Below the pieces are notes generated by a model. The model did not search any database, was not told the DNA's origin, and worked only from the letters and a program-made list of their open reading frames with translations. A program made the translations under genes and the position numbers. Below are positions 1-64,000 of a stretch of DNA of 64,000 bases, piece by piece. Positions within the stretch are counted from its first letter, which is position 1. Each line of letters starts with the position of its first letter. Origin of the DNA: Carboxylicivirga sp. M1479 (GTDB taxonomy: Bacteria; Bacteroidota; Bacteroidia; Bacteroidales; Marinilabiliaceae); assembly GCF_007097485.1 (NCBI RefSeq), contig NZ_VKDE01000001.1, forward strand, positions 64,925 through 128,924. The letters are read 5' to 3'.

Positions 1-104
1 TGATAAGAGTTGTGTTCTTTCAAGCGCTTATTTGGATCTTTTGAGTATCCAATATAATATTTGTTGGAAGATGGGGAGTAAAGAATATATATGAAAAATT
101 CCAT
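1..104 (-). CDS. GIY-YIG protein, partial (N-terminal end only, runs off window)
   Basis: This is the first ~34 codons of a second copy of the small GIY-YIG protein at 221-523. Its start codon is the reverse-strand ATG at 102-104. Its sequence matches bases 420-523 at an offset of 419 bp. The rest of the gene lies left of the window, so I cannot tell whether this copy is intact. Confidence 0.75.
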   Translation of the reverse strand, partial: MEFFIYILYSPSSNKYYIGYSKDPNKRLKEHNSY

Positions 105-118
105 AGTCCTAATATACT

Positions 119-149
119 AAAAAAGCCACCTCAAAATGAAGTGGCTTTT
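119..149 (-). terminator. Rho-independent terminator, left duplicate copy
   Basis: The stem AAAAGCCAC / GTGGCTTTT gives a U-tract when read leftward. It is the duplicate of the terminator at 537-569 and lies just 3' of the degenerate tRNA-Asn. Confidence 0.7.
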
Positions 150-152
150 CAG

Positions 153-222
153 CTCCCCAGGTTCCCGAGTCTTCGGGAGAACCAACGACCTACGGATTAA
201 TCCCGATGTTCGGGACCGCTCT
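153..222 (-). pseudogene. Degenerate tRNA-Asn remnant carrying two TCCCGA palindromes
   Basis: Blocks of tRNA-Asn are recognisable: the acceptor end CTCCCCAGGT, the stretch ACGACCTACGGATTAA and CCGCTCTAAC. The T-arm region is replaced by TCCCGA-gtct-TCGGGA (163-178) and the anticodon region by TCCCGA-tgt-TCGGGA (201-215). The D-arm and 5' acceptor half are missing. It cannot fold as a tRNA. The stop codon of the GIY-YIG gene (221-223) lies at its edge. Confidence 0.75.
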
Positions 223-523
223 AACTCAATGCCTTTTTAATGATGCTATGTAAATAATCAGAATTTTGTTGGTTTATTATTATGTCGCGTATAAAACGAC
301 GGCTTTTCTGCTTCTTGATAAACCTTTCAACACGCATCGCATTGCCAGCATTATCCGAAACACTAAAGTATGCTTTTAAATCCCAAGGTTGGTGCTTAGC
401 TGTGAATTTTGATTTGTCTTGATAAGAGTTGTGTTCTTTCAAGCGCTTATTTGGATCTTTTGAGTATCCAATATAATATTTGTTGGAAGATGGGGAGTAA
501 AGAATATATATGAAAAATTCCAT
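221..523 (-). CDS. Small GIY-YIG nuclease-family protein
   Basis: This 100-residue protein has a complete GIY-YIG core. The IYIL-YSP-YYIGYSKDPNKRLKEHN segment lies near residues 5-31, carrying the YIL and YIG halves of the motif and the family arginine. An Arg-Phe-Ile-Lys-Lys-Gln-Lys stretch lies near residues 67-73. Proteins of this size are usually single-domain predicted endonucleases, often present in several near-identical copies in Bacteroidota genomes; their substrate is unknown. The gene lies 3' of two tRNA-Asn genes on the same strand, behind a terminator. Its last codons and stop are formed from the degenerate tRNA remnant. A second copy begins at 104. Nuclease activity is inferred from the fold only. 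Confidence 0.85.
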   Translation of the reverse strand: MEFFIYILYSPSSNKYYIGYSKDPNKRLKEHNSYQDKSKFTAKHQPWDLKAYFSVSDNAGNAMRVERFIKKQKSRRFIRDIIINQQNSDYLHSIIKKALS

Positions 524-536
524 AGTCCTAATATAC

Positions 537-569
537 TAAAAAAGCCACCTCAGAAATGAAGTGGCTTTT
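537..569 (-). terminator. Rho-independent terminator after tRNA-Asn
   Basis: The stem AAAAGCCAC / GTGGCTTTT is followed by a run of T when read leftward. It sits 3 bp beyond the 3' end of the tRNA at 573-646 and separates the tRNA transcript from the GIY-YIG gene. Confidence 0.8.
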
Positions 570-572
570 CAG

Positions 573-646
573 CTCCCCAGGTAGGACTTGAACCTACGAC
601 CTACGGATTAACAGTCCGCCGCTCTAACCAACTGAGCTACTGGGGA
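573..646 (-). tRNA. tRNA-Asn(GTT)
   Basis: This 74-nt cloverleaf has the acceptor pair TCCCCAG / CTGGGGA and discriminator G. The D-arm is AGCTCAGTTGGTTAGAGC. The anticodon loop CTGTTAA gives anticodon GTT. The T-loop is GGTTCAAGTCC. No CCA is encoded. It is identical to the copy at 692-765 and probably co-transcribed with it. Confidence 0.96.
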
Positions 647-691
647 AAATATTTTCAAAATAATAAGACTTTCGTTAGAGCCTTTTTAAAG

Positions 692-765
692 CTCCCCAGG
701 TAGGACTTGAACCTACGACCTACGGATTAACAGTCCGCCGCTCTAACCAACTGAGCTACTGGGGA
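692..765 (-). tRNA. tRNA-Asn(GTT)
   Basis: This is a second, identical 74-nt tRNA-Asn with anticodon GTT and no encoded CCA. It lies 45 bp upstream of the first copy in transcription order, so the two likely form one tRNA operon. Confidence 0.96.
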
Positions 766-910
766 AGAAATTTTCAATACATTTTATCTCCTTTTTGGGG
801 AGGCATTTTCGTCAAATGCGTTGCAAAAGTATACGGAATCTTCAAAATATCCAATATCTTTGACAAAAAATTTTAGAATTATTTTACCATACAATATTAA
901 ACTATTAAGT

Positions 911-1891
911 ATGAGCAGTGTATTAGGTTTAGGAAATGCCTTGGTTGATGTGTTAGCCATGTTAGAGAATGATCAAATGTTGCAAGATTTGGGTTTGCCC
1001 AAAGGAAGTATGCAATTAGTCGACGAGGCAGCCGCTCAAAAAGTGAAAGAAGCAACCTCACATATAAAAAAGGATTTGGCAAGTGGAGGGTCTGCTGCCA
1101 ATACCATTCATGGATTAGCCAGCTTGGGTATTAAAACTGGCTTCATTGGTAAAATAGGCCGCGATGAATTGGGGCAGGTTTTTAAAAATGACATGACTGA
1201 GCACAACATCACGCCACATCTTTTGGAGTCCGATACCCAGAGTGGGCATGCGAATGCGTTAATCAGTCCAGACTCAGAACGTACTTTTGCTACTTTTTTG
1301 GGTGCTGCGGTAGAGTTATCACAAGACGATTTGGTTGATGATTTATTTCAGGGATATAAATACTTTCATGTTGAAGGGTATTTAGTACAGAACAAGGCTT
1401 TGATTGAAAAGGCTTATAAAATGGCCAAGGCTAATGGTTTGATTACAAGTATTGACTTGGCGAGCTTTAACGTTGTTGAGGACAACCTGGAGTTTTTAAC
1501 TAATCTTATCCATCAGTATGTGGATATTGTTTTTGCCAACGAAGAGGAAGCAAAAGCGTATACAGGCAAAGAGGGAGAAGAGGCGCTACAGCAATTAGCA
1601 CAAGGTACTGAAGTCGCTATTTTGAAGTTAGGTAAAGATGGTTCAATGATCAAGCGTGCCAATGAAGTAGTGAAAGTGGGGATCATACCAGCTAACAGTA
1701 TCGATACTACTGGAGCGGGAGATTTATATGCAGCTGGATTTTTGTTCGGGCTCATTCAGAATTTGTCTCTTGATAAATGTGGGCAGATTGGTTCCATTCT
1801 TTCGGGGCATGTTATTGAAGTTGTTGGACCTAAGATGAGCGAAAGCACTTGGGAGGAGATTCAGAAGAAAATAAAAGGCATATTAAATTAA
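911..1891 (+). CDS. PfkB-family carbohydrate/nucleoside kinase (adenosine kinase-like)
   Basis: This 326-residue protein is a cytoplasmic ribokinase/PfkB-fold kinase. The N-terminal substrate region reads GLGNALVDVLA. The family glycine-rich signature is GGSAANTIHGLASLG near residues 60-74. The anion-hole and catalytic-base signature DTTGAGDLYAAGF lies near residue 268. Members in Bacteroidota are usually annotated adenosine kinase; the true substrate cannot be read from sequence. An in-frame ATG at 821 would add 30 residues unlike the family, so I chose the ATG at 911. The gene is followed 100 bp later by kbl behind its own putative promoter. Confidence 0.87.
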   Translation: MSSVLGLGNALVDVLAMLENDQMLQDLGLPKGSMQLVDEAAAQKVKEATSHIKKDLASGGSAANTIHGLASLGIKTGFIGKIGRDELGQVFKNDMTEHNITPHLLESDTQSGHANALISPDSERTFATFLGAAVELSQDDLVDDLFQGYKYFHVEGYLVQNKALIEKAYKMAKANGLITSIDLASFNVVEDNLEFLTNLIHQYVDIVFANEEEAKAYTGKEGEEALQQLAQGTEVAILKLGKDGSMIKRANEVVKVGIIPANSIDTTGAGDLYAAGFLFGLIQNLSLDKCGQIGSILSGHVIEVVGPKMSESTWEEIQKKIKGILN

Positions 1892-1920
1892 TTCGAAAGG
1901 TAAAAACGTGCTTTTAATCA

Positions 1921-1951
1921 TTGTTCTTTAAGAATATGGCTCGTAATTTTG
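1921..1951 (+). promoter_or_regulatory. Putative Bacteroidota-type promoter for kbl
   Basis: A TTG at 1921-1923 and TAATTTTG at 1944-1951 are separated by 20 bp. This matches the TTG / TAnnTTTG pattern of Bacteroidota housekeeping promoters. The start codon of kbl is 40 bp downstream. Confidence 0.5.
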
Positions 1952-1991
1952 AACTTTCAAATGGATTAATCACACTGTAAAATATATAGTT

Positions 1992-3182
1992 ATGTACGGT
2001 AAATTTCAGGATTTTCTTGCTAAAGAAATAGAGGCCATTAAAGAATCAGGTCTTTATAAGCAAGAGCGCATCATTACCACTCCTCAGGGAGCTGAGATCA
2101 ATGTTCAAGGTGGAGAACCAGTTTTGAACTTTTGTGCCAACAACTACCTTGGCCTGTCATCTCATCCACGTGTTGTTAAAGCTGCTCAAAAAGCGTTAGA
2201 TACACATGGGTACGGTATGTCATCAGTACGTTTTATTTGTGGAACACAAGATATTCACAAGCAATTGGAAGATAAGATAGCATCTTTCTTTGGCATGGAA
2301 GATACAATTCTTTATGCTGCTTGTTTTGATGCGAATGGCGGTGTTTTCGAACCTTTATTTACTGCTGAAGATGCCATTATTTCTGATGAATTAAACCATG
2401 CATCTATTATTGATGGAGTGCGCTTGTGTAAAGCAGCTCGTTATCGTTATAAGCATGCTGATATGGCTGACTTGGAAGCGCAATTGAAAGCTTCACAAGA
2501 GCAGCGTTATCGTATTATTGTTACCGACGGTGTTTTCTCAATGGACGGTGACATTGCAAAGTTGAATGAAATTTGTGACCTGGCTGATAAGTACGATGCC
2601 TTGGTTATGGTAGATGATAGTCACTCTTCTGGTTTTATTGGTAAAACTGGTCGTGGAACACATGAGTACCACAATTGCATGGATCGTGTAGACATCATCA
2701 CAGGAACTTTAGGTAAAGCTCTTGGTGGCGCATTGGGTGGATATACAACTGGTAAAAAAGAAATTATTGATATTCTTCGTCAGCGCTCACGCCCGTATTT
2801 GTTCTCCAACTCATTAGCTCCATCTATTATTGGTGCGGCTATTGAAATTTTTGACATGCTAAGTGAGTCGACAGAGTTACGAGATAAAGTAATTTCTAAT
2901 GCAGAGTACTTTAAAGGTAAGATTGTTGAGGCTGGATTTGATATCAAGCCAACTGAGTCGGCAATTGTGGCATTAATGCTTTTTGATGCAAAATTATCAC
3001 AAGAGTTCGCGGCTAAATTGTTAGATGAGGGTATTTATGTAATTGGCTTTTTCTACCCAGTGGTTGGAAAAGGACAGGCACGTATCCGAATTCAGATATC
3101 AGCTGCTCACGAGCAACATCACTTAGATAAAGCGATCGCTGCTTTCATTAAAATTGGTAAAGAATTGAAAGTGATTAATTAA
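1992..3182 (+). CDS. kbl: Glycine C-acetyltransferase (2-amino-3-ketobutyrate CoA ligase)
   Basis: This is a 396-residue PLP-dependent alpha-oxoamine synthase of normal family length. It interconverts 2-amino-3-ketobutyrate plus CoA with glycine plus acetyl-CoA, the second step of threonine degradation. The PLP-binding lysine is K242 in [12 protein letters not shown]. The PLP-contacting Asp-Asp-Ser-His lies in [11 protein letters not shown] near residue 206. The glycine-rich [14 protein letters not shown] segment is near residues 46-59. Relatives such as BioF and serine palmitoyltransferase share the fold, but overall similarity favours Kbl. No threonine dehydrogenase gene (tdh) is adjacent. 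Confidence 0.93.
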
Positions 3183-3210
3183 TCATTTTTCAACTAAATA
3201 TTATTGAAAA

Positions 3211-3238
3211 GGGTTGCCACTAGGCAACCCTTTTTTTC
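3211..3238 (+). terminator. Rho-independent terminator after kbl
   Basis: The stem GGGTTGCC / GGCAACCC with a 4-nt loop is followed by seven T. Confidence 0.9.
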
Positions 3239-3411
3239 GTTGTGCTAATCTCTATGGTTTTATTATTCTGAATGATGTACCTTTCTAATCCTTGGTAATT
3301 AATTTTATTTCTTGCTATTTTATTACAATTGACTTTCATTTAGTTCTATCAAACTATTAGTACTTAATTGTTTCTTACATTCGTCGATTAGTTGACGGTA
3401 TAACTGAGAGA

Positions 3412-5400
3412 ATGAACAAATACAGATCTTTATCTACAGAAGAAATAGGCCTTTTAGAGGCAAGAAATTGCTATTGTTCAGATTGGAGCTTGGTAAGCGT
3501 TATTGATGGTTTCCGCATTGAAAGCCTACGGAATGTAACGTTTTCTGGGAGTATAAAAATTGGGCAATTTAATCGTTCATTTACGTTCCCTGGTGGGGTT
3601 GAAAAAAAAGCAGGCATATCCAATGCTACGCTTCATAATTGCATCATTGAGTCTGATGCATACATCAATCAAGTTAAAAATCACATAGCCAACTATCACA
3701 TTCACTCCAATGTGGTTATCGAAAATGTTGACTCTATAATTACCGAAAAACAAAGTTGCTTTGGAAATGGTGTGCCTGTGTCAGCATTAAATGAGGCTGG
3801 AGGTCGTGAGATATACATTTACAATGATTTATCGGCACATACAGCCTACATTATGGCTATGTACCGACATGAGCCAGCCGTGATTCAGCAACTGCAAAAG
3901 ATGATTAATGACTACAAGGCAAAAATTTGTAGTTCAATGGGTACAATTCAAGAAGGTGCTCAGTTAATTAATTGTCGTACCATTATCGATATCAATATTG
4001 GTAAATTTGCCAAAGTAGAAGGCATTTACCGCTTAACTAACGGTACAATTAATAGTTCCGCTGAGGCTCCTAGTTATTTTGGTCCTGGTGTGATTGCAGA
4101 AGAATTTATAGCAGCATCGGGCAGTAAGGTAAGTGATAGTGCTCTTCTTTCAAAGTGTTTTGTAGGTCAGGGATGCGAGCTAGGCAAGCATTATTCAGCC
4201 GAAAACTCTGTATTTTTTGCCAATAGTCAAGGCTTCCATGGTGAGGCCTGCTCGGTATTTGCAGGGCCTTATACAGTAACACATCATAAGTCTACCTTAC
4301 TTATTGCGGGCTACTTTTCATTTATGAATGCGGGAAGTGGTTCCAACCAAAGTAATCACATGTATAAGTTGGGTCCTATACACCAGGGAGTTGTAGAGCG
4401 AGGTTCCAAAACGACCAGTGATTCATATCTGCTATGGCCAGCCCATATTGGTGCTTTTTCTTTGGTTATGGGCAGACACTATCGTAACCCAGATACTTCA
4501 CAACTACCCTTTTCATACTTGATTGAGAACAAGGATGAAAGTATATTGGCTCCAGGTGTTAATCTGCGTAGCGTAGGAACCATTCGCGATGCGCGTAAAT
4601 GGCCCAAACGAGATAAAAGAACAGATACTAAATTACTCGATTATATCAATTTTAACCTATTAAGCCCATTTACTATTCAAAAAATGATAAATGGTAAAAA
4701 GGTTTTGAAAGCATTAAGAAAGTCCTCGGGTGCAACTTCAGATTATTACATGTACAACAGTGTGAAAATTGAGAGTGGAGCCTTAGTGCGTGGTATTCAG
4801 TTGTATAACACTGGAATTATAAAGTTTTTGGGTAATGCACTGATAAAAAAGCTGGAAGATGTTATCTTTGAATCGTTAAGTGAATTAAGACAAAGCCTTT
4901 CGAAAACTTCCGAATGTGGAATTGGGGAGTGGATAGACATGGCTGGAATGCTTGTTCCCAAAGAGCGGGTAAAGACCCTGCTTGATGATTTGCAAAATGG
5001 TAGCGTATCGAACCTTGAAGAACTCAATGGACGATATGCATTATTGCATGATAACTATTTTGATTACGCATGGACTTGGTGTTTGAAAGTGTTTAAAGAA
5101 GAATACGACTTGGATTTTCAAACGGCTGAAATTGATCAAATCCTTTCGTTTGTAGATGATTGGAAGAAAAGTGTAATTGATTTAGATAATATGGTGTATG
5201 CCGATGCTCATAAAGAGTTTACCTTAAATACTCAAACGGGCTTTGGCATTGATGGAACTGAAGAAACACGTATCCAGGATTTTGAACAGGTGCGTGGGGA
5301 GTTTGAAAAACATCCATCGGTACAAGATATTAGTAATCACATCAGGGTTAAAAGCAGACTGGCTGAAGAACTGAAAGAAAGGCTTATCCTCTTAAAGTAG
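3412..5400 (+). CDS. DUF4954 family protein, predicted left-handed beta-helix
   Basis: This 662-residue cytoplasmic protein belongs to the DUF4954 family. Its first ~390 residues contain repeated short strands of hexapeptide character, such as GVIAEEFIAASGSKVSDSAL and GQGCELGKHYSAENSVFF, consistent with a left-handed beta-helix like that of sugar-nucleotide acyl- and nucleotidyltransferases. The C-terminal third (from about residue 450) is predicted helical and ends in a charged coil. No catalytic residues are established for the family. It is separated by 26 bp from nagB and followed by glmS, so a role in amino-sugar metabolism is a reasonable inference. The start is the ATG at 3412. Confidence 0.8.
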   Translation: MNKYRSLSTEEIGLLEARNCYCSDWSLVSVIDGFRIESLRNVTFSGSIKIGQFNRSFTFPGGVEKKAGISNATLHNCIIESDAYINQVKNHIANYHIHSNVVIENVDSIITEKQSCFGNGVPVSALNEAGGREIYIYNDLSAHTAYIMAMYRHEPAVIQQLQKMINDYKAKICSSMGTIQEGAQLINCRTIIDINIGKFAKVEGIYRLTNGTINSSAEAPSYFGPGVIAEEFIAASGSKVSDSALLSKCFVGQGCELGKHYSAENSVFFANSQGFHGEACSVFAGPYTVTHHKSTLLIAGYFSFMNAGSGSNQSNHMYKLGPIHQGVVERGSKTTSDSYLLWPAHIGAFSLVMGRHYRNPDTSQLPFSYLIENKDESILAPGVNLRSVGTIRDARKWPKRDKRTDTKLLDYINFNLLSPFTIQKMINGKKVLKALRKSSGATSDYYMYNSVKIESGALVRGIQLYNTGIIKFLGNALIKKLEDVIFESLSELRQSLSKTSECGIGEWIDMAGMLVPKERVKTLLDDLQNGSVSNLEELNGRYALLHDNYFDYAWTWCLKVFKEEYDLDFQTAEIDQILSFVDDWKKSVIDLDNMVYADAHKEFTLNTQTGFGIDGTEETRIQDFEQVRGEFEKHPSVQDISNHIRVKSRLAEELKERLILLK

Positions 5401-5426
5401 AGAGAATAAACCTTAAATAGATTACT

Positions 5427-6233
5427 ATGCGATTAATTATTGAGCCGGACTATCAAGAAGCGTCGGCATGGACAGCAAGTTACATTGCTCAACGAATTAA
5501 TAAACATCAGGCCGATAGACCTTTTGTTCTTGGATTGCCAACGGGCTCGTCTCCTCTGGGGACATACCAGGAGTTGATTAAATTGAATAAGGAAGGAAAA
5601 GTATCGTTCCAAAATGTAGTGACTTTCAATATGGATGAGTATCGTGAGATTCCTCGCGAGCACCCACAGAGCTACTACACATTTATGTGGAATAACTTTT
5701 TCAGTCATATTGATATAAAGCCTGAAAATACCAATTTATTGGATGGTCAGGCTGAAGATGCGGAGGCTGAATGCCAACGTTATGAAGATAAAATTAAGGA
5801 GATGGGCGGTATTGACCTTTTTATGGGTGGTATTGGTCCTGATGGGCATTTGGCTTTTAACGAGCCTGCCTCATCACTAAGCTCCAGAACGCGAGTTAAA
5901 ACGTTAACTTACGATACCATTTTAGCGAATTCACGCTTTTTTGATAATGACCCTAATAAAGTGCCAAAAACAGCTTTAACAGTTGGTGTTGGAACTGTAC
6001 TTGATTCAAAAGAAGTTGTGATAATTGTGAATGGTCATAATAAGGCGAGAGCTTTACAACATGCTGTAGAAGAAGGAGTCAATCATATGTGGACCATCAG
6101 TGCATTGCAAATGCATGCCAAGGGCTTAATTGTTTGTGACGAAGCTGCAACCTACGAATTGAAGGTTGGAACGTACAACTATTTCAAAGATATTGAGAAA
6201 GACAATTTAGCTCCTGAGAGTTTATGGAAATAA
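5427..6233 (+). CDS. nagB: Glucosamine-6-phosphate deaminase
   Basis: This 268-residue enzyme converts glucosamine-6-phosphate to fructose-6-phosphate and ammonia, the catabolic reverse of GlmS. Visible signatures are the phosphate loop [12 protein letters not shown] (residues ~39-50), FNMDEY with the catalytic Asp near residue 72, and [14 protein letters not shown] near residue 136 with the catalytic Asp and His. The length matches the E. coli enzyme. It lies 26 bp after the DUF4954 gene, probably in one transcript, and is closed by a terminator at 6278. Confidence 0.95.
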
Positions 6234-6277
6234 ATTAGAGGCGTAGGCCTTTATTACTATAAAACACATTTGTTTGA

Positions 6278-6310
6278 AGAGGAATAGCCTGGCTAATTCC
6301 TCTTTTTTCG
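6278..6310 (+). terminator. Rho-independent terminator after nagB
   Basis: A GAGGAAT(T)AGCC / GGCTAATTCCTC stem is followed by six T. Confidence 0.85.
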
Positions 6311-6399
6311 TTTTCAGCACTTAGTTGTTATAGCGAATAAGAAATCAAGAATTAACTAGAAATAGATAACTGTTTATCTAATATTTTATTTTAAAGCAT

Positions 6400-8235
6400 A
6401 TGTGTGGAATTGTTGCATACGTTGGAGGAAGGACAGCTTACCCAATTATTGTTAAGGGTTTGCAAAGGTTGGAATACAGGGGATACGACTCGGCCGGTAT
6501 AGCCCTTATTAATAGTGAGATAAACGTATATAAGTGCAAAGGTAAAGTAAAAGACCTTGAGGATCATACAAAGGGTAAATCCATTTCAGGTTCAATCGGT
6601 ATGGGACATACACGTTGGGCAACGCATGGTGAGCCTAGCGATAATAATGCTCACCCACACGTGTCGCAAAATGGTAAATTTATTGTGGTGCACAATGGTA
6701 TTATTGAGAATTATGCCCACCTCAAAACAGAGTTGATTAATCGAGGGTATGAATTTCAAAGCGAAACAGATACCGAAGTATTGGCTAACCTGATTGAGAA
6801 TATCTATATCGATCAAAAAGTGGATGCTGAAATGGCAGTTCGATTGGCTCTTACAAAAGTCGTTGGAGCCTACGGTTTGGTTATAACTTGTACCGACGAA
6901 AAAGATCAATTGATAGCAGCCCGAAAAGGCAGTCCGTTGGTAATCGGCGTTGGTGAGAAAGAATACTTTTTAGCATCAGACGCTACACCAATTATTGAGT
7001 ATACCGACCAAGTTATTTACATGAATGACGAGGAGGTAGCCGTTATTAAAAAGAATAACTTGACGTTAAAAAGCATTGAAAATGATGCGCTAAAGCCAAA
7101 AATTCAAAAGGTTAATTTAACCATTGATGAAATTGATAAGGGTGCTTATGAGCATTATATGCTAAAAGAAATATATGAGCAACCTATCTCAATCGAAGAT
7201 ACATTCCGTGGTCGAGTGTCAATGGATCACTCAAAAATATTTTTAGGAGGTATTACCGATGTGTTGCCAAAATTATCGCAGGCTCGACGCATAATTATCG
7301 CTGCTTGTGGTACCTCATGGCATGCTGGAATTGTTGGGGAGTATCTTTTTGAAGAGTTTGCTCGCACGCCCGTTGAGGTGGAATATGCCAGTGAATTCCG
7401 TTACCGTAATCCAGTTATTAATTCTGATGATGTAATAATTGCAATTTCGCAAAGTGGCGAAACGGCAGATACCTTGGCAGCCATTAAAATGGCCAAAGAA
7501 CAAGGAGCTACTATTATTGGTATTTGTAATGTGGCTGGCTCATCAATACCGCGCGAAACGCATGCCGGAGTTTATACCCATGCTGGTGTAGAAATAGGGG
7601 TGGCATCAACCAAAGCTTTTACCTCACAGGTAACAGTTCTTACTATGATGGCGTTTTTGTTAGGTAAAACAAAAGGCCATTTGCAAGATGTGGATTATAA
7701 AGAGTTAATTGGAGAATTAACCCAGGTGCCTGATAAAATCAGGACGATATTGGAATCTGAAGAACAAATAAAGCAAATAGCGGAAATGTATAAAGATGCC
7801 AATAATGCTCTTTATTTAGGACGAGGGTATCTTTTCCCTGTTGCTTTGGAAGGCGCTCTTAAACTGAAGGAAATTTCATATATTCACGCAGAAGGATATC
7901 CTGCAGCTGAAATGAAGCACGGACCAATTGCTTTAATCGATGAGAATATGCCTGTTTTTGTTTTAGCGACAAAGGACAAGTCATACGAAAAGATTGTAAG
8001 CAATATACAAGAAGTGAAAGCTCGTAATGGTAAAGTAATTGCCATCGTAACAAAAGGCGATGATGTGATAAAAAACATGGCCGATCATGTGATTGAAGTG
8101 CCTGATTGTCATGAAGCCATCGCGCCATTGTTAACTTGTGTGCCACTGCAGTTTATATCGTACCACATTGCAGTCATGCGAGGCTGTAATGTTGATCAAC
8201 CACGTAATCTGGCTAAGTCAGTTACAGTGGAATAA
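6400..8235 (+). CDS. glmS: Glutamine--fructose-6-phosphate aminotransferase (isomerizing)
   Basis: This is a 611-residue, full-length GlmS. It makes glucosamine-6-phosphate from fructose-6-phosphate and glutamine, the entry to UDP-GlcNAc for peptidoglycan and lipid A. The protein starts MCGIVAYVGGRTA, so Cys2 is the glutaminase nucleophile, which fixes the start codon. GHTRWATHGEPSDNNAHPH follows near residues 69-87. Two SIS domains follow, with AACGTSWHAG and SQSGETADTLAA in the first. The protein ends NLAKSVTVE, the typical GlmS tail. I see no glmS-ribozyme-like element upstream. Confidence 0.97.
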   Translation: MCGIVAYVGGRTAYPIIVKGLQRLEYRGYDSAGIALINSEINVYKCKGKVKDLEDHTKGKSISGSIGMGHTRWATHGEPSDNNAHPHVSQNGKFIVVHNGIIENYAHLKTELINRGYEFQSETDTEVLANLIENIYIDQKVDAEMAVRLALTKVVGAYGLVITCTDEKDQLIAARKGSPLVIGVGEKEYFLASDATPIIEYTDQVIYMNDEEVAVIKKNNLTLKSIENDALKPKIQKVNLTIDEIDKGAYEHYMLKEIYEQPISIEDTFRGRVSMDHSKIFLGGITDVLPKLSQARRIIIAACGTSWHAGIVGEYLFEEFARTPVEVEYASEFRYRNPVINSDDVIIAISQSGETADTLAAIKMAKEQGATIIGICNVAGSSIPRETHAGVYTHAGVEIGVASTKAFTSQVTVLTMMAFLLGKTKGHLQDVDYKELIGELTQVPDKIRTILESEEQIKQIAEMYKDANNALYLGRGYLFPVALEGALKLKEISYIHAEGYPAAEMKHGPIALIDENMPVFVLATKDKSYEKIVSNIQEVKARNGKVIAIVTKGDDVIKNMADHVIEVPDCHEAIAPLLTCVPLQFISYHIAVMRGCNVDQPRNLAKSVTVE

Positions 8236-8301
8236 TAATGATTACTTCGTTGTTATTCGATTTCGGATAACACTCATTGTAATATTTTAAGGTTTATCTC
8301 T

Positions 8302-8347
8302 CAGTAAAAGCCCGTTTGAAAAGTCATTCGGGCTTTACTTTTTTTAC
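8302..8347 (+). terminator. Rho-independent terminator after glmS
   Basis: The arms AGTAAAAGCCCG and CGGGCTTTACT are followed by a run of T. Confidence 0.85.
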
Positions 8348-8392
8348 GATGTACAGTAATTTATTTATCTTCATAGTCTTTGATCCAGATCT

Positions 8393-9058
8393 ATGAAAAA
8401 AATACTTTACGGAATGTCTTTAATGACTATCTTCCTGTTTTCTTGCTCTAAAGAACACGAAACGTACCCTAAAACTTATTCTTCTGATAGTGTTACAGAA
8501 GGTCATATACGCCTTTTTACCGCCAATGGAGAAGTTAAGGATAAGAGCTTAATTGATGACTTTATGAATCGTCATTGCAATGCTTTTATAAGTGCTGATA
8601 CTTTTGCTGTAGAGGGAGATATTAACGTTACATATCTTAGTGACCATGATATAAATATTTCGAGCCCTGCTGGTCAGGAAAATGGTCGTGCATATACAAT
8701 GAATAATTTAATTTATTGGGAGCATCCAGATACGTTAAGAACTTTTTATTTATCCCCACTATATAAATACAAACCTTTGTATGTTGACGAAGTGGCCGTT
8801 GCAAGCTCTACGGGATTCAATTCCATTTTTCTGTATAAAGAGTGTTTGTTTGTTCAGCGTCATCAAGGAAACCTGCGATTGCCAATGGTTAATCGCTTGC
8901 ATAAATTGAGTGATAATCCAATTTGGGATAATTCTATAACTTCTGAAAGAGTAAATAATGTATTTGATTATGAATATATTTATAGTGCCGATTATTCGAT
9001 AGGAATAAACGATACCATTATGGTTCAAGAGTTTTTTATTAACATAGCAGCTAACTAA
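8393..9058 (+). CDS. Predicted lipoprotein of unknown function
   Basis: This 221-residue protein has a lipoprotein signal peptide: MKK, a hydrophobic stretch and the lipobox LFSC with the lipidated Cys at residue 18. The mature part has many aromatic and Asp/Asn residues and no motif I recognise, so I assign no function. It is followed 13 bp later by a small membrane protein and may share a transcript with it. Confidence 0.7.
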   Translation: MKKILYGMSLMTIFLFSCSKEHETYPKTYSSDSVTEGHIRLFTANGEVKDKSLIDDFMNRHCNAFISADTFAVEGDINVTYLSDHDINISSPAGQENGRAYTMNNLIYWEHPDTLRTFYLSPLYKYKPLYVDEVAVASSTGFNSIFLYKECLFVQRHQGNLRLPMVNRLHKLSDNPIWDNSITSERVNNVFDYEYIYSADYSIGINDTIMVQEFFINIAAN

Positions 9059-9071
9059 CCAATAAAATCAA

Positions 9072-9551
9072 ATGTATAAACTAAACGAAAAAGATCGAAA
9101 AGCATTAAAATATCAATGCCGACCCGCTATTATTTTACCAATTATTTCATCAGGATTAATCCCTTTGATTACTGTTTTGGTGGTGTTGGTACAGCAAATA
9201 CCATTAAGGCCACAGCAGCCGCTATTCGCATTTTTATTGCAATTGCCTGTGGTGGTATTAATTGCTTATTTCAAATCGCGAAAATACATCGAAGATTTAA
9301 AGGCTAATTCAAAGCGAGGCGTGGTTAAATATGTTCAGCGTAAGCAAAGCAAAGATGATTTTAATGATGAAAATGGAGTAGGATACAGAGGTTTAAAATA
9401 CAGAGCTTTTGATGATTTTGCGATTATCGTTGAAGATGTGCGTTATGGAGTATCTAAAAAGCTGTTTGATAGCTTAAAATCGGGCGATCCTGTAGTTTTT
9501 TATTATGCTCCAGTTAGTAACATGCGTTTGGGAATAGAGCGGAAAAAATAA
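9072..9551 (+). CDS. Membrane protein of unknown function, two predicted TM segments
   Basis: In this 159-residue protein a short charged N-terminus is followed by two hydrophobic segments (about residues 19-41 and 50-66). A soluble C-terminal domain of about 90 residues ends DPVVFYYAPVSNMRLGIERKK. The tail looks beta-rich, possibly a small barrel, but I recognise no family. It lies 13 bp after the lipoprotein gene. Confidence 0.65.
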   Translation: MYKLNEKDRKALKYQCRPAIILPIISSGLIPLITVLVVLVQQIPLRPQQPLFAFLLQLPVVVLIAYFKSRKYIEDLKANSKRGVVKYVQRKQSKDDFNDENGVGYRGLKYRAFDDFAIIVEDVRYGVSKKLFDSLKSGDPVVFYYAPVSNMRLGIERKK

Positions 9552-9625
9552 TGGATTAGAAAAATATACCTGATTATTTACGTTATGTATTATATAAAGC
9601 ATCCTGTCAATATAAAATCTATTGC

Positions 9626-11167
9626 ATGAAAAAAGAGTTTATACTCTCTGTCGATAAGAAAGCGAATTCCAATTTTGTTTTTTTTATATTCTTTGTTTTT
9701 TCCATTTGCTTTATCCATGCTCTTAGTTTTGATAAGAAACCAGCTAGAATTCATGCTTGGGCGCAAAGTGATCATTATGCATTGTCTTTAGGGTTTATTG
9801 ATAATGGATTTGACTTTTTTCATCCTCAAACGTATACCTTAAGTGTACAATTCCCCTCAGATCAGACTCTACAAGATCCTAAGGGCATAACTGCCGTTGA
9901 TTTTCCAATTTTACATTACATAGTCGCCATCTTAATGCAAGTACTAGGAACCACTAAACCATGGGTTTTTAGGGCTGTGTCATTATTATGGAGTTTCTTT
10001 GCGTTATTTTATTTGTTTAAAGAATTAAGTAGAATTAAGGACAAATGGCTAGCTTATTTAGTTGTGGCATTCATTATGTTTCAACCTATTTATAGTTACT
10101 ATCAAAATGGATTTCATGTCTCTGCAGCAGCTTTAAACACACAGATAGTTGGTATTGTATTGTTGTTTAAATATATAGTCGAAAAAAAATCCAAGTTTTT
10201 TGCTTGGGGCATCTTTTTTTTAACATTGGCAGCATTAATGAGGTTTACCCAAATTATCACATTGATAGCCGTGTTTTGTGCGGTATTTATTGATGTTCTT
10301 AAGCGCGGTATGCATAAAAAGCAACTACTTTTTGTTGTACTTGGTGTTGCTATTGTACTATCATATTTTGTTTATAATAAGATACTCTCAAGTAGGTATG
10401 GATCTGTTTTCCTGGGGAGTCCTTTGCCAGCAGATTCAATAAATGATTTATTGCTACATTTATTTCAAATTGGAAAATCATATCTACGAGGCTTCCTGCC
10501 ATTTTTTCATTTATTTGCACTTATTGTGTTTGTATTTTTAAAGAAAGAAAAGCAACTACAAAAACAAACTACCATAGTAATATCATGGCTTTTATTTTCT
10601 TTATTAGGTACATCTATGTTCTCATTATTAATGTCATGGAGCTTGTCTGCTCATGATTACTATGCTTTGGATACTTGGATGCCTCCGCTCACTATTGGAC
10701 TTTTGTATCTTGTTTATACGATTGATTTGAAAGCGTATAGTTACCGTAGTGTGATGTTATTTAGCGCAATGTTTGTTGTTGGTTCGTTTGCAATCGCCCT
10801 TGAAAATCAGGTAAGAAAGTACAGTGATAAGGTAGAAATGAAAGGTGCTGATTTGACAATTGACTATTTTGATAAAAGTTCAGGATTTTTAGATGAAATA
10901 ATTTCTGAAGAGAGCAAAGTTTTATTGATCAATAGTGCAGGATGGAATACACCAATGGTTTCGTGGAAAAGGCCAGTTCATAGAGCTGTATGGAAACTAG
11001 AGGAACAATTACCAATAGAGTTGTCTAAGGATTATGATTTTATAGTAACGCTTGATTTATTTTTTCAAACAGAAGTGATAAATCACTACCCTTCGTTTTT
11101 ATCTGAATTTGAAATTGTTGATAGAAATACAATGGTTAGTATTTGGAGAAAAAGAAAAACAGATTAG
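9626..11167 (+). CDS. Polytopic membrane protein, probable GT-C-type glycosyltransferase
   Basis: This 513-residue protein has about ten hydrophobic segments spread over residues 15-395, then a soluble C-terminal part of about 110 residues. The loop after the first membrane helix reads HAWAQSDHYALSLGF, resembling the acidic first loop of the ArnT/PMT-type GT-C transferases that use polyprenyl-phosphate sugars. I infer a lipid-linked sugar transferase acting at the periplasmic face; donor and acceptor are unknown. The similarity is architectural rather than motif-perfect, and no polysaccharide operon surrounds it. Confidence 0.6.
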   Translation: MKKEFILSVDKKANSNFVFFIFFVFSICFIHALSFDKKPARIHAWAQSDHYALSLGFIDNGFDFFHPQTYTLSVQFPSDQTLQDPKGITAVDFPILHYIVAILMQVLGTTKPWVFRAVSLLWSFFALFYLFKELSRIKDKWLAYLVVAFIMFQPIYSYYQNGFHVSAAALNTQIVGIVLLFKYIVEKKSKFFAWGIFFLTLAALMRFTQIITLIAVFCAVFIDVLKRGMHKKQLLFVVLGVAIVLSYFVYNKILSSRYGSVFLGSPLPADSINDLLLHLFQIGKSYLRGFLPFFHLFALIVFVFLKKEKQLQKQTTIVISWLLFSLLGTSMFSLLMSWSLSAHDYYALDTWMPPLTIGLLYLVYTIDLKAYSYRSVMLFSAMFVVGSFAIALENQVRKYSDKVEMKGADLTIDYFDKSSGFLDEIISEESKVLLINSAGWNTPMVSWKRPVHRAVWKLEEQLPIELSKDYDFIVTLDLFFQTEVINHYPSFLSEFEIVDRNTMVSIWRKRKTD

Positions 11168-11190
11168 CCCAACACATAGCTGGGCTAAAA
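11165..11190. terminator. Hairpin between convergent genes (possible terminator)
   Basis: The stem TAGCCCA / TGGGCTA lies in the 25-bp gap between the convergent membrane-protein and M28 peptidase genes. It is followed by AAAATTTTATT on the plus strand and starts at the stop codon of the first gene. Confidence 0.6.
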
Positions 11191-11192
11191 TT

Positions 11193-12686
11193 TTATTCTG
11201 GTTTCATTACCTCGTTCAAATCAACACTTTCGTCATTAGCAAGTGAGTACAGGCTCAAATAAAGCCATTTACTAACATCCTCCATTATCTCTGGCACCAA
11301 AGTTTCAGGTGTGTCTGCCGGGTGGTGATAATACAGTTTTTTTACCCTATCGGTACAGTGAACGCTTAAAGCTCTGAACCCTTCTTGCGAAAGAGCCATA
11401 CCATCTGTTCTTGGGCGACCTTTATAGGCTCGGTTTAGATAGTTTGTTTTTAGAGTGCGGTGTATGTATTGCTGATTAGATTGTTTAAAGTGTTTGTAGA
11501 TATCAGGGAATGATTCGCCACCTCCAAAATAGAGTCCTGTTCCATTACCCACCATATCCAGGTTGATATAACAAACGGTTTTATCTCTAGTATAAAGTGG
11601 ATCTTTAGCATATTCCAAGGCTCCTAATAAGCCTTTTTCTTCAGCACCAATAAAAAAGAAAGCAATGGTGCGTTTGGGTGCAGGTAGGTTCGATAAAGCT
11701 CTGGCTGCTGCCATTATATCGGCAACGCCCGATGCATTATCCAAAGCGCCAGGAAAAAGTTGACCTAGATTTCCTTGTCCGTCCAGATGTGCACCTACCA
11801 TAATCACTTCGTCTTTTAATTGAGGGTCAGTACCTGGTATTATTCCAATCACATTGGCATATTGACCATCAGCATGGTAATCTGTTTCGGCAGATAAAGT
11901 AATTGTATGGCCTAAGGCTAAACTTTGCGCTTTGTGTTTGCTTTTTAGTTTCTCCAGTACTTTGGTATAATCCAAATTACGGGCGAAAAAGAATTCGTTT
12001 ACCACTTTTTTATCAATGTGGCAGTAGATCATATCTTCTTGGTATTTAATGCCTGGGCTTGCTATTTTAGAAATATATAAAACGCCTACTGCGCCATGGT
12101 TTAAAGCATTCTTTATTTTAATCGATGACCCTGCTACATTGGCCCAATCATTCCATTCTATAGCTCCTTCTGGTTTTGGATGACCAGGTTCAATCATCAC
12201 AATTTTACCTTTAACATCTATTCCTTTGTAGTCGTCATAGTTGTGTTGGGGAGCAGTGATGCCAAATCCTATATATACTAATTCGCCAGAGACAGTTCCG
12301 TTAGCTGAGTTGGAGCCAGGGTAGTAATGCTCTGGAAATGAATAACTTTTTTCAATTGAATTTCCTTTTTTATCGAGCATAACTACTGAAAAAGAACCAG
12401 CAGATTTAACAAGCGTATAATCTTGAGGGTAGGATTTGAAGTATGAATCTCCGTATGCAGGACTGATGCCCCATTCTTCAAGGTGTTGGCCAACCCATTG
12501 GGCAGCCTTTGTGTAACCCGGACTTCCCGCTAATCGGCCATCAAATTCGGGTTGAGACAAGGTATTGGCATAACCAAAAACTTCGCTGGCTGTTATGCTA
12601 TGAAAATGTTTTATTATTTCCGCTTCATCTTGGGCTTTTAGCCAAGTAAAGCAAAGTGTAAATGCAATTAATAGTGTGAATCTCAT
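11193..12686 (-). CDS. M28-family metallopeptidase with PA domain
   Basis: This 497-residue exported protein has an N-terminal signal peptide ending near WLKAQ. A PA (protease-associated) insert lies around residues 130-250. The catalytic M28 domain follows. The di-zinc ligands can be read in order: His and Asp in VGAHLDGQG, Asp in GALDNASG, Glu-Glu in IGAEEKGLLG, Asp in NLDMVGNG and His in YYHHPADTPE. The family removes N-terminal amino acids or short peptides. No C-terminal sorting domain is visible, so a periplasmic location is most likely. The gene stands alone, 117 bp from the M6 protease gene. Confidence 0.9.
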   Translation of the reverse strand: MRFTLLIAFTLCFTWLKAQDEAEIIKHFHSITASEVFGYANTLSQPEFDGRLAGSPGYTKAAQWVGQHLEEWGISPAYGDSYFKSYPQDYTLVKSAGSFSVVMLDKKGNSIEKSYSFPEHYYPGSNSANGTVSGELVYIGFGITAPQHNYDDYKGIDVKGKIVMIEPGHPKPEGAIEWNDWANVAGSSIKIKNALNHGAVGVLYISKIASPGIKYQEDMIYCHIDKKVVNEFFFARNLDYTKVLEKLKSKHKAQSLALGHTITLSAETDYHADGQYANVIGIIPGTDPQLKDEVIMVGAHLDGQGNLGQLFPGALDNASGVADIMAAARALSNLPAPKRTIAFFFIGAEEKGLLGALEYAKDPLYTRDKTVCYINLDMVGNGTGLYFGGGESFPDIYKHFKQSNQQYIHRTLKTNYLNRAYKGRPRTDGMALSQEGFRALSVHCTDRVKKLYYHHPADTPETLVPEIMEDVSKWLYLSLYSLANDESVDLNEVMKPE

Positions 12687-12735
12687 GGTTTAATTTTTTT
12701 TGAAACCTAAAGATGTACAAAATGAGTGCATAATA

Positions 12736-12766
12736 AAAGGGGAGAACAAATAAGGTTCTCCCCTTT
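12736..12766 (-). terminator. Rho-independent terminator after the M6 protease gene
   Basis: The stem AAAGGGGAGAAC / GTTCTCCCCTTT lies just downstream of the M6 gene stop and is followed by a T-rich stretch on the minus strand. Confidence 0.8.
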
Positions 12767-12803
12767 ACAGAAAATATTTAAATAGTCAGAGTGCTTTACG
12801 CCA

Positions 12804-15800
12804 TTATTGTTTTACAATGCGCTTAATTGAGCTTTCTGTTTCGGTTGATGCCTTTACGATGTATATACCTTTAGGCAAATGTGCTACATTTAATGTTGTT
12901 ACTCCACCGTTAATACCGATGTTCTTGCTCTCGCTCAACACCACACGACCTGTTAAATCGCAAATAACAAAGTTAACTTCATCAGCTTGATCTAGCGAAC
13001 AGGCTATTGATAATTGGTCTTGAACAGGATTAGGGTAAGCATCGATAAATAATTCTGATTCATGATCGTGAATATCCGTAGTAACTGGTGCTGCAACTAT
13101 TTCAACTAAATAATCTTCAACCTCACCCCAAACAGTATTACCGCAAGGTGTCGGTGTAGATGATTCTACGTCATTGTTCTCATCATACCATTGATTACGT
13201 ACACGTAAAGAATATTTACCAAGAGCTAAGCTGGAAATATCTAAAGTTGCCGCTGCTTTTGTTGATGTGAGGGCGTTGAAACTTAGTACTTCGTTAGCTT
13301 CAAATTGATCATTTTGGTTGATGTCTAACCAGCCAAATATTTCATCACCATAATTATTGGCAATCTCGACAGTAACTGATAATTGATTTTTTGCAGCTTT
13401 TACATCTTTATATAAAAATGAGCTATATAAGCTTTTGCCCGATGGGTATGAAATACCGTTGATAATAACATTTGAAATATAATCACCACCAAGACCATCG
13501 GCACTGATCCCTTCACATAAACCACTATTGATGTTGTTGATAGCTATTAAGTTAATGGTGAAGTCTTCTATTTCGCCATATACATCACTTCCACAAGGAG
13601 TTGCAGTTGGTGTAACGCCTTCGGCATGCCATTGGTTGCGAATACGTAGCACATAGTAGCCTTCGGCACCTGATGGTGGAGTAACAGTGGTTTCAGATGT
13701 AATGTAATCGCCCTGTACGTAGTCAGGCATATTAATTTCTTCATTAGTATCAAATACACCGTCACGATTCCAATCAATCCATGCAAAGGGTACATCGCCG
13801 TCGTAAAAATTAGCAATATCAAAAACCAGATAAAAATCTTCATCTATGGTTAAGTCTACTGGTTGACTCTTAAATGAAGTATACTCAGACCACTCAGAGT
13901 TAAACTGTGCATCGCCAATCATCACCCAATTGATGTTGTCACCGCCTGTACCATCTTTTGCGGCTCCTGCACACTCCCCATTGGAGTAATCTACCATAAT
14001 GCAGGCGTCTATTAACTTAGTTTCACTACCATATTGGTTAGTTATGGTTAACTCGGCCGAATATACTCCTGGGTTATTATAAACAACACTTGGATTCTCT
14101 TCGTTACTGCTGCTGCTTTCTGCTCCAAAAAACTTCCAGCTGTAGGTAACGTTATCTCCTTTGCATTCGCTTGTAATAGTAATAGGCTGACCTGTTATTC
14201 CTGATCCTGAAATCCTCATAATTACAGGAGGATCGGTTGGGTTAAAGCCATTGTCGAAAGTTATGTCCATTGAATTTTCAACCTGAGAGATGTTACGCAT
14301 AAATAAGCCTGATGTGTTGCCGTTGCGTAAATTAGCACTTGGGTTGGTGGCATCGCTAAACATTGTTACATTGCTGCTTCCAGGGAAAACATCGCCACCA
14401 TCGGCATAACCATTGTCGTAGAGGTTCCATTCGCCATCTGCTTCAACAATTTGTACAAGTGGGTCATTTCTGTCCGAATTGTCACCTTGTTCGTTAATGT
14501 GTTCAATAATTAAACCTTCACCTGGTAAATACCAATCATATGAATCTTGGCGACGATTTGAGATTAGAAAGTATTCATCAGGATTATCACTTGAGAAACG
14601 ATATACATTATTATTGATTGGATCGCCGTATTCGTGATACTTCTTTACAGTAATAAGGCTATTATTATCTTTTATTTCAATTGGACTTGCCCAGCCTAAT
14701 TTTGTTTTACTCCATGCACAAAAGTGAGAAGGGCAATAGCCGCTACCTAACCATGAGCCACCTGCCATAATGCCCCAATCACCAATTCCTTGCGATACAT
14801 AATTATAGTCGTATAAATCAGGAAGACCCAAAGCATGACCAAATTCATGAGCATACAAGCCAATCGACGCCATTTCGCCATCCTGTAGTTCAGGCTGTAC
14901 GTTGTAAACGTCAAAATCAACGCCATCGTGACTAATGTTTAGGTCCCACCACATGTGCGCCCAAATGTAGTCATCATTGCCTCTCCAAGCCGCACCTTCG
15001 CCAGCGTGTATAACCATCACCATATCAACATTTCCTGAGTTCTGGTTGTCAAAAATACTCCAATCAATGTTGTTGTTAGCTTCCAATTCATTAATTGCTT
15101 CACGTGTCATTTGTCTAACACGACTTTGACTATCAGTATGTGAATTTGCGTAGTAAGTTTGGTTATTGTTAGCTGTAACCCAATTAAAAATGTGAGCTTT
15201 AATGGTAAAGGTTCCTTGTGAATTCTCGTAGTAATATTGATTGAATGAACCACCATATGGGTCCCCCTCTTCAGAATCGTCCATATCATGAAAGAACTCT
15301 TCAAAATCAGCTGTTGTTTTTGTGCCAGTCAAATCAGTAAATTGGATTCTTACCACTGGCACATTCCAAACACCTGAGATGTTTGTTCCATGAGTTGCTT
15401 TTAATGATTTTTCAGCTTGTTTCATTTTTTGCTGAACTTGCTCATTAAATAACGTCCTCCTGTTAGTTATTTGTTGCATCACTGCGCTTGAGGGCATAAT
15501 GCCTTTTTCATTGGAAGAGGATTTTAATTGATTGGCAGAGTAACGTTCAGATCCCGCTGTTAAGTTACCATCTTCGCCAACTACTGCGTACGTCCACCAT
15601 CCATCAACGTCTACTTCAAGTGTATAGCCATCTATTGATTTGGTGAATGCGAAAAATTCATCCCCTTGAATTATGGCCTCTATAGTTGTACCATCAGGTT
15701 GAGTTAAAGTAATTTTTCTGTTAATTGGGGCGCCATGTACCATCATAGCGAACAGAATTAGGGTCGCAAGGACTGTAATTCTCTGTTTAATAGAGTTTAA

Positions 15801-15809
15801 GTGTTTCAT
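12804..15809 (-). CDS. M6-family secreted metalloprotease with PKD-like and GEVED domains and T9SS sorting domain
   Basis: This is a 1001-residue secreted protease. It has a signal peptide (residues ~1-26) and a propeptide region to about residue 140. The M6 (immune inhibitor A-like) catalytic domain carries HEFGHALGLPD at residues 321-331 with zinc ligands His321 and His325, Glu322 as base and Asp331. A PKD-like domain follows near residues 545-620. Two GEVED-type beta modules follow, seen as VYGEIEDF and VWGEVEDY. The C-terminal ~75 residues are a type A T9SS sorting domain (AYPNPVQDQLSI to the terminal KRIVKQ). It is expected to be secreted through the type IX system and anchored or released at the cell surface. 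Confidence 0.93.
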   Translation of the reverse strand: MKHLNSIKQRITVLATLILFAMMVHGAPINRKITLTQPDGTTIEAIIQGDEFFAFTKSIDGYTLEVDVDGWWTYAVVGEDGNLTAGSERYSANQLKSSSNEKGIMPSSAVMQQITNRRTLFNEQVQQKMKQAEKSLKATHGTNISGVWNVPVVRIQFTDLTGTKTTADFEEFFHDMDDSEEGDPYGGSFNQYYYENSQGTFTIKAHIFNWVTANNNQTYYANSHTDSQSRVRQMTREAINELEANNNIDWSIFDNQNSGNVDMVMVIHAGEGAAWRGNDDYIWAHMWWDLNISHDGVDFDVYNVQPELQDGEMASIGLYAHEFGHALGLPDLYDYNYVSQGIGDWGIMAGGSWLGSGYCPSHFCAWSKTKLGWASPIEIKDNNSLITVKKYHEYGDPINNNVYRFSSDNPDEYFLISNRRQDSYDWYLPGEGLIIEHINEQGDNSDRNDPLVQIVEADGEWNLYDNGYADGGDVFPGSSNVTMFSDATNPSANLRNGNTSGLFMRNISQVENSMDITFDNGFNPTDPPVIMRISGSGITGQPITITSECKGDNVTYSWKFFGAESSSSNEENPSVVYNNPGVYSAELTITNQYGSETKLIDACIMVDYSNGECAGAAKDGTGGDNINWVMIGDAQFNSEWSEYTSFKSQPVDLTIDEDFYLVFDIANFYDGDVPFAWIDWNRDGVFDTNEEINMPDYVQGDYITSETTVTPPSGAEGYYVLRIRNQWHAEGVTPTATPCGSDVYGEIEDFTINLIAINNINSGLCEGISADGLGGDYISNVIINGISYPSGKSLYSSFLYKDVKAAKNQLSVTVEIANNYGDEIFGWLDINQNDQFEANEVLSFNALTSTKAAATLDISSLALGKYSLRVRNQWYDENNDVESSTPTPCGNTVWGEVEDYLVEIVAAPVTTDIHDHESELFIDAYPNPVQDQLSIACSLDQADEVNFVICDLTGRVVLSESKNIGINGGVTTLNVAHLPKGIYIVKASTETESSIKRIVKQ

Positions 15810-16330
15810 AGAAGTTGTATTATAAATTGTTGAATTATAAAATTTAAGCTATGCTACTGTGTGTGAGTTTTGGACTCTATTTTCTCTTTCCTGTATTACA
15901 TAGATGCAGAACTCGATGATATCCCTGTATGGGTTAGTGTTTTTTTTATAACAAACAAGTAGGAATTGTTAGTTTTCTGGAAATGACAAAAGCTTTAATC
16001 GTAACTAAATGAGGGGGTTGGGTTTGTGTTGTGTGGAGGTGGTGGTGTTCGATATTTTTTTTTAAAAAAATCTATTTTTTAAAGAAGGAATGTGTTTAAA
16101 GCAAATATTTGGTGATTTTTATTGCAATAAATGGTGATGATAAAATGAAGAATGAATTTTTCAGTGTGAAATTGGAATATTTTGAGTTAGGGCAAAAAAA
16201 AAGGAAGAGAGTAAAAACCCCCTTCCTTCGCATTTAGCAATCTTCAAACTATCAATCTAACTTGTCCGAAATATAAAATCAGATTTTTCTAAAACTTATG
16301 ATTGCAACGATATCTTACCACGCCAATGAA
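15810..16330. other. 521-bp intergenic region upstream of the M6 protease
   Basis: It is AT-rich with homopolymer tracts, for example runs of T near 15940-15950 and 16050-16075. I find no convincing ORF. The right-hand part holds the terminator of the M16 gene at 16194-16229; the left-hand part must hold the minus-strand promoter of the M6 gene, which I could not pinpoint. Confidence 0.5.
16194..16229 (-). terminator. Rho-independent terminator after the M16 gene pair
   Basis: The arms AAGGAAG and CTTCCTT are followed by nine T on the minus strand, about 100 bp beyond the stop codon at 16331. Confidence 0.75.
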
Positions 16331-18388
16331 TTAGATATCGAATATATTTGCGTCTATTCCTTCGTTTACTATGATTGTTTCAAAAACAATATCGAATGAT
16401 TGTGGACCAACAGTTTGGTTCATATTCTTAGGGAATTTGATTCCTTTAACCTCGGCATACTCAGTAAAGGTGCTAGCCATGGTTCCTTGAGCATTGGTGC
16501 TTACTTCTTTCACTTTTAAACCACTTGCTTGGCTAAAATAAACTGTTTGTTCTTTTCCATTCGGACTGGTTACTTTCATTTTCACCACATCTTGTCCATT
16601 TACATTGTCTGCCCCCATTAATTCAAGCTGGTAGCCCAATTCAGCGTATTGTGTTTCAGGAAATAGGATGGATTCAACCTTCATATTTTCCAGCATTTCG
16701 CCTTCAATATTTTGCTCACCCATTGGGCTAATTACCTTACCTACTTCACCATTAAATACTTGTTTTGATACTAGGTTGCCCTGCATATAGGTTTCAACAC
16801 ATTGATGATTTGGGCGACGACTATACATTTTCATGTTTAAAGGCATTCCTTGTACAGTCATGCTTCCTTCAAGAACATAGTCTGATACAGCTGCAATAGC
16901 CTCTGAGCCTCCAATGGCATCAATGTATTTTTCAATAACTTTTTCAGCTGTTAAATCAGCAGGAAGAGGCAATGCTTTTACTGGATTGCCATAAAAATCG
17001 TAAATACTGACCTTACCATCGCTAGCAAATTTTGCTAAGCTGGCTTTCATATTTGGTACATCTCCAACTGCTAATATTAAAGCATTGTCAGGCGTGATGT
17101 ATTTTTTAGCTATTGCCTGTACATCGGCAGGGGTAACAGCATTTAATTTCTCAAGATATGTCTCGTAGTAATCTGTTGGTAAATTATATTTTTGGATATT
17201 CAATGCGAAACGTGCCACTGTCGAAGGATCTTCTAATGAGCGAGAGAAACTTCCTGTTAGTGAGTTTTTAACCATTTGCAAATCCTCTTCAGGAACCAAT
17301 TCAGAACTCATACGATTCATTTCGTAAATGATTTCTGTAAAGGCGCTATCAGTAACATTAGTACGTACGTTGGCTCCAGCATTAAACGAACCAACCAATT
17401 CATCGGAACTCAAAGAAGAGTAGGCACCATAAGTAAAGCCTTTGTCTTCACGTAGGTTTTGAAATAGGCGAGCACTAAATGAACCACCACCAAGTACTTG
17501 ATTCATCACGCGTGCTTTAATCGCATCAGGATGAGCAGGTTTTAAGTCGATATTGTAAGATAAAGAAATGGTTGATTGTGTTGATCCATCTTTATTGGCT
17601 ACAACAACTTTTGGCTCATTAAAGCTTTTAGGCGTATCATACTTGAAAGTAGGTACATCTTTTGCTTCCCACTTTGCAAAGTGTTTTTTCGCTTGCTTCT
17701 TAGCTTCTTTTACCGAAATGTCTCCTACAATAATTAGGTAAGCTACATTTGGTCGGAAATAGGTGTTATAATACGATTTTAAATCATCAACAGTGATAGC
17801 TTCAACTGATTCGTCAGTTAAAATTTCACCATAAGGATGATCTTTGCCGTAGCGTAAAACACTTTTGATGTTGGATGAAATGGCTTTAGGGTCATCTTTT
17901 TGAGATTTAAGACCAGTTAACATTTGTTTCTGGGCTTTCTCAAGTTCTTCGGTAGGAAAAGAAGGATTGTATAATACGTCGGTCATTAGGTTTAATAGCT
18001 CATCTGAGTGCTTTTTTAATGATGAAGCACTAATGCCTGTTGATCGTGTGTTTAAGCTGCCGCCAATAAAGTCAATTGCTTCATCAATTTCGGCTTTAGT
18101 ACGCGTTGTTGTTCCTGTACTCATTAGATCTCCAGCCATACTTGCATAGCCAGCTTTTTCACCTTCAACAATCGGATCTATATCTAAAGATAAGGTGTAC
18201 GATACAACAGGTACTTTATCATTCTCTACAACAAAAACTTTTAAGCCGTTTTTAAGTTCGAATGATTGTGCCTGACCGATATTAACTTTCGGAGCTGGAC
18301 CTGGTTTCGGAGGTGTGCTTCTGTCTAATTGGGCATTTATATTAAAAGCAACTAAAATTGCCAGTAAAAATAAAACTGATTTCTTCAT
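16331..18388 (-). CDS. M16-family protein lacking HxxEH, with C-terminal LolA/DUF4292-like domain
   Basis: This 685-residue exported protein has a signal peptide ending near FNINAQ. Residues ~30-460 form the two-lobe M16 fold, but the position of the zinc motif HxxEH reads differently (GYASMAGDLMSTG), so this is the non-catalytic partner type. The second lobe keeps LREDKGFTYGAYSS, the Arg/Tyr-containing substrate-binding segment. Residues ~485-685 form a beta-rich domain (EKYIDAIGGSEAIAAVSDY onward) resembling the LolA-like fold. The catalytic M16 subunit is encoded 72 bp upstream on the same strand. Two-subunit M16 pairs are common in bacteria. Confidence 0.87.
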   Translation of the reverse strand: MKKSVLFLLAILVAFNINAQLDRSTPPKPGPAPKVNIGQAQSFELKNGLKVFVVENDKVPVVSYTLSLDIDPIVEGEKAGYASMAGDLMSTGTTTRTKAEIDEAIDFIGGSLNTRSTGISASSLKKHSDELLNLMTDVLYNPSFPTEELEKAQKQMLTGLKSQKDDPKAISSNIKSVLRYGKDHPYGEILTDESVEAITVDDLKSYYNTYFRPNVAYLIIVGDISVKEAKKQAKKHFAKWEAKDVPTFKYDTPKSFNEPKVVVANKDGSTQSTISLSYNIDLKPAHPDAIKARVMNQVLGGGSFSARLFQNLREDKGFTYGAYSSLSSDELVGSFNAGANVRTNVTDSAFTEIIYEMNRMSSELVPEEDLQMVKNSLTGSFSRSLEDPSTVARFALNIQKYNLPTDYYETYLEKLNAVTPADVQAIAKKYITPDNALILAVGDVPNMKASLAKFASDGKVSIYDFYGNPVKALPLPADLTAEKVIEKYIDAIGGSEAIAAVSDYVLEGSMTVQGMPLNMKMYSRRPNHQCVETYMQGNLVSKQVFNGEVGKVISPMGEQNIEGEMLENMKVESILFPETQYAELGYQLELMGADNVNGQDVVKMKVTSPNGKEQTVYFSQASGLKVKEVSTNAQGTMASTFTEYAEVKGIKFPKNMNQTVGPQSFDIVFETIIVNEGIDANIFDI

Positions 18389-18460
18389 TCTATTTTGTTT
18401 TTTGAACCAAGTGATATTGGTTTATATTTTAATTAATCAGTAATCTAACTCTGTTGTTGA

Positions 18461-19792
18461 TTAGTTTTGTTGCGACTTTGGTAAGTAATATAGTACAACA
18501 CGATTGTCTTGAACAAAATACTTATTGGCCACTCGCTGAATGTCTTCGCGTGAAACAGCTAGGTATTTATCCAATTCGGTATTTATCAAATTGGTATTCC
18601 CATAATAAGTGTAGTTAGTTGCTAAGTTTTCAGCTCTGCTTGCTAGTTTTACATTGGACTTAACAAATGAGTTTTCAAACTGATTACGTAACTTCTGGTA
18701 CTCACGTTCTGAGATTAATTCATCTCTTACTTTTTTCACTTCTGCATCAATGGCTGCTTCTAGGTCGGCGCAATCAACTCCCATGTTAGGTAATGCGTAA
18801 GCTAAGGCCACACTTGGATCTTGGAATGGTAAAGAAAATGAACCAGCTTCTAAGGCTTTTTGCTGTTCGTCAACCAATGACTTATATAAACGTGAACTTT
18901 GTCCGCCCGATAATAAGGTTGATAACATGTCTAAGGCATAATAATCATCGGTACCCATCGCAGGAGTGCGATATGCTTGTACAATTAAAGGCAATTGAAT
19001 GTTGTCAAAAATTGTGTCGCGTACTTCTCCAGCCAAGGCAGGCTCAACTATTGAAGGACGATAAATTTCTTTTGTTCCTTTAGGAATCTCAGCAAAATAC
19101 TTATTAATAAGTGTTTTTGTTTCTTCTACATTAATGTCGCCAGCAATAACTAAGGCAGCATTGTTTGGTACGTAAAATTCTTTGTAAAACTGCTGAAACT
19201 CTTCATCTTTGGCAGCACGGATGTGATCAGGATCGCCAATAACTGTCCAGCGGTAAGGGTGTTTGGTAAAAGCACGTTTCATAGTCTCTTGAAGCAAGGT
19301 GCCATATGGGCGACTGTCAACCGTTTGCTTTTTCTCTTCAATTACCACCTTTTTTTGTGTTTGAATGCCTATTGAATCAACTTTCGCATGTAGCATTCTT
19401 TCTGATTCCAACCATAAACCCAGTTCCAACTGGTTTGATGGAAATATTTCGTAGTAATAAGTTCTGTCGTTTGATGTGTTGGCATTTAGGGTACCACCAG
19501 CTCGTTCAACATAATTGGAGTATTCTCCTCTTTCAATGTTTTCGGTGCCTTCAAACATTAGGTGTTCAAAAAAGTGTGCAAATCCAGTTCGTTCAGGGTT
19601 CTCGTTTTTAGAACCAACATGGTACATAACCGACACAGTTACAATGGGGGTAGAAGGATCTTCATGAAGGATAACGTGTAAGCCATTATCTAAATCATAT
19701 TCTTCGAAGCTAATTTTATTTGATTGAGCACTGATAGTGCCAACACTGGCTAAAAAAAGCGAAAAAGCCAGTAAGAATAAACGGTTCTTCAT
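18461..19792 (-). CDS. M16-family zinc peptidase (catalytic subunit)
   Basis: This 443-residue exported peptidase has the inverted zinc motif HFFEH at residues 73-77. The distal acidic ligand is expected about 75 residues on, in the VVIEEKKQTVDSRPYG segment. A signal peptide ends near TISAQ. An upstream in-frame ATG (19918) would add 42 residues ahead of an obvious signal peptide, so the ATG at 19792 is chosen. It forms a pair with the inactive, domain-fused M16 protein downstream. It probably digests peptides in the periplasm; the substrate is unknown. Confidence 0.92.
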   Translation of the reverse strand: MKNRLFLLAFSLFLASVGTISAQSNKISFEEYDLDNGLHVILHEDPSTPIVTVSVMYHVGSKNENPERTGFAHFFEHLMFEGTENIERGEYSNYVERAGGTLNANTSNDRTYYYEIFPSNQLELGLWLESERMLHAKVDSIGIQTQKKVVIEEKKQTVDSRPYGTLLQETMKRAFTKHPYRWTVIGDPDHIRAAKDEEFQQFYKEFYVPNNAALVIAGDINVEETKTLINKYFAEIPKGTKEIYRPSIVEPALAGEVRDTIFDNIQLPLIVQAYRTPAMGTDDYYALDMLSTLLSGGQSSRLYKSLVDEQQKALEAGSFSLPFQDPSVALAYALPNMGVDCADLEAAIDAEVKKVRDELISEREYQKLRNQFENSFVKSNVKLASRAENLATNYTYYGNTNLINTELDKYLAVSREDIQRVANKYFVQDNRVVLYYLPKSQQN

Positions 19793-20006
19793 ATTCAAAC
19801 TACTTAGTTTTAAGTTAATGTCAGCTTTTAAACAATTTGTAGGCCGAAAAGTATAATAATCCGATGTCCAGCTTGTTAAGTAAAAACTTATATTCAATAA
19901 GCGTTCATTAGCGCACAAGCTTATGTACGTTATCGTGCACTGCGAACAAATCTGGAAAAACTTTATTTTTTTTTCGTTCTACTTCTCCTTTCTTGTTCGT
20001 AGGTGT

Positions 20007-20014
20007 TATTTTTG
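20007..20014 (+). promoter_or_regulatory. Putative -7 box TATTTTTG upstream of the DUF6452 gene
   Basis: TATTTTTG fits the Bacteroidota -7 consensus TAnnTTTG and lies 17 bp before the ATG at 20031. The -33 element is not clear. It also supports the ATG at 20031 as the start. Confidence 0.4.
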
Positions 20015-20030
20015 TATCAAAGCTTTTTTA

Positions 20031-20528
20031 ATGAAGATGAAAATTTTAGGCCAATCATTCTTGGCCATTTTAATGATCGTGTTGGTAGCTTGTGAAAGTA
20101 GTTCCTTGTGTTTGTCAGGGCAAAATGCCATACAAGCTACTTTATATTCTGCATCTTCGGGTGTAGCAAAAGATACCACCTTAAATGGCGTTTATTTGTG
20201 GGGACTAGAAATGGCCACCAATGAGAATATGCCATTGATTGCCGATAGCGCCAGTGTAAGTGATATGTATTTGCCAACTGACATTGAGCGAGATACTACA
20301 GTAATGATCATTCGTGAGTTAACAGTGGCCAGTGATTTGCAAGATACTATGATGTTTATTTATGAGCGGGAATTGAATTACGTGTCTGGCGATTGTGGTT
20401 TTACATACAACTTGATGTTAGATACGGTTATTACGACGCTCAATATGATTGATTCGGTTGTTATCGAATACCCATCAGTTAAATACAATGAAAATTTAGA
20501 GAATGTTAAAATATTTATTGAGTCTTAG
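20031..20528 (+). CDS. DUF6452-like predicted lipoprotein
   Basis: This 165-residue protein has a lipoprotein signal peptide with lipobox LVAC (Cys at residue ~21). The mature part is beta-rich and resembles the DUF6452 family. An in-frame ATG at 19923 adds 36 residues, but the -7 box at 20007 and the signal peptide favour 20031. It overlaps the following DUF6048-like gene by 26 bp, so translation is probably coupled. The function is unknown; the gene pair suggests a shared envelope role. Confidence 0.75.
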   Translation: MKMKILGQSFLAILMIVLVACESSSLCLSGQNAIQATLYSASSGVAKDTTLNGVYLWGLEMATNENMPLIADSASVSDMYLPTDIERDTTVMIIRELTVASDLQDTMMFIYERELNYVSGDCGFTYNLMLDTVITTLNMIDSVVIEYPSVKYNENLENVKIFIES

Positions 20529-21195
20529 TATCCTACTTCTTTGTACTGGTTCGTGGGCACAAAAAACCGACGAGGAGCTTTCAAAGGAGGAAAAAAAGTT
20601 GGCCAATAAAGGGGAGCCTGGTTTGGCCTTTGGTCTCGACTTAGCACCTTTTATTAATCATCTGTTTTCCAACGAGCGATTCGGTGTTGAGGCTAATGTG
20701 CGATATACCATTAATCGGAAATGGCAAGCTGTTGGTGAAATTGGTTATGAAAATGTGGATATGGACACCGAGCAAATGAATTACACTTCAGATGGTAGTT
20801 TTGCTAGAGTTGGTGTCGATTATAACATTTTTCGAGTTGAAGAAGTTGGTAATAACGACAACATATTGCTAGGTGTAAGATATGGTGCTTCTATTCAGGA
20901 GCATAGTTGTCCCAGGTACACAGTAGAAGAAGTGTATTGGGGTAATGTTAATGGTTCTTTTTCACCATCAACAGTGGCCTCGCACTGGGGTGAATTTGTA
21001 TTTGGTTTGCGTTCAGAAGTGTTGAAGAATTTTTATATGGGTTGGACAGTTCGCTTCAAAACCATTTTAAATGTGGGTGCCGATAATGAATTAGAACCGT
21101 ATTCAGTACCTGGGTATGGGCGTCGTGATAGGCCGACTAACATGGGCTTTACCTACACGCTTGAATATCAGATACCCTTCAAGAAAGACAAGTGA
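20503..21195 (+). CDS. DUF6048-like outer-membrane protein
   Basis: This 230-residue protein has a signal peptide ending near GSWAQ. The mature part has alternating beta-strand patterns typical of a small outer-membrane barrel (GVEANVRYTINRKWQAVGEI, then FYMGWTVRFKTIL) and ends in aromatic-rich strands. It resembles DUF6048, a family found in Bacteroidota next to DUF6452. It overlaps the preceding gene by 26 bp and ends 5 bp before glutaminase. The function is unknown. Confidence 0.75.
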   Translation: MLKYLLSLSILLLCTGSWAQKTDEELSKEEKKLANKGEPGLAFGLDLAPFINHLFSNERFGVEANVRYTINRKWQAVGEIGYENVDMDTEQMNYTSDGSFARVGVDYNIFRVEEVGNNDNILLGVRYGASIQEHSCPRYTVEEVYWGNVNGSFSPSTVASHWGEFVFGLRSEVLKNFYMGWTVRFKTILNVGADNELEPYSVPGYGRRDRPTNMGFTYTLEYQIPFKKDK

Positions 21196-21199
21196 GAAG

Positions 21200-22138
21200 A
21201 TGGTTGATTCTATGGCAATAGATGCTGATTGGCAGTCGATTATTAATGAAATAGGGCAGGAAATACAGCCATACCAAAGTGCTGGAAAAGTTGCTGACTA
21301 TATTCCTGAACTGGAGAATGTTAAAAAGGAAGCCTTTGGTATGTCCGTTGTTTTTATCGATGGGCGTGAGTTTAGCTTTGGTGATTCTGATGTTAATTTT
21401 TCAGTTCAAAGTATTTCTAAGGTTTATAGTCTAACAAAAGCTTTTTCCTTTTTGAAAGATGAGCTTTGGAAGCGAGTGGGAAAAGAACCATCGGGCAATC
21501 CATTTAATTCGCTTATTCAGTTGGAGCATGAAAATGGCAAACCGCGCAATCCGTTTATTAATGCTGGGGCAATTGTAGTTGCCGACTGTGTGGTTAGTAA
21601 CGCTAATCAACCATTAAACGACACCATTGATTTTGTTAGGGAGATATCGGGCAATAAAAACATAGCTATAAATGAAGATATGTTTTTATCTGAAAAGCAT
21701 TTTGGTCATCGAAACGCAGCTTTAGCTCATTTTATGAAGAGCTATGGAAATATTGAATCTGATGTTGAGGCGGTGTTAAACTATTATTTTGGTCACTGTT
21801 CATTATCAATGAATTGTCGAGATGTGGCGCAGTCATTTCTTTTTTTAGCTAACCATGGTCGTCATCCTTATAATAATCAGGAGTATTTAACGGCTAGTCA
21901 GGCAAAACGGATGAACTCATTACTACTAACTTGTGGTACTTACGATGCTGCTGGCGATTTTGCGTTTAGAGTAGGTATGCCTGGTAAAAGTGGCGTAGGC
22001 GGAGGTATTGCGGCTATTATTCCTGGCTTATTGTCTATTTGTGTTTGGAGTCCTGGCTTAGATAAATATGGTAACTCGTTGGCAGGAGCTAAAGCATTGG
22101 AGTTATTTACTACCAAAACAGGAATTTCCATTTTTTAA
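21200..22138 (+). CDS. glsA: Glutaminase
   Basis: This 312-residue glutaminase of the serine-dependent beta-lactamase-like family hydrolyses glutamine to glutamate and ammonia. The catalytic Ser-x-x-Lys lies in FSVQSISKVYSL near residue 66, and the conserved NAGAIVVADC is near residue 123. The tail contains GKSGVGGGIAAIIPG, the oxyanion-side glycine-rich segment. The longer frame opening at 21116 lies inside the preceding gene, so the start is the ATG at 21200, with 21212 as an alternative. It lies in a run of plus-strand genes starting at 20031. Confidence 0.92.
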   Translation: MVDSMAIDADWQSIINEIGQEIQPYQSAGKVADYIPELENVKKEAFGMSVVFIDGREFSFGDSDVNFSVQSISKVYSLTKAFSFLKDELWKRVGKEPSGNPFNSLIQLEHENGKPRNPFINAGAIVVADCVVSNANQPLNDTIDFVREISGNKNIAINEDMFLSEKHFGHRNAALAHFMKSYGNIESDVEAVLNYYFGHCSLSMNCRDVAQSFLFLANHGRHPYNNQEYLTASQAKRMNSLLLTCGTYDAAGDFAFRVGMPGKSGVGGGIAAIIPGLLSICVWSPGLDKYGNSLAGAKALELFTTKTGISIF

Positions 22139-22148
22139 AGAGTGTTTG

Positions 22149-22583
22149 ATGATAGGAAAAACTTTTAAAATAGCAGGCAGGTTTTTATTGCGTTATGGTT
22201 TGGCCATTGTATTGATATGGCTTGGGCTAATGAAGTTAAAAAATATCGAAGCTGATTACCTGAAAGATGTTTTGGCCAATTCATCATTGTTTAATTGGCT
22301 ACTCAAATATTTTACATCCTATGCATTTTCCCAAATTGTAGCCTACTTACAAATGGCTTTAGGTGTTTTAATTGCTTTAAAGCCTGTTGCTCGCAAGGTA
22401 TCTTTCTGGGGTGGCTTAGTTGCTACTGTTATTTTGTTTATTAGTGTATCAACTTTACTTACTTCTTCGTACGTGTGGCTTTCTCCTTATGGTTTTCCCG
22501 AGTTGTCGAAATTAGGACAAAGTATTTTAAAAGATGTTGTTTTGTTGGGAGCAGCTTTGTGGTGTGTAGGCGATTCGGCCTAG
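22149..22583 (+). CDS. DUF417/DoxX-like inner-membrane protein
   Basis: This 144-residue protein has four predicted transmembrane segments. The first helix contains LIWLGLMKLKNIEADY, close to the conserved start of the DUF417 (YkgB/RclC) family, and the tail reads LSPYGFPELSKLGQ. E. coli RclC is linked to reactive chlorine stress, but that role cannot be transferred on this evidence. It lies 10 bp after glsA, consistent with an operon. The ATG at 22149 matches the family start. Confidence 0.82.
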   Translation: MIGKTFKIAGRFLLRYGLAIVLIWLGLMKLKNIEADYLKDVLANSSLFNWLLKYFTSYAFSQIVAYLQMALGVLIALKPVARKVSFWGGLVATVILFISVSTLLTSSYVWLSPYGFPELSKLGQSILKDVVLLGAALWCVGDSA

Positions 22584-22614
22584 AAAGAGTTGATGAATTT
22601 TAAAAATATATCGA

Positions 22615-23196
22615 ATGAATAATGTTACTGTCTTTTGTGCCTCCAGTCCAAAAGTTGATCAGGCGTATTTAAATGAAGCCAGCCAATTGGCCGAGGAATT
22701 AGTGAAAGCTGATTATGGAATTGTTTATGGTGGCGGTAGCGTTGGCCTGATGGGTTATTTGGCAGATAGAGCGCTTGAATTAGGTGGGCGTGTCAAAGGA
22801 ATTATACCAGAATTCATGGTTGAGGTTGAGTGGGAGCACAAGGGCGTAAAAGACATGGTGCATGTAGCAGATATGGCTGATCGCAAAAAACAAATGGTAA
22901 GTTCATGTGATGCCGTTGTTGTTCTGGCAGGCGGTATTGGTACCTTAGAAGAGTTATTTGAAGTATTATCTTTGAAAAAATTAGGACAAATACAGCATCC
23001 AATAATTATTGTGAATACCAATGCTTACTTTGATCCAATTATTGATTTATTGGAGCAAATGATAAGTGAAAACTTTATGAATGCAGAGCATCGTCAACTA
23101 TGGCAAGTTGTAGATTCAGCCCTTGATGTTTGTGAGGCAATTTCAACATCGCCGCTATGGAGTGATAAAGCGATTGAGTTTGCAGCTGTTAAGTAG
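22615..23196 (+). CDS. LOG-family protein (TIGR00730-type)
   Basis: This 193-residue Rossmann-like protein of the LOG family includes cytokinin riboside 5'-monophosphate phosphoribohydrolases. Conserved parts are VFCASSP at the N-terminus, YGGGSVGLMG near residue 41 and AGGIGTLEE near residue 103, which corresponds to the PGGxGTxxE signature with Ala in place of the first Pro. In non-plant bacteria these enzymes probably hydrolyse nucleoside monophosphates. It is encoded 32 bp after the DUF417 gene. Confidence 0.88.
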   Translation: MNNVTVFCASSPKVDQAYLNEASQLAEELVKADYGIVYGGGSVGLMGYLADRALELGGRVKGIIPEFMVEVEWEHKGVKDMVHVADMADRKKQMVSSCDAVVVLAGGIGTLEELFEVLSLKKLGQIQHPIIIVNTNAYFDPIIDLLEQMISENFMNAEHRQLWQVVDSALDVCEAISTSPLWSDKAIEFAAVK

Positions 23197-23210
23197 TGTG
23201 TTGAAGTGTT

Positions 23211-23237
23211 ATTCGTTCGTATTTTTAATTAATTTTG
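23211..23237 (+). promoter_or_regulatory. Putative promoter for the DUF4271 gene
   Basis: A TTG at 23211-23213 is followed 16 bp later by TAATTTTG (23230-23237), a fit to the -7 consensus TAnnTTTG. The spacing is slightly short. The -7 box covers the TTG at 23235, which therefore is not the translation start. Confidence 0.4.
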
Positions 23238-23252
23238 TGCAAACAGCTTTTA

Positions 23253-24293
23253 ATGGGGGAAATAATTGCAACATATCAACAGGTTCAAAGTGTTGAAAAG
23301 CAGGTGGTACAACAAGATAGTTTATCGCTGAGCAAAAGTTTGCGTACGCCCATACAGCCCATAGTTGTTAAGGAGCCAAAGCACTTGCAACAAAGAAAGT
23401 ATATTCCAACTCCTAAAATAGAATACCGATATTGGTCTGCTCAGGACTCGGTGTATTTTAACCTTAGAAAGGATAATGGAAAGGCCTTCATTAATAACGC
23501 GGTCTATTCAAGATCTCACGAGGACATGGAGGTGCTTGAAGAAAGTCAATTCAGCGATAGTGTGTCGCAAGTAGAAGCTATTATTGAAAAGCCAAAGTTT
23601 GAAATTAGTATACCGCCTCCACCTGTATCGGTTCGTAAAATTTCTCCGTTTGATGGTGCAAAAGATTGGATGGCTGGAGTAATAGTGCTCATGCTTATTA
23701 TTGCAGGCTTCATAAAACTATCGGCTGGTAAATACTTGAGCGATTTGTTCTCATCTATTCGATATCAGCAATCAGCCACTAAATTGTTCTCAAGTGGCAA
23801 TGTTCAAAATCAGAAACCTGGCTGGGCACTCACAGTGTTATTTTTCTTAAGTACATCTTTATTGGTATTTGAATTTGCACATATTGGAGGAAAAACGCCA
23901 GAGCGAATTAATCCATTCATGTTTTACGTGTTGGTTAATATAGGCGTTATTGCTTATTTCTTTGCCAAAAATATTTTATATCAATTTGTAGGCTACGTTT
24001 TTGACGTTCAATCCGCCACTAAAGAATACCTTTTTAATGCCAATATGCTTAGTAAAGTGTTTGGAATAGCCTGTTTACCCGTTGTTTGTGTTGTGCCTTT
24101 TGTTGATTCTCTAACGGCTATATTTGTTGTAAAGGCTGGGCTGGCGTTGTTTTTAATCATGTATGTAATACAATTACTTCGAGGTGCTAAAATAATTTTG
24201 CACAGCCCTCTTTCAATATTTTATATGTTTTTGTACTTTTGTGCCCTAGAAATTTTACCCTTATCAATACTTATTAAAGTAATGATATACTAG
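23253..24293 (+). CDS. DUF4271 family integral membrane protein
   Basis: In this 346-residue protein, residues ~1-130 are soluble and rich in Pro, Gln and Ser. About seven hydrophobic helices follow from residue ~140 to the end. This is the architecture of DUF4271, a Bacteroidota-specific family of unknown function usually encoded next to hemD, as here (48 bp). A TTG at 23235 would add six residues but falls in a promoter-like box, so the ATG at 23253 is chosen. Confidence 0.82.
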   Translation: MGEIIATYQQVQSVEKQVVQQDSLSLSKSLRTPIQPIVVKEPKHLQQRKYIPTPKIEYRYWSAQDSVYFNLRKDNGKAFINNAVYSRSHEDMEVLEESQFSDSVSQVEAIIEKPKFEISIPPPPVSVRKISPFDGAKDWMAGVIVLMLIIAGFIKLSAGKYLSDLFSSIRYQQSATKLFSSGNVQNQKPGWALTVLFFLSTSLLVFEFAHIGGKTPERINPFMFYVLVNIGVIAYFFAKNILYQFVGYVFDVQSATKEYLFNANMLSKVFGIACLPVVCVVPFVDSLTAIFVVKAGLALFLIMYVIQLLRGAKIILHSPLSIFYMFLYFCALEILPLSILIKVMIY

Positions 24294-24341
24294 GGAATAG
24301 TAAATGAGGTAAAGGTTTAGTTGAATTTAAATTGAAGAACA

Positions 24342-25094
24342 TTGAAGATTAAAAGAATCCTGGTTTCACAACCCAAACCCTCAACACCCAAATCTCCTTA
24401 CTTTGATTTGGCTGAAAAAAGTAACCTGAAAATTGATTTCAGACCTTTTATTCAAGTCGAAGCAATTGCAGCGAAGGAGTTTAGGCAGCAAAAGGTGAAC
24501 ATTCTTGATCACACAGCAGTGATTTTTACTAGCAGAACGGCAATTGATCATTATTTCCGTATTGCAGAAGAAATGCGTTTGACAGTGCCTGATACAATGA
24601 AGTACTTCTGTATTTCCGAGGCTACAGCTTTTTATTTACAGAAATACATTGTTTACAGAAAGCGTAAAATTTTCCATTCAACCGGAAAGTTCTCAGATTT
24701 GGCTGATGTCGTTAAAAAGCATAAAGACGAAACATATTTGGTGCCTCTTTCTGACATTCATAAACAGGAAATTCCAACTTTATTAAATAAAGCAAAGGTA
24801 AAATATACAAAAGCAATTTTGTATCGCACAGTTAGTAGCGACCTTAGCGATTTAAAGGATGTTAATTACGATGTATTGGTGTTTTTTAGCCCATCAGGAA
24901 TTGCATCGCTAATGCAGAACTTTCCTAATTTTGTTCAAAACGATACGAAAATAGCTTCTTTTGGACCTGCCACAGCAAAGGCTGTTAAAGATGCTGGCTT
25001 ACGCCTAGATATACAGGCGCCAATGCCTCAAGCACCTTCAATGACAATGGCTTTGGAGCAGTACATTAAGCAGTTTAATAAAGCTCAAAAATAA
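24342..25094 (+). CDS. hemD: Uroporphyrinogen-III synthase (TTG start)
   Basis: This 250-residue HemD-fold protein would cyclise hydroxymethylbilane to uroporphyrinogen III in haem and corrinoid synthesis. Family features are the N-terminal ILVSQPKPSTPKSPYFDLA, the hinge VIFTSRTAIDHYF near residue 65 and the C-terminal FFSPSGIASLMQNFP and ASFGPATAKAVKDAG. Bacteroidota homologues normally start with MKIK-ILVSQP, which here requires a TTG codon at 24342; no ATG fits. The protein diverges from proteobacterial HemD, but the S-P-S-G and F-G-P-A-T motifs are kept. Confidence 0.88.
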   Translation: MKIKRILVSQPKPSTPKSPYFDLAEKSNLKIDFRPFIQVEAIAAKEFRQQKVNILDHTAVIFTSRTAIDHYFRIAEEMRLTVPDTMKYFCISEATAFYLQKYIVYRKRKIFHSTGKFSDLADVVKKHKDETYLVPLSDIHKQEIPTLLNKAKVKYTKAILYRTVSSDLSDLKDVNYDVLVFFSPSGIASLMQNFPNFVQNDTKIASFGPATAKAVKDAGLRLDIQAPMPQAPSMTMALEQYIKQFNKAQK

Positions 25095-25163
25095 TTTAAC
25101 CGTAATAGGTTTGATAATCCTCTTTGTCAATGGCAGAGAGGATTGTTTTTATCTGCATGATAC

Positions 25164-25562
25164 ATGGAGCAACAACGATTTACCTTTAAAAAGCAAGAGC
25201 GTTTGTGTAGTAGAGATACTATTCAAAGCTTATTCGATAAAGGGCAGTCGTTTGTCAAATATCCGTTTCGAGTTACCTATATGGAACTCGATAAAAATGA
25301 GAAGGCTGATGCACAAATATTAGTGAGTGTATCGAAAAGGCGGTTTAAAAGAGCCTACAAGCGTAATCGTTTAAAGCGTTTAATACGCGAAGCCTATCGT
25401 TTAAATAAGCACCAGTTAACGGATGAACTTAAGGAGCGAAATGTAAAGTTGGCCATTGCATTTATTTACCTGCCTACAGAAATACTTGATTACACATCCA
25501 TTGAAAAGGCCATGCAAAAGGCTTTGAAGAGGGTAGGGAAAGAAGCTTTGAGTGATGGGTAA
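25164..25562 (+). CDS. rnpA: Ribonuclease P protein component
   Basis: This 132-residue basic protein is the RNase P protein subunit, which assists 5' maturation of tRNAs. The RNR signature is [20 protein letters not shown] near residues 58-77. The N-terminal [19 protein letters not shown] matches the family start. It overlaps yidD by a few bases, the usual rnpA-yidD order. Confidence 0.95.
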
Positions 25563-25821
25563 ATTACTACTCAAATATCTGCAACAGCTCGGCCTAATTC
25601 TTAAAAGTGGTTTAGTGGCGCTTTTGTTGTTTCCTGTGAAGCTGTATCAGTGGTTTATTTCTCCTTTTTTAGGTGCTTCGTGTCGTTACACGCCATCTTG
25701 CTCGCAATACACCGTTGAAGCGTTAAAAAAGCATGGGCCTTTCAAAGGACTCTACCTTTCCATTAAGCGAATTTTAAGCTGCAATCCATGGGGTGGGCAT
25801 GGGCACGATCCGGTTCCCTAA
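25555..25821 (+). CDS. yidD: Membrane protein insertion efficiency factor
   Basis: This 88-residue membrane-associated protein assists YidC-dependent insertion. The family core is unmistakable: [20 protein letters not shown], then [10 protein letters not shown] and [17 protein letters not shown] with the conserved cysteines. A GTG at 25552 is directly upstream, but the ATG at 25555 is preferred. It overlaps the end of rnpA by 8 bp, so the two are translationally coupled. Confidence 0.95.
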
Positions 25822-25879
25822 CTGAACAATTATTATTTTTCTTATATTGTTGCCCATTGTAGTTTATTGTAATAGTTGG

Positions 25880-26335
25880 ATGATGAAGAAATACCTGTTA
25901 AGTTTTGCTTTTATTTTGCTCTCGATTGCTTCGTTTGGTCAGAAGCAAACTAAAATAGTTGGTACCTGGTTAACTCAAGATGGAGACTCTAAAGTAGAGA
26001 TAACTCAGAATGAAGATGGTGGTTTCACTGGACAAATTATTTGGTTGAAAAACCCAATCGAAGAAGATGGAACAGAAAAATTAGACAAGCATAATCCCGA
26101 TAGTGAACTTAAGACTAGAAAAATTAAGGGACTTGAGATGTTGAAAAACTTCAAGTACGACGAGGATGAAGCGGAGTGGAGTGATGGTACTATTTACGAT
26201 CCTAAAAGTGGAAATACTTACAAGTGCTACATGTGGTTTGATGGAAATCCTAATAAGTTGAATGTGAAAGGATACATTGGATTCTCTCTTATTGGTAAAA
26301 AAGTTAATTGGACACGAGTATTGGGAGATGTTTAG
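25880..26335 (+). CDS. DUF2147 family exported protein
   Basis: This 151-residue protein has a signal peptide ending near ASFGQ. The mature part matches DUF2147, with IVGTWLTQDGDSKVEI, then GFTGQIIWLKNP, and WSDGTIYDPKSGNTYKCYMW, ending GKKVNWTRV. The family is a small periplasmic or outer-membrane-associated beta-barrel fold of unknown function. Tandem ATGs at 25880 and 25883 are equally good starts. It converges with the next gene and overlaps it by 4 bp. Confidence 0.87.
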   Translation: MMKKYLLSFAFILLSIASFGQKQTKIVGTWLTQDGDSKVEITQNEDGGFTGQIIWLKNPIEEDGTEKLDKHNPDSELKTRKIKGLEMLKNFKYDEDEAEWSDGTIYDPKSGNTYKCYMWFDGNPNKLNVKGYIGFSLIGKKVNWTRVLGDV

Positions 26336-27399
26336 AAAATAAATCCCACTTGCACTGAAAGATAATCGGCCACTTTACCGTGAGCCTTTAAATTAACTCC
26401 TGCTATTAGACGGGAGTTTATTTTATAACGTAAATAATAGTTTTGCAGCACCGTATTGCTGGCCGAGCTACCTTTTAAAACATAGGCGCCAATCTGTTGC
26501 CCGAAAAGTAATTGCCCAAAAATAAATTCGTTACCAACTAAAGGAGCGATACTCCATAATTTAGGATCAATTACATTTTGCTGATATTCGACCAATATAC
26601 TGCCAGTTATTGAGTTTATGCGGGATACCTGCCAACTTCTATTAGCAATAATTGTAAGCACTTGTTGATTATTTGTATTGGTAGTGTCTTCTTTGGCCGA
26701 ATACCCTAAAAGGACCTCAATTCGTTTTTCCTTATTGAATTTCGAAAGTCTTTTTCTTGGCGGTATTATGTAAGAGTTGTTGGTGAACTCGGTGGCTATA
26801 GCTATAACCGGGTAATTTATGCCAAGGTTAGGCTGTTTAATACCTCCGTTTGAAATGTGTTGGAATGAGGCGCTGGCTTTAATCGCAAATTGCTTATTAA
26901 TAAAATGATAAATACTTATGCCGCCATATAGTGGAAAGGCAAAGTTGGTACTATAGGTAAGATTTTGTGGATTACTAATTGCATCATACGGATTACTCAT
27001 GTAGGCGATGCCGCCACCAAGCTTTATTGAGTACCTCCACTTGCCTCGTGTTTTTATAAATGGCTCAACGTAAGCTACGGAGCTAATGGCAAATCCTAAA
27101 TCGTCATGTTCAAAATTCACATAATTAAAGCCAATGCCCCATTTAATAAAAGTGCCAAACTTTTCACGGATATTATCCTTTAAAAGCAACTGGCTTATTT
27201 CCAGCTCTGCACCATAAGGATGGGTGCCATTGTATGGATACAATGATTTGGTATGCACTTGAAACTGCCCGTAGTAGATGGATAACCCGTAAAAAGTTGG
27301 TGATTCGGATTGGTTCGTTTGCCCAATGCCCAATTGGCAAATAAAAAGGAGTATGGCAAGCCATACAACTAGATGACGATGATGGTGGGGCATACTCAT
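26332..27399 (-). CDS. PagL-like lipid A 3-O-deacylase (acyloxyacyl hydrolase family)
   Basis: This 355-residue outer-membrane protein has a signal peptide ending near LGIGQ. The segment ASFQHISNGGIKQPNLGINY (about residues 175-194) carries the His-Ser pair and downstream Asn-Gly motif of PagL-type lipid A 3-O-deacylases. Residues beyond ~230 form further amphipathic strands, giving a protein longer than classical PagL (~170 residues), as is usual in Bacteroidota. The likely role is removing an acyl chain from lipid A. It is divergent from the aldehyde dehydrogenase gene. Confidence 0.82.
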   Translation of the reverse strand: MSMPHHHRHLVVWLAILLFICQLGIGQTNQSESPTFYGLSIYYGQFQVHTKSLYPYNGTHPYGAELEISQLLLKDNIREKFGTFIKWGIGFNYVNFEHDDLGFAISSVAYVEPFIKTRGKWRYSIKLGGGIAYMSNPYDAISNPQNLTYSTNFAFPLYGGISIYHFINKQFAIKASASFQHISNGGIKQPNLGINYPVIAIATEFTNNSYIIPPRKRLSKFNKEKRIEVLLGYSAKEDTTNTNNQQVLTIIANRSWQVSRINSITGSILVEYQQNVIDPKLWSIAPLVGNEFIFGQLLFGQQIGAYVLKGSSASNTVLQNYYLRYKINSRLIAGVNLKAHGKVADYLSVQVGFIF

Positions 27400-27499
27400 C
27401 AGAACAAGTTAAGACATAAAACGCTTAATTTCCCGACAAAAATCTTTTTTGGTTCATTTTTTTCAGCGTATTTTTAAATGATCACTTAATAGCAGAAAA

Positions 27500-28867
27500 A
27501 TGTATTTAAAAAGTATAAATCCGGCTACCGGAGAAATTATAAGAGAGTATGAGGAGTTTCATTCCGATGAGATTGATAATGCTTTAGAATCCAATTATAA
27601 AGCCTTTATGCAATGGCGAAAAGAATCTGTTGAAAGAAGAGCTAAGTTGTTGCGAAATGCCGCTGGAATTCTTCGAGAAAAACAAGAGGGATTAGCCTTT
27701 AATATAACGGTGGAGATGGGTAAGAATATTGTTGAAGCCCGTGCTGAAGTTGAAAAATGTGCCAAAGTATGTGAATATTATGCCGATAATGGAGCTGATT
27801 TCTTAAAAAATGAAATGATTGAAACGGAGGCTCAGCTATCCTATGCTTCAATGCAGCCAATAGGGCCTGTATTAGCTATAATGCCCTGGAATTTTCCTTT
27901 GTGGCAAGTGTTTCGTTTTGCAGCACCAACTTTAATGGCCGGTAATACTGGTCTGTTAAAGCATGCTTCTAATGTGCCGGGTTGTGCTTTAGCCATTGAA
28001 AATGTATTTGTTGAAGCCGGCTTTCCTGCTGATGTGTTTCGAACGCTGTTAGTACGAAGTAGTAAGGTGGAGAAAATTATTGGTGATAAACGTGTTAAAG
28101 CTGTTACTTTAACGGGTAGTACTCCAGCTGGTAAGGCGGTGGCTGCAACGGCAGGCAAGCATCTAAAAAAATGTGTGCTTGAATTGGGCGGAAGTGATCC
28201 TTATCTAATTCTAGAAGATGCTGATATTGATGCAGCAGTTGATGCTTGTGTGGCAGGTCGCATACTTAATACCGGGCAAAGCTGCATTGGGGCCAAGCGT
28301 TTTATAATCCTCGATGAGGTTTATGATGAATTTGCAACGAAGTTTACCGATAGGATGCGGGAGATTACTTTGGGAGATCCGTTTGATGAAGGGAAGAAGA
28401 TGGGGCCTATGGCGCGTTATAAATTCAGGGAAGACATACATCGACAAGTTGAAAATAGTATTAACAAGGGTGCTAAGCTGTTAACAGGCGGATATATTCC
28501 TAAGCGTGATGGTGCTTTTTATCCTGCTACGGTATTGGGTGATGTGAAACCTGGAATGGTTGCCTACCATGAGGAACTTTTTGGTCCTGTTGCATCTTTA
28601 ATTAGAGCGCGTAATGAGGCTGAGGCCATCCATATTGCTAATGATACTGTTTTTGGTTTGGGAGCAGCGGTGTTTACCCGTAATGTTGAACGCGGACAGC
28701 GAATTGCTGAGCAAGAACTAGAGGCTGGATGTTGTTTTGTTAACGACTTTGTGAAATCAGACCCGCGCCTGCCTTTTGGTGGAGTAAAAGAAAGTGGCTA
28801 TGGTCGTGAATTGTCACATTATGGGATGAAGGAATTTATGAATGTAAAAGGCGTTTACATTAAGTAA
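27500..28867 (+). CDS. NAD(P)-dependent succinate-semialdehyde dehydrogenase family protein
   Basis: This is a 455-residue aldehyde dehydrogenase. Catalytic Glu is in LELGGSDPYL (near residue 228) and the nucleophile Cys in NTGQSCIGAKRF (near residue 262). The cofactor site is MPWNFPLWQVFRF near residue 128 and LTGSTPAGKAV near residue 202. Length and sequence fit the Sad/YneI branch that oxidises succinate semialdehyde to succinate. Exact substrate and NAD versus NADP preference are inferred. It is a single-gene unit. Confidence 0.88.
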   Translation: MYLKSINPATGEIIREYEEFHSDEIDNALESNYKAFMQWRKESVERRAKLLRNAAGILREKQEGLAFNITVEMGKNIVEARAEVEKCAKVCEYYADNGADFLKNEMIETEAQLSYASMQPIGPVLAIMPWNFPLWQVFRFAAPTLMAGNTGLLKHASNVPGCALAIENVFVEAGFPADVFRTLLVRSSKVEKIIGDKRVKAVTLTGSTPAGKAVAATAGKHLKKCVLELGGSDPYLILEDADIDAAVDACVAGRILNTGQSCIGAKRFIILDEVYDEFATKFTDRMREITLGDPFDEGKKMGPMARYKFREDIHRQVENSINKGAKLLTGGYIPKRDGAFYPATVLGDVKPGMVAYHEELFGPVASLIRARNEAEAIHIANDTVFGLGAAVFTRNVERGQRIAEQELEAGCCFVNDFVKSDPRLPFGGVKESGYGRELSHYGMKEFMNVKGVYIK

Positions 28868-28933
28868 GGGGCTACCATAAGTTTAGAATTTATGGTTCTG
28901 CCTACTATTTATTAGTGATGTAATAGCAACTGT

Positions 28934-29398
28934 ATGGATTATCGAAAAGCGGTGAATAAGGCCGCTGCGTTATGTTCGCGCCAAGAATACTGTTCAGCAG
29001 ATATTCGAAAAAAGTTAGTAGCTTGGGAATTGAGCGAAGAGGAGGTGGAAAAAGGTATTGAGTACCTGGTGCACGAGAAATTTATTGACGACAAGCGTTT
29101 TGCTGTGTATTACGTGCGCGATAAATTCATGTTCAATGGTTGGGGACGTATTAAAATCAGTTTTCAGTTGCGCGGAAAGGGTGTAGCATCAAGCGTAATA
29201 GACGATGCCTTGGAGCAATTGGATGAAGGTGCCTATAAAGAAAAATTGGCAGAATTATTGCATAGTAAAAAGCGGCAAATCAAAAATAAAGACCAATGGC
29301 AAACAAAAGCGGCTTTAGCACGCTTTGCTCAATCACGAGGTTATGAGTCTGATTTGGTTTTCCGAACGATTGATCAATTACTGAACAACATAACCTGA
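28934..29398 (+). CDS. recX: Regulatory protein RecX
   Basis: This 154-residue protein is made of three RecX three-helix repeats, with LCSRQEYCSADIRKKLVAWE in the first and FIDDKRFAVYYVRDKF in the second. RecX binds RecA filaments and limits their activity. No recA is present in the window. The ATG at 28934 gives the usual start. It is followed 13 bp later by the LPP20-like gene. Confidence 0.92.
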   Translation: MDYRKAVNKAAALCSRQEYCSADIRKKLVAWELSEEEVEKGIEYLVHEKFIDDKRFAVYYVRDKFMFNGWGRIKISFQLRGKGVASSVIDDALEQLDEGAYKEKLAELLHSKKRQIKNKDQWQTKAALARFAQSRGYESDLVFRTIDQLLNNIT

Positions 29399-29411
29399 AG
29401 CATTTTGTAAT

Positions 29412-30806
29412 ATGAAGAAACTAACAAACATTACCCTGCTGGCCATAACGGCCTTTTTACTTTTATCTTTTGGGGCCGAGGCAAAGAAAAAACCCGCTTG
29501 GGTAAAGCAGCGCCCCAGTGACTCATCCTATTATATGGGTATTGCAAGCGTGCCAAAATATGGTAGTGCAGTTGAGTACCGTCAAATGGCTCGAGGAGCC
29601 GCCCTTAAGCAGATGAGTAGCGAAATAAAGGTTAATATTTCGTCCAATTCGGTATTGCAAAAGATCGAAACTGATAGCGAATACAAAGAAGCCTACGAGT
29701 CAAAAATCCAAGCTTCAGTGGAGCAAACGCTTGAGGGATATGAGGTGCTTACATGGGAGAATCGGAAAGAATATTGGGTGATGACGCGCCTATCGAAGCA
29801 GAAGTATGCCACCGCTCAAAAAATGAAGTTGGATAAAGCCAAAATGATGGCTGGCTCGTACTTGTCTGATGCCAAGAAAGCGATTGCCAATTACGATGCC
29901 TTTTCGGCCTTAAACTACCTTGCTAAAGGTGCAATAAGCCTGCAAGATCATTTAGAGGATGACTTGACTTACAAAACCGTTGATGGTACTTATAATGTGG
30001 GTACAGAGATTTTTAGTACCATACAAGATGTGTTTAGGCGCATTGAGCTAAGTCCAGTACAATCAAAATATCAAATTCAATTCTCAAAAAAAATGGAGAT
30101 TCCAATTGGGCTTAACGCCTCCTTTATTGGAGTTAATGGTGATAAACGACCATTGAGCGGATTTCCACTAACCTATAACTTTACGAAAGGCGAAGGTGTT
30201 TTGTCATCTCAAAGCAAAACCAATAACCAGGGTTATACTTCTGTTTCTATTACACGTTTAATATCAAAGCGAAAAATGCAAGAGATAACCGCCAGTTTTG
30301 ATTTTAGCCATGTTGCCGAGTCAGAAACGGATGAAGAAGTGTTGCGATTGCTTCAGATATTTTTTCCTGAAAAGCAAATGCCAACAGTAGGTATTGCTAT
30401 TGAGGTGCTTAAGTCAAAAGCATATTTACTTAGTGAAGAAAAGGTGTTTGGTAATTTGGACGACAAAGGGGCTTTTACAGCCATGGTAAAAACTGAACTT
30501 AACGAAAACTTTTTCACTTTTACTACCAATATGGAGGAGGCTGATTTTGTGGTGAAAATAAATTCAAATTTCATCTCAGGTGACGAGCGAAAAGGTGATG
30601 GTTACTCGGTATTCACTGTGTTTGCAGACTTCAGTATCGCTATTAAAGATGTTAACTCGCAAACGGAAGTATTTGCTGATAACTTAACCGGTATAAGAGG
30701 TATGCGACCAGGTAATTTCGAATATGCTTTGAAAGATACCAGACTGAAATTAATTGAGGCTTTTAAAAAGAATATAGAACCCCGATTGGAGCAAGTGGAT
30801 ATGTAA
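29412..30806 (+). CDS. LPP20-like exported protein
   Basis: This 464-residue protein has an N-terminal signal peptide (to about residue 24, FGAEA). Residues ~30-150 resemble the LPP20/FlgT-like lipoprotein domain, with YYMGIASVPKYG and an AxKQMSSEIKVNISSNS stretch. Residues 220-310 form an immunoglobulin-like beta domain. The C-terminal ~140 residues contain a conserved GMRPGNFEYALKDTRLKLIE segment. It is not a lipoprotein by signal. The role is unknown, probably in the envelope. Confidence 0.72.
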   Translation: MKKLTNITLLAITAFLLLSFGAEAKKKPAWVKQRPSDSSYYMGIASVPKYGSAVEYRQMARGAALKQMSSEIKVNISSNSVLQKIETDSEYKEAYESKIQASVEQTLEGYEVLTWENRKEYWVMTRLSKQKYATAQKMKLDKAKMMAGSYLSDAKKAIANYDAFSALNYLAKGAISLQDHLEDDLTYKTVDGTYNVGTEIFSTIQDVFRRIELSPVQSKYQIQFSKKMEIPIGLNASFIGVNGDKRPLSGFPLTYNFTKGEGVLSSQSKTNNQGYTSVSITRLISKRKMQEITASFDFSHVAESETDEEVLRLLQIFFPEKQMPTVGIAIEVLKSKAYLLSEEKVFGNLDDKGAFTAMVKTELNENFFTFTTNMEEADFVVKINSNFISGDERKGDGYSVFTVFADFSIAIKDVNSQTEVFADNLTGIRGMRPGNFEYALKDTRLKLIEAFKKNIEPRLEQVDM

Positions 30807-30828
30807 TGTAAATACAATATACCTTAAG

Positions 30829-30859
30829 ACCCGAGGTGAGTAATCGCTTCGGGTTTTTT
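30829..30859 (+). terminator. Rho-independent terminator after the LPP20-like gene
   Basis: The stem ACCCGA / TCGGGT with weak inner pairs is followed by six T. Confidence 0.75.
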
Positions 30860-30913
30860 AGTAACATTGTGTTGGTTACAGCGTACGTGATGTATTAAAT
30901 AAAACATGTTCGA

Positions 30914-31312
30914 ATGAAGAAGCTATTGTTACTTTCGGGTTTAATTATGGTGTTTGGCCTGTTGGCTCAAGCGCAGAGTTCACAGCGAGTTAGTGCAAAG
31001 TTGTTTTATTCCCTTAGTCAAAAGCACCCTGAAGCACTTATTTTGGATGTGCGCCCAATGGCCAAATATCAGCGGTATCGACTTGATAGATCAATATTAG
31101 CTGCCACTAAAGAAGACTTAAAGCGAGTGGTGAAAAAAGTGGATAGAAGTGATACTATTTTTGTGTACTGCGAAAAAGAATTGCGCTCGGGACCTGCTGT
31201 AGAAATATTAGATAGCCTGGGTTATACCAATGTTTATGAATTAAAAGGTGGCTTAATTAGTTGGCGGCGTAATGGCTTACCATTGGATGATAAACCTTTG
31301 TTAGAGAAGTAA
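30914..31312 (+). CDS. Exported rhodanese-like protein
   Basis: This 132-residue protein has a signal peptide ending near LLAQAQ and one rhodanese domain. The active-site Cys is in FVYCEKELRSGPAVEIL (near residue 90), and the C-terminal YTNVYELKGGLISWRRNG is typical. Its periplasmic location and single domain suggest sulfane-sulfur transfer or redox handling. The active loop Cys-Glu-Lys-Glu-Leu-Arg is a normal six-residue loop. It stands alone between a terminator and a repeat-rich spacer. Confidence 0.87.
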   Translation: MKKLLLLSGLIMVFGLLAQAQSSQRVSAKLFYSLSQKHPEALILDVRPMAKYQRYRLDRSILAATKEDLKRVVKKVDRSDTIFVYCEKELRSGPAVEILDSLGYTNVYELKGGLISWRRNGLPLDDKPLLEK

Positions 31313-31385
31313 TAACCCGAGTTCGATTAAAATTTAAGAGCTCAGATTTTATTAAGTGATTGATATACAATCTAAATTCTTGAGG

Positions 31386-31406
31386 CATCCCGAAACTCTC
31401 GGGATG
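31386..31406. repeat. TCCCGA palindrome, extended arms
   Basis: CATCCCGA-aactc-TCGGGATG is one of at least six TCCCGA-N(3-5)-TCGGGA palindromes in the window. Confidence 0.7.
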
Positions 31407-31530
31407 GAGATTAAATTTAGAGCAGTAGATTGATTATTTAATGAAAAGGTTAATGTATCCACTTATAAACATCGATTTTCTACGTCATATTCGTTCGACA
31501 TTACTTGTTCCGCGTTAAGCGGAAGCCCGC

Positions 31531-31546
31531 TCCCGAAAAATCGGGA
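31531..31546. repeat. TCCCGA palindrome
   Basis: TCCCGA-aaaa-TCGGGA is preceded by a second small palindrome, CCGC-gttaa-GCGG (31510-31522). Confidence 0.7.
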
Positions 31547-31684
31547 CTAGTTATGCCTTCACAAATAGTCCTTGAAACTCAATATTTATAAGCGATCTGA
31601 GCAATAAATTTTATGTCGAACTCGGGTTAATACCAAATGAATAACAAAATTATTGATAAAGCATTTTGCTTATATCATAGCTTG

Positions 31685-31699
31685 TCCCGAATAACGGGA
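31685..31699. repeat. TCCCG palindrome
   Basis: TCCCG-aataa-CGGGA is preceded by CTTG, as in the copy at 51753. It lies in the spacer between the MITE-like segment and the chemoreceptor gene, where I see no gene. Confidence 0.6.
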
Positions 31700-31766
31700 G
31701 GTTTATGCCGAAACAGAATCACAGATTAATTTTTCATCAATCGTTTTTGATTCGTAATCGGTATAA

Positions 31767-31801
31767 TATAGAGCTCTTTCCAAAAAGTAAAGAGCTCTAT
31801 A
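31767..31801. terminator. Perfect inverted repeat downstream of the chemoreceptor gene
   Basis: TATAGAGCTCTTT and its exact complement AAAGAGCTCTATA flank a 9-nt loop, 7 bp beyond the stop codon of the minus-strand gene. It is most likely its terminator, although the T-tract is weak. Confidence 0.6.
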
Positions 31802-31807
31802 TGAGTC

Positions 31808-33625
31808 TTATTCCTTGACTTTAAAAAAGCCAATTACATCATTTAACTTAGTAATTTCTTTGTAGAACGAGTCTGTTAATGCTGAGATATTATCAGCAGC
31901 AGCAGCATTACCCTGAGATACATTGTCCAGTTCTAATATGGCCTTGTTTACTTGTTTAGAGCCTTCGTTCTGCTCTAGCGAAGCTGCTGAAATATCCGCA
32001 ACCAGATTATAAGCCTTTTGTATATCAGGAACTAAGTTCTCGAAAATCTCACCTGCTTTAATGGCAATGTCGACTCCTGTAGTTGCTTTTTCGCTAATTT
32101 CGTTGGCCGATTCACGACTGCGTTCTGCAAGTTTGCGTACCTCGGCAGCAACCACTGCAAAGCCTCTACCTTCTTCACCTGCACGAGCAGCTTCAACAGC
32201 TGCATTAAGTGATAGGATGTTGGTTTGCATGGCAATCTCTTCGATAATTTGCACTTTTTCGGCAATCAGTTTAATGCCATCAACCGCTTGCTTTACTATC
32301 TCGCCTCCGTTGCTGGTATCTTTATAAGCTTGCGACATAAGTTGCTCCGTTTGATTGGAGTTGTCAGCATTCTGACTGATGTTGGCACCCATTTCCTCCA
32401 TGGATGCAGATACCTCCTCGGTTGAAGTGGCTTGTTGCATCGATCGACTCGATAATTCATTGGCCGATTTAGTAAGTTTGGTGCCTCCCTCTGAAATATG
32501 AGATGCTGTTTGCTTGGCTTGAATGATGACATCTGAAATTTTGCTTGTCATCTGTTCAAACGTATAGGCTAGCTGGCCAATTTCATCCTGACGTGTTGTT
32601 AATGACGTTTCAATATGAGTGCTTAAGTCGCCTTTGGAAAGGTTGCGGACAACCTGGTTGAGCCTTAATATAGGATTCGCCAATGAGCGCGATATAAAAT
32701 AGGCCATTGCTAAGGCAAAAATCATAAATATAATGCCTATAACAAATGAAAAGTTACGAATTGGGTGGAGCATAATTACCAACTCATTAGTTGGAACTAG
32801 AAGTACTGTTTTATGCCCCGTATCACCTATATTCATATAGGCTATCTCAAATGCTTCGTTGTTGATTGTGTGCTTACTGATTAGGCCTTTATCTGTTGAT
32901 TTTAATATGGTTTCGGCCGCCTGTTCGCTTATTACTTCAGAAACCTGTTTCGAGACATCGTTGGCGTTTTGTGCGAGGTTAATCTTACCAAATTCATCGA
33001 TGATACACATATAGCTATTTTCGCTAAAACGTTTTTTATTTAGCTCCTGAATCATTTCAGTTGGATTCAGTCCTACGCCAGCAATACCAATAGGATTATT
33101 TACATCCCCCATTAGAACATCAATAAATAAAGCTGTTTCGTTCAATTCTCGGTTGAAATCAATCATGTTAACAACCTTTTGCTTGCCTTTCATCAACTCA
33201 AAAAACCAAGTGTCGTCTGGGTCATCACTTGAAACTACATCAGATAGTTGATGGCCTTGTGTCCAGTAGTTGTTGGTTATTCCATTTATGGCGAAAATGG
33301 TAAAATAGCCAAATTCGTTTACAATGGCATCGAGCTTGTTTAGGGCGTGCCCCTTTAATTCATCATCTGTTTCACCTTCGTTAAACCACTTTAAAAGGCT
33401 CGGGTCCGATGCCAAAACCTTTGATGTTTCAATGGCTTTTTCAAAAGTGATTGTAAAATCGCTTTGTGCTGCCTCTATAAAGGTGTGTAGTTGCTGCTTT
33501 CTAATGTCTTCCGTTAAGGTGTTGCTAATGGTGTAGTAAAACGTTAGGCTAATAGCCGCGATTACTGTAAATACGACTATTCCAAAAGACAATAGAATTT
33601 TGGACTGAATGCTTCTTAGTTGCAT
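31808..33625 (-). CDS. Methyl-accepting chemotaxis protein
   Basis: This 605-residue transmembrane chemoreceptor has a first membrane helix at residues ~10-30. A periplasmic Cache-like sensor follows to about residue 285, with a second helix near 290-310. A HAMP domain begins SRSLANPILRLN. The long signalling coiled coil carries the conserved hairpin tip IAMQTNILSLNAAVEAARAG then EEGRGFAVVAAEVRKLAERS. No che genes or other receptors are near. The ligand is unknown. Such receptors can also feed non-flagellar pathways. Confidence 0.93.
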   Translation of the reverse strand: MQLRSIQSKILLSFGIVVFTVIAAISLTFYYTISNTLTEDIRKQQLHTFIEAAQSDFTITFEKAIETSKVLASDPSLLKWFNEGETDDELKGHALNKLDAIVNEFGYFTIFAINGITNNYWTQGHQLSDVVSSDDPDDTWFFELMKGKQKVVNMIDFNRELNETALFIDVLMGDVNNPIGIAGVGLNPTEMIQELNKKRFSENSYMCIIDEFGKINLAQNANDVSKQVSEVISEQAAETILKSTDKGLISKHTINNEAFEIAYMNIGDTGHKTVLLVPTNELVIMLHPIRNFSFVIGIIFMIFALAMAYFISRSLANPILRLNQVVRNLSKGDLSTHIETSLTTRQDEIGQLAYTFEQMTSKISDVIIQAKQTASHISEGGTKLTKSANELSSRSMQQATSTEEVSASMEEMGANISQNADNSNQTEQLMSQAYKDTSNGGEIVKQAVDGIKLIAEKVQIIEEIAMQTNILSLNAAVEAARAGEEGRGFAVVAAEVRKLAERSRESANEISEKATTGVDIAIKAGEIFENLVPDIQKAYNLVADISAASLEQNEGSKQVNKAILELDNVSQGNAAAADNISALTDSFYKEITKLNDVIGFFKVKE

Positions 33626-33846
33626 ACAACATACTTTTTATCTGGTGAAATCCAGAATTAATTAAACACTTTCAAATTCCCCTATTTTATGTAAAAGATA
33701 GGTCTACTTGAAGTTACAAGATTTCCCAATTCAACCTTTACAGAAAGTGAATAATACGCAAGTGAAGCTAAATAGTTGTGTATTTGTAATTGTTTTTTTT
33801 AGATATGCCCTGTGGTTAATTAGCTGAAATTCAACGAGCGTAATAA

Positions 33847-33876
33847 ATAAAAAGGGCACATATTACTTGTGCCCCT
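33847..33876 (-). terminator. Rho-independent terminator after rfbB
   Basis: The stem GGGCACA / TGTGCCC is followed by T-rich sequence on the minus strand, 6 bp beyond the stop. Confidence 0.8.
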
Positions 33877-33881
33877 CTGTT

Positions 33882-34934
33882 TTATCGTTCGTTATACTGG
33901 TTGTTATAATATTTTTCGTAATCGCCCGATAAGATGTTGTCGAGCCATTCTTTGTTAGCTAAATACCAATCAACAGTAAGTTCAATGCCTTCTTCAAATT
34001 GGAGCGATGGTTTCCATCCTAATTCATCCATCAATTTTGATGAGTCGATGGCGTAACGCATGTCGTGCCCCGCTCGGTCTTTAACAAAAGTGATGAGTTT
34101 TGCCGATTCACCCTCTTCGCGCCCAAGCTTTTTATCCATTACTTTACACAACTGATGGATCAGGTCAATGTTGGTCCACTCGTTAATGCCACCAATGTTA
34201 TAGGTTTCACCATTGCTTCCCTTGTGGTAAATCATGTCAATGGCACGGGCATGGTCATGTACATATAACCAATCGCGTATGTTATCGCCCTTACCGTAAA
34301 TAGGTATGGGTTTATTGTGCTTAATATTGTTTATCGATAGGGGAATTAGCTTCTCAGGAAATTGGTTAGGACCATAGTTATTGGAGCAGTTGGAAATAAC
34401 CACAGGCATCCCATAAGTATGATGATAGGCACGTACCAAATGATCGGAACTGGCTTTGGATGATGAATAAGGACTGCGTGGGTCGTAAGCTGTTGTTTCG
34501 GTAAACAAGCCCTCGGCACCTAATGAGCCATACACTTCATCGGTTGAGATGTGGTAAAACAGTTTATCATCCATGCTATCTTTCCACACTGTTTTGGCAG
34601 CATTAAGCAGGTTAACAGTACCCAAGATGTTAGTCTTGATAAACGCCAATGGATCAGAAATGGAACGATCAACATGCGACTCAGCTGCCAAATGAATCAC
34701 ACCATCAAAAGTATGTTCGGCAAATAAGGCATCCATTTTATCGGCATCGGTTATATCTGCTTTGATAAATGAATAATTAGGTTTTGATTCAAGGTCTTTC
34801 AGATTCTCCAGGTTGCCGGCGTAGGTTAAGGCATCCAAATTATAAATGTGGTAATTAGGATAATTATTAACAAATAAACGAACAACGTGTGAGCCTATAA
34901 ATCCAGCTCCACCAGTAATCAATATCTTTTTCAT
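33882..34934 (-). CDS. rfbB: dTDP-glucose 4,6-dehydratase
   Basis: This 350-residue extended short-chain dehydrogenase converts dTDP-glucose to dTDP-4-keto-6-deoxyglucose for rhamnose and other deoxysugars. The NAD-binding GGAGFIGSHVVRLF is at the N-terminus. The catalytic Thr-Asp-Glu is in HISTDEVYGSLG near residue 134. YSSSKASSDHLVRAYHHTYG contains the Tyr-x-x-x-Lys near residue 160. rfbA, rfbC and rfbD are not adjacent, so this copy stands alone. Confidence 0.93.
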   Translation of the reverse strand: MKKILITGGAGFIGSHVVRLFVNNYPNYHIYNLDALTYAGNLENLKDLESKPNYSFIKADITDADKMDALFAEHTFDGVIHLAAESHVDRSISDPLAFIKTNILGTVNLLNAAKTVWKDSMDDKLFYHISTDEVYGSLGAEGLFTETTAYDPRSPYSSSKASSDHLVRAYHHTYGMPVVISNCSNNYGPNQFPEKLIPLSINNIKHNKPIPIYGKGDNIRDWLYVHDHARAIDMIYHKGSNGETYNIGGINEWTNIDLIHQLCKVMDKKLGREEGESAKLITFVKDRAGHDMRYAIDSSKLMDELGWKPSLQFEEGIELTVDWYLANKEWLDNILSGDYEKYYNNQYNER

Positions 34935-34997
34935 CTTTCAGCTATTTATAAAACGCATATACGCCAAGGTACTGAGTTTGTTTAGGGCAAAGTAACA

Positions 34998-35029
34998 AAA
35001 AAAGCCTCACAAGTGAAGTGAGGCTTTTC
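34998..35029 (-). terminator. Rho-independent terminator after the DUF5684 gene
   Basis: The stem AAGCCTCAC / GTGAGGCTT is followed by seven T on the minus strand. Confidence 0.85.
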
Positions 35030-35051
35030 GAATATTGTAAAGTTGTTTTAC

Positions 35052-35420
35052 TTAAACAGCTGCCACTTGCGGTGCACCTGCAGGTCCTTCGTACTTTGCA
35101 TCGCCAAAACCTAAAATAGGGTAGAAGACAACTGGTAGCAAGAGTAAACCCAAGGTATAGCCAACGCCTTGGCCAAAGCTCTTTGATAATAAGTTAGTTG
35201 ACCATATTGCAAGAATTATCCCAACACCAGGAATTAGCATTAAGAATAGCCACCATACTGGTTTGCCTACAATTTCTAATAAAACGATGATGTTGTAAAT
35301 TGGAACAATGCACGCCCAACCTGGTTTGCCTGCTTTCTCAAATACTTTCCATAATGCTGCAATAACCAAAACGATTATAGCCATATAAGCTATGCCGCCA
35401 AATAATCCTAATTCTTCCAT
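35052..35420 (-). CDS. DUF5684-like small membrane protein
   Basis: This 122-residue protein has three or four hydrophobic helices. The segment KAGKPGWACIVPIYNIIVLL and the following VGKPVWWLFLMLIPGVG are characteristic of DUF5684 (a signal peptidase I-associated-like membrane family). No catalytic residues are visible and the function is unknown. It is a single-gene unit between two terminators. Confidence 0.82.
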   Translation of the reverse strand: MEELGLFGGIAYMAIIVLVIAALWKVFEKAGKPGWACIVPIYNIIVLLEIVGKPVWWLFLMLIPGVGIILAIWSTNLLSKSFGQGVGYTLGLLLLPVVFYPILGFGDAKYEGPAGAPQVAAV

Positions 35421-35503
35421 GTGTGTGAAATTTTTAATAGTTTGAAATAAGTTAGTGTTGTTATACTTTAATATTTAGTAATAGTTGCGTGAATTTAAAC
35501 AAA

Positions 35504-35533
35504 AACAGGACAATCAAATGATTGTCCTGCTAA
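35504..35533 (-). terminator. Rho-independent terminator after the HU-like gene
   Basis: The stem CAGGACAAT / ATTGTCCTG lies 20 bp past the stop codon, with a T-rich tail on the minus strand. Confidence 0.75.
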
Positions 35534-35554
35534 AATAATGCACATTAAACATGT

Positions 35555-35932
35555 TTATTTCACTTTTGTGTATTTGACATTCTTCATGGCGTCTTTGACT
35601 TTAACGCTGGGCTGAAAGCGTACTTTATTTCCTTTAATGTGTTTACTCTGAAAATCTTCTTCAATTTCAACACCCTCAGAACTCAAGCTTACGCGCAAGT
35701 AACCCAGATTGCCTAATTCAACTGTTGCCCCTTCGGTTAAAAACTCAGGTAAAATGCGTGTAAAAGCCACTAATACTGTTTCCGTATCAAGCTCGTTTAC
35801 GGGCGATACCTCAGCAATGCGTTTAGCTAGCTTTTCTAAACTTATGTTCTCTGGTCGTACAATAGATCCATAATACTTTGGCTGACTCTCCGGTTTAGCC
35901 GGATTTTTCTTCGGTAGAACTTTGTAATTCAT
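35555..35932 (-). CDS. HU-family DNA-binding protein (HU-HIG-like)
   Basis: This 125-residue protein has a basic N-terminal extension (MNYKVLPKKNPAKPESQPKY) followed by an IHF/HU fold. The two-helix dimer core and the hinge GNLGYLRVSLSSEGVEIEED are visible, and it ends in a Lys-rich tail. It resembles the HU-based DNA-binding proteins abundant in Bacteroidota. It probably acts in nucleoid structure or local regulation. Upstream lies an unusual palindrome cluster (36057-36198). Confidence 0.87.
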   Translation of the reverse strand: MNYKVLPKKNPAKPESQPKYYGSIVRPENISLEKLAKRIAEVSPVNELDTETVLVAFTRILPEFLTEGATVELGNLGYLRVSLSSEGVEIEEDFQSKHIKGNKVRFQPSVKVKDAMKNVKYTKVK

Positions 35933-35972
35933 ATCTTTTAAAGGTTTGGTTGCATTATTTTAATTGTTAAAT

Positions 35973-35980
35973 CAAAGATA
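35973..35980 (-). promoter_or_regulatory. Putative -7 box TATCTTTG for the HU-like gene
   Basis: On the minus strand TATCTTTG fits TAnnTTTG and lies 40 bp before the start codon at 35932. The -33 element is not obvious. Confidence 0.4.
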
Positions 35981-36056
35981 TGATCCGCATACAAAAGTGC
36001 ATATGACAAATGTTATGTTCTCTATGAGTTTGTTCTAATTGATGTGTAAGGCTTAG

Positions 36057-36198
36057 TTTTTAGTTTGTAAGGCATCACAAACTAAAAAGTGACCTGTTAC
36101 AAATTAATTTGTCACCTGTTATAAAATGAAAATACACCTGAGACAAATCAATTTATCTCAGGTGATAAATTGAAAAGTAATAGGTGATAAAATCGGAG
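36057..36198. promoter_or_regulatory. Cluster of nested palindromes with repeated CACCTG half-sites
   Basis: Three symmetric elements stand in a row. A 12-bp perfect hairpin TTTTTAGTTTGT / ACAAACTAAAAA spans 36057-36088. A 20-bp near-perfect palindrome centred on ACAAATTAATTTGT spans 36096-36115. CACCTGAGA / TCTCAGGTG arms enclose an A/T centre at 36135-36164. CACCTG or AGGTG half-sites with adjacent TnAnAAA occur five times to 36190. The cluster lies upstream of the HU-like gene and downstream of galE. The rest of the 493-bp gap holds only the galE terminator. Confidence 0.5.
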
Positions 36199-36311
36199 GG
36201 GTGTAAGGGTTTAAAATATAGGCATATACAAATCATGTAAATATCTGTTTAAAACACTATTTGTTTTGCCTGAGTAGTAGCAGACTGGCTTTTTATAGGG
36301 GGATAAAAACA

Positions 36312-36343
36312 AAAAAAGCTGCCAATTTTAATTGACAGCTTTA
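36312..36343 (-). terminator. Rho-independent terminator after galE
   Basis: The stem AAAGCTG-CAAT / ATTG-CAGCTTT is followed by T-rich sequence on the minus strand. Confidence 0.75.
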
Positions 36344-36425
36344 ATATATTTTGATAAAGAAATTATTCAGAGGTGGCGATAAAATCTAGTGTTGTATTGC
36401 CACTTCCTTTGCCATTGCATATGGC

Positions 36426-37454
36426 TTATTTAATTCCTCTTACATTCTTTTCCCAGGCCCATGCCGAAGCTAGGGTTTCTTCCAGTGTTTTTTCGGCTTT
36501 CCAACCTAGCTCGTTGTTGCCATAAGTGGTATCGGCCCAAATTTTCTCGATATCACCTTCGCGACGCGGTACAATCTTGTACTTAAGATCTACCTCGTTT
36601 ACCTTAATAAAGGCTTTAACCAATTGCATTACCGAGTAACCGGCTCCGGTTCCTACGTTAAAATATTCGTAATTGGCTTTGCTTTTTCCGCCCAACATAC
36701 GGTCAATGGCTACCACGTGTGCTTTAGCCAGGTCAACCACGTTAATGTAATCGCGAATGGCAGTACCGTCTTCAGTATCGTAGTCATCGCCAAAAATGCT
36801 TAGCTCATTGCGTAAGCCGGCAGCTGTTTGTGTAATAAATGGTACAAGGTTGTTTGGCACACCCACTGGTAGCTCGCCAATTAGTGCTGTTGGATGTGCT
36901 CCAATTGGGTTAAAGTACCTTAAAGCAATGCAGTTTACGTTTTCGTTAGACTTGGTGTAATCGCGCATAATGTCTTCGCAAATGGCTTTAGTGTTGCCGT
37001 ATGGCGATTCTGCTTCTTTGCGTGGTGTTTGCTCAGTCACAGGTAACACATCGGGCTGACCGTATACGGTGCACGATGATGAGAAAACCATGTGAGGAAC
37101 GTTATATTTATTCATGCACTCCAGCAGGTTCATTAATGAGCCCATGTTGTTGCGGTAGTACTCCAAAGGTTTAGCTACCGATTCACCTACGGCCTTAAAG
37201 GCAGCAAAGTGGATGATTGCATCGATGTTCGGGTACTTTTGAAAGAAAGCATCAGTTAGTTCTCTTTCCGATAAATCAAACTCTTCAAAGGCTGGACGTA
37301 TGCCGGTAATCTGTTCAATTTTATCCAATACCTCAATTTGTGAATTTGATAAGTTGTCAACAATTACAACTTCAAATCCTTTTTCCTGTAATTCTACTAC
37401 GGTGTGTGAACCGATGTAACCAGTTCCGCCGGTTACTAAAATTTGCTTTGCCAT
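36426..37454 (-). CDS. galE: UDP-glucose 4-epimerase
   Basis: This 342-residue extended short-chain dehydrogenase interconverts UDP-glucose and UDP-galactose. The N-terminal NAD site is LVTGGTGYIGSHTVVEL. The catalytic Ser-Ser-Ser is in FSSSCTVYGQPD near residue 124, and Tyr-x-x-x-Lys is in SPYGNTKAICE near residue 150. RYFNPIGAHPTALIGE is the GalE substrate loop. An upstream ATG at 37517 would add 21 non-family residues, so 37454 is used. Confidence 0.93.
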   Translation of the reverse strand: MAKQILVTGGTGYIGSHTVVELQEKGFEVVIVDNLSNSQIEVLDKIEQITGIRPAFEEFDLSERELTDAFFQKYPNIDAIIHFAAFKAVGESVAKPLEYYRNNMGSLMNLLECMNKYNVPHMVFSSSCTVYGQPDVLPVTEQTPRKEAESPYGNTKAICEDIMRDYTKSNENVNCIALRYFNPIGAHPTALIGELPVGVPNNLVPFITQTAAGLRNELSIFGDDYDTEDGTAIRDYINVVDLAKAHVVAIDRMLGGKSKANYEYFNVGTGAGYSVMQLVKAFIKVNEVDLKYKIVPRREGDIEKIWADTTYGNNELGWKAEKTLEETLASAWAWEKNVRGIK

Positions 37455-37550
37455 TAGTGTAGCTTTTACTTTGTCGTTAAACGAGCTGTAAAAGTAATAA
37501 ATCGTTCGCAATACCAACTCTATTAATAGGGCTTATTTGTATTTCAGGGC

Positions 37551-37581
37551 CTTAATAAAAGTTAAAAGTACTTTTATTAAG
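37551..37581. promoter_or_regulatory. Perfect 12-bp inverted repeat upstream of galE
   Basis: CTTAATAAAAGT and ACTTTTATTAAG flank a 7-nt loop, about 100 bp before the galE start. It may be an operator or an RNA hairpin. No T-tract suits a terminator for a known gene here. Confidence 0.4.
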
Positions 37582-37873
37582 ATGTTTGCTTGCAGTTTAT
37601 GGTGAGTAAAGTGTTTTAAAAAAGAGCTTGATAAGTGCTTGCTTTTATTGAGTTACTAGGAAATACCGTTTTTAATGCTGTTATATTGGGAGTTACTAAC
37701 AAAGCATCTAATAACTTATGCACAATGCTAAATTGGTAATTTATACTGTTATTTAGTAACTTAGCATCGCTAATAACGTTAAAGTAGACATTAGTACACA
37801 TCTTATACACCTATTGTTAACAGCTTACCAACAGGTGTTGAAAGAAAGTTAATATCCTCAGCCTGCTTTTTTT

Positions 37874-37881
37874 TATTTTTG
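37874..37881 (+). promoter_or_regulatory. -7 box TATTTTTG immediately before the HU-SPOR gene
   Basis: TATTTTTG fits TAnnTTTG. Its end is only 5 bp from the ATG at 37887, which would put the transcription start at or next to the start codon. No clear -33 box is seen. Confidence 0.35.
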
Positions 37882-37886
37882 CAAGT

Positions 37887-38810
37887 ATGACAACAGTTGC
37901 CAAACACATATCAAATCTATTGTACACACACGAGTGTGTTATCATCCCTAATTTGGGAGCCTTTGTATCAACACCGGTAAGTGCGACTATCAATACCGAT
38001 AAAAACCTGTTTTTACCACCTACTAAAGAGATTGGTTTTAACAGAAGTTTGTCGCACAACGATGGTTTGCTGATAAGTACCCTAGGACAAGCCAACGGTA
38101 TTAGTTATGGCAAAGCAAAAATTATGGTGGAGGAGTTTGTGGCAATGATTACCGAAGAGGTGAATCAAGGACAAATGGCCAACATAGAAAAGGTAGGAAG
38201 CCTAAAGAAAGATGCCTTGGGTTACTTGCAATTTGTGGCCGATAACTCTGAGAGTTATCAAACAGAGGCTTTTGGATTGAGCTCATTTCAGTTTGCGCCT
38301 GTTGTGGCCATGTCAAAGCCGGTTAGTGAGAATCAAACTGTACGCCGATTGTTGCAGCCAGTTGGATTAAAGCAAATAGCTGCATCGGTAGCTATGGTGG
38401 TTGGTTTGTTTGTTATTTCGCAATCATTAGATAATCCACTTCGAAACAATAAATTGGTAGAAGCCAATACCATGTCGTTTGTAATGCCAAGCAGTGCTGA
38501 TAGAGCAGTAGAAGCGACCAAAGAAGTTAGCGTTGATGAGGTGCAGCAAGCAATAGAAGAAACGACGCCTGTTATTAAAAATAGTTATTACCTCATTGCC
38601 GGAAGTTTTAAAACTGCAGACCAGGCGCAACGTTTTTTAAATATTGTGCAAGAGATGGGCGAGGATAAGGCTTTTGTTTTGCCTAGTCCGAATAAGCGTT
38701 ACCGCGTGGCCATTAATGGTTATGCCGATAAAACAGCCGCTATTTCGGAGTTGAATCAATACCGCAAAATGGAGGATTTTAAAACGGTGTGGGTATTAAC
38801 ACAGCATTAA
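37887..38810 (+). CDS. HU-CCDC81 and SPOR domain-containing protein
   Basis: In this 307-residue protein, residues ~1-140 contain the two CCDC81-like HU domains typical of Bacteroidota (AKHISNLLYTHECVIIPNLG, then GFNRSLSHNDGLLIS). A single membrane helix follows near residues 165-178. A linker leads to a C-terminal SPOR domain (about 230-307, YYLIAGSFKTADQAQRFLNI). SPOR domains bind denuded septal peptidoglycan, so the protein may link DNA or a cytoplasmic partner to the division site; that link is inferred. Confidence 0.9.
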   Translation: MTTVAKHISNLLYTHECVIIPNLGAFVSTPVSATINTDKNLFLPPTKEIGFNRSLSHNDGLLISTLGQANGISYGKAKIMVEEFVAMITEEVNQGQMANIEKVGSLKKDALGYLQFVADNSESYQTEAFGLSSFQFAPVVAMSKPVSENQTVRRLLQPVGLKQIAASVAMVVGLFVISQSLDNPLRNNKLVEANTMSFVMPSSADRAVEATKEVSVDEVQQAIEETTPVIKNSYYLIAGSFKTADQAQRFLNIVQEMGEDKAFVLPSPNKRYRVAINGYADKTAAISELNQYRKMEDFKTVWVLTQH

Positions 38811-38835
38811 AAAGAGAAGTATTACATTAGATATA

Positions 38836-38870
38836 AAGGCTGCTCAGAAATTCTGAAGCAGCCTTTTTTT
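38836..38870 (+). terminator. Rho-independent terminator after the HU-SPOR gene
   Basis: The stem AAGGCTGC / GCAGCCTT is followed by seven T. Confidence 0.88.
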
Positions 38871-38910
38871 ATAGGCACGCCTTGGATGTCTGCTTTAGGG
38901 CAAAAATGCA

Positions 38911-39302
38911 TTTTACCGCAGAGGGCCCAAAGCACCCAGAGGGAGTATATGTTTTTGGAATTATGATTGAGTTCTAGTAATGCTGTTGAATCTTTACCTT
39001 GGCTTTAGTTCTAAACAAGTTTCATTGATGTTTTGAATGAAACTTCTCTGTGCCCTTCTTTTACTCTGTGGTTAAATCATAAAATTTGCTTTTACCGCAG
39101 AGGGCGCAAAGCACGCAGAGGGGTGCGTGTTTTTGGAGTTAAGCTAAGTCTTAGTAATGCTGTTGAATCTTTACCTTGGTTTCATTTCTAAACAAGTTTT
39201 ATTGATGTTTTGAATGAAATTCCTCTGTGTTCTTCTTATGCTCTGTGGTTCAATCTTAAAATTAGTTTTTACCGCAGAGGACGCAAAGCACACAGACGGA
39301 GT
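38911..39302. repeat. Tandem repeat, ~178-bp unit, about 2.2 copies
   Basis: TTTTACCGCAGAGG starts units at 38911, 39090 and 39267. The first two units are ~85% alike by eye over their full length; the third breaks off after about 35 bp. Each unit begins with a GCAGAGG(G)CGCAAAGCACGCAG-type motif and ends with a reverse-complement-like CTCTGTG...CTCTGTGGTT, so each unit is itself an imperfect inverted repeat. The 566-bp gap holds no gene that I can support. Confidence 0.85.
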
Positions 39303-39436
39303 ATTTGTTGTCTGTAACCTTAAGCTTATTGTTTCGAAAAGTGCCTATGAGCTTGTCTAGAATCTTCGTTTCCAGATAAACACATTTTTGATTCTAATCC
39401 TTTAACTTTCTCCTTTAGCTCTGTGCTTAATATTGG

Positions 39437-40651
39437 TTAAATTGTTTTTTCGGCAGCTTCTTCTACTGCTTTAAAAACACGTAAAAAGTTACCTCCCCAT
39501 ATTTTGTTGATATCCTTTTGGGTGTATCCTCGCTTTATTAATTCTTCTGTAATTTTCGGAAAATCGGCCACATCAACACAGTCGCTTAAACCGCCACCGC
39601 CATCAAAGTCTGAACCAATGCCTACATAATCAATTCCTACCAGATTTACCACGTAATCAATGTGGTTAACAGCATCAGCAATGCTTGGTAATACGGGCGG
39701 GTACTTAGTGTTTATCTCGCGCCACTCGCCCCAGGCTTTTTTTCTCTCTTCGTCCGAAGCATAGGTCCAGTTATTATATTTCAATCTCAACTCTTCCTTT
39801 TTTACATAGTTTAGCGATGTGGTATCTTCTTCTTGTATGTATGCTCCCAATATGCATATTTGAATAACGCCTCCTTTGCGTGCCAGGGCTTTAATCATGT
39901 CGTCATCCATATTGCGAGGGTGATTGCACAGTGAACGTACCGATGAGTGAGAGGCGAAGATTGGTGCAGTGCTTTTATCCAATACATCGTAAAAAGCTTT
40001 GTCCGATATGTGGGATACATCCACCAGTATGCCCAGTCTATTCATTTCTTTCAGCACTTCTTCGCCATAGTTACTTAGGCCATTGTGTTCTGGACCCTCT
40101 TTATCAGTTGATGAGTCGCAGATATCGTTGTTTTTTGTGTGTGCCAATGTTACATAGCGAATGCCTCTGTTGTAAAACTCCTCCACCCGCTTAATATCTT
40201 TATTCAAGGGAAAGCCATTTTCCATACCCAGATAAATAGCCCTCTTTCCTTCTTTTTCAATCGCTAATACGTCATCAGCACGAAGAGCTAAAGAGGCAAT
40301 ATCATCGTTTAAGGTCAAAGCTCGTTCGGTAGAGTCCAACATCTGGTGCGCCATTTGGTAGGCCAGAGCGTAGTTCTCATCCGTTCGCTGTCGCTGACTG
40401 GTAAAAATGGCAAAGAACATGGCGTCTAATCCGCCTTCTTTCATTCTTGGTAGGTCAACTCTGCTACCTGGTGCTTCGTGTGTTTTACCAATGTCGAATG
40501 ATTGACGCAAAAAACGCATGGGGGTATCGCAATGGGTGTCGATGGTAATGGCCTGCTCGTGTACTTTGGCAGCATCAAGTGGTTTTAGCTGGCACGCTTG
40601 TAGGTACAAAGTGCCCAATAGCAAAAGTGTAAGTGTTTTGGTAATACTCAT
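39437..40651 (-). CDS. M19-family membrane dipeptidase, predicted lipoprotein
   Basis: This 404-residue protein has a lipoprotein signal with lipobox LQAC (Cys at residue 20). The renal-dipeptidase-type TIM-barrel zinc site is intact: His-x-Asp in TIDTHCDTPMRF, the bridging Glu in YLGMENGFPL, His in LVDVSHISDKAF and His in IFASHSSVRSLCNHPRN, then IGSDFDGGGGLSDC. It cleaves dipeptides, probably on the periplasmic face of a membrane. It is divergent from a set of small membrane proteins. Confidence 0.92.
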   Translation of the reverse strand: MSITKTLTLLLLGTLYLQACQLKPLDAAKVHEQAITIDTHCDTPMRFLRQSFDIGKTHEAPGSRVDLPRMKEGGLDAMFFAIFTSQRQRTDENYALAYQMAHQMLDSTERALTLNDDIASLALRADDVLAIEKEGKRAIYLGMENGFPLNKDIKRVEEFYNRGIRYVTLAHTKNNDICDSSTDKEGPEHNGLSNYGEEVLKEMNRLGILVDVSHISDKAFYDVLDKSTAPIFASHSSVRSLCNHPRNMDDDMIKALARKGGVIQICILGAYIQEEDTTSLNYVKKEELRLKYNNWTYASDEERKKAWGEWREINTKYPPVLPSIADAVNHIDYVVNLVGIDYVGIGSDFDGGGGLSDCVDVADFPKITEELIKRGYTQKDINKIWGGNFLRVFKAVEEAAEKTI

Positions 40652-40799
40652 GTGTGTAGATTTAGGATTACAAAATAGTGATAATATTTTTGATCAAATA
40701 GTTATTACTTATTCATTACCTCTATTACATTTTGTAGCCAAGGATAGACGATTTTACGGATGATAATATCTATAATTAAAAATGTTTTGATAAGTTTAC

Positions 40800-40922
40800 A
40801 TGATGAATAATCAAATTAAACTTGCTTATAGAATTTTAATTATTATTGCTGCCTGTTTGGCTGGGGTTTATTACATCGGCTATTTAACAGGTGTAGTTGT
40901 AACATTGATAAATCAGATGTAA
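40800..40922 (+). CDS. 40-residue single-pass membrane protein (small ORF)
   Basis: The ATG at 40800 opens a 40-codon frame ending in TAA at 40922. The N-terminus MMNNQIKLAYR is polar and basic, followed by one hydrophobic helix (LIIIAACLAGVYYIGYLTGV). It lies 51 bp upstream of another small membrane-protein gene on the same strand and 148 bp from the divergent dipeptidase gene. I know no family; it could be spurious. Confidence 0.45.
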   Translation: MMNNQIKLAYRILIIIAACLAGVYYIGYLTGVVVTLINQM

Positions 40923-40973
40923 GCGGGCATATTTGATAATTGTTAGTACTAAACCTAATAACCTACTTGATTA

Positions 40974-41393
40974 ATGAAGAATGCCTATAAAAACACGTGG
41001 GTAGTTTCCATACTATTCGTTGTTGGAAGCCTTATTACTTTGTATTTTAAAAGCTCACTGGCACAGTTCTTAAGTCAGTTGCATCCGAGTTTGAATACGA
41101 TTCTACTGTATACTGCACTCGTTCTTTCTTTAATTATTTCTTTTTATTGCCATCGTAGGCTTGGTCGATTGATGGATATGAAATGGAGTTTGCAACGTAT
41201 TGTCAAACAAATTGACTATAGTTTGCAAAAGCAATTGTGGTTTTTGCTGGTGTATTGGCTGCTGTTGCTACGTTACGTTATATCAAGCGAGAAAATTGAT
41301 CTTTTCTTAGCTGGTTTATCACTTTTGCTAGTGTTCGGTCCACTTCGTAAAACCATGCGCTTAGCCCGAGGTCTTGATGCGGAACAAGCTTGA
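40974..41393 (+). CDS. Small polytopic membrane protein of unknown function
   Basis: This 139-residue protein has about four hydrophobic helices (residues ~10-28, 40-58, 88-104 and 108-122). A basic cytoplasmic loop CHRRLGRLMDMKWSLQRIVK lies between helices two and three, and the tail is short and charged. I recognise no family. It is followed 53 bp later by the CPBP protease gene on the same strand. Confidence 0.6.
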   Translation: MKNAYKNTWVVSILFVVGSLITLYFKSSLAQFLSQLHPSLNTILLYTALVLSLIISFYCHRRLGRLMDMKWSLQRIVKQIDYSLQKQLWFLLVYWLLLLRYVISSEKIDLFLAGLSLLLVFGPLRKTMRLARGLDAEQA

Positions 41394-41446
41394 TAATGCA
41401 TCCTGCTATTTTGTAATTTGCGAACCTTTGCTGTGAATTTTTAAGG

Positions 41447-42103
41447 ATGAAAGAGCTTATTGAATTTATAAAAACAGGAAGCTATTCGAGGGAATCGGTA
41501 ACTATAAAAGGGCTATTTAAGCTTTATCTATTGCACATAGCATGGTGCATACCTCTTTCCATTCCATTTATTGTTTTGAAATTTGTGGATGCTTTACCCA
41601 CCCATGCTTTTCAAAATATTGAAGATCCTTTGAAATTTATGTTTGGAGCAGTTTTTATAGCTCCCATTGTTGAGGAGCTGATTTTTCGTTGGCCTTTAGT
41701 GCCCACCAGGCTAAATATTAGTATTGCTCTATCGTTTTTTCTTACTTACGGAATTAAATATACACTTGGCTCTGCCTATGGTTATGAACTTTATTTGCAA
41801 AGTATACCTATTTGCATTCTTATCTATTTAGTGGCTCCCTTCATATGTATTGCTAAACAATTACCTTTTAAGTGCTTGATGCACTTCTTGGTTATTGCAT
41901 TTGGCTTTTTGCATATTTCTAATTTCACAGAGGTCTATTGGTGGATGTATCTCATATTTCCTGTGTTAACAGTGCCGCAAATCGTACTTGGTTATGTTTG
42001 CTCATTTGCCCGTATGAAATATGGTGTCGTCTACAGCATAATACTGCATGCTTTTAACAATTTAGTTGTGTGCATACCTTTGCTAATTAAGTATCTGCAT
42101 TAA
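41447..42103 (+). CDS. CPBP-family intramembrane metalloprotease
   Basis: This 218-residue protein has six or more hydrophobic helices. The CPBP/CAAX-protease motifs are visible: Glu-Glu-x-x-x-Arg in VEELIFRWPLV near residue 81, a His in FGFLHISNFTE near residue 157, and the terminal His-x-x-x-Asn in IILHAFNNLVV near residue 203. In bacteria such proteins often relate to bacteriocin immunity or membrane processing. The bacteriocin-like locus begins 2.4 kb away, but the LRR gene lies between, so a link is only speculative. Confidence 0.85.
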   Translation: MKELIEFIKTGSYSRESVTIKGLFKLYLLHIAWCIPLSIPFIVLKFVDALPTHAFQNIEDPLKFMFGAVFIAPIVEELIFRWPLVPTRLNISIALSFFLTYGIKYTLGSAYGYELYLQSIPICILIYLVAPFICIAKQLPFKCLMHFLVIAFGFLHISNFTEVYWWMYLIFPVLTVPQIVLGYVCSFARMKYGVVYSIILHAFNNLVVCIPLLIKYLH

Positions 42104-42152
42104 CAATAGTGTAGCAAAGTAGGAAAGGATCTCATTTGAATTGAAGGTATAA

Positions 42153-42181
42153 AAAAGAACCAGGCATGTTGCGCCTGGCTC
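42153..42181. terminator. Hairpin between convergent CPBP and LRR genes
   Basis: The stem AGCCAGGC / GCCTGGTT with A and T tracts on its left side serves as terminator for the minus-strand LRR gene, 4 bp beyond its stop. Confidence 0.75.
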
Positions 42182-42185
42182 CCTG

Positions 42186-44126
42186 TTAGAAATAAGTTGC
42201 TTTACTTTTTACAAATTGCTTTGTTATAGTGTGCCCATTTTGTGTGAGGCACTTTATAATGTATAGGCCAGATGCCAAATTTTGGACATCTACTTGTATG
42301 TCATTTTCTGCATTGGTAATTGTTTTGCTTTTTATCTTAATGCCTCTATAATTGTAAATATCTAACAATGTAATGTTACTATTGCTTTGTTTGATGTTGA
42401 GCGTGTTAATGACTGGGTTTGGATAGATGCTCAGCTTAATTTCTTCTAGTTGGTTTAGGGCAGTTGCAAGAGATAAAGAAACGGTTTTTGAAACAGCAAC
42501 ATCATCCACGGAAATGGAACCAGCAGCACTCTCATATCCGTTGGCAGTAATGGTATAAGAATAATTACCAGCATATATATTGGTAAAGCTTACTTTACCT
42601 TCTGCACTTGCAATTGCTGCTGTTTGACCTTCTATTTCAACGATGGCTCCTTCAATTGGAGCAATGCCATCAAGTACAGTAAATGAAACATCGTAATAAG
42701 CACTTAGGATGGCCTGATAGCGCTCATGCACATCTGTTACTGTTGTTCCGCCTGCATATGTTACTTTTTCATCATCTAACCAATGCTTAAAGGTAAATCC
42801 ATCAATTGCTGGCGTTGGCAAATTAAAGGAGCTAAGGGTATTGGAGTAAAAAGCCTTTGACCCAATATAGCTTAATTTAGTGCACTGGCTTAAGTTGGCT
42901 TCGGGAAGTCGATTATAGGCAAAGGCATAACTTTCAATTTTTTCCAATGCTGTGCATGTGCTCAAGTCAATTGTGTTCAAATTATTGGATGCGAGAGCTC
43001 TGTGCCCAATGTATGTTAGTTTAGTGCAGTTGCTTAGATCAATGGCATACATTCCTATCAGGTTAAAACAGCTGCTGTTAATGCGCTCTACTTGTGCTGG
43101 CACCACAACGCTTCTTGAAACACCACCGTATGAAATGAGCTGTGTTAAATCATCCGTTGTATCAACATTACGTTTGTATATAAAACCCTCTGAGGGTTCA
43201 TCATCGATAATTGTAATCTGATTATTGTTAAAGGCGGCTGAATAGATAGTAGTTGCATTAGGAGGTAAAGCTAAATCAGTAATGGAGTTGTTGCGAAAAC
43301 TTTCGAAACCAACCGTTAATAATGCGGTGCAATTACTCAAATCTAATTTTTCAATTCTATTGTTATAGAATGCATGACCGCCAATATCTGATAAGGAAGT
43401 GCAACCACTTAAATCTAAATTTTCGATGCCACAAGACATAAATCCATATTGACCAATTGATGTGAGTTGGGAGCAATTGCTTAGGTCGATTGTTGGTACA
43501 GATAAGCTGTAGAGTGCAGATCGTTCAATGGTTTTTAATGCAGTGGCATTTGTGAAATCGATACTTGTTAAGCGACTAAGTACTAAAGCATCTTCACCAA
43601 TGGTTTCAACCGTTGAAGTTACAATCAAACTTTTTGTAGCGCCTCCATAGGAAACTATGCGAGTGTAATCGATGCTAGCATCATCCTTGCGTGCATAAAA
43701 TAAACCATCAACAGCTTGTCCATTAGCCCTTGTTATTACATTGCTATTAAAAGCAGCCATACCAATGTGCTGCAAGGTACTTGGCAAATTAACAGTTGTA
43801 ATGCTGTTGTTGCAAAAAGCATAATCACCTATGTGGGTCATGCCTTCGGGAAAGGTAATGCTTGTTATACCTTTGTAATAGAAATCACTACTACTGTATG
43901 ATCTTGCGTCTTTAATGCCTTTTACCGCTTGACCATCTAAAGTGGCGGGTATGATAATGTCTTTAATCGCAAAATCATACGAACAACTTTGTATCAAACC
44001 ATCCGTGGTCATTTCAACATCGGCATCCTTTAAGGTGTATTGCGCTTTTGTTCCGTCAACAAAAGTTGCCCATATCACAGCAACTAAAACAAGTTTACTC
44101 GCTGTCTTTCCAATAATCTCTCTCAT
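42186..44126 (-). CDS. BspA-type leucine-rich-repeat surface protein with T9SS sorting domain
   Basis: This 646-residue secreted protein has a signal peptide ending near DGTKAQ. Residues ~60-440 are LRR_5/BspA repeats (units such as LTSIGQYGFMSCGIENLDLS). An InlB-B-like beta segment lies near 440-480. A carboxypeptidase regulatory-like beta-sandwich follows (~483-560). The C-terminal ~80 residues form a type A T9SS sorting domain (LSIYPNPVINTLNI onward). It is expected on the cell surface, probably in adhesion; the ligand is unknown. Confidence 0.92.
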   Translation of the reverse strand: MREIIGKTASKLVLVAVIWATFVDGTKAQYTLKDADVEMTTDGLIQSCSYDFAIKDIIIPATLDGQAVKGIKDARSYSSSDFYYKGITSITFPEGMTHIGDYAFCNNSITTVNLPSTLQHIGMAAFNSNVITRANGQAVDGLFYARKDDASIDYTRIVSYGGATKSLIVTSTVETIGEDALVLSRLTSIDFTNATALKTIERSALYSLSVPTIDLSNCSQLTSIGQYGFMSCGIENLDLSGCTSLSDIGGHAFYNNRIEKLDLSNCTALLTVGFESFRNNSITDLALPPNATTIYSAAFNNNQITIIDDEPSEGFIYKRNVDTTDDLTQLISYGGVSRSVVVPAQVERINSSCFNLIGMYAIDLSNCTKLTYIGHRALASNNLNTIDLSTCTALEKIESYAFAYNRLPEANLSQCTKLSYIGSKAFYSNTLSSFNLPTPAIDGFTFKHWLDDEKVTYAGGTTVTDVHERYQAILSAYYDVSFTVLDGIAPIEGAIVEIEGQTAAIASAEGKVSFTNIYAGNYSYTITANGYESAAGSISVDDVAVSKTVSLSLATALNQLEEIKLSIYPNPVINTLNIKQSNSNITLLDIYNYRGIKIKSKTITNAENDIQVDVQNLASGLYIIKCLTQNGHTITKQFVKSKATYF

Positions 44127-44505
44127 CCTAATTTAATCTTGATTGTGTGGTTAAATTAATTGCTATTGGTGTAGCCAGAGAGCGGGCGCAAAAGTAATAA
44201 AATTAGTGACTGAGCAGTATAGCGTAAGCTAGAAAAAGGGAAACAGGAGATTAGAAAAGATTTGAAAACAGCTAGTGTGAAAGATTGTAGGGCTAAGATT
44301 GATGATACTATTTTAGTTTAAAGCAATAGCAGCAAATACAAATATTAACTATGTTAACTTATGGGTTGATTTTTAGTGTAATAAATATGGGCATTCGTCA
44401 CTGAATAGTACACGTTAGTCAACGGAGTGCTGATTTTTCTTAAAATGGAGTGTTACGATAAGCGAATACTGCAATAAACCTACAAAGGTTTAAAGTTGAA
44501 TTATT
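44127..44505. other. 379-bp divergent intergenic region upstream of the peptide-export locus
   Basis: No ORF is supported. On the minus strand TACTTTTG at 44189-44196 fits the -7 consensus for the LRR gene. On the plus-strand side no clear -7 box precedes the first helix-turn-helix gene. The words CACGTTAG (near 44411) and TGTTACG (near 44450) loosely resemble half of the TGTAACGTTACA palindrome at 48510. Confidence 0.45.
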
Positions 44506-44811
44506 ATGAAACTATTTGATGAATTTGAAATTATAAGAAGAATGTTTGACTTAATTAGAAAGAAGCAAACGGGTTGTACAAGTACTTTTCATAAAAGGAT
44601 AGGCGTATCAAGAGGTAAGTTATACAACTTACTTAATGAATTACATGATATAGGAATTGTTATTAAGTACGATAAACATTTGAAATATTTCTATTTAAGG
44701 GATGATATAGAGGTTAATGTGGAGGCGCCAATCCAAGTGATTAAGAAGGATGAATTACGAAAGATTAGAGGCGGGTTTTCATATTCATTCCATTTTTTTG
44801 GACAAGGTTAG
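44506..44811 (+). CDS. Small helix-turn-helix protein with C-terminal double-glycine motif and 11-residue tail
   Basis: In this 101-residue protein, residues ~8-55 predict a winged-helix or HTH domain (FHKRIGVSRGKLYNLLNELH contains the putative recognition helix). A short beta-hairpin wing runs to ~70. Residues 80-90 read KKDELRKIRGG, matching the LSxxELxxIxGG consensus of leaders cut by C39-peptidase exporters. The tail after the double glycine is FSYSFHFFGQG. It is homologous end to end with the protein at 48180-48500, with the motif at the same residues (89-90). The HlyD and C39 exporter genes follow 38 bp later. I infer a DNA-binding protein fused to an exportable peptide, or a long-leader peptide precursor. 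I know of no described family. Confidence 0.85.
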   Translation: MKLFDEFEIIRRMFDLIRKKQTGCTSTFHKRIGVSRGKLYNLLNELHDIGIVIKYDKHLKYFYLRDDIEVNVEAPIQVIKKDELRKIRGGFSYSFHFFGQG

Positions 44812-44849
44812 TAGTAGTTTCGCACCAGCAATCAACATAACCTTAATTT

Positions 44850-46001
44850 ATGAAGAAGATCTTTCCGCCTGAGATTATTGCGCAGTCAACAGAAAAGCAC
44901 TTTTATGAGCATAATCGAAAATTCACTCGGATTTATGTCTTGAGCTTACTATTAATAGTTGCCTTACTCATTAGTTTGCCATTAATCTCTCTTGAAATCA
45001 CTACGCAAAGTAGAGGCATCATTCGCACTCCTTATGAGAATAATAAAATACAAGGCTCACTATCGGGTCAAGTGGTACTCAATAATTTGCGCGAGGGCGA
45101 TAAGGTAAAGGTAGCTGATACGCTTGTTGTGTTATGTAACGACCATCTACTTGAGCAAATAAGATTGGAAAAGAAGCAATTGGTAGAAAACAATGCATTT
45201 ATTGAAGATATTGTTAAGCTTCTGAGTGGTATATATAAGCTAAATACTAAAAAATATCAGCACGAAGCAACAACGTTTCAAGCTCAAATGCAAGAGTTAG
45301 AGGTTAATAAACGTATTTTAAAGAGAGAATATGATATTGCTGAAAGTTTGTTTAGCGATAAGGTAATGCCGGAGTTGGAGTATTTACAAAAGAAAAACAA
45401 ATACGAACTTCTTTTGTCGCAACTAGATCTTACAAAACGACAAGTATACAATAGTTGGCAAGCAGAAAAAACCAGACTAGAACAAGAGAACAGGAAGTTA
45501 AAATCCAGTATTTCAAAAACACAACTGGAATGTGAGAATTATATCGTTACTGCTCCAATATCAGGAACACTTTCAGAAGTAATTGGAATTTCTGAGGGAA
45601 GTTATATTACAATTGGGCAAGTATTGGCATATATTTCACCTGATGAACAGCTTATTGCTGAATGTTATATTAACCCAAAAGATATTGGGTATTTAACGGA
45701 AGGACAAACAGTAAGAATTCAACTAGATGCGTTTAACTACAATCAATGGGGCCTGATTCAGGGAGTAGTTACAACAATTACCGACGATGTTATAATTGTA
45801 AATAATCAACCGGTTTTTAAAGTGCGATGTAGCTTACCCGTTAATTATTTAAGTCTTAAATCAGGCCATAGGGGCTATTTAAAAAAGGGAATGACCTTAA
45901 CTAGTCGTTTTGTACTTACTAACCGCACATTGTATCAACTGCTTTTTGATAAAGTAGATGATTGGATGAACCCTAAATTAGTTTCTAATGATAAAGATTA
46001 A
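44850..46001 (+). CDS. HlyD-family membrane fusion protein (peptide exporter adaptor)
   Basis: In this 383-residue protein a short cytoplasmic N-terminus precedes one membrane helix at residues ~29-48. The first half of a biotinyl-lipoyl-like hairpin (QGSLSGQVVLNNLREGDKVK) follows. A long coiled coil runs over residues ~100-225, then the second lipoyl half (IVTAPISGTLSEVIGISEGS) and a beta-barrel domain. This is the periplasmic adaptor of a type I-like peptide exporter. It overlaps the C39 ABC transporter gene by 14 bp. No TolC-like gene is in the window, so an outer-membrane partner would be encoded elsewhere. Confidence 0.93.
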   Translation: MKKIFPPEIIAQSTEKHFYEHNRKFTRIYVLSLLLIVALLISLPLISLEITTQSRGIIRTPYENNKIQGSLSGQVVLNNLREGDKVKVADTLVVLCNDHLLEQIRLEKKQLVENNAFIEDIVKLLSGIYKLNTKKYQHEATTFQAQMQELEVNKRILKREYDIAESLFSDKVMPELEYLQKKNKYELLLSQLDLTKRQVYNSWQAEKTRLEQENRKLKSSISKTQLECENYIVTAPISGTLSEVIGISEGSYITIGQVLAYISPDEQLIAECYINPKDIGYLTEGQTVRIQLDAFNYNQWGLIQGVVTTITDDVIIVNNQPVFKVRCSLPVNYLSLKSGHRGYLKKGMTLTSRFVLTNRTLYQLLFDKVDDWMNPKLVSNDKD

Positions 46002-48156
46002 GCAACACGATATTACTGATTGCGGGGCTGCTTGCCTAGCTTCCATTGCCTCTCACTATAAATTAAAATTACCAGTATCACGAATACGGCAATTAGCAGG
46101 TACCGATAAGAAAGGTACCAATGTATTAGGCCTTATTAAAGCTGCAGAGAAAATGGGTTTTACTGCTAAAGGTGTTAAAGGAGGAGTTGATGCTTTGCCA
46201 AAAATTCCTTTACCAGCAATTGCTCATGTGGTGGTGAAGGAAGTACTACAGCATTATGTTGTTATTTATAAGGTTGCTAAAGAGCAGGTTGAATACATGG
46301 ACCCTGGCGATGGGCAAATGCATAAAGTTTCAATAGTTGAATTTGAGAAGCAATGGACTGGGGTTTTGGTTTTGTTGGCGCCCAATGACGACTTTATAGC
46401 CAGAAATGAAAAGGTATCTAATTTTAGCCGCTTTGTATTTTTAATTAAACCACACAAAAGTATCCTTGTGCAAGCCTTGTTAGGGGCAATTTTGTACACG
46501 GTACTGGGATTGTCTACATCCATCTATATTCAAAAGATAACTGATTATGTGTTGGTTGATGGTAATACCAACCTGTTAAACCTATTGAGTGTAGGAATGT
46601 TGGTTATCATCGTATTTCAGTTATTTATTGGTGTAGCTAAAACAATATTGATGTTGCGCACCGGTCAAATGATTGACGCTCGATTAATACTTGGTTATTA
46701 CAAGCATTTATTACGATTGCCACAGCGTTTTTTTGATACCATGCGTGTGGGGGAGATTATTTCACGTATTAATGATGCTGTTAAAATTAGGGCATTTATT
46801 AACGATACAGCGGTTAACCTTGTCGTTAATATTTTCATTGTGTTTTTCTCCTTTGGACTGATGTTTATATATAGTTGGAAACTAGCCCTGATTATGGCAA
46901 TTATTGTTCCGTTGTATGTGCTCATTTACTGGATTACGAATCGACTCAATAAAAAGCAAGAGCGTAAGGTGATGGAACACGCTGCTGAACTAGAAAGTCA
47001 GTTGGTTGAGTCACTTAACTCGGTGCGCACCATCAAACAATTTGGATTAGAGGATTTTACGAACGTAAAGACCGAAACACGTTTTATTACACTGCTTAAG
47101 ACTGTGTATAAATCAGGCATTAACTCCATTTTTGCCGGTAATTCATCTGAGTTTTTAAGTAGGGTGTTTACCATAGTACTACTGTGGGTAGGTTCCTATT
47201 TTGTTATAGACCAAACAATAACCCCAGGTGAGCTATTGTCGTTTTATGCTATTATTGGCTACTTTACTTCTCCAGCAGCTAGCCTAATTGGTATGAATAA
47301 AACGGTGCAGAACGCACTAATTGCGGCTGACCGTTTGTTTGAGATAATGGATTTGGAGCGTGAGTCAGATGAAAACAAAATAGAACTGCGTAAAGACTTA
47401 ATTGGAGATCTAAGATTTGAAAATATTTCTTTTAGCTATGGTACTCGCGTAGACGTTTTTGAGGAGTTTAATTTGATAATCCCTAAAGGTCGGCTGACGG
47501 CTATTATTGGCGAGAGTGGATCGGGGAAAACCACGCTGGCTGCTCTCATTCAGAAGCTATACCCTCTGAATAAAGGGAGTATATATATTGGGAAGCACAA
47601 CATCAATTATTTTAACAACGAAAGTTTACGACAGCTGGTGGCCAGTGTGCCTCAAAAGTTAGACTTGTTTGCTGGTAATGTGGTAGAAAATATTGCTGTT
47701 GGAGAATTTAATCCTGATATGGAAAAGATATTAGCGGTTTGTAATCAACTAGGGATACTCAAATTCATCGAAAACCTACCCAATGGCTTTAATACCTATT
47801 TGGGCGAAAATGGGGCGAGTGTTAGTGGTGGTCAAAAGCAACGATTAGCCATAGCTCGTGCTTTATATCGTGACCCAGAGGTGCTTGTTCTCGATGAGGC
47901 AACTTCGTCCCTTGATTCGGAGTCGGAAAGTTACGTACAGCGTACACTTGATAGTTTAAAACAGCAAGGTAAAACCATTGTTGTGATTGCCCACCGTTTA
48001 AGTACTGTGATGAATGCAGATAAGATTGTGGTGCTTGAAGAAGGTAAGCTAATAGAAGAAGGTACCCACTATCATTTGTTTGAACAACAAGGCAAATATT
48101 TTAATATGTGGCAAAAGCAAATGCCTCAATTGAAAGAAGAATTAGAGGCCAAGTGA
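45988..48156 (+). CDS. Peptidase-containing ABC transporter (C39 protease, TM and ATPase domains)
   Basis: In this 722-residue bacteriocin-type exporter, residues 1-135 are a C39 cysteine protease with Gln6, catalytic Cys12 (ITDCGAACLAS), His89 (VLQHYVVIY) and Asp105 (EYMDPGDG), so it should be active. Six transmembrane helices follow at ~155-440. The ATPase has Walker A GESGSGKTT near residue 508, signature VSGGQKQR, Walker B VLVLDEATSSLD and the switch His in VVIAHRLSTV. It removes double-glycine leaders while exporting the peptide. It has at least three candidate substrates in this locus (44506, 48180 and 48620). Confidence 0.96.
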   Translation: MIKIKQHDITDCGAACLASIASHYKLKLPVSRIRQLAGTDKKGTNVLGLIKAAEKMGFTAKGVKGGVDALPKIPLPAIAHVVVKEVLQHYVVIYKVAKEQVEYMDPGDGQMHKVSIVEFEKQWTGVLVLLAPNDDFIARNEKVSNFSRFVFLIKPHKSILVQALLGAILYTVLGLSTSIYIQKITDYVLVDGNTNLLNLLSVGMLVIIVFQLFIGVAKTILMLRTGQMIDARLILGYYKHLLRLPQRFFDTMRVGEIISRINDAVKIRAFINDTAVNLVVNIFIVFFSFGLMFIYSWKLALIMAIIVPLYVLIYWITNRLNKKQERKVMEHAAELESQLVESLNSVRTIKQFGLEDFTNVKTETRFITLLKTVYKSGINSIFAGNSSEFLSRVFTIVLLWVGSYFVIDQTITPGELLSFYAIIGYFTSPAASLIGMNKTVQNALIAADRLFEIMDLERESDENKIELRKDLIGDLRFENISFSYGTRVDVFEEFNLIIPKGRLTAIIGESGSGKTTLAALIQKLYPLNKGSIYIGKHNINYFNNESLRQLVASVPQKLDLFAGNVVENIAVGEFNPDMEKILAVCNQLGILKFIENLPNGFNTYLGENGASVSGGQKQRLAIARALYRDPEVLVLDEATSSLDSESESYVQRTLDSLKQQGKTIVVIAHRLSTVMNADKIVVLEEGKLIEEGTHYHLFEQQGKYFNMWQKQMPQLKEELEAK

Positions 48157-48179
48157 AAACATTATAAAACCAGAAACTT

Positions 48180-48500
48180 ATGATTCTATTGCATACACTT
48201 GAACGACTCAAGCAGATTAATGAGCTGATTAAAACAAAATCAACAGGCAAGCCCAAGGAGTTTTCAAAAAAGATTGGCATTAGCGAAAGTCACCTCTACC
48301 GTTGTATTAACGAGATTAAGGAGATGGGAGCTCCCATTAAGTTTTGTCGTAAAAGAGACTCTTATTATTACGAGAAAACCTTTGAAATTAAAGTCAATTA
48401 CTCCATTGAATTAGTATCGGAAGAGGAGAGTAGAAAAATAAACGCAGGTTTTAACTTAAATAATAGCTCACTACTTTTTTATGAGAGTGGGGGACTTTAG
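48180..48500 (+). CDS. Second small helix-turn-helix protein with GG-like motif and 16-residue tail
   Basis: This 106-residue protein is a homologue of the 44506-44811 protein along its whole length. The HTH segment is EFSKKIGISESHLYRCINEI, with a wing to ~75. Residues 79-90 read VSEEESRKINAG, a double-glycine-type site with Ala-Gly at 89-90, and the tail is FNLNNSSLLFYESGGL. Both proteins share Arg-Lys-Ile-x-x-Gly-Phe at the junction although the tails differ. The gene lies 23 bp after the exporter gene, and its stop codon overlaps the putative bacteriocin promoter. Functional assignment is inference. Confidence 0.85.
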   Translation: MILLHTLERLKQINELIKTKSTGKPKEFSKKIGISESHLYRCINEIKEMGAPIKFCRKRDSYYYEKTFEIKVNYSIELVSEEESRKINAGFNLNNSSLLFYESGGL

Positions 48501-48521
48501 TTTTGCACATGTAACGTTACA
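48498..48521 (+). promoter_or_regulatory. Putative bacteriocin promoter -7 box with 12-bp palindromic operator
   Basis: TAGTTTTG (48498-48505) fits TAnnTTTG and shares its first three bases with the stop codon of the second HTH gene. Five bases later TGTAACGTTACA (48510-48521) is a perfect palindrome where transcription should start. The pairing suggests a repressor or activator site. The -33 box is only a T-tract near 48475. Confidence 0.55.
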
Positions 48522-48526
48522 AAATA

Positions 48527-48581
48527 CCCCGATGGACAAGCTTGCAACTTTTCTTCCAACGGGGCGCTGGCCACAGCCAGC
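48527..48581 (+). promoter_or_regulatory. Two consecutive RNA hairpins in the bacteriocin 5' leader
   Basis: Hairpin 1 pairs CCCCGATGGA (48527-48536) with TCCAACGGGG (48555-48564), with one mismatch. Hairpin 2 is GCTGGC-caca-GCCAGC (48566-48581), perfect. No T-tract follows, so they look like leader structures rather than a terminator. The start codon is 38 bp downstream. Confidence 0.55.
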
Positions 48582-48619
48582 ACAAAATTAATTATTTTAT
48601 AAACTTAAATTTTGTGAAA

Positions 48620-48790
48620 ATGAAAAATTTAAATGATTTAGGCGTTCAGGAGTTAAGCAAAAAAGACATGAAGAAAACTGATGGAGGTGGTTGGAGAGGT
48701 GCAATTGCCGGTGCATGTCTAGGAGCAATGACTGGAAACCCTGCCGGAGTTTTGATTGGTGCTATCGCCGGTGCATTTATTTTAGACTAA
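48620..48790 (+). CDS. Class IIb-like bacteriocin precursor with glycine-zipper core
   Basis: This is a 56-residue precursor. Residues 1-23 form a double-glycine leader (MKNLNDLGVQELSKKDMK, ending TDGG) and residues 24-56 a 33-residue hydrophobic core. In the core, glycine occupies positions 4, 8, 12, 16, 20, 24 and 28, an unbroken GxxxG ladder, and GAIAGA occurs twice. It has one Cys (core position 10), so no disulfide. The longer frame from 48542 would run through the hairpin leader; the ATG at 48620 gives the standard leader. It is a likely substrate of the C39 exporter. No immunity gene is recognised. Confidence 0.9.
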   Translation: MKNLNDLGVQELSKKDMKKTDGGGWRGAIAGACLGAMTGNPAGVLIGAIAGAFILD

Positions 48791-48796
48791 ATTTGG

Positions 48797-48832
48797 AAAT
48801 AGTCACTATTGACTCAATAGTGACTATTTTTA
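48797..48832 (+). terminator. Rho-independent terminator between the bacteriocin and MutS-like genes
   Basis: AAATAGTCACTATT and its exact complement flank a 5-nt loop, with a T-tract. The next gene starts 7 bp later, so it is transcribed by read-through or from a promoter I cannot see. Confidence 0.85.
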
Positions 48833-48838
48833 CTTCAT

Positions 48839-50365
48839 ATGATTTTACCAAATAACGACTTTAAATCCATAGCGGATTATTTCAAAAAGAGTAAAGAAAA
48901 TACTGATCGAACAGTTAATGATCGTACTTGTATCGATTTGGATTTTCATGATTTCTTTAATTCTGTTGATTATACCCAGTCAAAGCCTGGGCAGCAATGC
49001 CTGTACGCCCGCTTAAGAAACTTGGGTAATGGCTTGTTAGGTGTTGATTCGTCGGAACAGTTAATTCATTTTCTACAAGAAAACCATGAGGCACTAAATC
49101 GGGTAAAAAAGAACCTGAACCGTCTGAATAGTCATGATGCCTACTATATAAATTCCCTGTTTCAAGATGAACCATTGGCAAAGCCTAAGTGGCTTTGGTT
49201 AATGCCAATTTTATCATTTACGAGTTTAGCCTTGAGTGTTCTTTCTTTTTTTCAATTCATATTTTTGGTGCCTTTAATACTGTTGGTAGTAGTCAATTTA
49301 TTAATCCATTATTGGAATAAGAAGAACGTGTATGTCTATATAAACGGCATATCTCAATTGTTAGAATTAATACGATGTGCCAAATTATTGGACAAAGAAG
49401 ATCTGCCTCAGCTACCTGGTATTGGTGATGATATCAAATTATTGCAGACACTTAAGTGGCAATTTGCATTTTTTAAAATTGAATCGAAGTTTCAGAGTGA
49501 TTTTACAATGCTTTTGTGGGGAGTGTTCGAATTGATAAAAATTATAGGTTTGTTAGAGCCTTTATTATTTTACAAAACTATTGGATCGATTAGTAATAAG
49601 AGGAGTGCAATTAAACGAGTGTTTCAATATGTAGGAGAGCTTGACGTTATGGTCTCAACTATTCGCTTACGAGAAAACTTACCATTTTATTGCCTTCCTA
49701 AGATAAACGATGAAAACCAATTTGAGGGATTCGAAGTTTATCATCCTTTGATTGAAAAGTGTGTTACAAATTCATTTAGCCTTAGCAACAAGTCTATGTT
49801 ACTTACAGGATCAAATATGTCAGGTAAGACATCTTTTATTCGCATGGTTGGCTTGAACGCGATAGCAGCTTTTGCTCTTAACACTTGTTTCGCATCGAAA
49901 TTTACTTTGCCAATTTTGAGTATTTTTTCGGCCATACGCATGAGTGATGATTTGCTAAATGATAAAAGCTATTACTTTGAAGAGGTTCTGACAATCAAGC
50001 ACCTGTTAGATATGAGTAAGCAAAAGCCGTGTCTGCTATTGCTTGATGAAGTATTTAAAGGAACCAATACCATTGAACGTATTGCCATTGCTAAATCTGT
50101 ATTATCTGATTTGGCTCATAAAACAAATTTTGTACTGGCAGCTACTCACGATATTGAATTGACCGAACTGTTATCGCATCAATATGATCTATTCCATTTT
50201 TGTGAGCAAGTAAATAATAGGGATGTTGATTTTGATTATCGATTAAAAGAGGGAGCCTTAAAACAAACGAATGCAATCCGTATTCTCGAAGCGAATGCTT
50301 ATCCGGCATCAGTTGTATCTGAAGCAAGAGTCATTGCTAATAAGCTGCAGTTACAAAATAATTAA
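48839..50365 (+). CDS. Membrane-anchored MutS-like ATPase
   Basis: In this 508-residue protein, residues ~1-115 are soluble and helical. Two membrane helices lie at ~119-157. A helical lever-like region follows, then a MutS domain V ATPase: Walker A GSNMSGKT (324-331), Walker B LLLLDEVFKGTN with Asp403-Glu404, and His437 in ATHDIELTEL. It lacks the mismatch-recognition and connector domains of MutS. Such membrane MutS-like proteins occur in Bacteroidota without known function. Its place behind the bacteriocin gene suggests a link, but this is inference. Confidence 0.85.
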   Translation: MILPNNDFKSIADYFKKSKENTDRTVNDRTCIDLDFHDFFNSVDYTQSKPGQQCLYARLRNLGNGLLGVDSSEQLIHFLQENHEALNRVKKNLNRLNSHDAYYINSLFQDEPLAKPKWLWLMPILSFTSLALSVLSFFQFIFLVPLILLVVVNLLIHYWNKKNVYVYINGISQLLELIRCAKLLDKEDLPQLPGIGDDIKLLQTLKWQFAFFKIESKFQSDFTMLLWGVFELIKIIGLLEPLLFYKTIGSISNKRSAIKRVFQYVGELDVMVSTIRLRENLPFYCLPKINDENQFEGFEVYHPLIEKCVTNSFSLSNKSMLLTGSNMSGKTSFIRMVGLNAIAAFALNTCFASKFTLPILSIFSAIRMSDDLLNDKSYYFEEVLTIKHLLDMSKQKPCLLLLDEVFKGTNTIERIAIAKSVLSDLAHKTNFVLAATHDIELTELLSHQYDLFHFCEQVNNRDVDFDYRLKEGALKQTNAIRILEANAYPASVVSEARVIANKLQLQNN

Positions 50366-50370
50366 TTCAT

Positions 50371-51177
50371 CTACTTCACCTGCAAATGAATATGGTCGTC
50401 GTGCCGTACCGAATGACAGCCTTGGAAACGGATTTTTTTATTTTTCAGGCGTAAGCGTTCTTTCAAGTGCGGCTCCAAAAATACTTTGTCAACTGCAGGG
50501 TGCTGTGTGAGTGCATCCATGAGGTCTTTGGTGCCTTTTTCTGAAAAGTGTAACTCGCCGTTAATGCTGCCCAATGTTAAATATTTAGGTAGATCGTAGT
50601 AGGAGAAACCAGCTGTTTGACACGCTTTGTGTTGGTTTAGTTCTCCCTTTTTAGGACCTTCAAACACACCGTATCCGCTCACTGATTTGGAGGAATTGAC
50701 AATTTCGCCTTTGGCATTTTCATACACCAAGCTAAAGTCCACTTTTTTACCGTCGTTATGGCTCAAGTGTGGCAGTAATGGAAAACCAGGTAATAAAGGG
50801 AATCCTGCATCCAGATAACGCATAATTACCTGATCGTTACTTTCAGCAAGTTTTTTTGATACATCCAGCAGGTAGCTATTGAGTTCGCTACTCACATAAT
50901 TACGATTCATCAGTACCGTTAAGTAATTGGCAGGTTTTAAATTGTGCCTATGTTCAATGCGTTGTCGGTTAAATAGTTTAGCAACTAATGGTGTTGTAAC
51001 AAAAGTTCCAAGGCAATAGATAATTACAAAAGCAGCCAGTCCTTTTAAGGGAAAAGTGAGTTTAATACGTTTGGAAAAAACAAAGGACATGAGGTACACT
51101 ACTCCACCTATTTGCGTGAGTATGGTAAGTAAAATAAATACAAACGCATGTATGCCTATCTTTCCTGTTTGTTTCAT
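50371..51177 (-). CDS. Membrane-anchored candidate LAS-type (MepA-like) metallopeptidase
   Basis: In this 268-residue protein, two hydrophobic helices (residues ~10-34 and 45-63) are followed by a soluble domain. Zinc-ligand candidates are His140 and Asp147 in LSHNDGKKVDFSLV, and His262 and His264 in HDDHIHLQV at the C-terminus. This His-x6-Asp and DHxH pattern is that of LAS peptidases such as MepA and VanX, which cut peptidoglycan peptides. The overall similarity is otherwise low, so the call rests on the motifs. It converges with the MutS-like gene, 5 bp apart. Confidence 0.6.
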   Translation of the reverse strand: MKQTGKIGIHAFVFILLTILTQIGGVVYLMSFVFSKRIKLTFPLKGLAAFVIIYCLGTFVTTPLVAKLFNRQRIEHRHNLKPANYLTVLMNRNYVSSELNSYLLDVSKKLAESNDQVIMRYLDAGFPLLPGFPLLPHLSHNDGKKVDFSLVYENAKGEIVNSSKSVSGYGVFEGPKKGELNQHKACQTAGFSYYDLPKYLTLGSINGELHFSEKGTKDLMDALTQHPAVDKVFLEPHLKERLRLKNKKIRFQGCHSVRHDDHIHLQVK

Positions 51178-51292
51178 TTATGATGTTGTTATACCACTAT
51201 AAATCCATGAGCGCTGGTATAATGCCGATACATAATCAACGTGGCTTTAGAAATGGGATGCACTAAAGTCGCATTTTGATTAGTAAACGGTA

Positions 51293-51724
51293 TTAGCTGG
51301 TGGCAAGATAGCTTTTTAATTGTTCTTTGATAAAATAATTCCATCCGCCTTGGCAACTTTCACGGCTAAACTCGGGCACTTTTGGTTCAAAACTACCCAT
51401 CCCTTCACTAATAACGATCAGTGTTGTATAGGTCTCTTTTTCTTCAATTTTAAACGTTACAAATCCTACACCTGTATAGTCTTCGTAGCTCCAGTGATAT
51501 TTAATTAGCTTTAGCTTTTCTACCTCAATAATGCGCCATAAATGCATAAACTGACGTTCGCCTGCATCAACCATAAATTGTGTTTCAAAGCCAGGCTCAG
51601 CTTTAAAATCTGGTATGTTGTTAAAGAACCATTGGCGCATTTCATCTACCTTGGTAATTGCTTCCCAAATTCTAGCGCTTGAGCAGTTAAAAATCTGCTG
51701 GGTAATTATCGCTTCTACTTTCAT
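51293..51724 (-). CDS. SRPBCC/AHSA1-domain protein
   Basis: This 143-residue protein has the START-like helix-grip fold of the AHSA1 group. Markers are FNCSSARIWEAITKVDEMRQWFF, then GFVTFKIEEKE in the sheet and the terminal helix ESCQGGWNYFIKEQLKSYL. The family binds hydrophobic ligands; the specific role is unknown. A start at 51739 would add five residues; MKVEAII at 51724 fits the family better. The 285-bp upstream gap holds a TCCCGA palindrome and no gene. Confidence 0.82.
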   Translation of the reverse strand: MKVEAIITQQIFNCSSARIWEAITKVDEMRQWFFNNIPDFKAEPGFETQFMVDAGERQFMHLWRIIEVEKLKLIKYHWSYEDYTGVGFVTFKIEEKETYTTLIVISEGMGSFEPKVPEFSRESCQGGWNYFIKEQLKSYLATS

Positions 51725-51752
51725 ACAATTTGCCTTCATTTGAGACTACTTG

Positions 51753-51768
51753 TCCCGATTATTCGGGA
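51753..51768. repeat. TCCCGA palindrome
   Basis: TCCCGA-ttat-TCGGGA is preceded by CTTG, as at 31681. It belongs to the dispersed set at 163, 201, 31388, 31531 and 31685. Confidence 0.7.
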
Positions 51769-52009
51769 TGGAACTTACCAATATCATCCCTTTGCCTGGG
51801 TGAGAAGCTATTCTAAAGCTTCGTTTCATTAAGATGTTTCTCACAAAATAAGACATTATCTTTTTATTTGCGATTGAACTATGAGATATGACATTTGCAA
51901 AGTCATCCTTAAATAGTTACACAATACTAGGGAGTTATATGTTTTAAACATGAAATTTTTAAAAAAGTGTATATTTGGCTTCTGAGTGGAAAATCCAATA
52001 AATCAGTTT

Positions 52010-53824
52010 ATGGAGGTTAAAAGGACGTTTGATTTGCTTGCTAATCTCAAGCAAAACATCAATAAGGATGATATCCTGTGCGCCAAGCGCAACAAAGAAT
52101 GGGTTAAGTTTAGTGTAAATGAATATAGTGAGCAGGCCCGCTTGTTTAGCTATGGATTACTTGCCAAAGGTTTTACCAAGGGAGACAAAATTGTAACGGT
52201 TTCGAATAATCGGCCCGAATGGAATTTTGTTGATATGGGCATGTCGATGATTGGCGTGGTGCACGTACCTGTTTACCCTACTATTTCGGATGAGGAGTAC
52301 AAATACATATTAGAGCATAGCGATGCCAAAATGTTGATCGTAAGTGACATCATCTTGTATAATCGTTTGTCTGAAGTAGCCAAAGATATTGAGAGCATCA
52401 AAGAGATTTATACCTTTAATGACATAAAGGATGCCTCCAACTGGAGTGAGATAACCTCTTTGGGCGAGCAGGAGCGTATTCGTTGGAAAGATGAGTTTAA
52501 AACAATCCGCGATGGCATTAGCGAAGATGAGTTAGTGTCGATTATTTATACCTCTGGAACAACGGGTAACCCCAAAGGTGTAATGTTGAGTCATAAGAAC
52601 TTTATGAGCAACATGAAAGATGCTATTCCGCGCTACCCTTTAAGTGCCGAAGATAACATACTTAGTTTTTTACCGCTCTGCCATGTTTACGAGCGCATGA
52701 TTAACTATTTGTTTCAGGCCAATGGCTGCAGTATTTATTATGCTGAGAATCTGGGAACCATTGCACAAAATCTGGTGGAGATAAAAGCAACAGCGTTTGT
52801 TACGGTACCACGTGTGATAGAGCGTATTTACGATAAATTAGTATCCAAGGGAAATGATCTATCTGGCATTAAAAAAACTTTGTTTTTCTGGGCTATGAAG
52901 TTGGGCGAACGTTATCGAACCAATGGTAAGAACTACCCTTTGTACGCTGCTAAATTAAAAATAGCTCGTAAGCTTATCTTCTCAAAATGGCAAAAGGCTT
53001 TTGGAGGAAATCTTCGTTTGGTTGTGAGTGGTGGAGCAGCCCTTCAGCCACGTTTGAGTCGCTTGTTTTTTGCGGCTGGTATTCCATTGATGGAAGGTTA
53101 TGGATTAACCGAAACAGCTCCCGTTATTGCGTCGAATCATATTGCTGAGCCCGACAACCTAATGATTGGAACCGTAGGAACCGTTTTCGATAGTGTGGAT
53201 ATACGTATTGAAGAGGATGGCGAGATACTGGCCAAAGGTCCTAATATTATGATGGGCTATTACAAGGATGAGAAAACAACTGCTGAAGTAATTAATAAGG
53301 ATGGCTGGTTTCATACCGGCGATATCGGAACATTGGTAAAAGGACGTTTTTTAAAAATTACCGATCGTAAAAAGGAGATGTTTAAGCTGTCGAGTGGTAA
53401 ATACATCGCCCCCCAATCCATCGAAAACTTATTGAAAGAATCGGATTTTATTGAGCAGGCCATAATTGTTGGGGAGAGTGAGAAGTTTGCTGGTGCTATT
53501 TTATCGCCTAATTTCAATCACTTGCACCTGTGGGCGCACGATCATAAAATTCACTTCCGCGATAACCAGGAACTAATCAATAACGAAAAGGTATTGGCTA
53601 TTTTCCGTAAAGAAGTGATGCGTTTTAATAAGCTCATTGGTAAGCACGAGGAGGTTAAGCGTTTTCGATTAGTGCATGAGGCCTGGACATCGGCCAGTGG
53701 AGAATTATCTCCGACCTTAAAACTGCGTCGCCGTATTATTTACCGCAAATATGCCGATGTATTGCGCGAGATGTACGCCTATGGCGAGAATGAGGAGAAT
53801 AAGGGATCGATCAAGTTTGGATAG
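52010..53824 (+). CDS. Long-chain acyl-CoA synthetase (AMP-forming)
   Basis: This is a 604-residue ANL-superfamily ligase activating fatty acids with ATP and CoA. The P-loop motif is IIYTSGTTGNPKGVMLSH near residue 180, the adenine-binding motif GYGLTETAPVIA near 365, and the hinge DRKKEMFKLSSGKYIAPQ near 455. Bacteroidota homologues begin with MEV-RTFDLL, matching the ATG at 52010; a GTG at 51986 would add eight residues. It is a single gene followed by a palindrome array. Confidence 0.92.
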   Translation: MEVKRTFDLLANLKQNINKDDILCAKRNKEWVKFSVNEYSEQARLFSYGLLAKGFTKGDKIVTVSNNRPEWNFVDMGMSMIGVVHVPVYPTISDEEYKYILEHSDAKMLIVSDIILYNRLSEVAKDIESIKEIYTFNDIKDASNWSEITSLGEQERIRWKDEFKTIRDGISEDELVSIIYTSGTTGNPKGVMLSHKNFMSNMKDAIPRYPLSAEDNILSFLPLCHVYERMINYLFQANGCSIYYAENLGTIAQNLVEIKATAFVTVPRVIERIYDKLVSKGNDLSGIKKTLFFWAMKLGERYRTNGKNYPLYAAKLKIARKLIFSKWQKAFGGNLRLVVSGGAALQPRLSRLFFAAGIPLMEGYGLTETAPVIASNHIAEPDNLMIGTVGTVFDSVDIRIEEDGEILAKGPNIMMGYYKDEKTTAEVINKDGWFHTGDIGTLVKGRFLKITDRKKEMFKLSSGKYIAPQSIENLLKESDFIEQAIIVGESEKFAGAILSPNFNHLHLWAHDHKIHFRDNQELINNEKVLAIFRKEVMRFNKLIGKHEEVKRFRLVHEAWTSASGELSPTLKLRRRIIYRKYADVLREMYAYGENEENKGSIKFG

Positions 53825-54055
53825 TGCTGTGACTAAATAGTTAAAGCACTTTTCGATACTAAAACAAGCTATGATCAAATAGTCAAGGCTTGTCGACGCA
53901 CTGATTCTGCTCGTGACTATTTAGTCATAGCGTTTTCCGAGAGTGAATGAAGCTTTAACTAAATAGTCATGACATGTTTCTGGCTTTACTTTAGCTTTGA
54001 CTATTTAGTCATGGCTCCAGGAAGTAAAGAAGTGGCTTAATCAAATGATTAAAGC
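53823..54055. repeat. Array of six palindromes with 42-bp periodicity
   Basis: Fourteen-bp near-palindromes related to TGACTAAATAGTCA start at 53830, 53872, 53914, 53956, 53998 and 54038. The spacing is 42 bp four times, then 40. Flanking AGC/GCT-type triplets extend most of them to about 26 bp. The 26-28 bp between cores are unrelated. The array fills the 365-bp gap between two convergent genes; the remainder holds only a terminator. Confidence 0.85.
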
Positions 54056-54118
54056 ATGTTTTGCTAAACAAGCTCATAACTTCTTAATAAAACCAAGAAT
54101 TAACTTGAGTATATAACA

Positions 54119-54146
54119 AAGGCCTTGAGAGCGATCTCAAGGCCTT
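54119..54146. terminator. Bidirectional terminator between acyl-CoA synthetase and pgi
   Basis: AAGGCCTTGAGA / TCTCAAGGCCTT is a perfect 12-bp stem with a 4-nt loop. It is T-rich on both outer sides and suits the minus-strand pgi in particular. Confidence 0.85.
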
Positions 54147-54189
54147 AATTTTTACAAGTTGTGAGATCTTAAACCTCACGCACTTAAAT

Positions 54190-55839
54190 CTATTTTTTCA
54201 TTTCTTTATACGCATTTACCAAACCATTGGTAGAAGCATCGTGCGATACCACTTTATCATTGCTGATTAGCTCTGGTAAAATAGCATTGGCTAACTGCTT
54301 ACCCAATTCAACGCCCCACTGGTCAAAGCTGTACACGTTCCAGATAATGCCCTGTACAAATATTTTGTGCTCATACATGGCAATTAAAGAACCTAAAGTA
54401 CGCGGATTCAACTCTTTCATTAAAATTGAGTTGGTTGGGATGTTGCCCAAGAATACTTTGTACGGCAACAACTCAGCAATCTCAGCATCCGATTTACCAG
54501 CCGCTTTAAACTCAGCAGTTACCTGTTCGGCTGTTTTACCAACCATCATGGCTTCTGTTTGTGCAAAAAAGTTAGCCAACAATTTTGGGTGATGATCACT
54601 CAATGGATTATGACTCTTCGCAGTAGCCATAAAATCACAAGGAATTAATTTAGTACCCTGGTGTATTAATTGGTAAAAAGCATGCTGACCATTGGTTCCT
54701 GGCTCACCCCAAAGGATAGGGCCAGTCTGGTAATTTACCTTTTCGCCATTACGATCCACATACTTACCATTGCTCTCCATATTACCCTGCTGGAAATAAG
54801 CTGAGAAACGGTGCATGTACTGGTCATAAGGTAAGATAGCCTCTGTTTCGGCACCATAGAAGTTGTTGTACCATACACCAATCATTGCTAAAATAACTGG
54901 TAGGTTACTTTCCATCGGACATGTTTTAAAATGGATGTCCATGGCATGAGCTCCTTCCAATAGCTCGCGGAAGTTATCAAAGCCAATGCCACAAGCAATG
55001 CTCAATCCAATGGCCGACCATAACGAATAACGACCACCAACCCAGTTCCAGAATGCAAACATGTTAGCGGTGTCGATACCAAATGCAGCAACTGATTCGG
55101 CATTGGTTGACAGAGCAACAAAATGCTTGGCTACAGCAGCTTCGTCTTTAGCAGCTTCTAAAAACCACGACTTAGCCGAGTTGGCGTTGGTCATTGTTTC
55201 CTGTGTAGTAAAGGTTTTTGAAGCTATGATGAATAATGTTGTTTCAGGGTTAACAGCTTTAAGTGTTTCGGCAATATGAGTACCGTCAACATTAGATACA
55301 AAATGAAGATCTACATTTTTCTTGTATGGCTTTAAGGCTTCAGTCACCATTAAGGGACCTAAGTCAGAACCACCAATACCAATGTTTACAATATCGGTAA
55401 TTGCTTTGCCAGAGTATCCTTTCCATTCGCCTGAGATTACTTTCTCAGAGAATGTTTTCATCTGGTCCAACACAGCATTAACATCTGGCATTACATCTTT
55501 ACCATCAACCATAACAGGTGTGTTGCTACGGTTACGCAAAGCTGTGTGTAATACAGCGCGTCCTTCTGTTACGTTAATAGCTTCGCCAGCAAATTGGCTT
55601 TCGATGGCCGACTTTAAGCCACACTCATCGGCCAATTGCATTAACAATGACATTACTTTAGCATCAATGCGGTTTTTTGAATAGTCCAAAAGAATATCTT
55701 CAAAACGCAATGAGAATTTGTTGAAACGCTCGCCATCTTTGGCAAACAAGTCTTTCATGTGCGTGTCTTGAAACTGGGCATAATAGGCCTCTAGCTCTTT
55801 CCACGCTTTGGTGGTAGTTGGATTAATACCTGGTAACAT
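54190..55839 (-). CDS. pgi: Glucose-6-phosphate isomerase
   Basis: This 549-residue enzyme of the large (eukaryote-like) PGI form interconverts glucose-6-phosphate and fructose-6-phosphate. Signatures are [15 protein letters not shown] near residue 150, [15 protein letters not shown] near residue 269, and [20 protein letters not shown] near residue 385 with the catalytic His. It is full length. It feeds fructose-6-phosphate to glmS, although the genes are not linked. Confidence 0.97.
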
Positions 55840-55891
55840 GGTAGTAGTATTTGTTTGTTTGTATTGATATGTTTTTCAGTTCCTATTTGTC

Positions 55892-55966
55892 TCCCGCAGA
55901 TTGCGCAGATTTTCGCTGATATTTAATTCTGTTTACTTTTCTGCATTTCTCTGTGTTATCTGCGGG
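55892..55966. repeat. CCGCAGAT-type inverted-repeat element, copy A
   Basis: It starts TCCCGCAGATTGCGCAGATT and ends GTTATCTGCGGG, so the ends are complementary. It is alike to copies B (55995) and C (56514). Confidence 0.8.
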
Positions 55967-55994
55967 CAATTATTTATATGTCGTGTTTTTTATC

Positions 55995-56071
55995 TCCCGC
56001 TGATTCCGCTGATTTTCGCTGATGTTTTATTGTGTTTATTTTTTTTCTGCGTCTATCTGCGTTATCTGCGG
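55995..56071. repeat. CCGCTGAT-type inverted-repeat element, copy B
   Basis: It starts TCCCGCTGATTCCGCTGATT and ends GCGTTATCTGCGG. It ends 10 bp before the stop codon of the GxxExxY gene. Confidence 0.8.
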
Positions 56072-56080
56072 AACAACTAT

Positions 56081-56458
56081 TTATAAACCATTTACTTTTC
56101 TGAAAATCCCACTACTTATTTCAGCAACATTAAAGTTAACCAATATAGCAAGCTTGAGTTTAGTAATCTTCAAATCCGATATGACTTGTTTATGATGCAC
56201 TTCAGCTAAGTTCTCAACAGATTTAAGTTCAATTATCACCTTATCTTCAACCAGTAAATCAAGCCTGAATCCAATATCTAGCTTTACTTCTTTATAGTAA
56301 ACAGGGACAGGCACTTCTTTTTCAACTTTAAAGCCCATTTCACTTAATTCGTAAAATAAAGCAGCCGAATATACCGATTCTAATAAGCCAGGTCCAAGCG
56401 CATTATAGACATTAAAAATTGCTCCTCTAATATTATATGAAATGTCATTTTCAGTCAT
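56081..56458 (-). CDS. GxxExxY protein (PD-(D/E)XK-like)
   Basis: This 125-residue protein has the name-giving motif GLLESVY near residue 24. The nuclease-like motif is RLDLLVEDKVIIELKSVENL near residues 66-85, with Asp, Glu-x-Lys in the PD-(D/E)XK arrangement. The family is widespread, usually in several copies per genome, with no proven function. The gene is bracketed by copies of the CCGCAGAT-type repeat (55892-56071 and 56514-56598) between pgi and gpsA, suggesting that gene and repeats arrived together. Confidence 0.9.
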   Translation of the reverse strand: MTENDISYNIRGAIFNVYNALGPGLLESVYSAALFYELSEMGFKVEKEVPVPVYYKEVKLDIGFRLDLLVEDKVIIELKSVENLAEVHHKQVISDLKITKLKLAILVNFNVAEISSGIFRKVNGL

Positions 56459-56513
56459 TAGATATAGCTATGTTTGGTTGGCTTCAGGTAACTATTTTAG
56501 TTCTTTGTCTTTT

Positions 56514-56598
56514 CTCCTGCTGATTTCGTTGATCGTCGCTGATTTTTTTACATTCAATATGTATTTTTCTTCTGCGTTTATCTGCGTAATCAGTGGGA
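56514..56598. repeat. CCTGCTGAT-type inverted-repeat element, copy C
   Basis: It starts TCTCCTGCTGATTTCG and ends CTGCGTAATCAGTGGGA. It is a more diverged copy of A and B, 56 bp upstream of the GxxExxY start and 8 bp from the gpsA stop. Confidence 0.75.
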
Positions 56599-56605
56599 AG
56601 TTTTT

Positions 56606-57601
56606 TTACCTCAGGTGCTCAGTTAAAAGACGAATCTCCATGGCAGGAGATATTTTATCGTATATGATGTTGTAAACAGCCTCAGTAATTGGCATGTTTA
56701 CTTTGTATTTGTCGTTTATCTCATGGATGCTTTTTACCGCATAATAACCCTCTGCAATCATCAGCATTTCCATTTGTGCGTATTTTACCGAGTAGCCTTT
56801 CCCAATCATGGTACCAAACATACGGTTACGACTAAACTGCGAGTAGGCAGTTACCAACAAGTCACCTAAATAGGCCGAGCTCTTAATATCGCGCGTAATT
56901 GGATGAACTGTATCAACAAAGCGTTTCATCTCTTGAATACCATTGGAGATTAATACCGCTTGAAAATTATCACCATAACCCAAACCGTGGCAAATACCCG
57001 AGGCTACTGCCATAATGTTTTTGAGTACCGCCGCATACTCAGTTCCGTATATATCATCCGATATAGTGGTCATGATGTACGGAGTTTTTAAAAAGCTGGC
57101 AAACAAACGGGCGCGCTTAATATCCTGGCAGGCAATGGTCAGGTACGAAAGGCGCTCAAGTGCAACTTCCTCGGCATGACATGGGCCACTAATAACGCCT
57201 ATGGACTCGGTTGGTACATCGTATTTTTGTGTGAAGTACTGTCCGATAATTAGGTTTTCATCAGGCACCAATCCTTTAATGGCCGATACAATAAACTTAT
57301 CGTGCAAAGGCTCAGTAAGATGCTCTAATGCTGATTTGATAAAAGCCGATGGTATGGCCAGTATTAGAATATCCGACTCGCGAACAACCTCATTGATGTC
57401 ATCTGAAAAAAAGATTTTATCAGGATTGAATTCTACACTAGTAAGGTAATTGGGGTTGTGGCGATAACGTTTAAAATCATCAATATGTGATTTGTCGCGG
57501 AAGTACCAATTGATGGATGTTACATTATTAAATAGCATTTTAGCAATAGCAGTTGCCCAGCTTCCACTACCGATAATGCCTACTTTAGATGATTCATCCA
57601 T
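56606..57601 (-). CDS. gpsA: Glycerol-3-phosphate dehydrogenase [NAD(P)+]
   Basis: This 331-residue enzyme makes sn-glycerol-3-phosphate from dihydroxyacetone phosphate for phospholipids. The Rossmann site is VGIIGSGSWATAIAKML. SGPCHAEEVALE is near residue 139, and the catalytic Lys is in YAAVLKNIMAVASG near residue 190. The length is normal. It is separated from lysS by 91 bp including a terminator. Confidence 0.94.
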   Translation of the reverse strand: MDESSKVGIIGSGSWATAIAKMLFNNVTSINWYFRDKSHIDDFKRYRHNPNYLTSVEFNPDKIFFSDDINEVVRESDILILAIPSAFIKSALEHLTEPLHDKFIVSAIKGLVPDENLIIGQYFTQKYDVPTESIGVISGPCHAEEVALERLSYLTIACQDIKRARLFASFLKTPYIMTTISDDIYGTEYAAVLKNIMAVASGICHGLGYGDNFQAVLISNGIQEMKRFVDTVHPITRDIKSSAYLGDLLVTAYSQFSRNRMFGTMIGKGYSVKYAQMEMLMIAEGYYAVKSIHEINDKYKVNMPITEAVYNIIYDKISPAMEIRLLTEHLR

Positions 57602-57640
57602 ATGTTGTGTGTTTTGATTCTGAATTTAGCGAGATAAAAA

Positions 57641-57676
57641 TAAGACAAAAAAGGAATAATTGCCTTTTTTGTCTTA
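57641..57676 (-). terminator. Rho-independent terminator after lysS
   Basis: TAAGACAAAAAAGG and its exact complement flank an 8-nt loop, 16 bp beyond the lysS stop. The arms carry A and T tracts on both sides. Confidence 0.8.
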
Positions 57677-57692
57677 TAGGATTAACAATTTC

Positions 57693-59414
57693 TTAAGCTA
57701 ACCAAGCTTTTACTTCATCCTGTGATGGATTTTTCAAGCCTAATTTATTCTTTTTGTTGTAGCCACAAATGTCTTGAAAGATCTTGGTGTGTTTTGTTTC
57801 TTTAAGTGCATCTACCTTGCTAAAACCAATGGCACGAATCACTTCAATCCACTCAGGAGCAATGCCTAATTCAGCAAATTTCTCATCACTATCTGGCTGT
57901 ACTTTCTTTTCAGGGCGCATCTGAGGGAAGAACAATACATCTTGAATAGAATCCTGACCAGTCATAAACATGGTTAAGCGGTCGATACCAATACCCATAC
58001 CCGATGTTGGTGGCATACCATATTCAAGAGCACGAACAAAATCCATATCAATAAACATGGCCTCGTCATCACCTTTTTCAGATAACTTCATCTGCTCCTG
58101 GAAGCGTTCCAATTGGTCAATCGGATCATTTAACTCGGTATAGGCATTACAAAGCTCTTTTCCGTTTACCATTAATTCAAAACGCTCGGTTAACTCAGGA
58201 TTGTCGCGGTGCTTTTTGCACAATGGTGACATCTCAACTGGATAATCGGTAATGAATGTTGGCTGAATCATGTGACCTTCACATTTCTCACCAAAAATTT
58301 CATCAATCAATTTTCCTTTACCAAAGGTTTCATCAACTTCAATGTGTAATTCATCACACACTTTAAACAGTTGTTCTTCATTCATACCGTTAATGTCAAT
58401 TCCTGTATGCTCTTTAATGGCATCAATCATTGTTAAGCGACGGTATGGTGCTTTAAAATCAATTTCTTTATCGCCAATGGTTACAGTTGTTTTGCCGTGA
58501 AGTGCTAAAGCCACTTTTTCAAGCATTGTTTCTGTAAATTCCATCATCCACTTGTAGTCTTTATAGGCTACATAAATCTCCATTACGGTAAATTCTGGAT
58601 TGTGCGTACGATCCATTCCTTCGTTACGGAAATCTTTAGCAAACTCATACACACCATCAAAACCACCAACAATTAGTCGTTTTAGGTAAAGCTCATTGGC
58701 AATACGCATGTACAATGGAATGTCTAATGCGTTGTGGTGCGTAATAAACGGACGTGCAGATGCACCTCCTGGTATTGGCTGTAGAATTGGTGTCTCAACT
58801 TCTAAGTATCCAGCATTATCAAACATCTCACGCATGGTTCTGATAATAGTGCGACGCTTTTCAAATACTTCTTTTACCTGTGGATTCACAATTAAGTCAA
58901 CGTAGCGCTGACGGTAACGCATTTCTGGATCGGTAAATGCATCGTATGTTTTGCCATCTTTCTCTTTAACAATTGGAAGCGGCTTTAATGACTTACTTAA
59001 TACAGTTAACTCCTGCACGTGAAGTGTTGTTTCGCCCATTTGCGTTTGAAACACAAACCCTTTTACACCAATAATATCACCCATATCCAATAATTTTTTG
59101 AATACAGTGTTGTAAAGTGTTTTGTCTTCGCCAGGGCACATGTCATCGCGGTTCAAATAAATTTGAATACGACCTTCAGCATCTTGTAACTCAGCAAAAG
59201 AAGCTTTACCCATGATGCGTCGGCTCATAATACGGCCAGCGATCACAACCTCTTTCATGTTATCTTTTTCAGGATCAAATTCCTGTTTTATCTCAGTTGA
59301 CAGATGAGTGGTTTTATATTGTGCTGCCGGGTAGGCGTTAATACCCAGTTTGTTTAGCTCTTCTAAACTTTTTCGTCTGATAATTTCCTGTTCGCTCAGT
59401 TCCAACGTACTCAT
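57693..59414 (-). CDS. lysS: Lysine--tRNA ligase (class II)
   Basis: This 573-residue class II synthetase has an OB-fold anticodon domain at residues ~57-160. Catalytic motif 2 is [20 protein letters not shown] near residue 262, and motif 3 is [12 protein letters not shown] near residue 482. After the usual end near residue 505 it carries about 65 extra residues ([20 protein letters not shown] to the end), a helical extension seen in Bacteroidota LysS. Start ATG at 59414. Confidence 0.96.
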
Positions 59415-59607
59415 TCTATAATCTATTTTTAGAACATTACTAAAATGACAGATTTACCTGTCAACCGTTATTGTTTTTCTTTTACAAAAGAGAAAAGTTT
59501 TGCAAAGATAATGGTTTTCATTGAATTTGATGTTTTGTCAATTATTAGTTCGTGCCTTATTAGTTTATTTAACGACTCGCATTACATTTGTTAAAAAATG
59601 GAAGCCG

Positions 59608-60243
59608 ATGATGAGCAATGATTATACGCAGATAGATGCCTATTTATTTGATTTGGGAGGTGTGATAGTTGATATCGATCCGCAAGCTGCGATAGCAGCA
59701 TTCGAAAAGCTTGGATTAAATAACCTTCATGAGCAAATTACGCACGGGCATCATCAGGGACTGTTTAAGCAATACGAGTTGGGAGTTATTTCTAGTCAGC
59801 AATTTGTTGATGCGATTCAGGAGTTATTGCCATCAAAAGTATCGGATCAAACCATTATCGATGCCTGGAATACCATGTTGGTGCATTTGCCTATAGAGCG
59901 TATTCGTTTGATCGAGAAGCTATCCAAACAAAAACCAGTATACCTGCTAAGCAACACCAATGCTATCCATCATCAGGCCTATGTGTCTATGGTGTCAGGT
60001 ATTGAAAATGTTGAAACAATATTTAATAAGGCCTTTTATTCTTATGAAATAGGTTTGAGCAAGCCCAATGCATCCATTTTTAAACATGTGATTGACAATG
60101 CACCTTTGCAGGCCGAGCGAACGTTGTTTCTGGACGATTCGCACCTTAATTTGGATGCCGCAGAGCAATTAGGATTTCAAACGGCCTTGATTGGACCTAA
60201 GCAGTCCATGTTAGATGTTTTATCTGGTCATTGTATGGATTAA
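59608..60243 (+). CDS. HAD-family phosphatase (subfamily IA)
   Basis: This 211-residue hydrolase has motif I FDLGGVIVDID with the second acidic residue shifted as in many IA members, motif II LLSNTNAIHH, motif III Lys in GLSKPNASIF and motif IV FLDDSHLNLDAA. The substrate is probably a small phosphate ester, unidentified. An upstream opening at 59521 adds 29 unrelated residues; ATGs at 59608 or 59611 are better. The stop overlaps the convergent CDF gene by 4 bp. Confidence 0.88.
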   Translation: MMSNDYTQIDAYLFDLGGVIVDIDPQAAIAAFEKLGLNNLHEQITHGHHQGLFKQYELGVISSQQFVDAIQELLPSKVSDQTIIDAWNTMLVHLPIERIRLIEKLSKQKPVYLLSNTNAIHHQAYVSMVSGIENVETIFNKAFYSYEIGLSKPNASIFKHVIDNAPLQAERTLFLDDSHLNLDAAEQLGFQTALIGPKQSMLDVLSGHCMD

Positions 60244-61175
60244 AAGTCATCGGAACATAAACCAAATTGCTCTTTTTCCTTGTTAGCATGAGGCTCAATG
60301 TGCACCATCACATCAAAAACATCTTTAAATTCTTTTTTGATGTTTATTTCGAGTTGCATGGCTAAATCGTGTCCTTCGTTAACGCTAATGTTACCATCTA
60401 CCTCTACATCAAGACTAATATCGAAGAGATGATTTAATTTACGAATACGTGCTCGGTGCGGATTTGATACACCAGGCGTATCGTCAACAATGGCAAATAA
60501 TTTTTTATACAATCGGTCTTGATCTGAGAAACTGTCCATCAATTCGGTGTTGGTTTCTATCGCAAGCTCAGTACCGCTCTTAATAATATATAAGCCTAAT
60601 GCAATACCAACACAAACATCAATAATCGGTAGTTTCGTTAGATAAGTAATGCCCAAACCAAGTAACACGGCTAGTGATAAAAAAATGTCGTTCTTCATGT
60701 TGATGGCATCGGCCTTGACCATAAGACTGTTGGCCTTTTTAGCCACTCTAAACTTGTAAAAGGCGATGGCTGCCTTGCCTACAATGGACAATAATGTAAC
60801 CGCAATCGCTGCCTTGCCTGGCATTTCACGAACTTCATTACTAAACAATATACCAATGGTACTAATGACCAGTTGCAAACCAGCAAATAAAATGATGATA
60901 GCGATTATTTTAGTTGCTATTGCTTCAATGCGGTTATGGCCCCAGGGGTGTGCTTTATCTGGTGGTTGCTCAGATAAACGACTGGCGAAATAGGTGATAA
61001 GTGAACTTAATATGTCAGTTGCCGAATCAATGCCATCGGCAATAACAGCTGCTGAGCCTGCTACAATGCCGACCACAATTTTGAGAGTTGCCAAAAATGC
61101 GTTGCCAACAATCCCAATCCACGATGCTTTTTGGATCAGTTTCCCTCTATAACTTGTTTGTGTTTTTGTAGTCAT
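60240..61175 (-). CDS. Cation diffusion facilitator family transporter
   Basis: This 311-residue inner-membrane proton/metal antiporter has six predicted helices and a cytoplasmic C-terminal domain from ~215. The TM2 metal site is Asp-x3-Asp in DGIDSATDILSS, followed by AHPWGHNRIEAIATK. At the TM5 site the usual His/Asp-x3-Asp reads NMKND (Asn-x3-Asp), so metal selectivity may differ from zinc exporters. The C-terminal domain has the conserved NVNEGH-like region near VNEGHDLAMQLE and a final HIEPH. Confidence 0.9.
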   Translation of the reverse strand: MTTKTQTSYRGKLIQKASWIGIVGNAFLATLKIVVGIVAGSAAVIADGIDSATDILSSLITYFASRLSEQPPDKAHPWGHNRIEAIATKIIAIIILFAGLQLVISTIGILFSNEVREMPGKAAIAVTLLSIVGKAAIAFYKFRVAKKANSLMVKADAINMKNDIFLSLAVLLGLGITYLTKLPIIDVCVGIALGLYIIKSGTELAIETNTELMDSFSDQDRLYKKLFAIVDDTPGVSNPHRARIRKLNHLFDISLDVEVDGNISVNEGHDLAMQLEINIKKEFKDVFDVMVHIEPHANKEKEQFGLCSDDF

Positions 61176-61354
61176 TAATAGTTTGCCATTCAGCTTTGAT
61201 ATTCAAGTAGGCTGCAAATTTGCTAATTATAACTTAAAAATGAGCTAGAAGCTCTCAATACTTTTTTCGATGAAATATTGGCTTGGCTAATAGTATCAAA
61301 TCAATGCCGTATGAATTATTAATGACTACGTTTAAAATGTAAGTGTTTGTTGCT

Positions 61355-61861
61355 TTAATTCTTGTCAAATGTTTGGGCAATAGCTACGCCAGTCCAACAA
61401 CCGTCGTTTTTAACTAATACTTCCAGGTAAGCATTGGTCATTTTTTTTGTTCTTGGGTGCCCAAGAGAATCTTTGATATCGAATTTGTATGATTGATGTC
61501 CAACTACATATGCCATTTTGCCATCGGGCGAGAATTTGATTGTTGGCTCGGTCTTATTATATATTTCATGATAGTCAATTTGATCAAATGCATAGAGGTG
61601 GTTAATTTCGCTATCTGTTTTTTCTACCTCCGTTAGATCCCAATGAACCGTTCCTTTGTTGATGTACACAGTTGAATCAGCAAAGCAAGGGTAGTGGGCT
61701 CTGTAAATGTTAATGTCTTCTGTGAGTAAAAACTCATCCTGCATCATTAGCATTTCAATGATTTTAGCTCTTTCGAAATCTTCATCAAACGTGTTTTGGT
61801 GTTGGCAGCTACTAATAATGATTATCGTTGAGGTCAATAGAATTGTTGCAAGTAATTTCAT
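61355..61861 (-). CDS. Predicted lipoprotein, NTF2-like (SnoaL/DUF4440) fold possible
   Basis: In this 168-residue protein the lipobox is ISSC with lipidated Cys at residue 19. The mature part starts with a helix (ERAKIIEMLMMQDEFLL), then strands with DSTVYINKG and a closing WTGVAIAQTF, the order expected of an NTF2-like cone fold. No catalytic residues are identified and the role is unknown. It is a single gene. Confidence 0.6.
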   Translation of the reverse strand: MKLLATILLTSTIIIISSCQHQNTFDEDFERAKIIEMLMMQDEFLLTEDINIYRAHYPCFADSTVYINKGTVHWDLTEVEKTDSEINHLYAFDQIDYHEIYNKTEPTIKFSPDGKMAYVVGHQSYKFDIKDSLGHPRTKKMTNAYLEVLVKNDGCWTGVAIAQTFDKN

Positions 61862-62016
61862 AACAGAAAGATTAAAGATTAGTAATTAATTATTGAGCTA
61901 AGTTGCTTTAACTGAAAGCAAACTTACCGGATATTGTTTGTATTGTCAATCAAAACAAATTTATGGTTGACATTATCAATTATGGTTAATAATTTTATTG
62001 ATAAGACAAATGCAAC

Positions 62017-62847
62017 ATGACTAAACTAACCTTTATCTCAATTGTGGCCTTGCTATGCTTTTTTCCGCAATCTTGGGCACAAGTTTTAAATTATTCTGGA
62101 CCTGCCAGCTCTTCATTGGCTAACTCTTTGGTATTTGACGAATCGCCCTGGGCTAGCATAAACAATGTCGCTAACCTAGCCGATCATAGTGAGGTTTCCA
62201 TAGGTATATCGTATGGTTTACGTTTTAATATGCAGGAGTTAAGCATAAGAACTGTCGGTGCTGTTGTGCCATCAAAGTTAGGTGTCTTTTCCGCAATGGT
62301 TTATCAAAGTGGCTACTCCAAAAGCAGTATGACGCGTTACGCAGCTGGTTATAGTCGTTTGTTTGGAGAAAGCGTGTCGGCTGGTTTTCAGTTTAATTTC
62401 TTAACGCACCAAATATTGGCTGCAGATCGTGCGGATGCTTTTTATTCTTCTTTGGGCATACTTTGGCAAACAGAAAATCATTTATCCATTGGTATTTATA
62501 TTCAAAATTCTGAGCAAAGCCATATTAATTATGCCGACATGGAAGTGGCTTTACCAAGCTTGTTTAATACGGCTATTAAATTTTCTCCAGATAAACATTT
62601 TATGATAATGTTGGAACTGGAAAAGGCAATTGATCGAGAGATGGTTTATAAAAGTGGCCTTCAGTTCAATTTTAAAGATAAGTTGTATGCGCGAGGAGGA
62701 ATTTTGGGTAAGCCAATTGAGTTAACATTTGGTGGAGGTTTTGTTGTAGGAGCCTTGTCCATTGACGTGGGGTTTTCTCATCATCAACAATTGGGGGTTT
62801 CATCGGGTGGTGGTATAAACTATGCCTTTACTAGTAAAAAGCATTAG
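62017..62847 (+). CDS. PorV/PorQ-like outer-membrane beta-barrel protein
   Basis: In this 276-residue protein the signal peptide ends near QSWAQ. The mature N-terminus has a plug-like segment (GPASSSLANSL, then ESPWASINNVANLADHSEV), followed by alternating strands through the C-terminal GGGINYAFTSKKH. The family includes PorV and PorQ of the type IX system, but this is a shorter, non-canonical member, so I do not assign either name. It precedes a helix-hairpin-helix protein gene by 1 bp, so they form an operon. Confidence 0.75.
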   Translation: MTKLTFISIVALLCFFPQSWAQVLNYSGPASSSLANSLVFDESPWASINNVANLADHSEVSIGISYGLRFNMQELSIRTVGAVVPSKLGVFSAMVYQSGYSKSSMTRYAAGYSRLFGESVSAGFQFNFLTHQILAADRADAFYSSLGILWQTENHLSIGIYIQNSEQSHINYADMEVALPSLFNTAIKFSPDKHFMIMLELEKAIDREMVYKSGLQFNFKDKLYARGGILGKPIELTFGGGFVVGALSIDVGFSHHQQLGVSSGGGINYAFTSKKH

Positions 62848-62848
62848 G

Positions 62849-64000
62849 ATGAAGCATTATATTCTCGTGATAATGTGTTTGCTTTTCGCACTATGCGGAA
62901 TGACACAAGAATTAGATGACCTGAACAAGCGTATAACAGATATGCTTGAAACAATGGCCGACGAACAAATTCGTTCAATGGATTATGACGAATTAATAAA
63001 TGATCTGATTGATTTGAATCAAAACCCGATTAACCTTAATACAGCTAGTAAAAATGACTTGGAACGCTTATTCTTCTTAACTGATTTTCAAATTGAGAAC
63101 ATTCTGTTTTATCGATACGAAAATGGAGATTTGTACTCGGTTTATGAGTTGCAGGCCGTTGAAAAATTAGATAGTGCTACAATCCAATACATGTTGCCCT
63201 TTGTTTGTGTTCGGCAACCAGAGGAAAAAAGAAAGATGCGAGTTTATGGGAATGTACTTGCTCGTGTGCAAAGTACTTTTCAAACACCAGAGGGTTACTT
63301 ATCTGATAATGATTCAACAGCGCCTAACTATTTGGGAAGTAAGGAAAAGTGGTTGACACGTGGGCGCGTGTACTTTGGCGATAAAGCTGAACTTGGCTTT
63401 ACCTTGGAGAAAGATCAGGGAGAGCAGGCCTTTCCAAAAACCTTTCCTGCAGCTGATTTTAACTCTGCCTTTGTTCGAATTAATCAACCAATAAAGTTAA
63501 TCGATAACTGGATAATTGGCGACTATCGCTTATCATTTGGTCAAGGCTTGGGCGTTTGGACTGACATGGCTTTTTCCAAGTCAACTGAGACTGTTCAGTT
63601 GCGACGCAGGGCTAAAGGCAGCAATGTTTATACATCGGTTAACGAATCGTCGTTTTTAAGAGGTAGCGCATTAAAATTGCAACATAACAAATGGTCGGCC
63701 ACGCCTTTTTATTCATACAAAAAGCGTGATGCATCTATGGTAAACGATACGATGAGTTCATTAGGAATATCCTCCTTGCAAGAAACGGGCTATCATCGTA
63801 CTGCTACTGAGTTACAAAATAAGCATACTGTATCAGAAGCTGTTTACGGCCTGCAGTCAGCTTATCAACATCATTATTTTCATATGGATGCGGGGTACGT
63901 TAATTGGCACCTGAACACGCACATTAACGAAAAAGAGCATCTAAAAGATAAATACAAACTTGCAGGATCTACACAAGAAACTTATTGGTTGTCGCACACC
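62849..64000 (+). CDS. Exported helix-hairpin-helix (ComEA-like) protein with C-terminal barrel-like region, partial
   Basis: The ATG at 62849 opens a frame with no stop to the window end (384 codons). A signal peptide (MKHYILVIMCLLFALCGMTQ) is followed by a helical segment. A helix-hairpin-helix motif lies near residues 62-105 (INLNTASKNDLERLFFL, then YENGDLYSVYELQAVEKL). A long beta-rich part with outer-membrane-barrel patterning follows (LTRGRVYFGDKAELGFTLEK, then YRLSFGQGLGVWTDMA). Proteins of this build occur in Bacteroidota, but their DNA-binding or other function is untested. Confidence 0.85.
   Translation, partial: MKHYILVIMCLLFALCGMTQELDDLNKRITDMLETMADEQIRSMDYDELINDLIDLNQNPINLNTASKNDLERLFFLTDFQIENILFYRYENGDLYSVYELQAVEKLDSATIQYMLPFVCVRQPEEKRKMRVYGNVLARVQSTFQTPEGYLSDNDSTAPNYLGSKEKWLTRGRVYFGDKAELGFTLEKDQGEQAFPKTFPAADFNSAFVRINQPIKLIDNWIIGDYRLSFGQGLGVWTDMAFSKSTETVQLRRRAKGSNVYTSVNESSFLRGSALKLQHNKWSATPFYSYKKRDASMVNDTMSSLGISSLQETGYHRTATELQNKHTVSEAVYGLQSAYQHHYFHMDAGYVNWHLNTHINEKEHLKDKYKLAGSTQETYWLSHT

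Follow-up and report, generated by a model that had tools for sequence, protein, structure and literature searches.

Double-glycine leaders, the signals of peptides handled by C39 exporters, follow a textbook pattern of Leu at position −12, Glu at −8, Leu or Met at −7, Ile at −4 and Gly at −2 and −1, and C39 domains bind leader helices. Long folded leaders are known from the NHLP and Nif11 groups of RiPP precursors, and FlgM is an anti-sigma factor that is exported by the flagellar type III system. A regulatory role, not toxin export, has been described for the C39 exporter HetC of Nostoc (PMC10986499). A helix-turn-helix (HTH) gene has been placed in one Bacteroidales peptide cluster (PMC10352776) and HTH proteins have been placed near graspetide genes (PMC8939145); the accessible parts of these two papers mention no GG tail.

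Here we describe a locus of Carboxylicivirga sp. M1479 in which a C39 leader motif and a short tail form the C terminus of two small, predicted DNA-binding proteins, HTH1 and HTH2. Its features are as follows (coordinates are those of the window, the whole 64,000-nucleotide stretch of DNA that was analysed).

44506..44811, + strand: HTH1, HTH protein of 101 amino acids with a GG leader motif and an 11-residue tail
44740..44775, + strand: HTH1 leader motif, residues 79–90, IKKDELRKIRGG; scores 9.7 with the leader matrix (99th percentile, 2.0)
44776..44808, + strand: HTH1 tail, FSYSFHFFGQG; related tails are SVHFFGQVLF (L051) and SVHFFGQTMT (L052)
44850..46001, + strand: HlyD-type membrane fusion protein of the exporter; PF13437 over cut-off, TIGR01843 below cut-off
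45988..48156, + strand: C39 peptidase/ABC exporter; PF03412 at 2.4e-36, TIGR01193 at 548.9 bits against a cut-off of 523.85
48180..48500, + strand: HTH2, HTH protein of 106 amino acids with an AG leader motif and a 16-residue tail; the AlphaFold model is a winged helix
48414..48449, + strand: HTH2 leader motif, residues 79–90, VSEEESRKINAG; matrix score 7.1
48450..48497, + strand: HTH2 tail, FNLNNSSLLFYESGGL
48510..48521, no strand: palindrome TGTAACGTTACA, candidate operator in the interval between HTH2 and the GG peptide gene; sole exact copy in the 5.4-Mb genome
48527..48619, + strand: conserved 5′ leader in the mRNA for the GG peptide, with three predicted stems, from a 10-sequence alignment
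48620..48790, + strand: ordinary double-glycine bacteriocin-like peptide of 56 amino acids; TIGR03949 at 22.5 bits against a cut-off of 21.5, PF10439 below cut-off
48839..50365, + strand: MutS domain V ATPase; PF00488

We consider it somewhat probable (roughly 0.55) that HTH1 and HTH2 regulate transcription of the peptide-export locus to which they belong and are also substrates of its C39 exporter. Both open reading frames are present as claimed in the sequence-only reading that preceded this analysis, they are homologous (32% identity over 104 columns, E 9e-19 in a single comparison) and they stand on either side of the HlyD/C39 exporter pair (44850–46001 and 45988–48156). The same HTH1–HlyD–C39–HTH2 arrangement occurs in L049, L051, L052 and L057. 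By a pattern check, the exporter at 45988–48156 retains the Cys, His and Asp motifs (DCGAAC, HYVV and DPG), and the double-glycine peptide at 48620–48790 is likely to be a main cargo of it. It is uncertain that the MutS domain V ATPase (48839–50365) is part of the system; such reading frames number 10 in 125 homologue stretches, this one included. A search of Rfam over 44150–48860 returned a single match, far under its gathering score.

The genomes with homologues numbered 35 of 71 at family level (threshold E 1e-3), 51 of 295 at order level (1e-5), 35 of 395 at class level (1e-12) and 25 of 395 at phylum level (1e-12); the host's own genome was searched in addition and is counted in each tally, the draws have genomes in common, and the order, class and phylum searches, which took a profile of site-bearing proteins as the query, favour site-bearing forms. 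In the phylum draw, 9 of the 25 genomes with homologues fall outside the host's class, and in 8 of these 9 a GG or AG site and a tail are present in the best match (1.5 kb on either side covered). Judged by sequence, relatives with a site exist within the window's class of Bacteroidota and also beyond it. The 141 homologues in the first 125 stretches comprise 54 with GG and a tail, 4 with a near-GG site, 9 with a long extension lacking a site and 74 short forms. Among 191 distinct homologues, 64 have a strong site (GG, AG, GA or GS above the matrix threshold given below), and 55 of these have GG itself as the pair. The relatives that the sequence-only reading anticipated, with a conserved HTH and GG site, variable tails and adjoining C39 transporters, do exist. 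That reading also held that homologues in which the GG motif is not conserved, or which mostly lack C39 exporters, would speak against it. This holds for a subset: many homologues are without site and tail, but such homologues also have a C39 exporter nearby less frequently.

The AlphaFold model of HTH2 is a winged helix, with block pLDDT values of 90–94 over residues 11–60 and low confidence from about residue 71. The top solved structures matched by Foldseek are NiaR, a BirA-type regulator, CggR, BirA and IclR (probability 0.98–0.99, E 0.03–0.12), those of NiaR, CggR, BirA and IclR being DNA-binding domains; Z-DNA-binding domains are also among the matches, and no match to the model reached E 0.001 or better. 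Neither protein attains a Pfam cut-off (HTH2, HTH_11 at 23.2 against 25 bits; HTH1, TrmB as the best model at 17.7 against 25.6 bits), and, among the matches listed for 21 aligned members, HTH_11 reaches E 0.01 or better in 14. When PDB sequences were searched with the profile of the family, the matches were weak and many were to antibodies, and PADLOC returned only weak matches to the HTH parts of the CARF, WYL and Csa3 models. Because of the winged-helix model, the fold matches and the HTH_11 matches, we regard members of the family as putative DNA-binding proteins.

At the C terminus, residue 90 ends the site in both proteins, as had been noted, and is followed by tails of 11 and 16 residues (IKKDELRKIRGG-FSYSFHFFGQG in HTH1, VSEEESRKINAG-FNLNNSSLLFYESGGL in HTH2). 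The claim of a double-glycine site at residues 89–90 holds for HTH1 (IRGG) and not strictly for HTH2, which has the less canonical Ala-Gly (INAG); 7 of the 89 distinct homologues with a site have AG, HTH2 among them. In the accessible part of PMC10986499, Gly-Gly, Gly-Ala and Gly-Ser are named as the accepted −2/−1 pairs of C39 substrates.

We scored the sites with a leader matrix trained on 91 small non-HTH GG reading frames close to C39 exporters, a set of ordinary peptides chosen by rule in which false members are possible. The threshold of 2.0 is the 99th percentile for 2117 GG sites of long reading frames. Mean scores were 3.8 for the 89 HTH sites (a set that takes in 12 near-GG sites, some of them doubtful), −7.1 for their shuffles and −12.3 for the 2117 long-frame sites, and the threshold was exceeded by 61 of the 89 HTH sites compared with 6% of shuffled sites, and by 82 of the 91 training peptides. 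The two window sites, at 9.7 (HTH1) and 7.1 (HTH2), bear out the match to the leader consensus that was proposed from the letters. Position by position, 37 nonredundant GG forms have Leu, Ile or Val at −12 in 28, Glu at −8 in 22 (Asp or Gln in a further 11), Leu or Met at −7 in 22 and Ile at −4 in 22. GG falls in the allowed stretch (at least 12 residues in and at least 5 from the end) in 35 of 45 nonredundant homologues with a C-terminal extension of at least 32 residues, compared with 4.5 on average and at most 11 in 1000 shuffles. A chance origin of the motif was ruled out by shuffling and by the comparison with GG sites in long reading frames.

Tails of 11–39 residues follow 63 of the 64 strong sites, and L235 alone ends at GG. 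That the tails diverge, as first noted for the two window proteins, while the HTH is conserved is borne out across the family by pooled dN/dS values of 0.13 for the HTH, 0.22 for the leader stretch and 0.57 for the tail, from 16 close pairs that are not independent and of which 15 are informative (L136/L137 contributes no sites, owing to an error in coordinates at the edge of a contig). Five pairs with tail lengths differing by more than 4 residues were left out, together with pairs in which the HTH lengths differ by more than 4, and the tail value is biased downwards because pairs with very unlike tail lengths were excluded. At 80–97% HTH identity (20 pairs), the leader is 75% and the tail 60% identical; at 70–80% HTH identity (22 pairs), these values are 47% and 30%, compared with 17% for random tails. 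Near-identical HTHs can carry unlike tails, as in L241/L244 (97% HTH and 38% tail identity) and L239/L243 (91% and 19%).

The site also goes with the exporter. Among homologues flanked by 5 kb or more of sequence on either side, 29 of 39 with a site (the doubtful L174 counted here) have a same-strand C39 reading frame within 5 kb, compared with 20 of 62 that lack a site (Fisher p = 4e-5), and after thinning to 60% HTH identity the counts are 18 of 28 and 12 of 42 (p = 0.006). Proximity to an exporter does not need the tail, because those 20 site-less homologues are also near one. Ten of the 39 site-bearing forms have no same-strand C39 reading frame within 5 kb. The exporter lies on the opposite strand in L261 and at about 6 kb in L265 and L266; apparent exporter fragments adjoin the HTH gene in L047 and L254; L137 is found among LanC-like genes and L266 adjoins LanC- and LanB-like genes (the LanC-like matches being below cut-offs); the site of L174 is doubtful; and nothing of this kind accounts for L074, L080 and L090. 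By simple patterns, all three C39 motifs are present in 23 of the 29 exporters near site-bearing genes, a set that excludes most class-level loci and in which the misses possibly reflect pattern limits or broken genes.

The host's own genome holds 3 C39 genes and 5 family members, each at E 1e-5. Family members lie near all 3 of the C39 genes, and all three site-bearing members adjoin a C39 gene: two members are in the window, a GG form is on contig C55 (at 3.4 kb), a short form is on contig C56 (at 1.3 kb), and the fifth member (contig C13) is a short form with no C39 reading frame within the 14 kb examined. On the HTH tree, the trait changes 29 times on the best tree compared with a shuffled mean of 46, and supported branches force 3 changes, with labels looser than those of the 29-of-39 count (the doubtful L058, L100, L140 and L174 were included). 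As a phylogenetic test of the link between GG and C39 this has no power, because only 3 independent pairs fall on well-supported branches.

The palindrome TGTAACGTTACA, which had already been named, is present at 48510–48521, between HTH2 and the GG peptide gene. Its 10-bp core recurs near the HTH gene in 7 other loci, within the last HTH codons in L141 and 10–48 bp after the gene in L049, L051, L052, L057, L066 and L069. The full 12-mer occurs in 9 of 71 family genomes and the reversed control in 13 copies; only its placement is telling, because the 12-mer is not over-represented relative to that control. It stands directly after an HTH gene in four genomes (G000, G009, G013 and G017), before a GG peptide gene in a 3-kb stretch with no HTH or exporter reading frame in one genome (G012, locus L274), and before a remnant of the same 5′ leader in one genome (G019, locus L278); the other three copies are elsewhere. 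The palindrome adjoins 8 of the 89 site-bearing genes and is absent after the close relative L062. An attempt to tie it to one HTH by the recognition helix was rejected: L062 has the same helix type and no palindrome, and L141 has the palindrome and an unlike helix. The 5′ leader is common to GG peptide genes 3′ of the palindrome, has 23 predicted pairs of which 2 are changed on both sides (10 sequences), and is present in 6 copies in 5 of 14 genus genomes, all five of which hold such loci.

From these comparisons we infer cutting, export and DNA binding, and any pairing of HTH and site, direction of regulation or action of the tail would likewise be inferred; the proposed scheme would run as follows. 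The winged-helix domain (residues about 1–65) would bind DNA, possibly at the palindrome before the GG peptide gene, with residues 79–90 serving as the C39 leader motif and the last 11–16 residues as cargo. An exporter that is assembled and unoccupied would use its C39 domain to cut behind GG or AG; the cut tail would be exported and the trimmed winged helix would remain in the cytoplasm, and cutting would in this way inform the peptide gene's promoter of the export capacity. The tail may also work outside the cell, as a signal or a minor antimicrobial. For a single chain that unites a domain of the regulator type, a C39 leader and a tail that is kept and changes fast, the simplest account is cutting by the exporter.

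Of the three hypotheses put forward in the sequence-only reading, a regulator joined to its own exported peptide fits these data, and so does a long-leader precursor; docking on the exporter alone is disfavoured. The long-leader precursor is the closest rival when taken without regulation, that is, with the winged helix as a carrier or recognition domain, the tail as the product and no control of genes. It would account for the leader match and the retained tails (61 of 89 and 63 of 64, respectively) and for the tails being the fastest-diverging part, and LanC-like, LanB-like or grasp-with-spasm genes do share a cluster with some members. We nevertheless think it less likely, because the HTH is well conserved (a strong constraint, at a dN/dS of 0.13) and is common to tailless relatives, which have no cargo to carry. 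The HTH_11 matches of 14 of the 21 members (E 0.01 or better, among the matches listed) also argue against it, as does the presence of candidate short-leader GG peptides in many of the same loci. If the HTH does prove to be merely a carrier, the design becomes a variant of long-leader precursors.

An account that we find improbable makes the tail an internal degradation or inhibitory segment, which C39 cutting removes to stabilize or activate the regulator, the freed tail having no function outside. Rapid tail divergence would suit it, as would the small hydrophobic residues in which some tails end (-LAV, -TAV and -ASAI), but the motifs kept within tail subfamilies, S(V/F)HFFGQ, CFFxAR and RPxxLDG, exceed the needs of a loose degron. 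About as improbable is docking alone, in which the C39 domain, by way of the leader motif, keeps the regulator bound and uncut as a sensor of transport load and the tail is irrelevant. The binding of leader helices by C39 domains and the greater conservation of the leader stretch than of the tail agree with this, but it is disfavoured because 63 of the 64 strong sites precede 11–39 further residues, and the exact GG of 55 of the 64 also speaks against it. Last, that the GG and AG sites are unprocessed and the tails are neutral extensions of regulators located by chance in peptide loci is very improbable: tailless homologues show that the HTH can do without a tail, and HTH2 has AG, but positions −12, −8, −7 and −4 agree with ordinary GG peptide leaders, the genes are associated with C39 exporters and the protein ends at the site in just 1 of the 64 strong cases.

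Returning to the reading of regulator and exporter substrate in one, we tentatively extend it, at somewhat less than even odds, to a Bacteroidota-wide class of one-protein signalling systems, in which one chain unites a regulator that binds DNA, a C39 leader and a secreted peptide of its own, and a single export event frees a strain-specific peptide and converts the regulator of the locus. The comparison suggests that one protein may be both a gene regulator and a secreted message or export sensor. If so, Bacteroidota would gain a single-chain form of peptide-based regulation in which transcription is tied directly to export, the design would be a signature for locating C39 peptide loci, and 63 short secreted peptides would be predicted among the sequences seen, peptides that gene finders would miss because they are located at the ends of regulators.

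Among known systems, C39 double-glycine leader peptides share with HTH1 and HTH2 the leader pattern, a C39 exporter that is often nearby and a variable cargo. They differ in that the leader of the HTH proteins is about 90 residues long and contains a winged-helix domain, instead of being a short leader after the start codon, and in that the cargo of the HTH proteins is shorter (median 21 residues compared with 33 for 91 candidate ordinary cores), richer in Phe (12.0% compared with 4.6%) and poorer in Gly (3.9% compared with 10.8%). The small HTH_11-like winged-helix regulators of the BirA and NiaR type are alike in predicted fold and HTH sequence pattern; unlike them, HTH1 and HTH2 have no ligand or enzyme domain and end in a signal of the peptide-export type and a tail. 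Precursors with NHLP or Nif11 leaders resemble the HTH proteins in having a folded domain before a GG cut site, but the domain is a different one: no NHLP or Nif11 leader domain was found for the HTH proteins in NCBIfam or Pfam (for 21 members, the best 25 of 43 and the best 25 of 27 families). A PqqD-type domain does not appear among the Pfam matches listed, and a remote winged-helix likeness to it is possible.

No NCBIfam model matched HTH1 or HTH2 at E 1, and for the 21 members the Pfam and NCBIfam matches listed include no HTH–GG model, being mostly generic HTH models, with a weak bacteriocin model in three of the 21. The statement that no described family has such a design therefore stands for the Pfam and NCBIfam matches listed and for the literature covered, preprints and most subscription journals lying outside that scope. 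Leader motif, exporter and winged helix are each known; we rate their combination in one chain as categorically new, with a function that we can only propose, because to our knowledge no known kind joins a regulator and a C39 cargo in one chain. FlgM is alike in principle, as a regulator whose activity is under the control of a secretion machine, which for the HTH proteins is a hypothesis; it is unlike them in that here it would be an ABC exporter that cuts a protein of the DNA-binding type. HetC, for which the accessible part of PMC10986499 reports no HTH–GG fusion, is alike in being a C39 exporter that serves regulation.

The mRNAs of ordinary double-glycine (GG) peptides, of which the bacteriocin-like one in the window is likely a main cargo of its C39 exporter, share a conserved 5′ leader with three predicted stems (window 48527–48619 and stretches around homologous loci, denoted by L-numbers: L049, L051, L052, L057 (two), L066, L069, L274 and L085). 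Across this alignment of ten sequences, the middle stem carries changes on both sides at two of its predicted pairs, and the last predicted stem ends immediately 5′ of the start codon. An Rfam search across window 44150–48860 returned no credible match for the leader.

When inspected by eye, the palindrome and the CCCCGATGGA leader are set apart by an additional stretch in L051, L057, L066 and L278, which is missing from the window, L049, L052 and L069. This stretch may represent a small element that is mobile or arose by duplication. The palindrome core GTAACGTTAC also occurs in L141 (1220–1229), within the final codons of a gene for an HTH-GG protein (a small winged helix-turn-helix protein with a C39-type leader motif and a short variable tail), where it codes for the end of the tail. 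At their 3′ ends, the HTH genes of L049, L051, L052, L057, L062, L066 and L069 carry a terminator-like inverted repeat, AGTCTCA..TGAGACT, and L236 has the variant ACTCTCA..TGAGAGT; none is listed for the window gene in the same survey of 3′ ends.

Near-identical HTH-GG copies lie within about 13 kb of each other in L078 (three) and L050 (two), which suggests recent duplication. L057 encodes a headless copy of 65 amino acids (14122–14319) that lacks the HTH helices and keeps the wing, leader motif and tail. A clade of short members that end around (K/R)W(V/I)E has no GG tail and lies next to HlyD and a C39 exporter of lower similarity (L091, L094, L096, L100, L101, L102 and L190, the last on contig C56 of the window's own genome).

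MutS domain V relatives are encoded near HTH loci in the window (48839–50365) and in L057, L065, L074, L086, L091, L094, L096, L097 and L100; those of the last five, at 850–930 amino acids, may be ordinary MutS-type genes. Upstream of the window locus is a gene for an Rce1/CPBP-like membrane protease (41447–42103; PF02517 over cut-off), and weak CPBP matches also adjoin the HTH gene of L254. In L090, an open reading frame of 323 amino acids (7856–8827) adjoins an HTH-GG gene; its first stretch resembles a GG leader, and a hydrophobic segment comes next.

HTH-GG proteins also occur in other kinds of peptide cluster:
L137, with LanC-like genes (matches below cut-off)
L266, with LanC-like and LanB-like genes
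L261, with ATP-grasp and SPASM enzymes of the grasp-with-spasm type (matches over cut-off)
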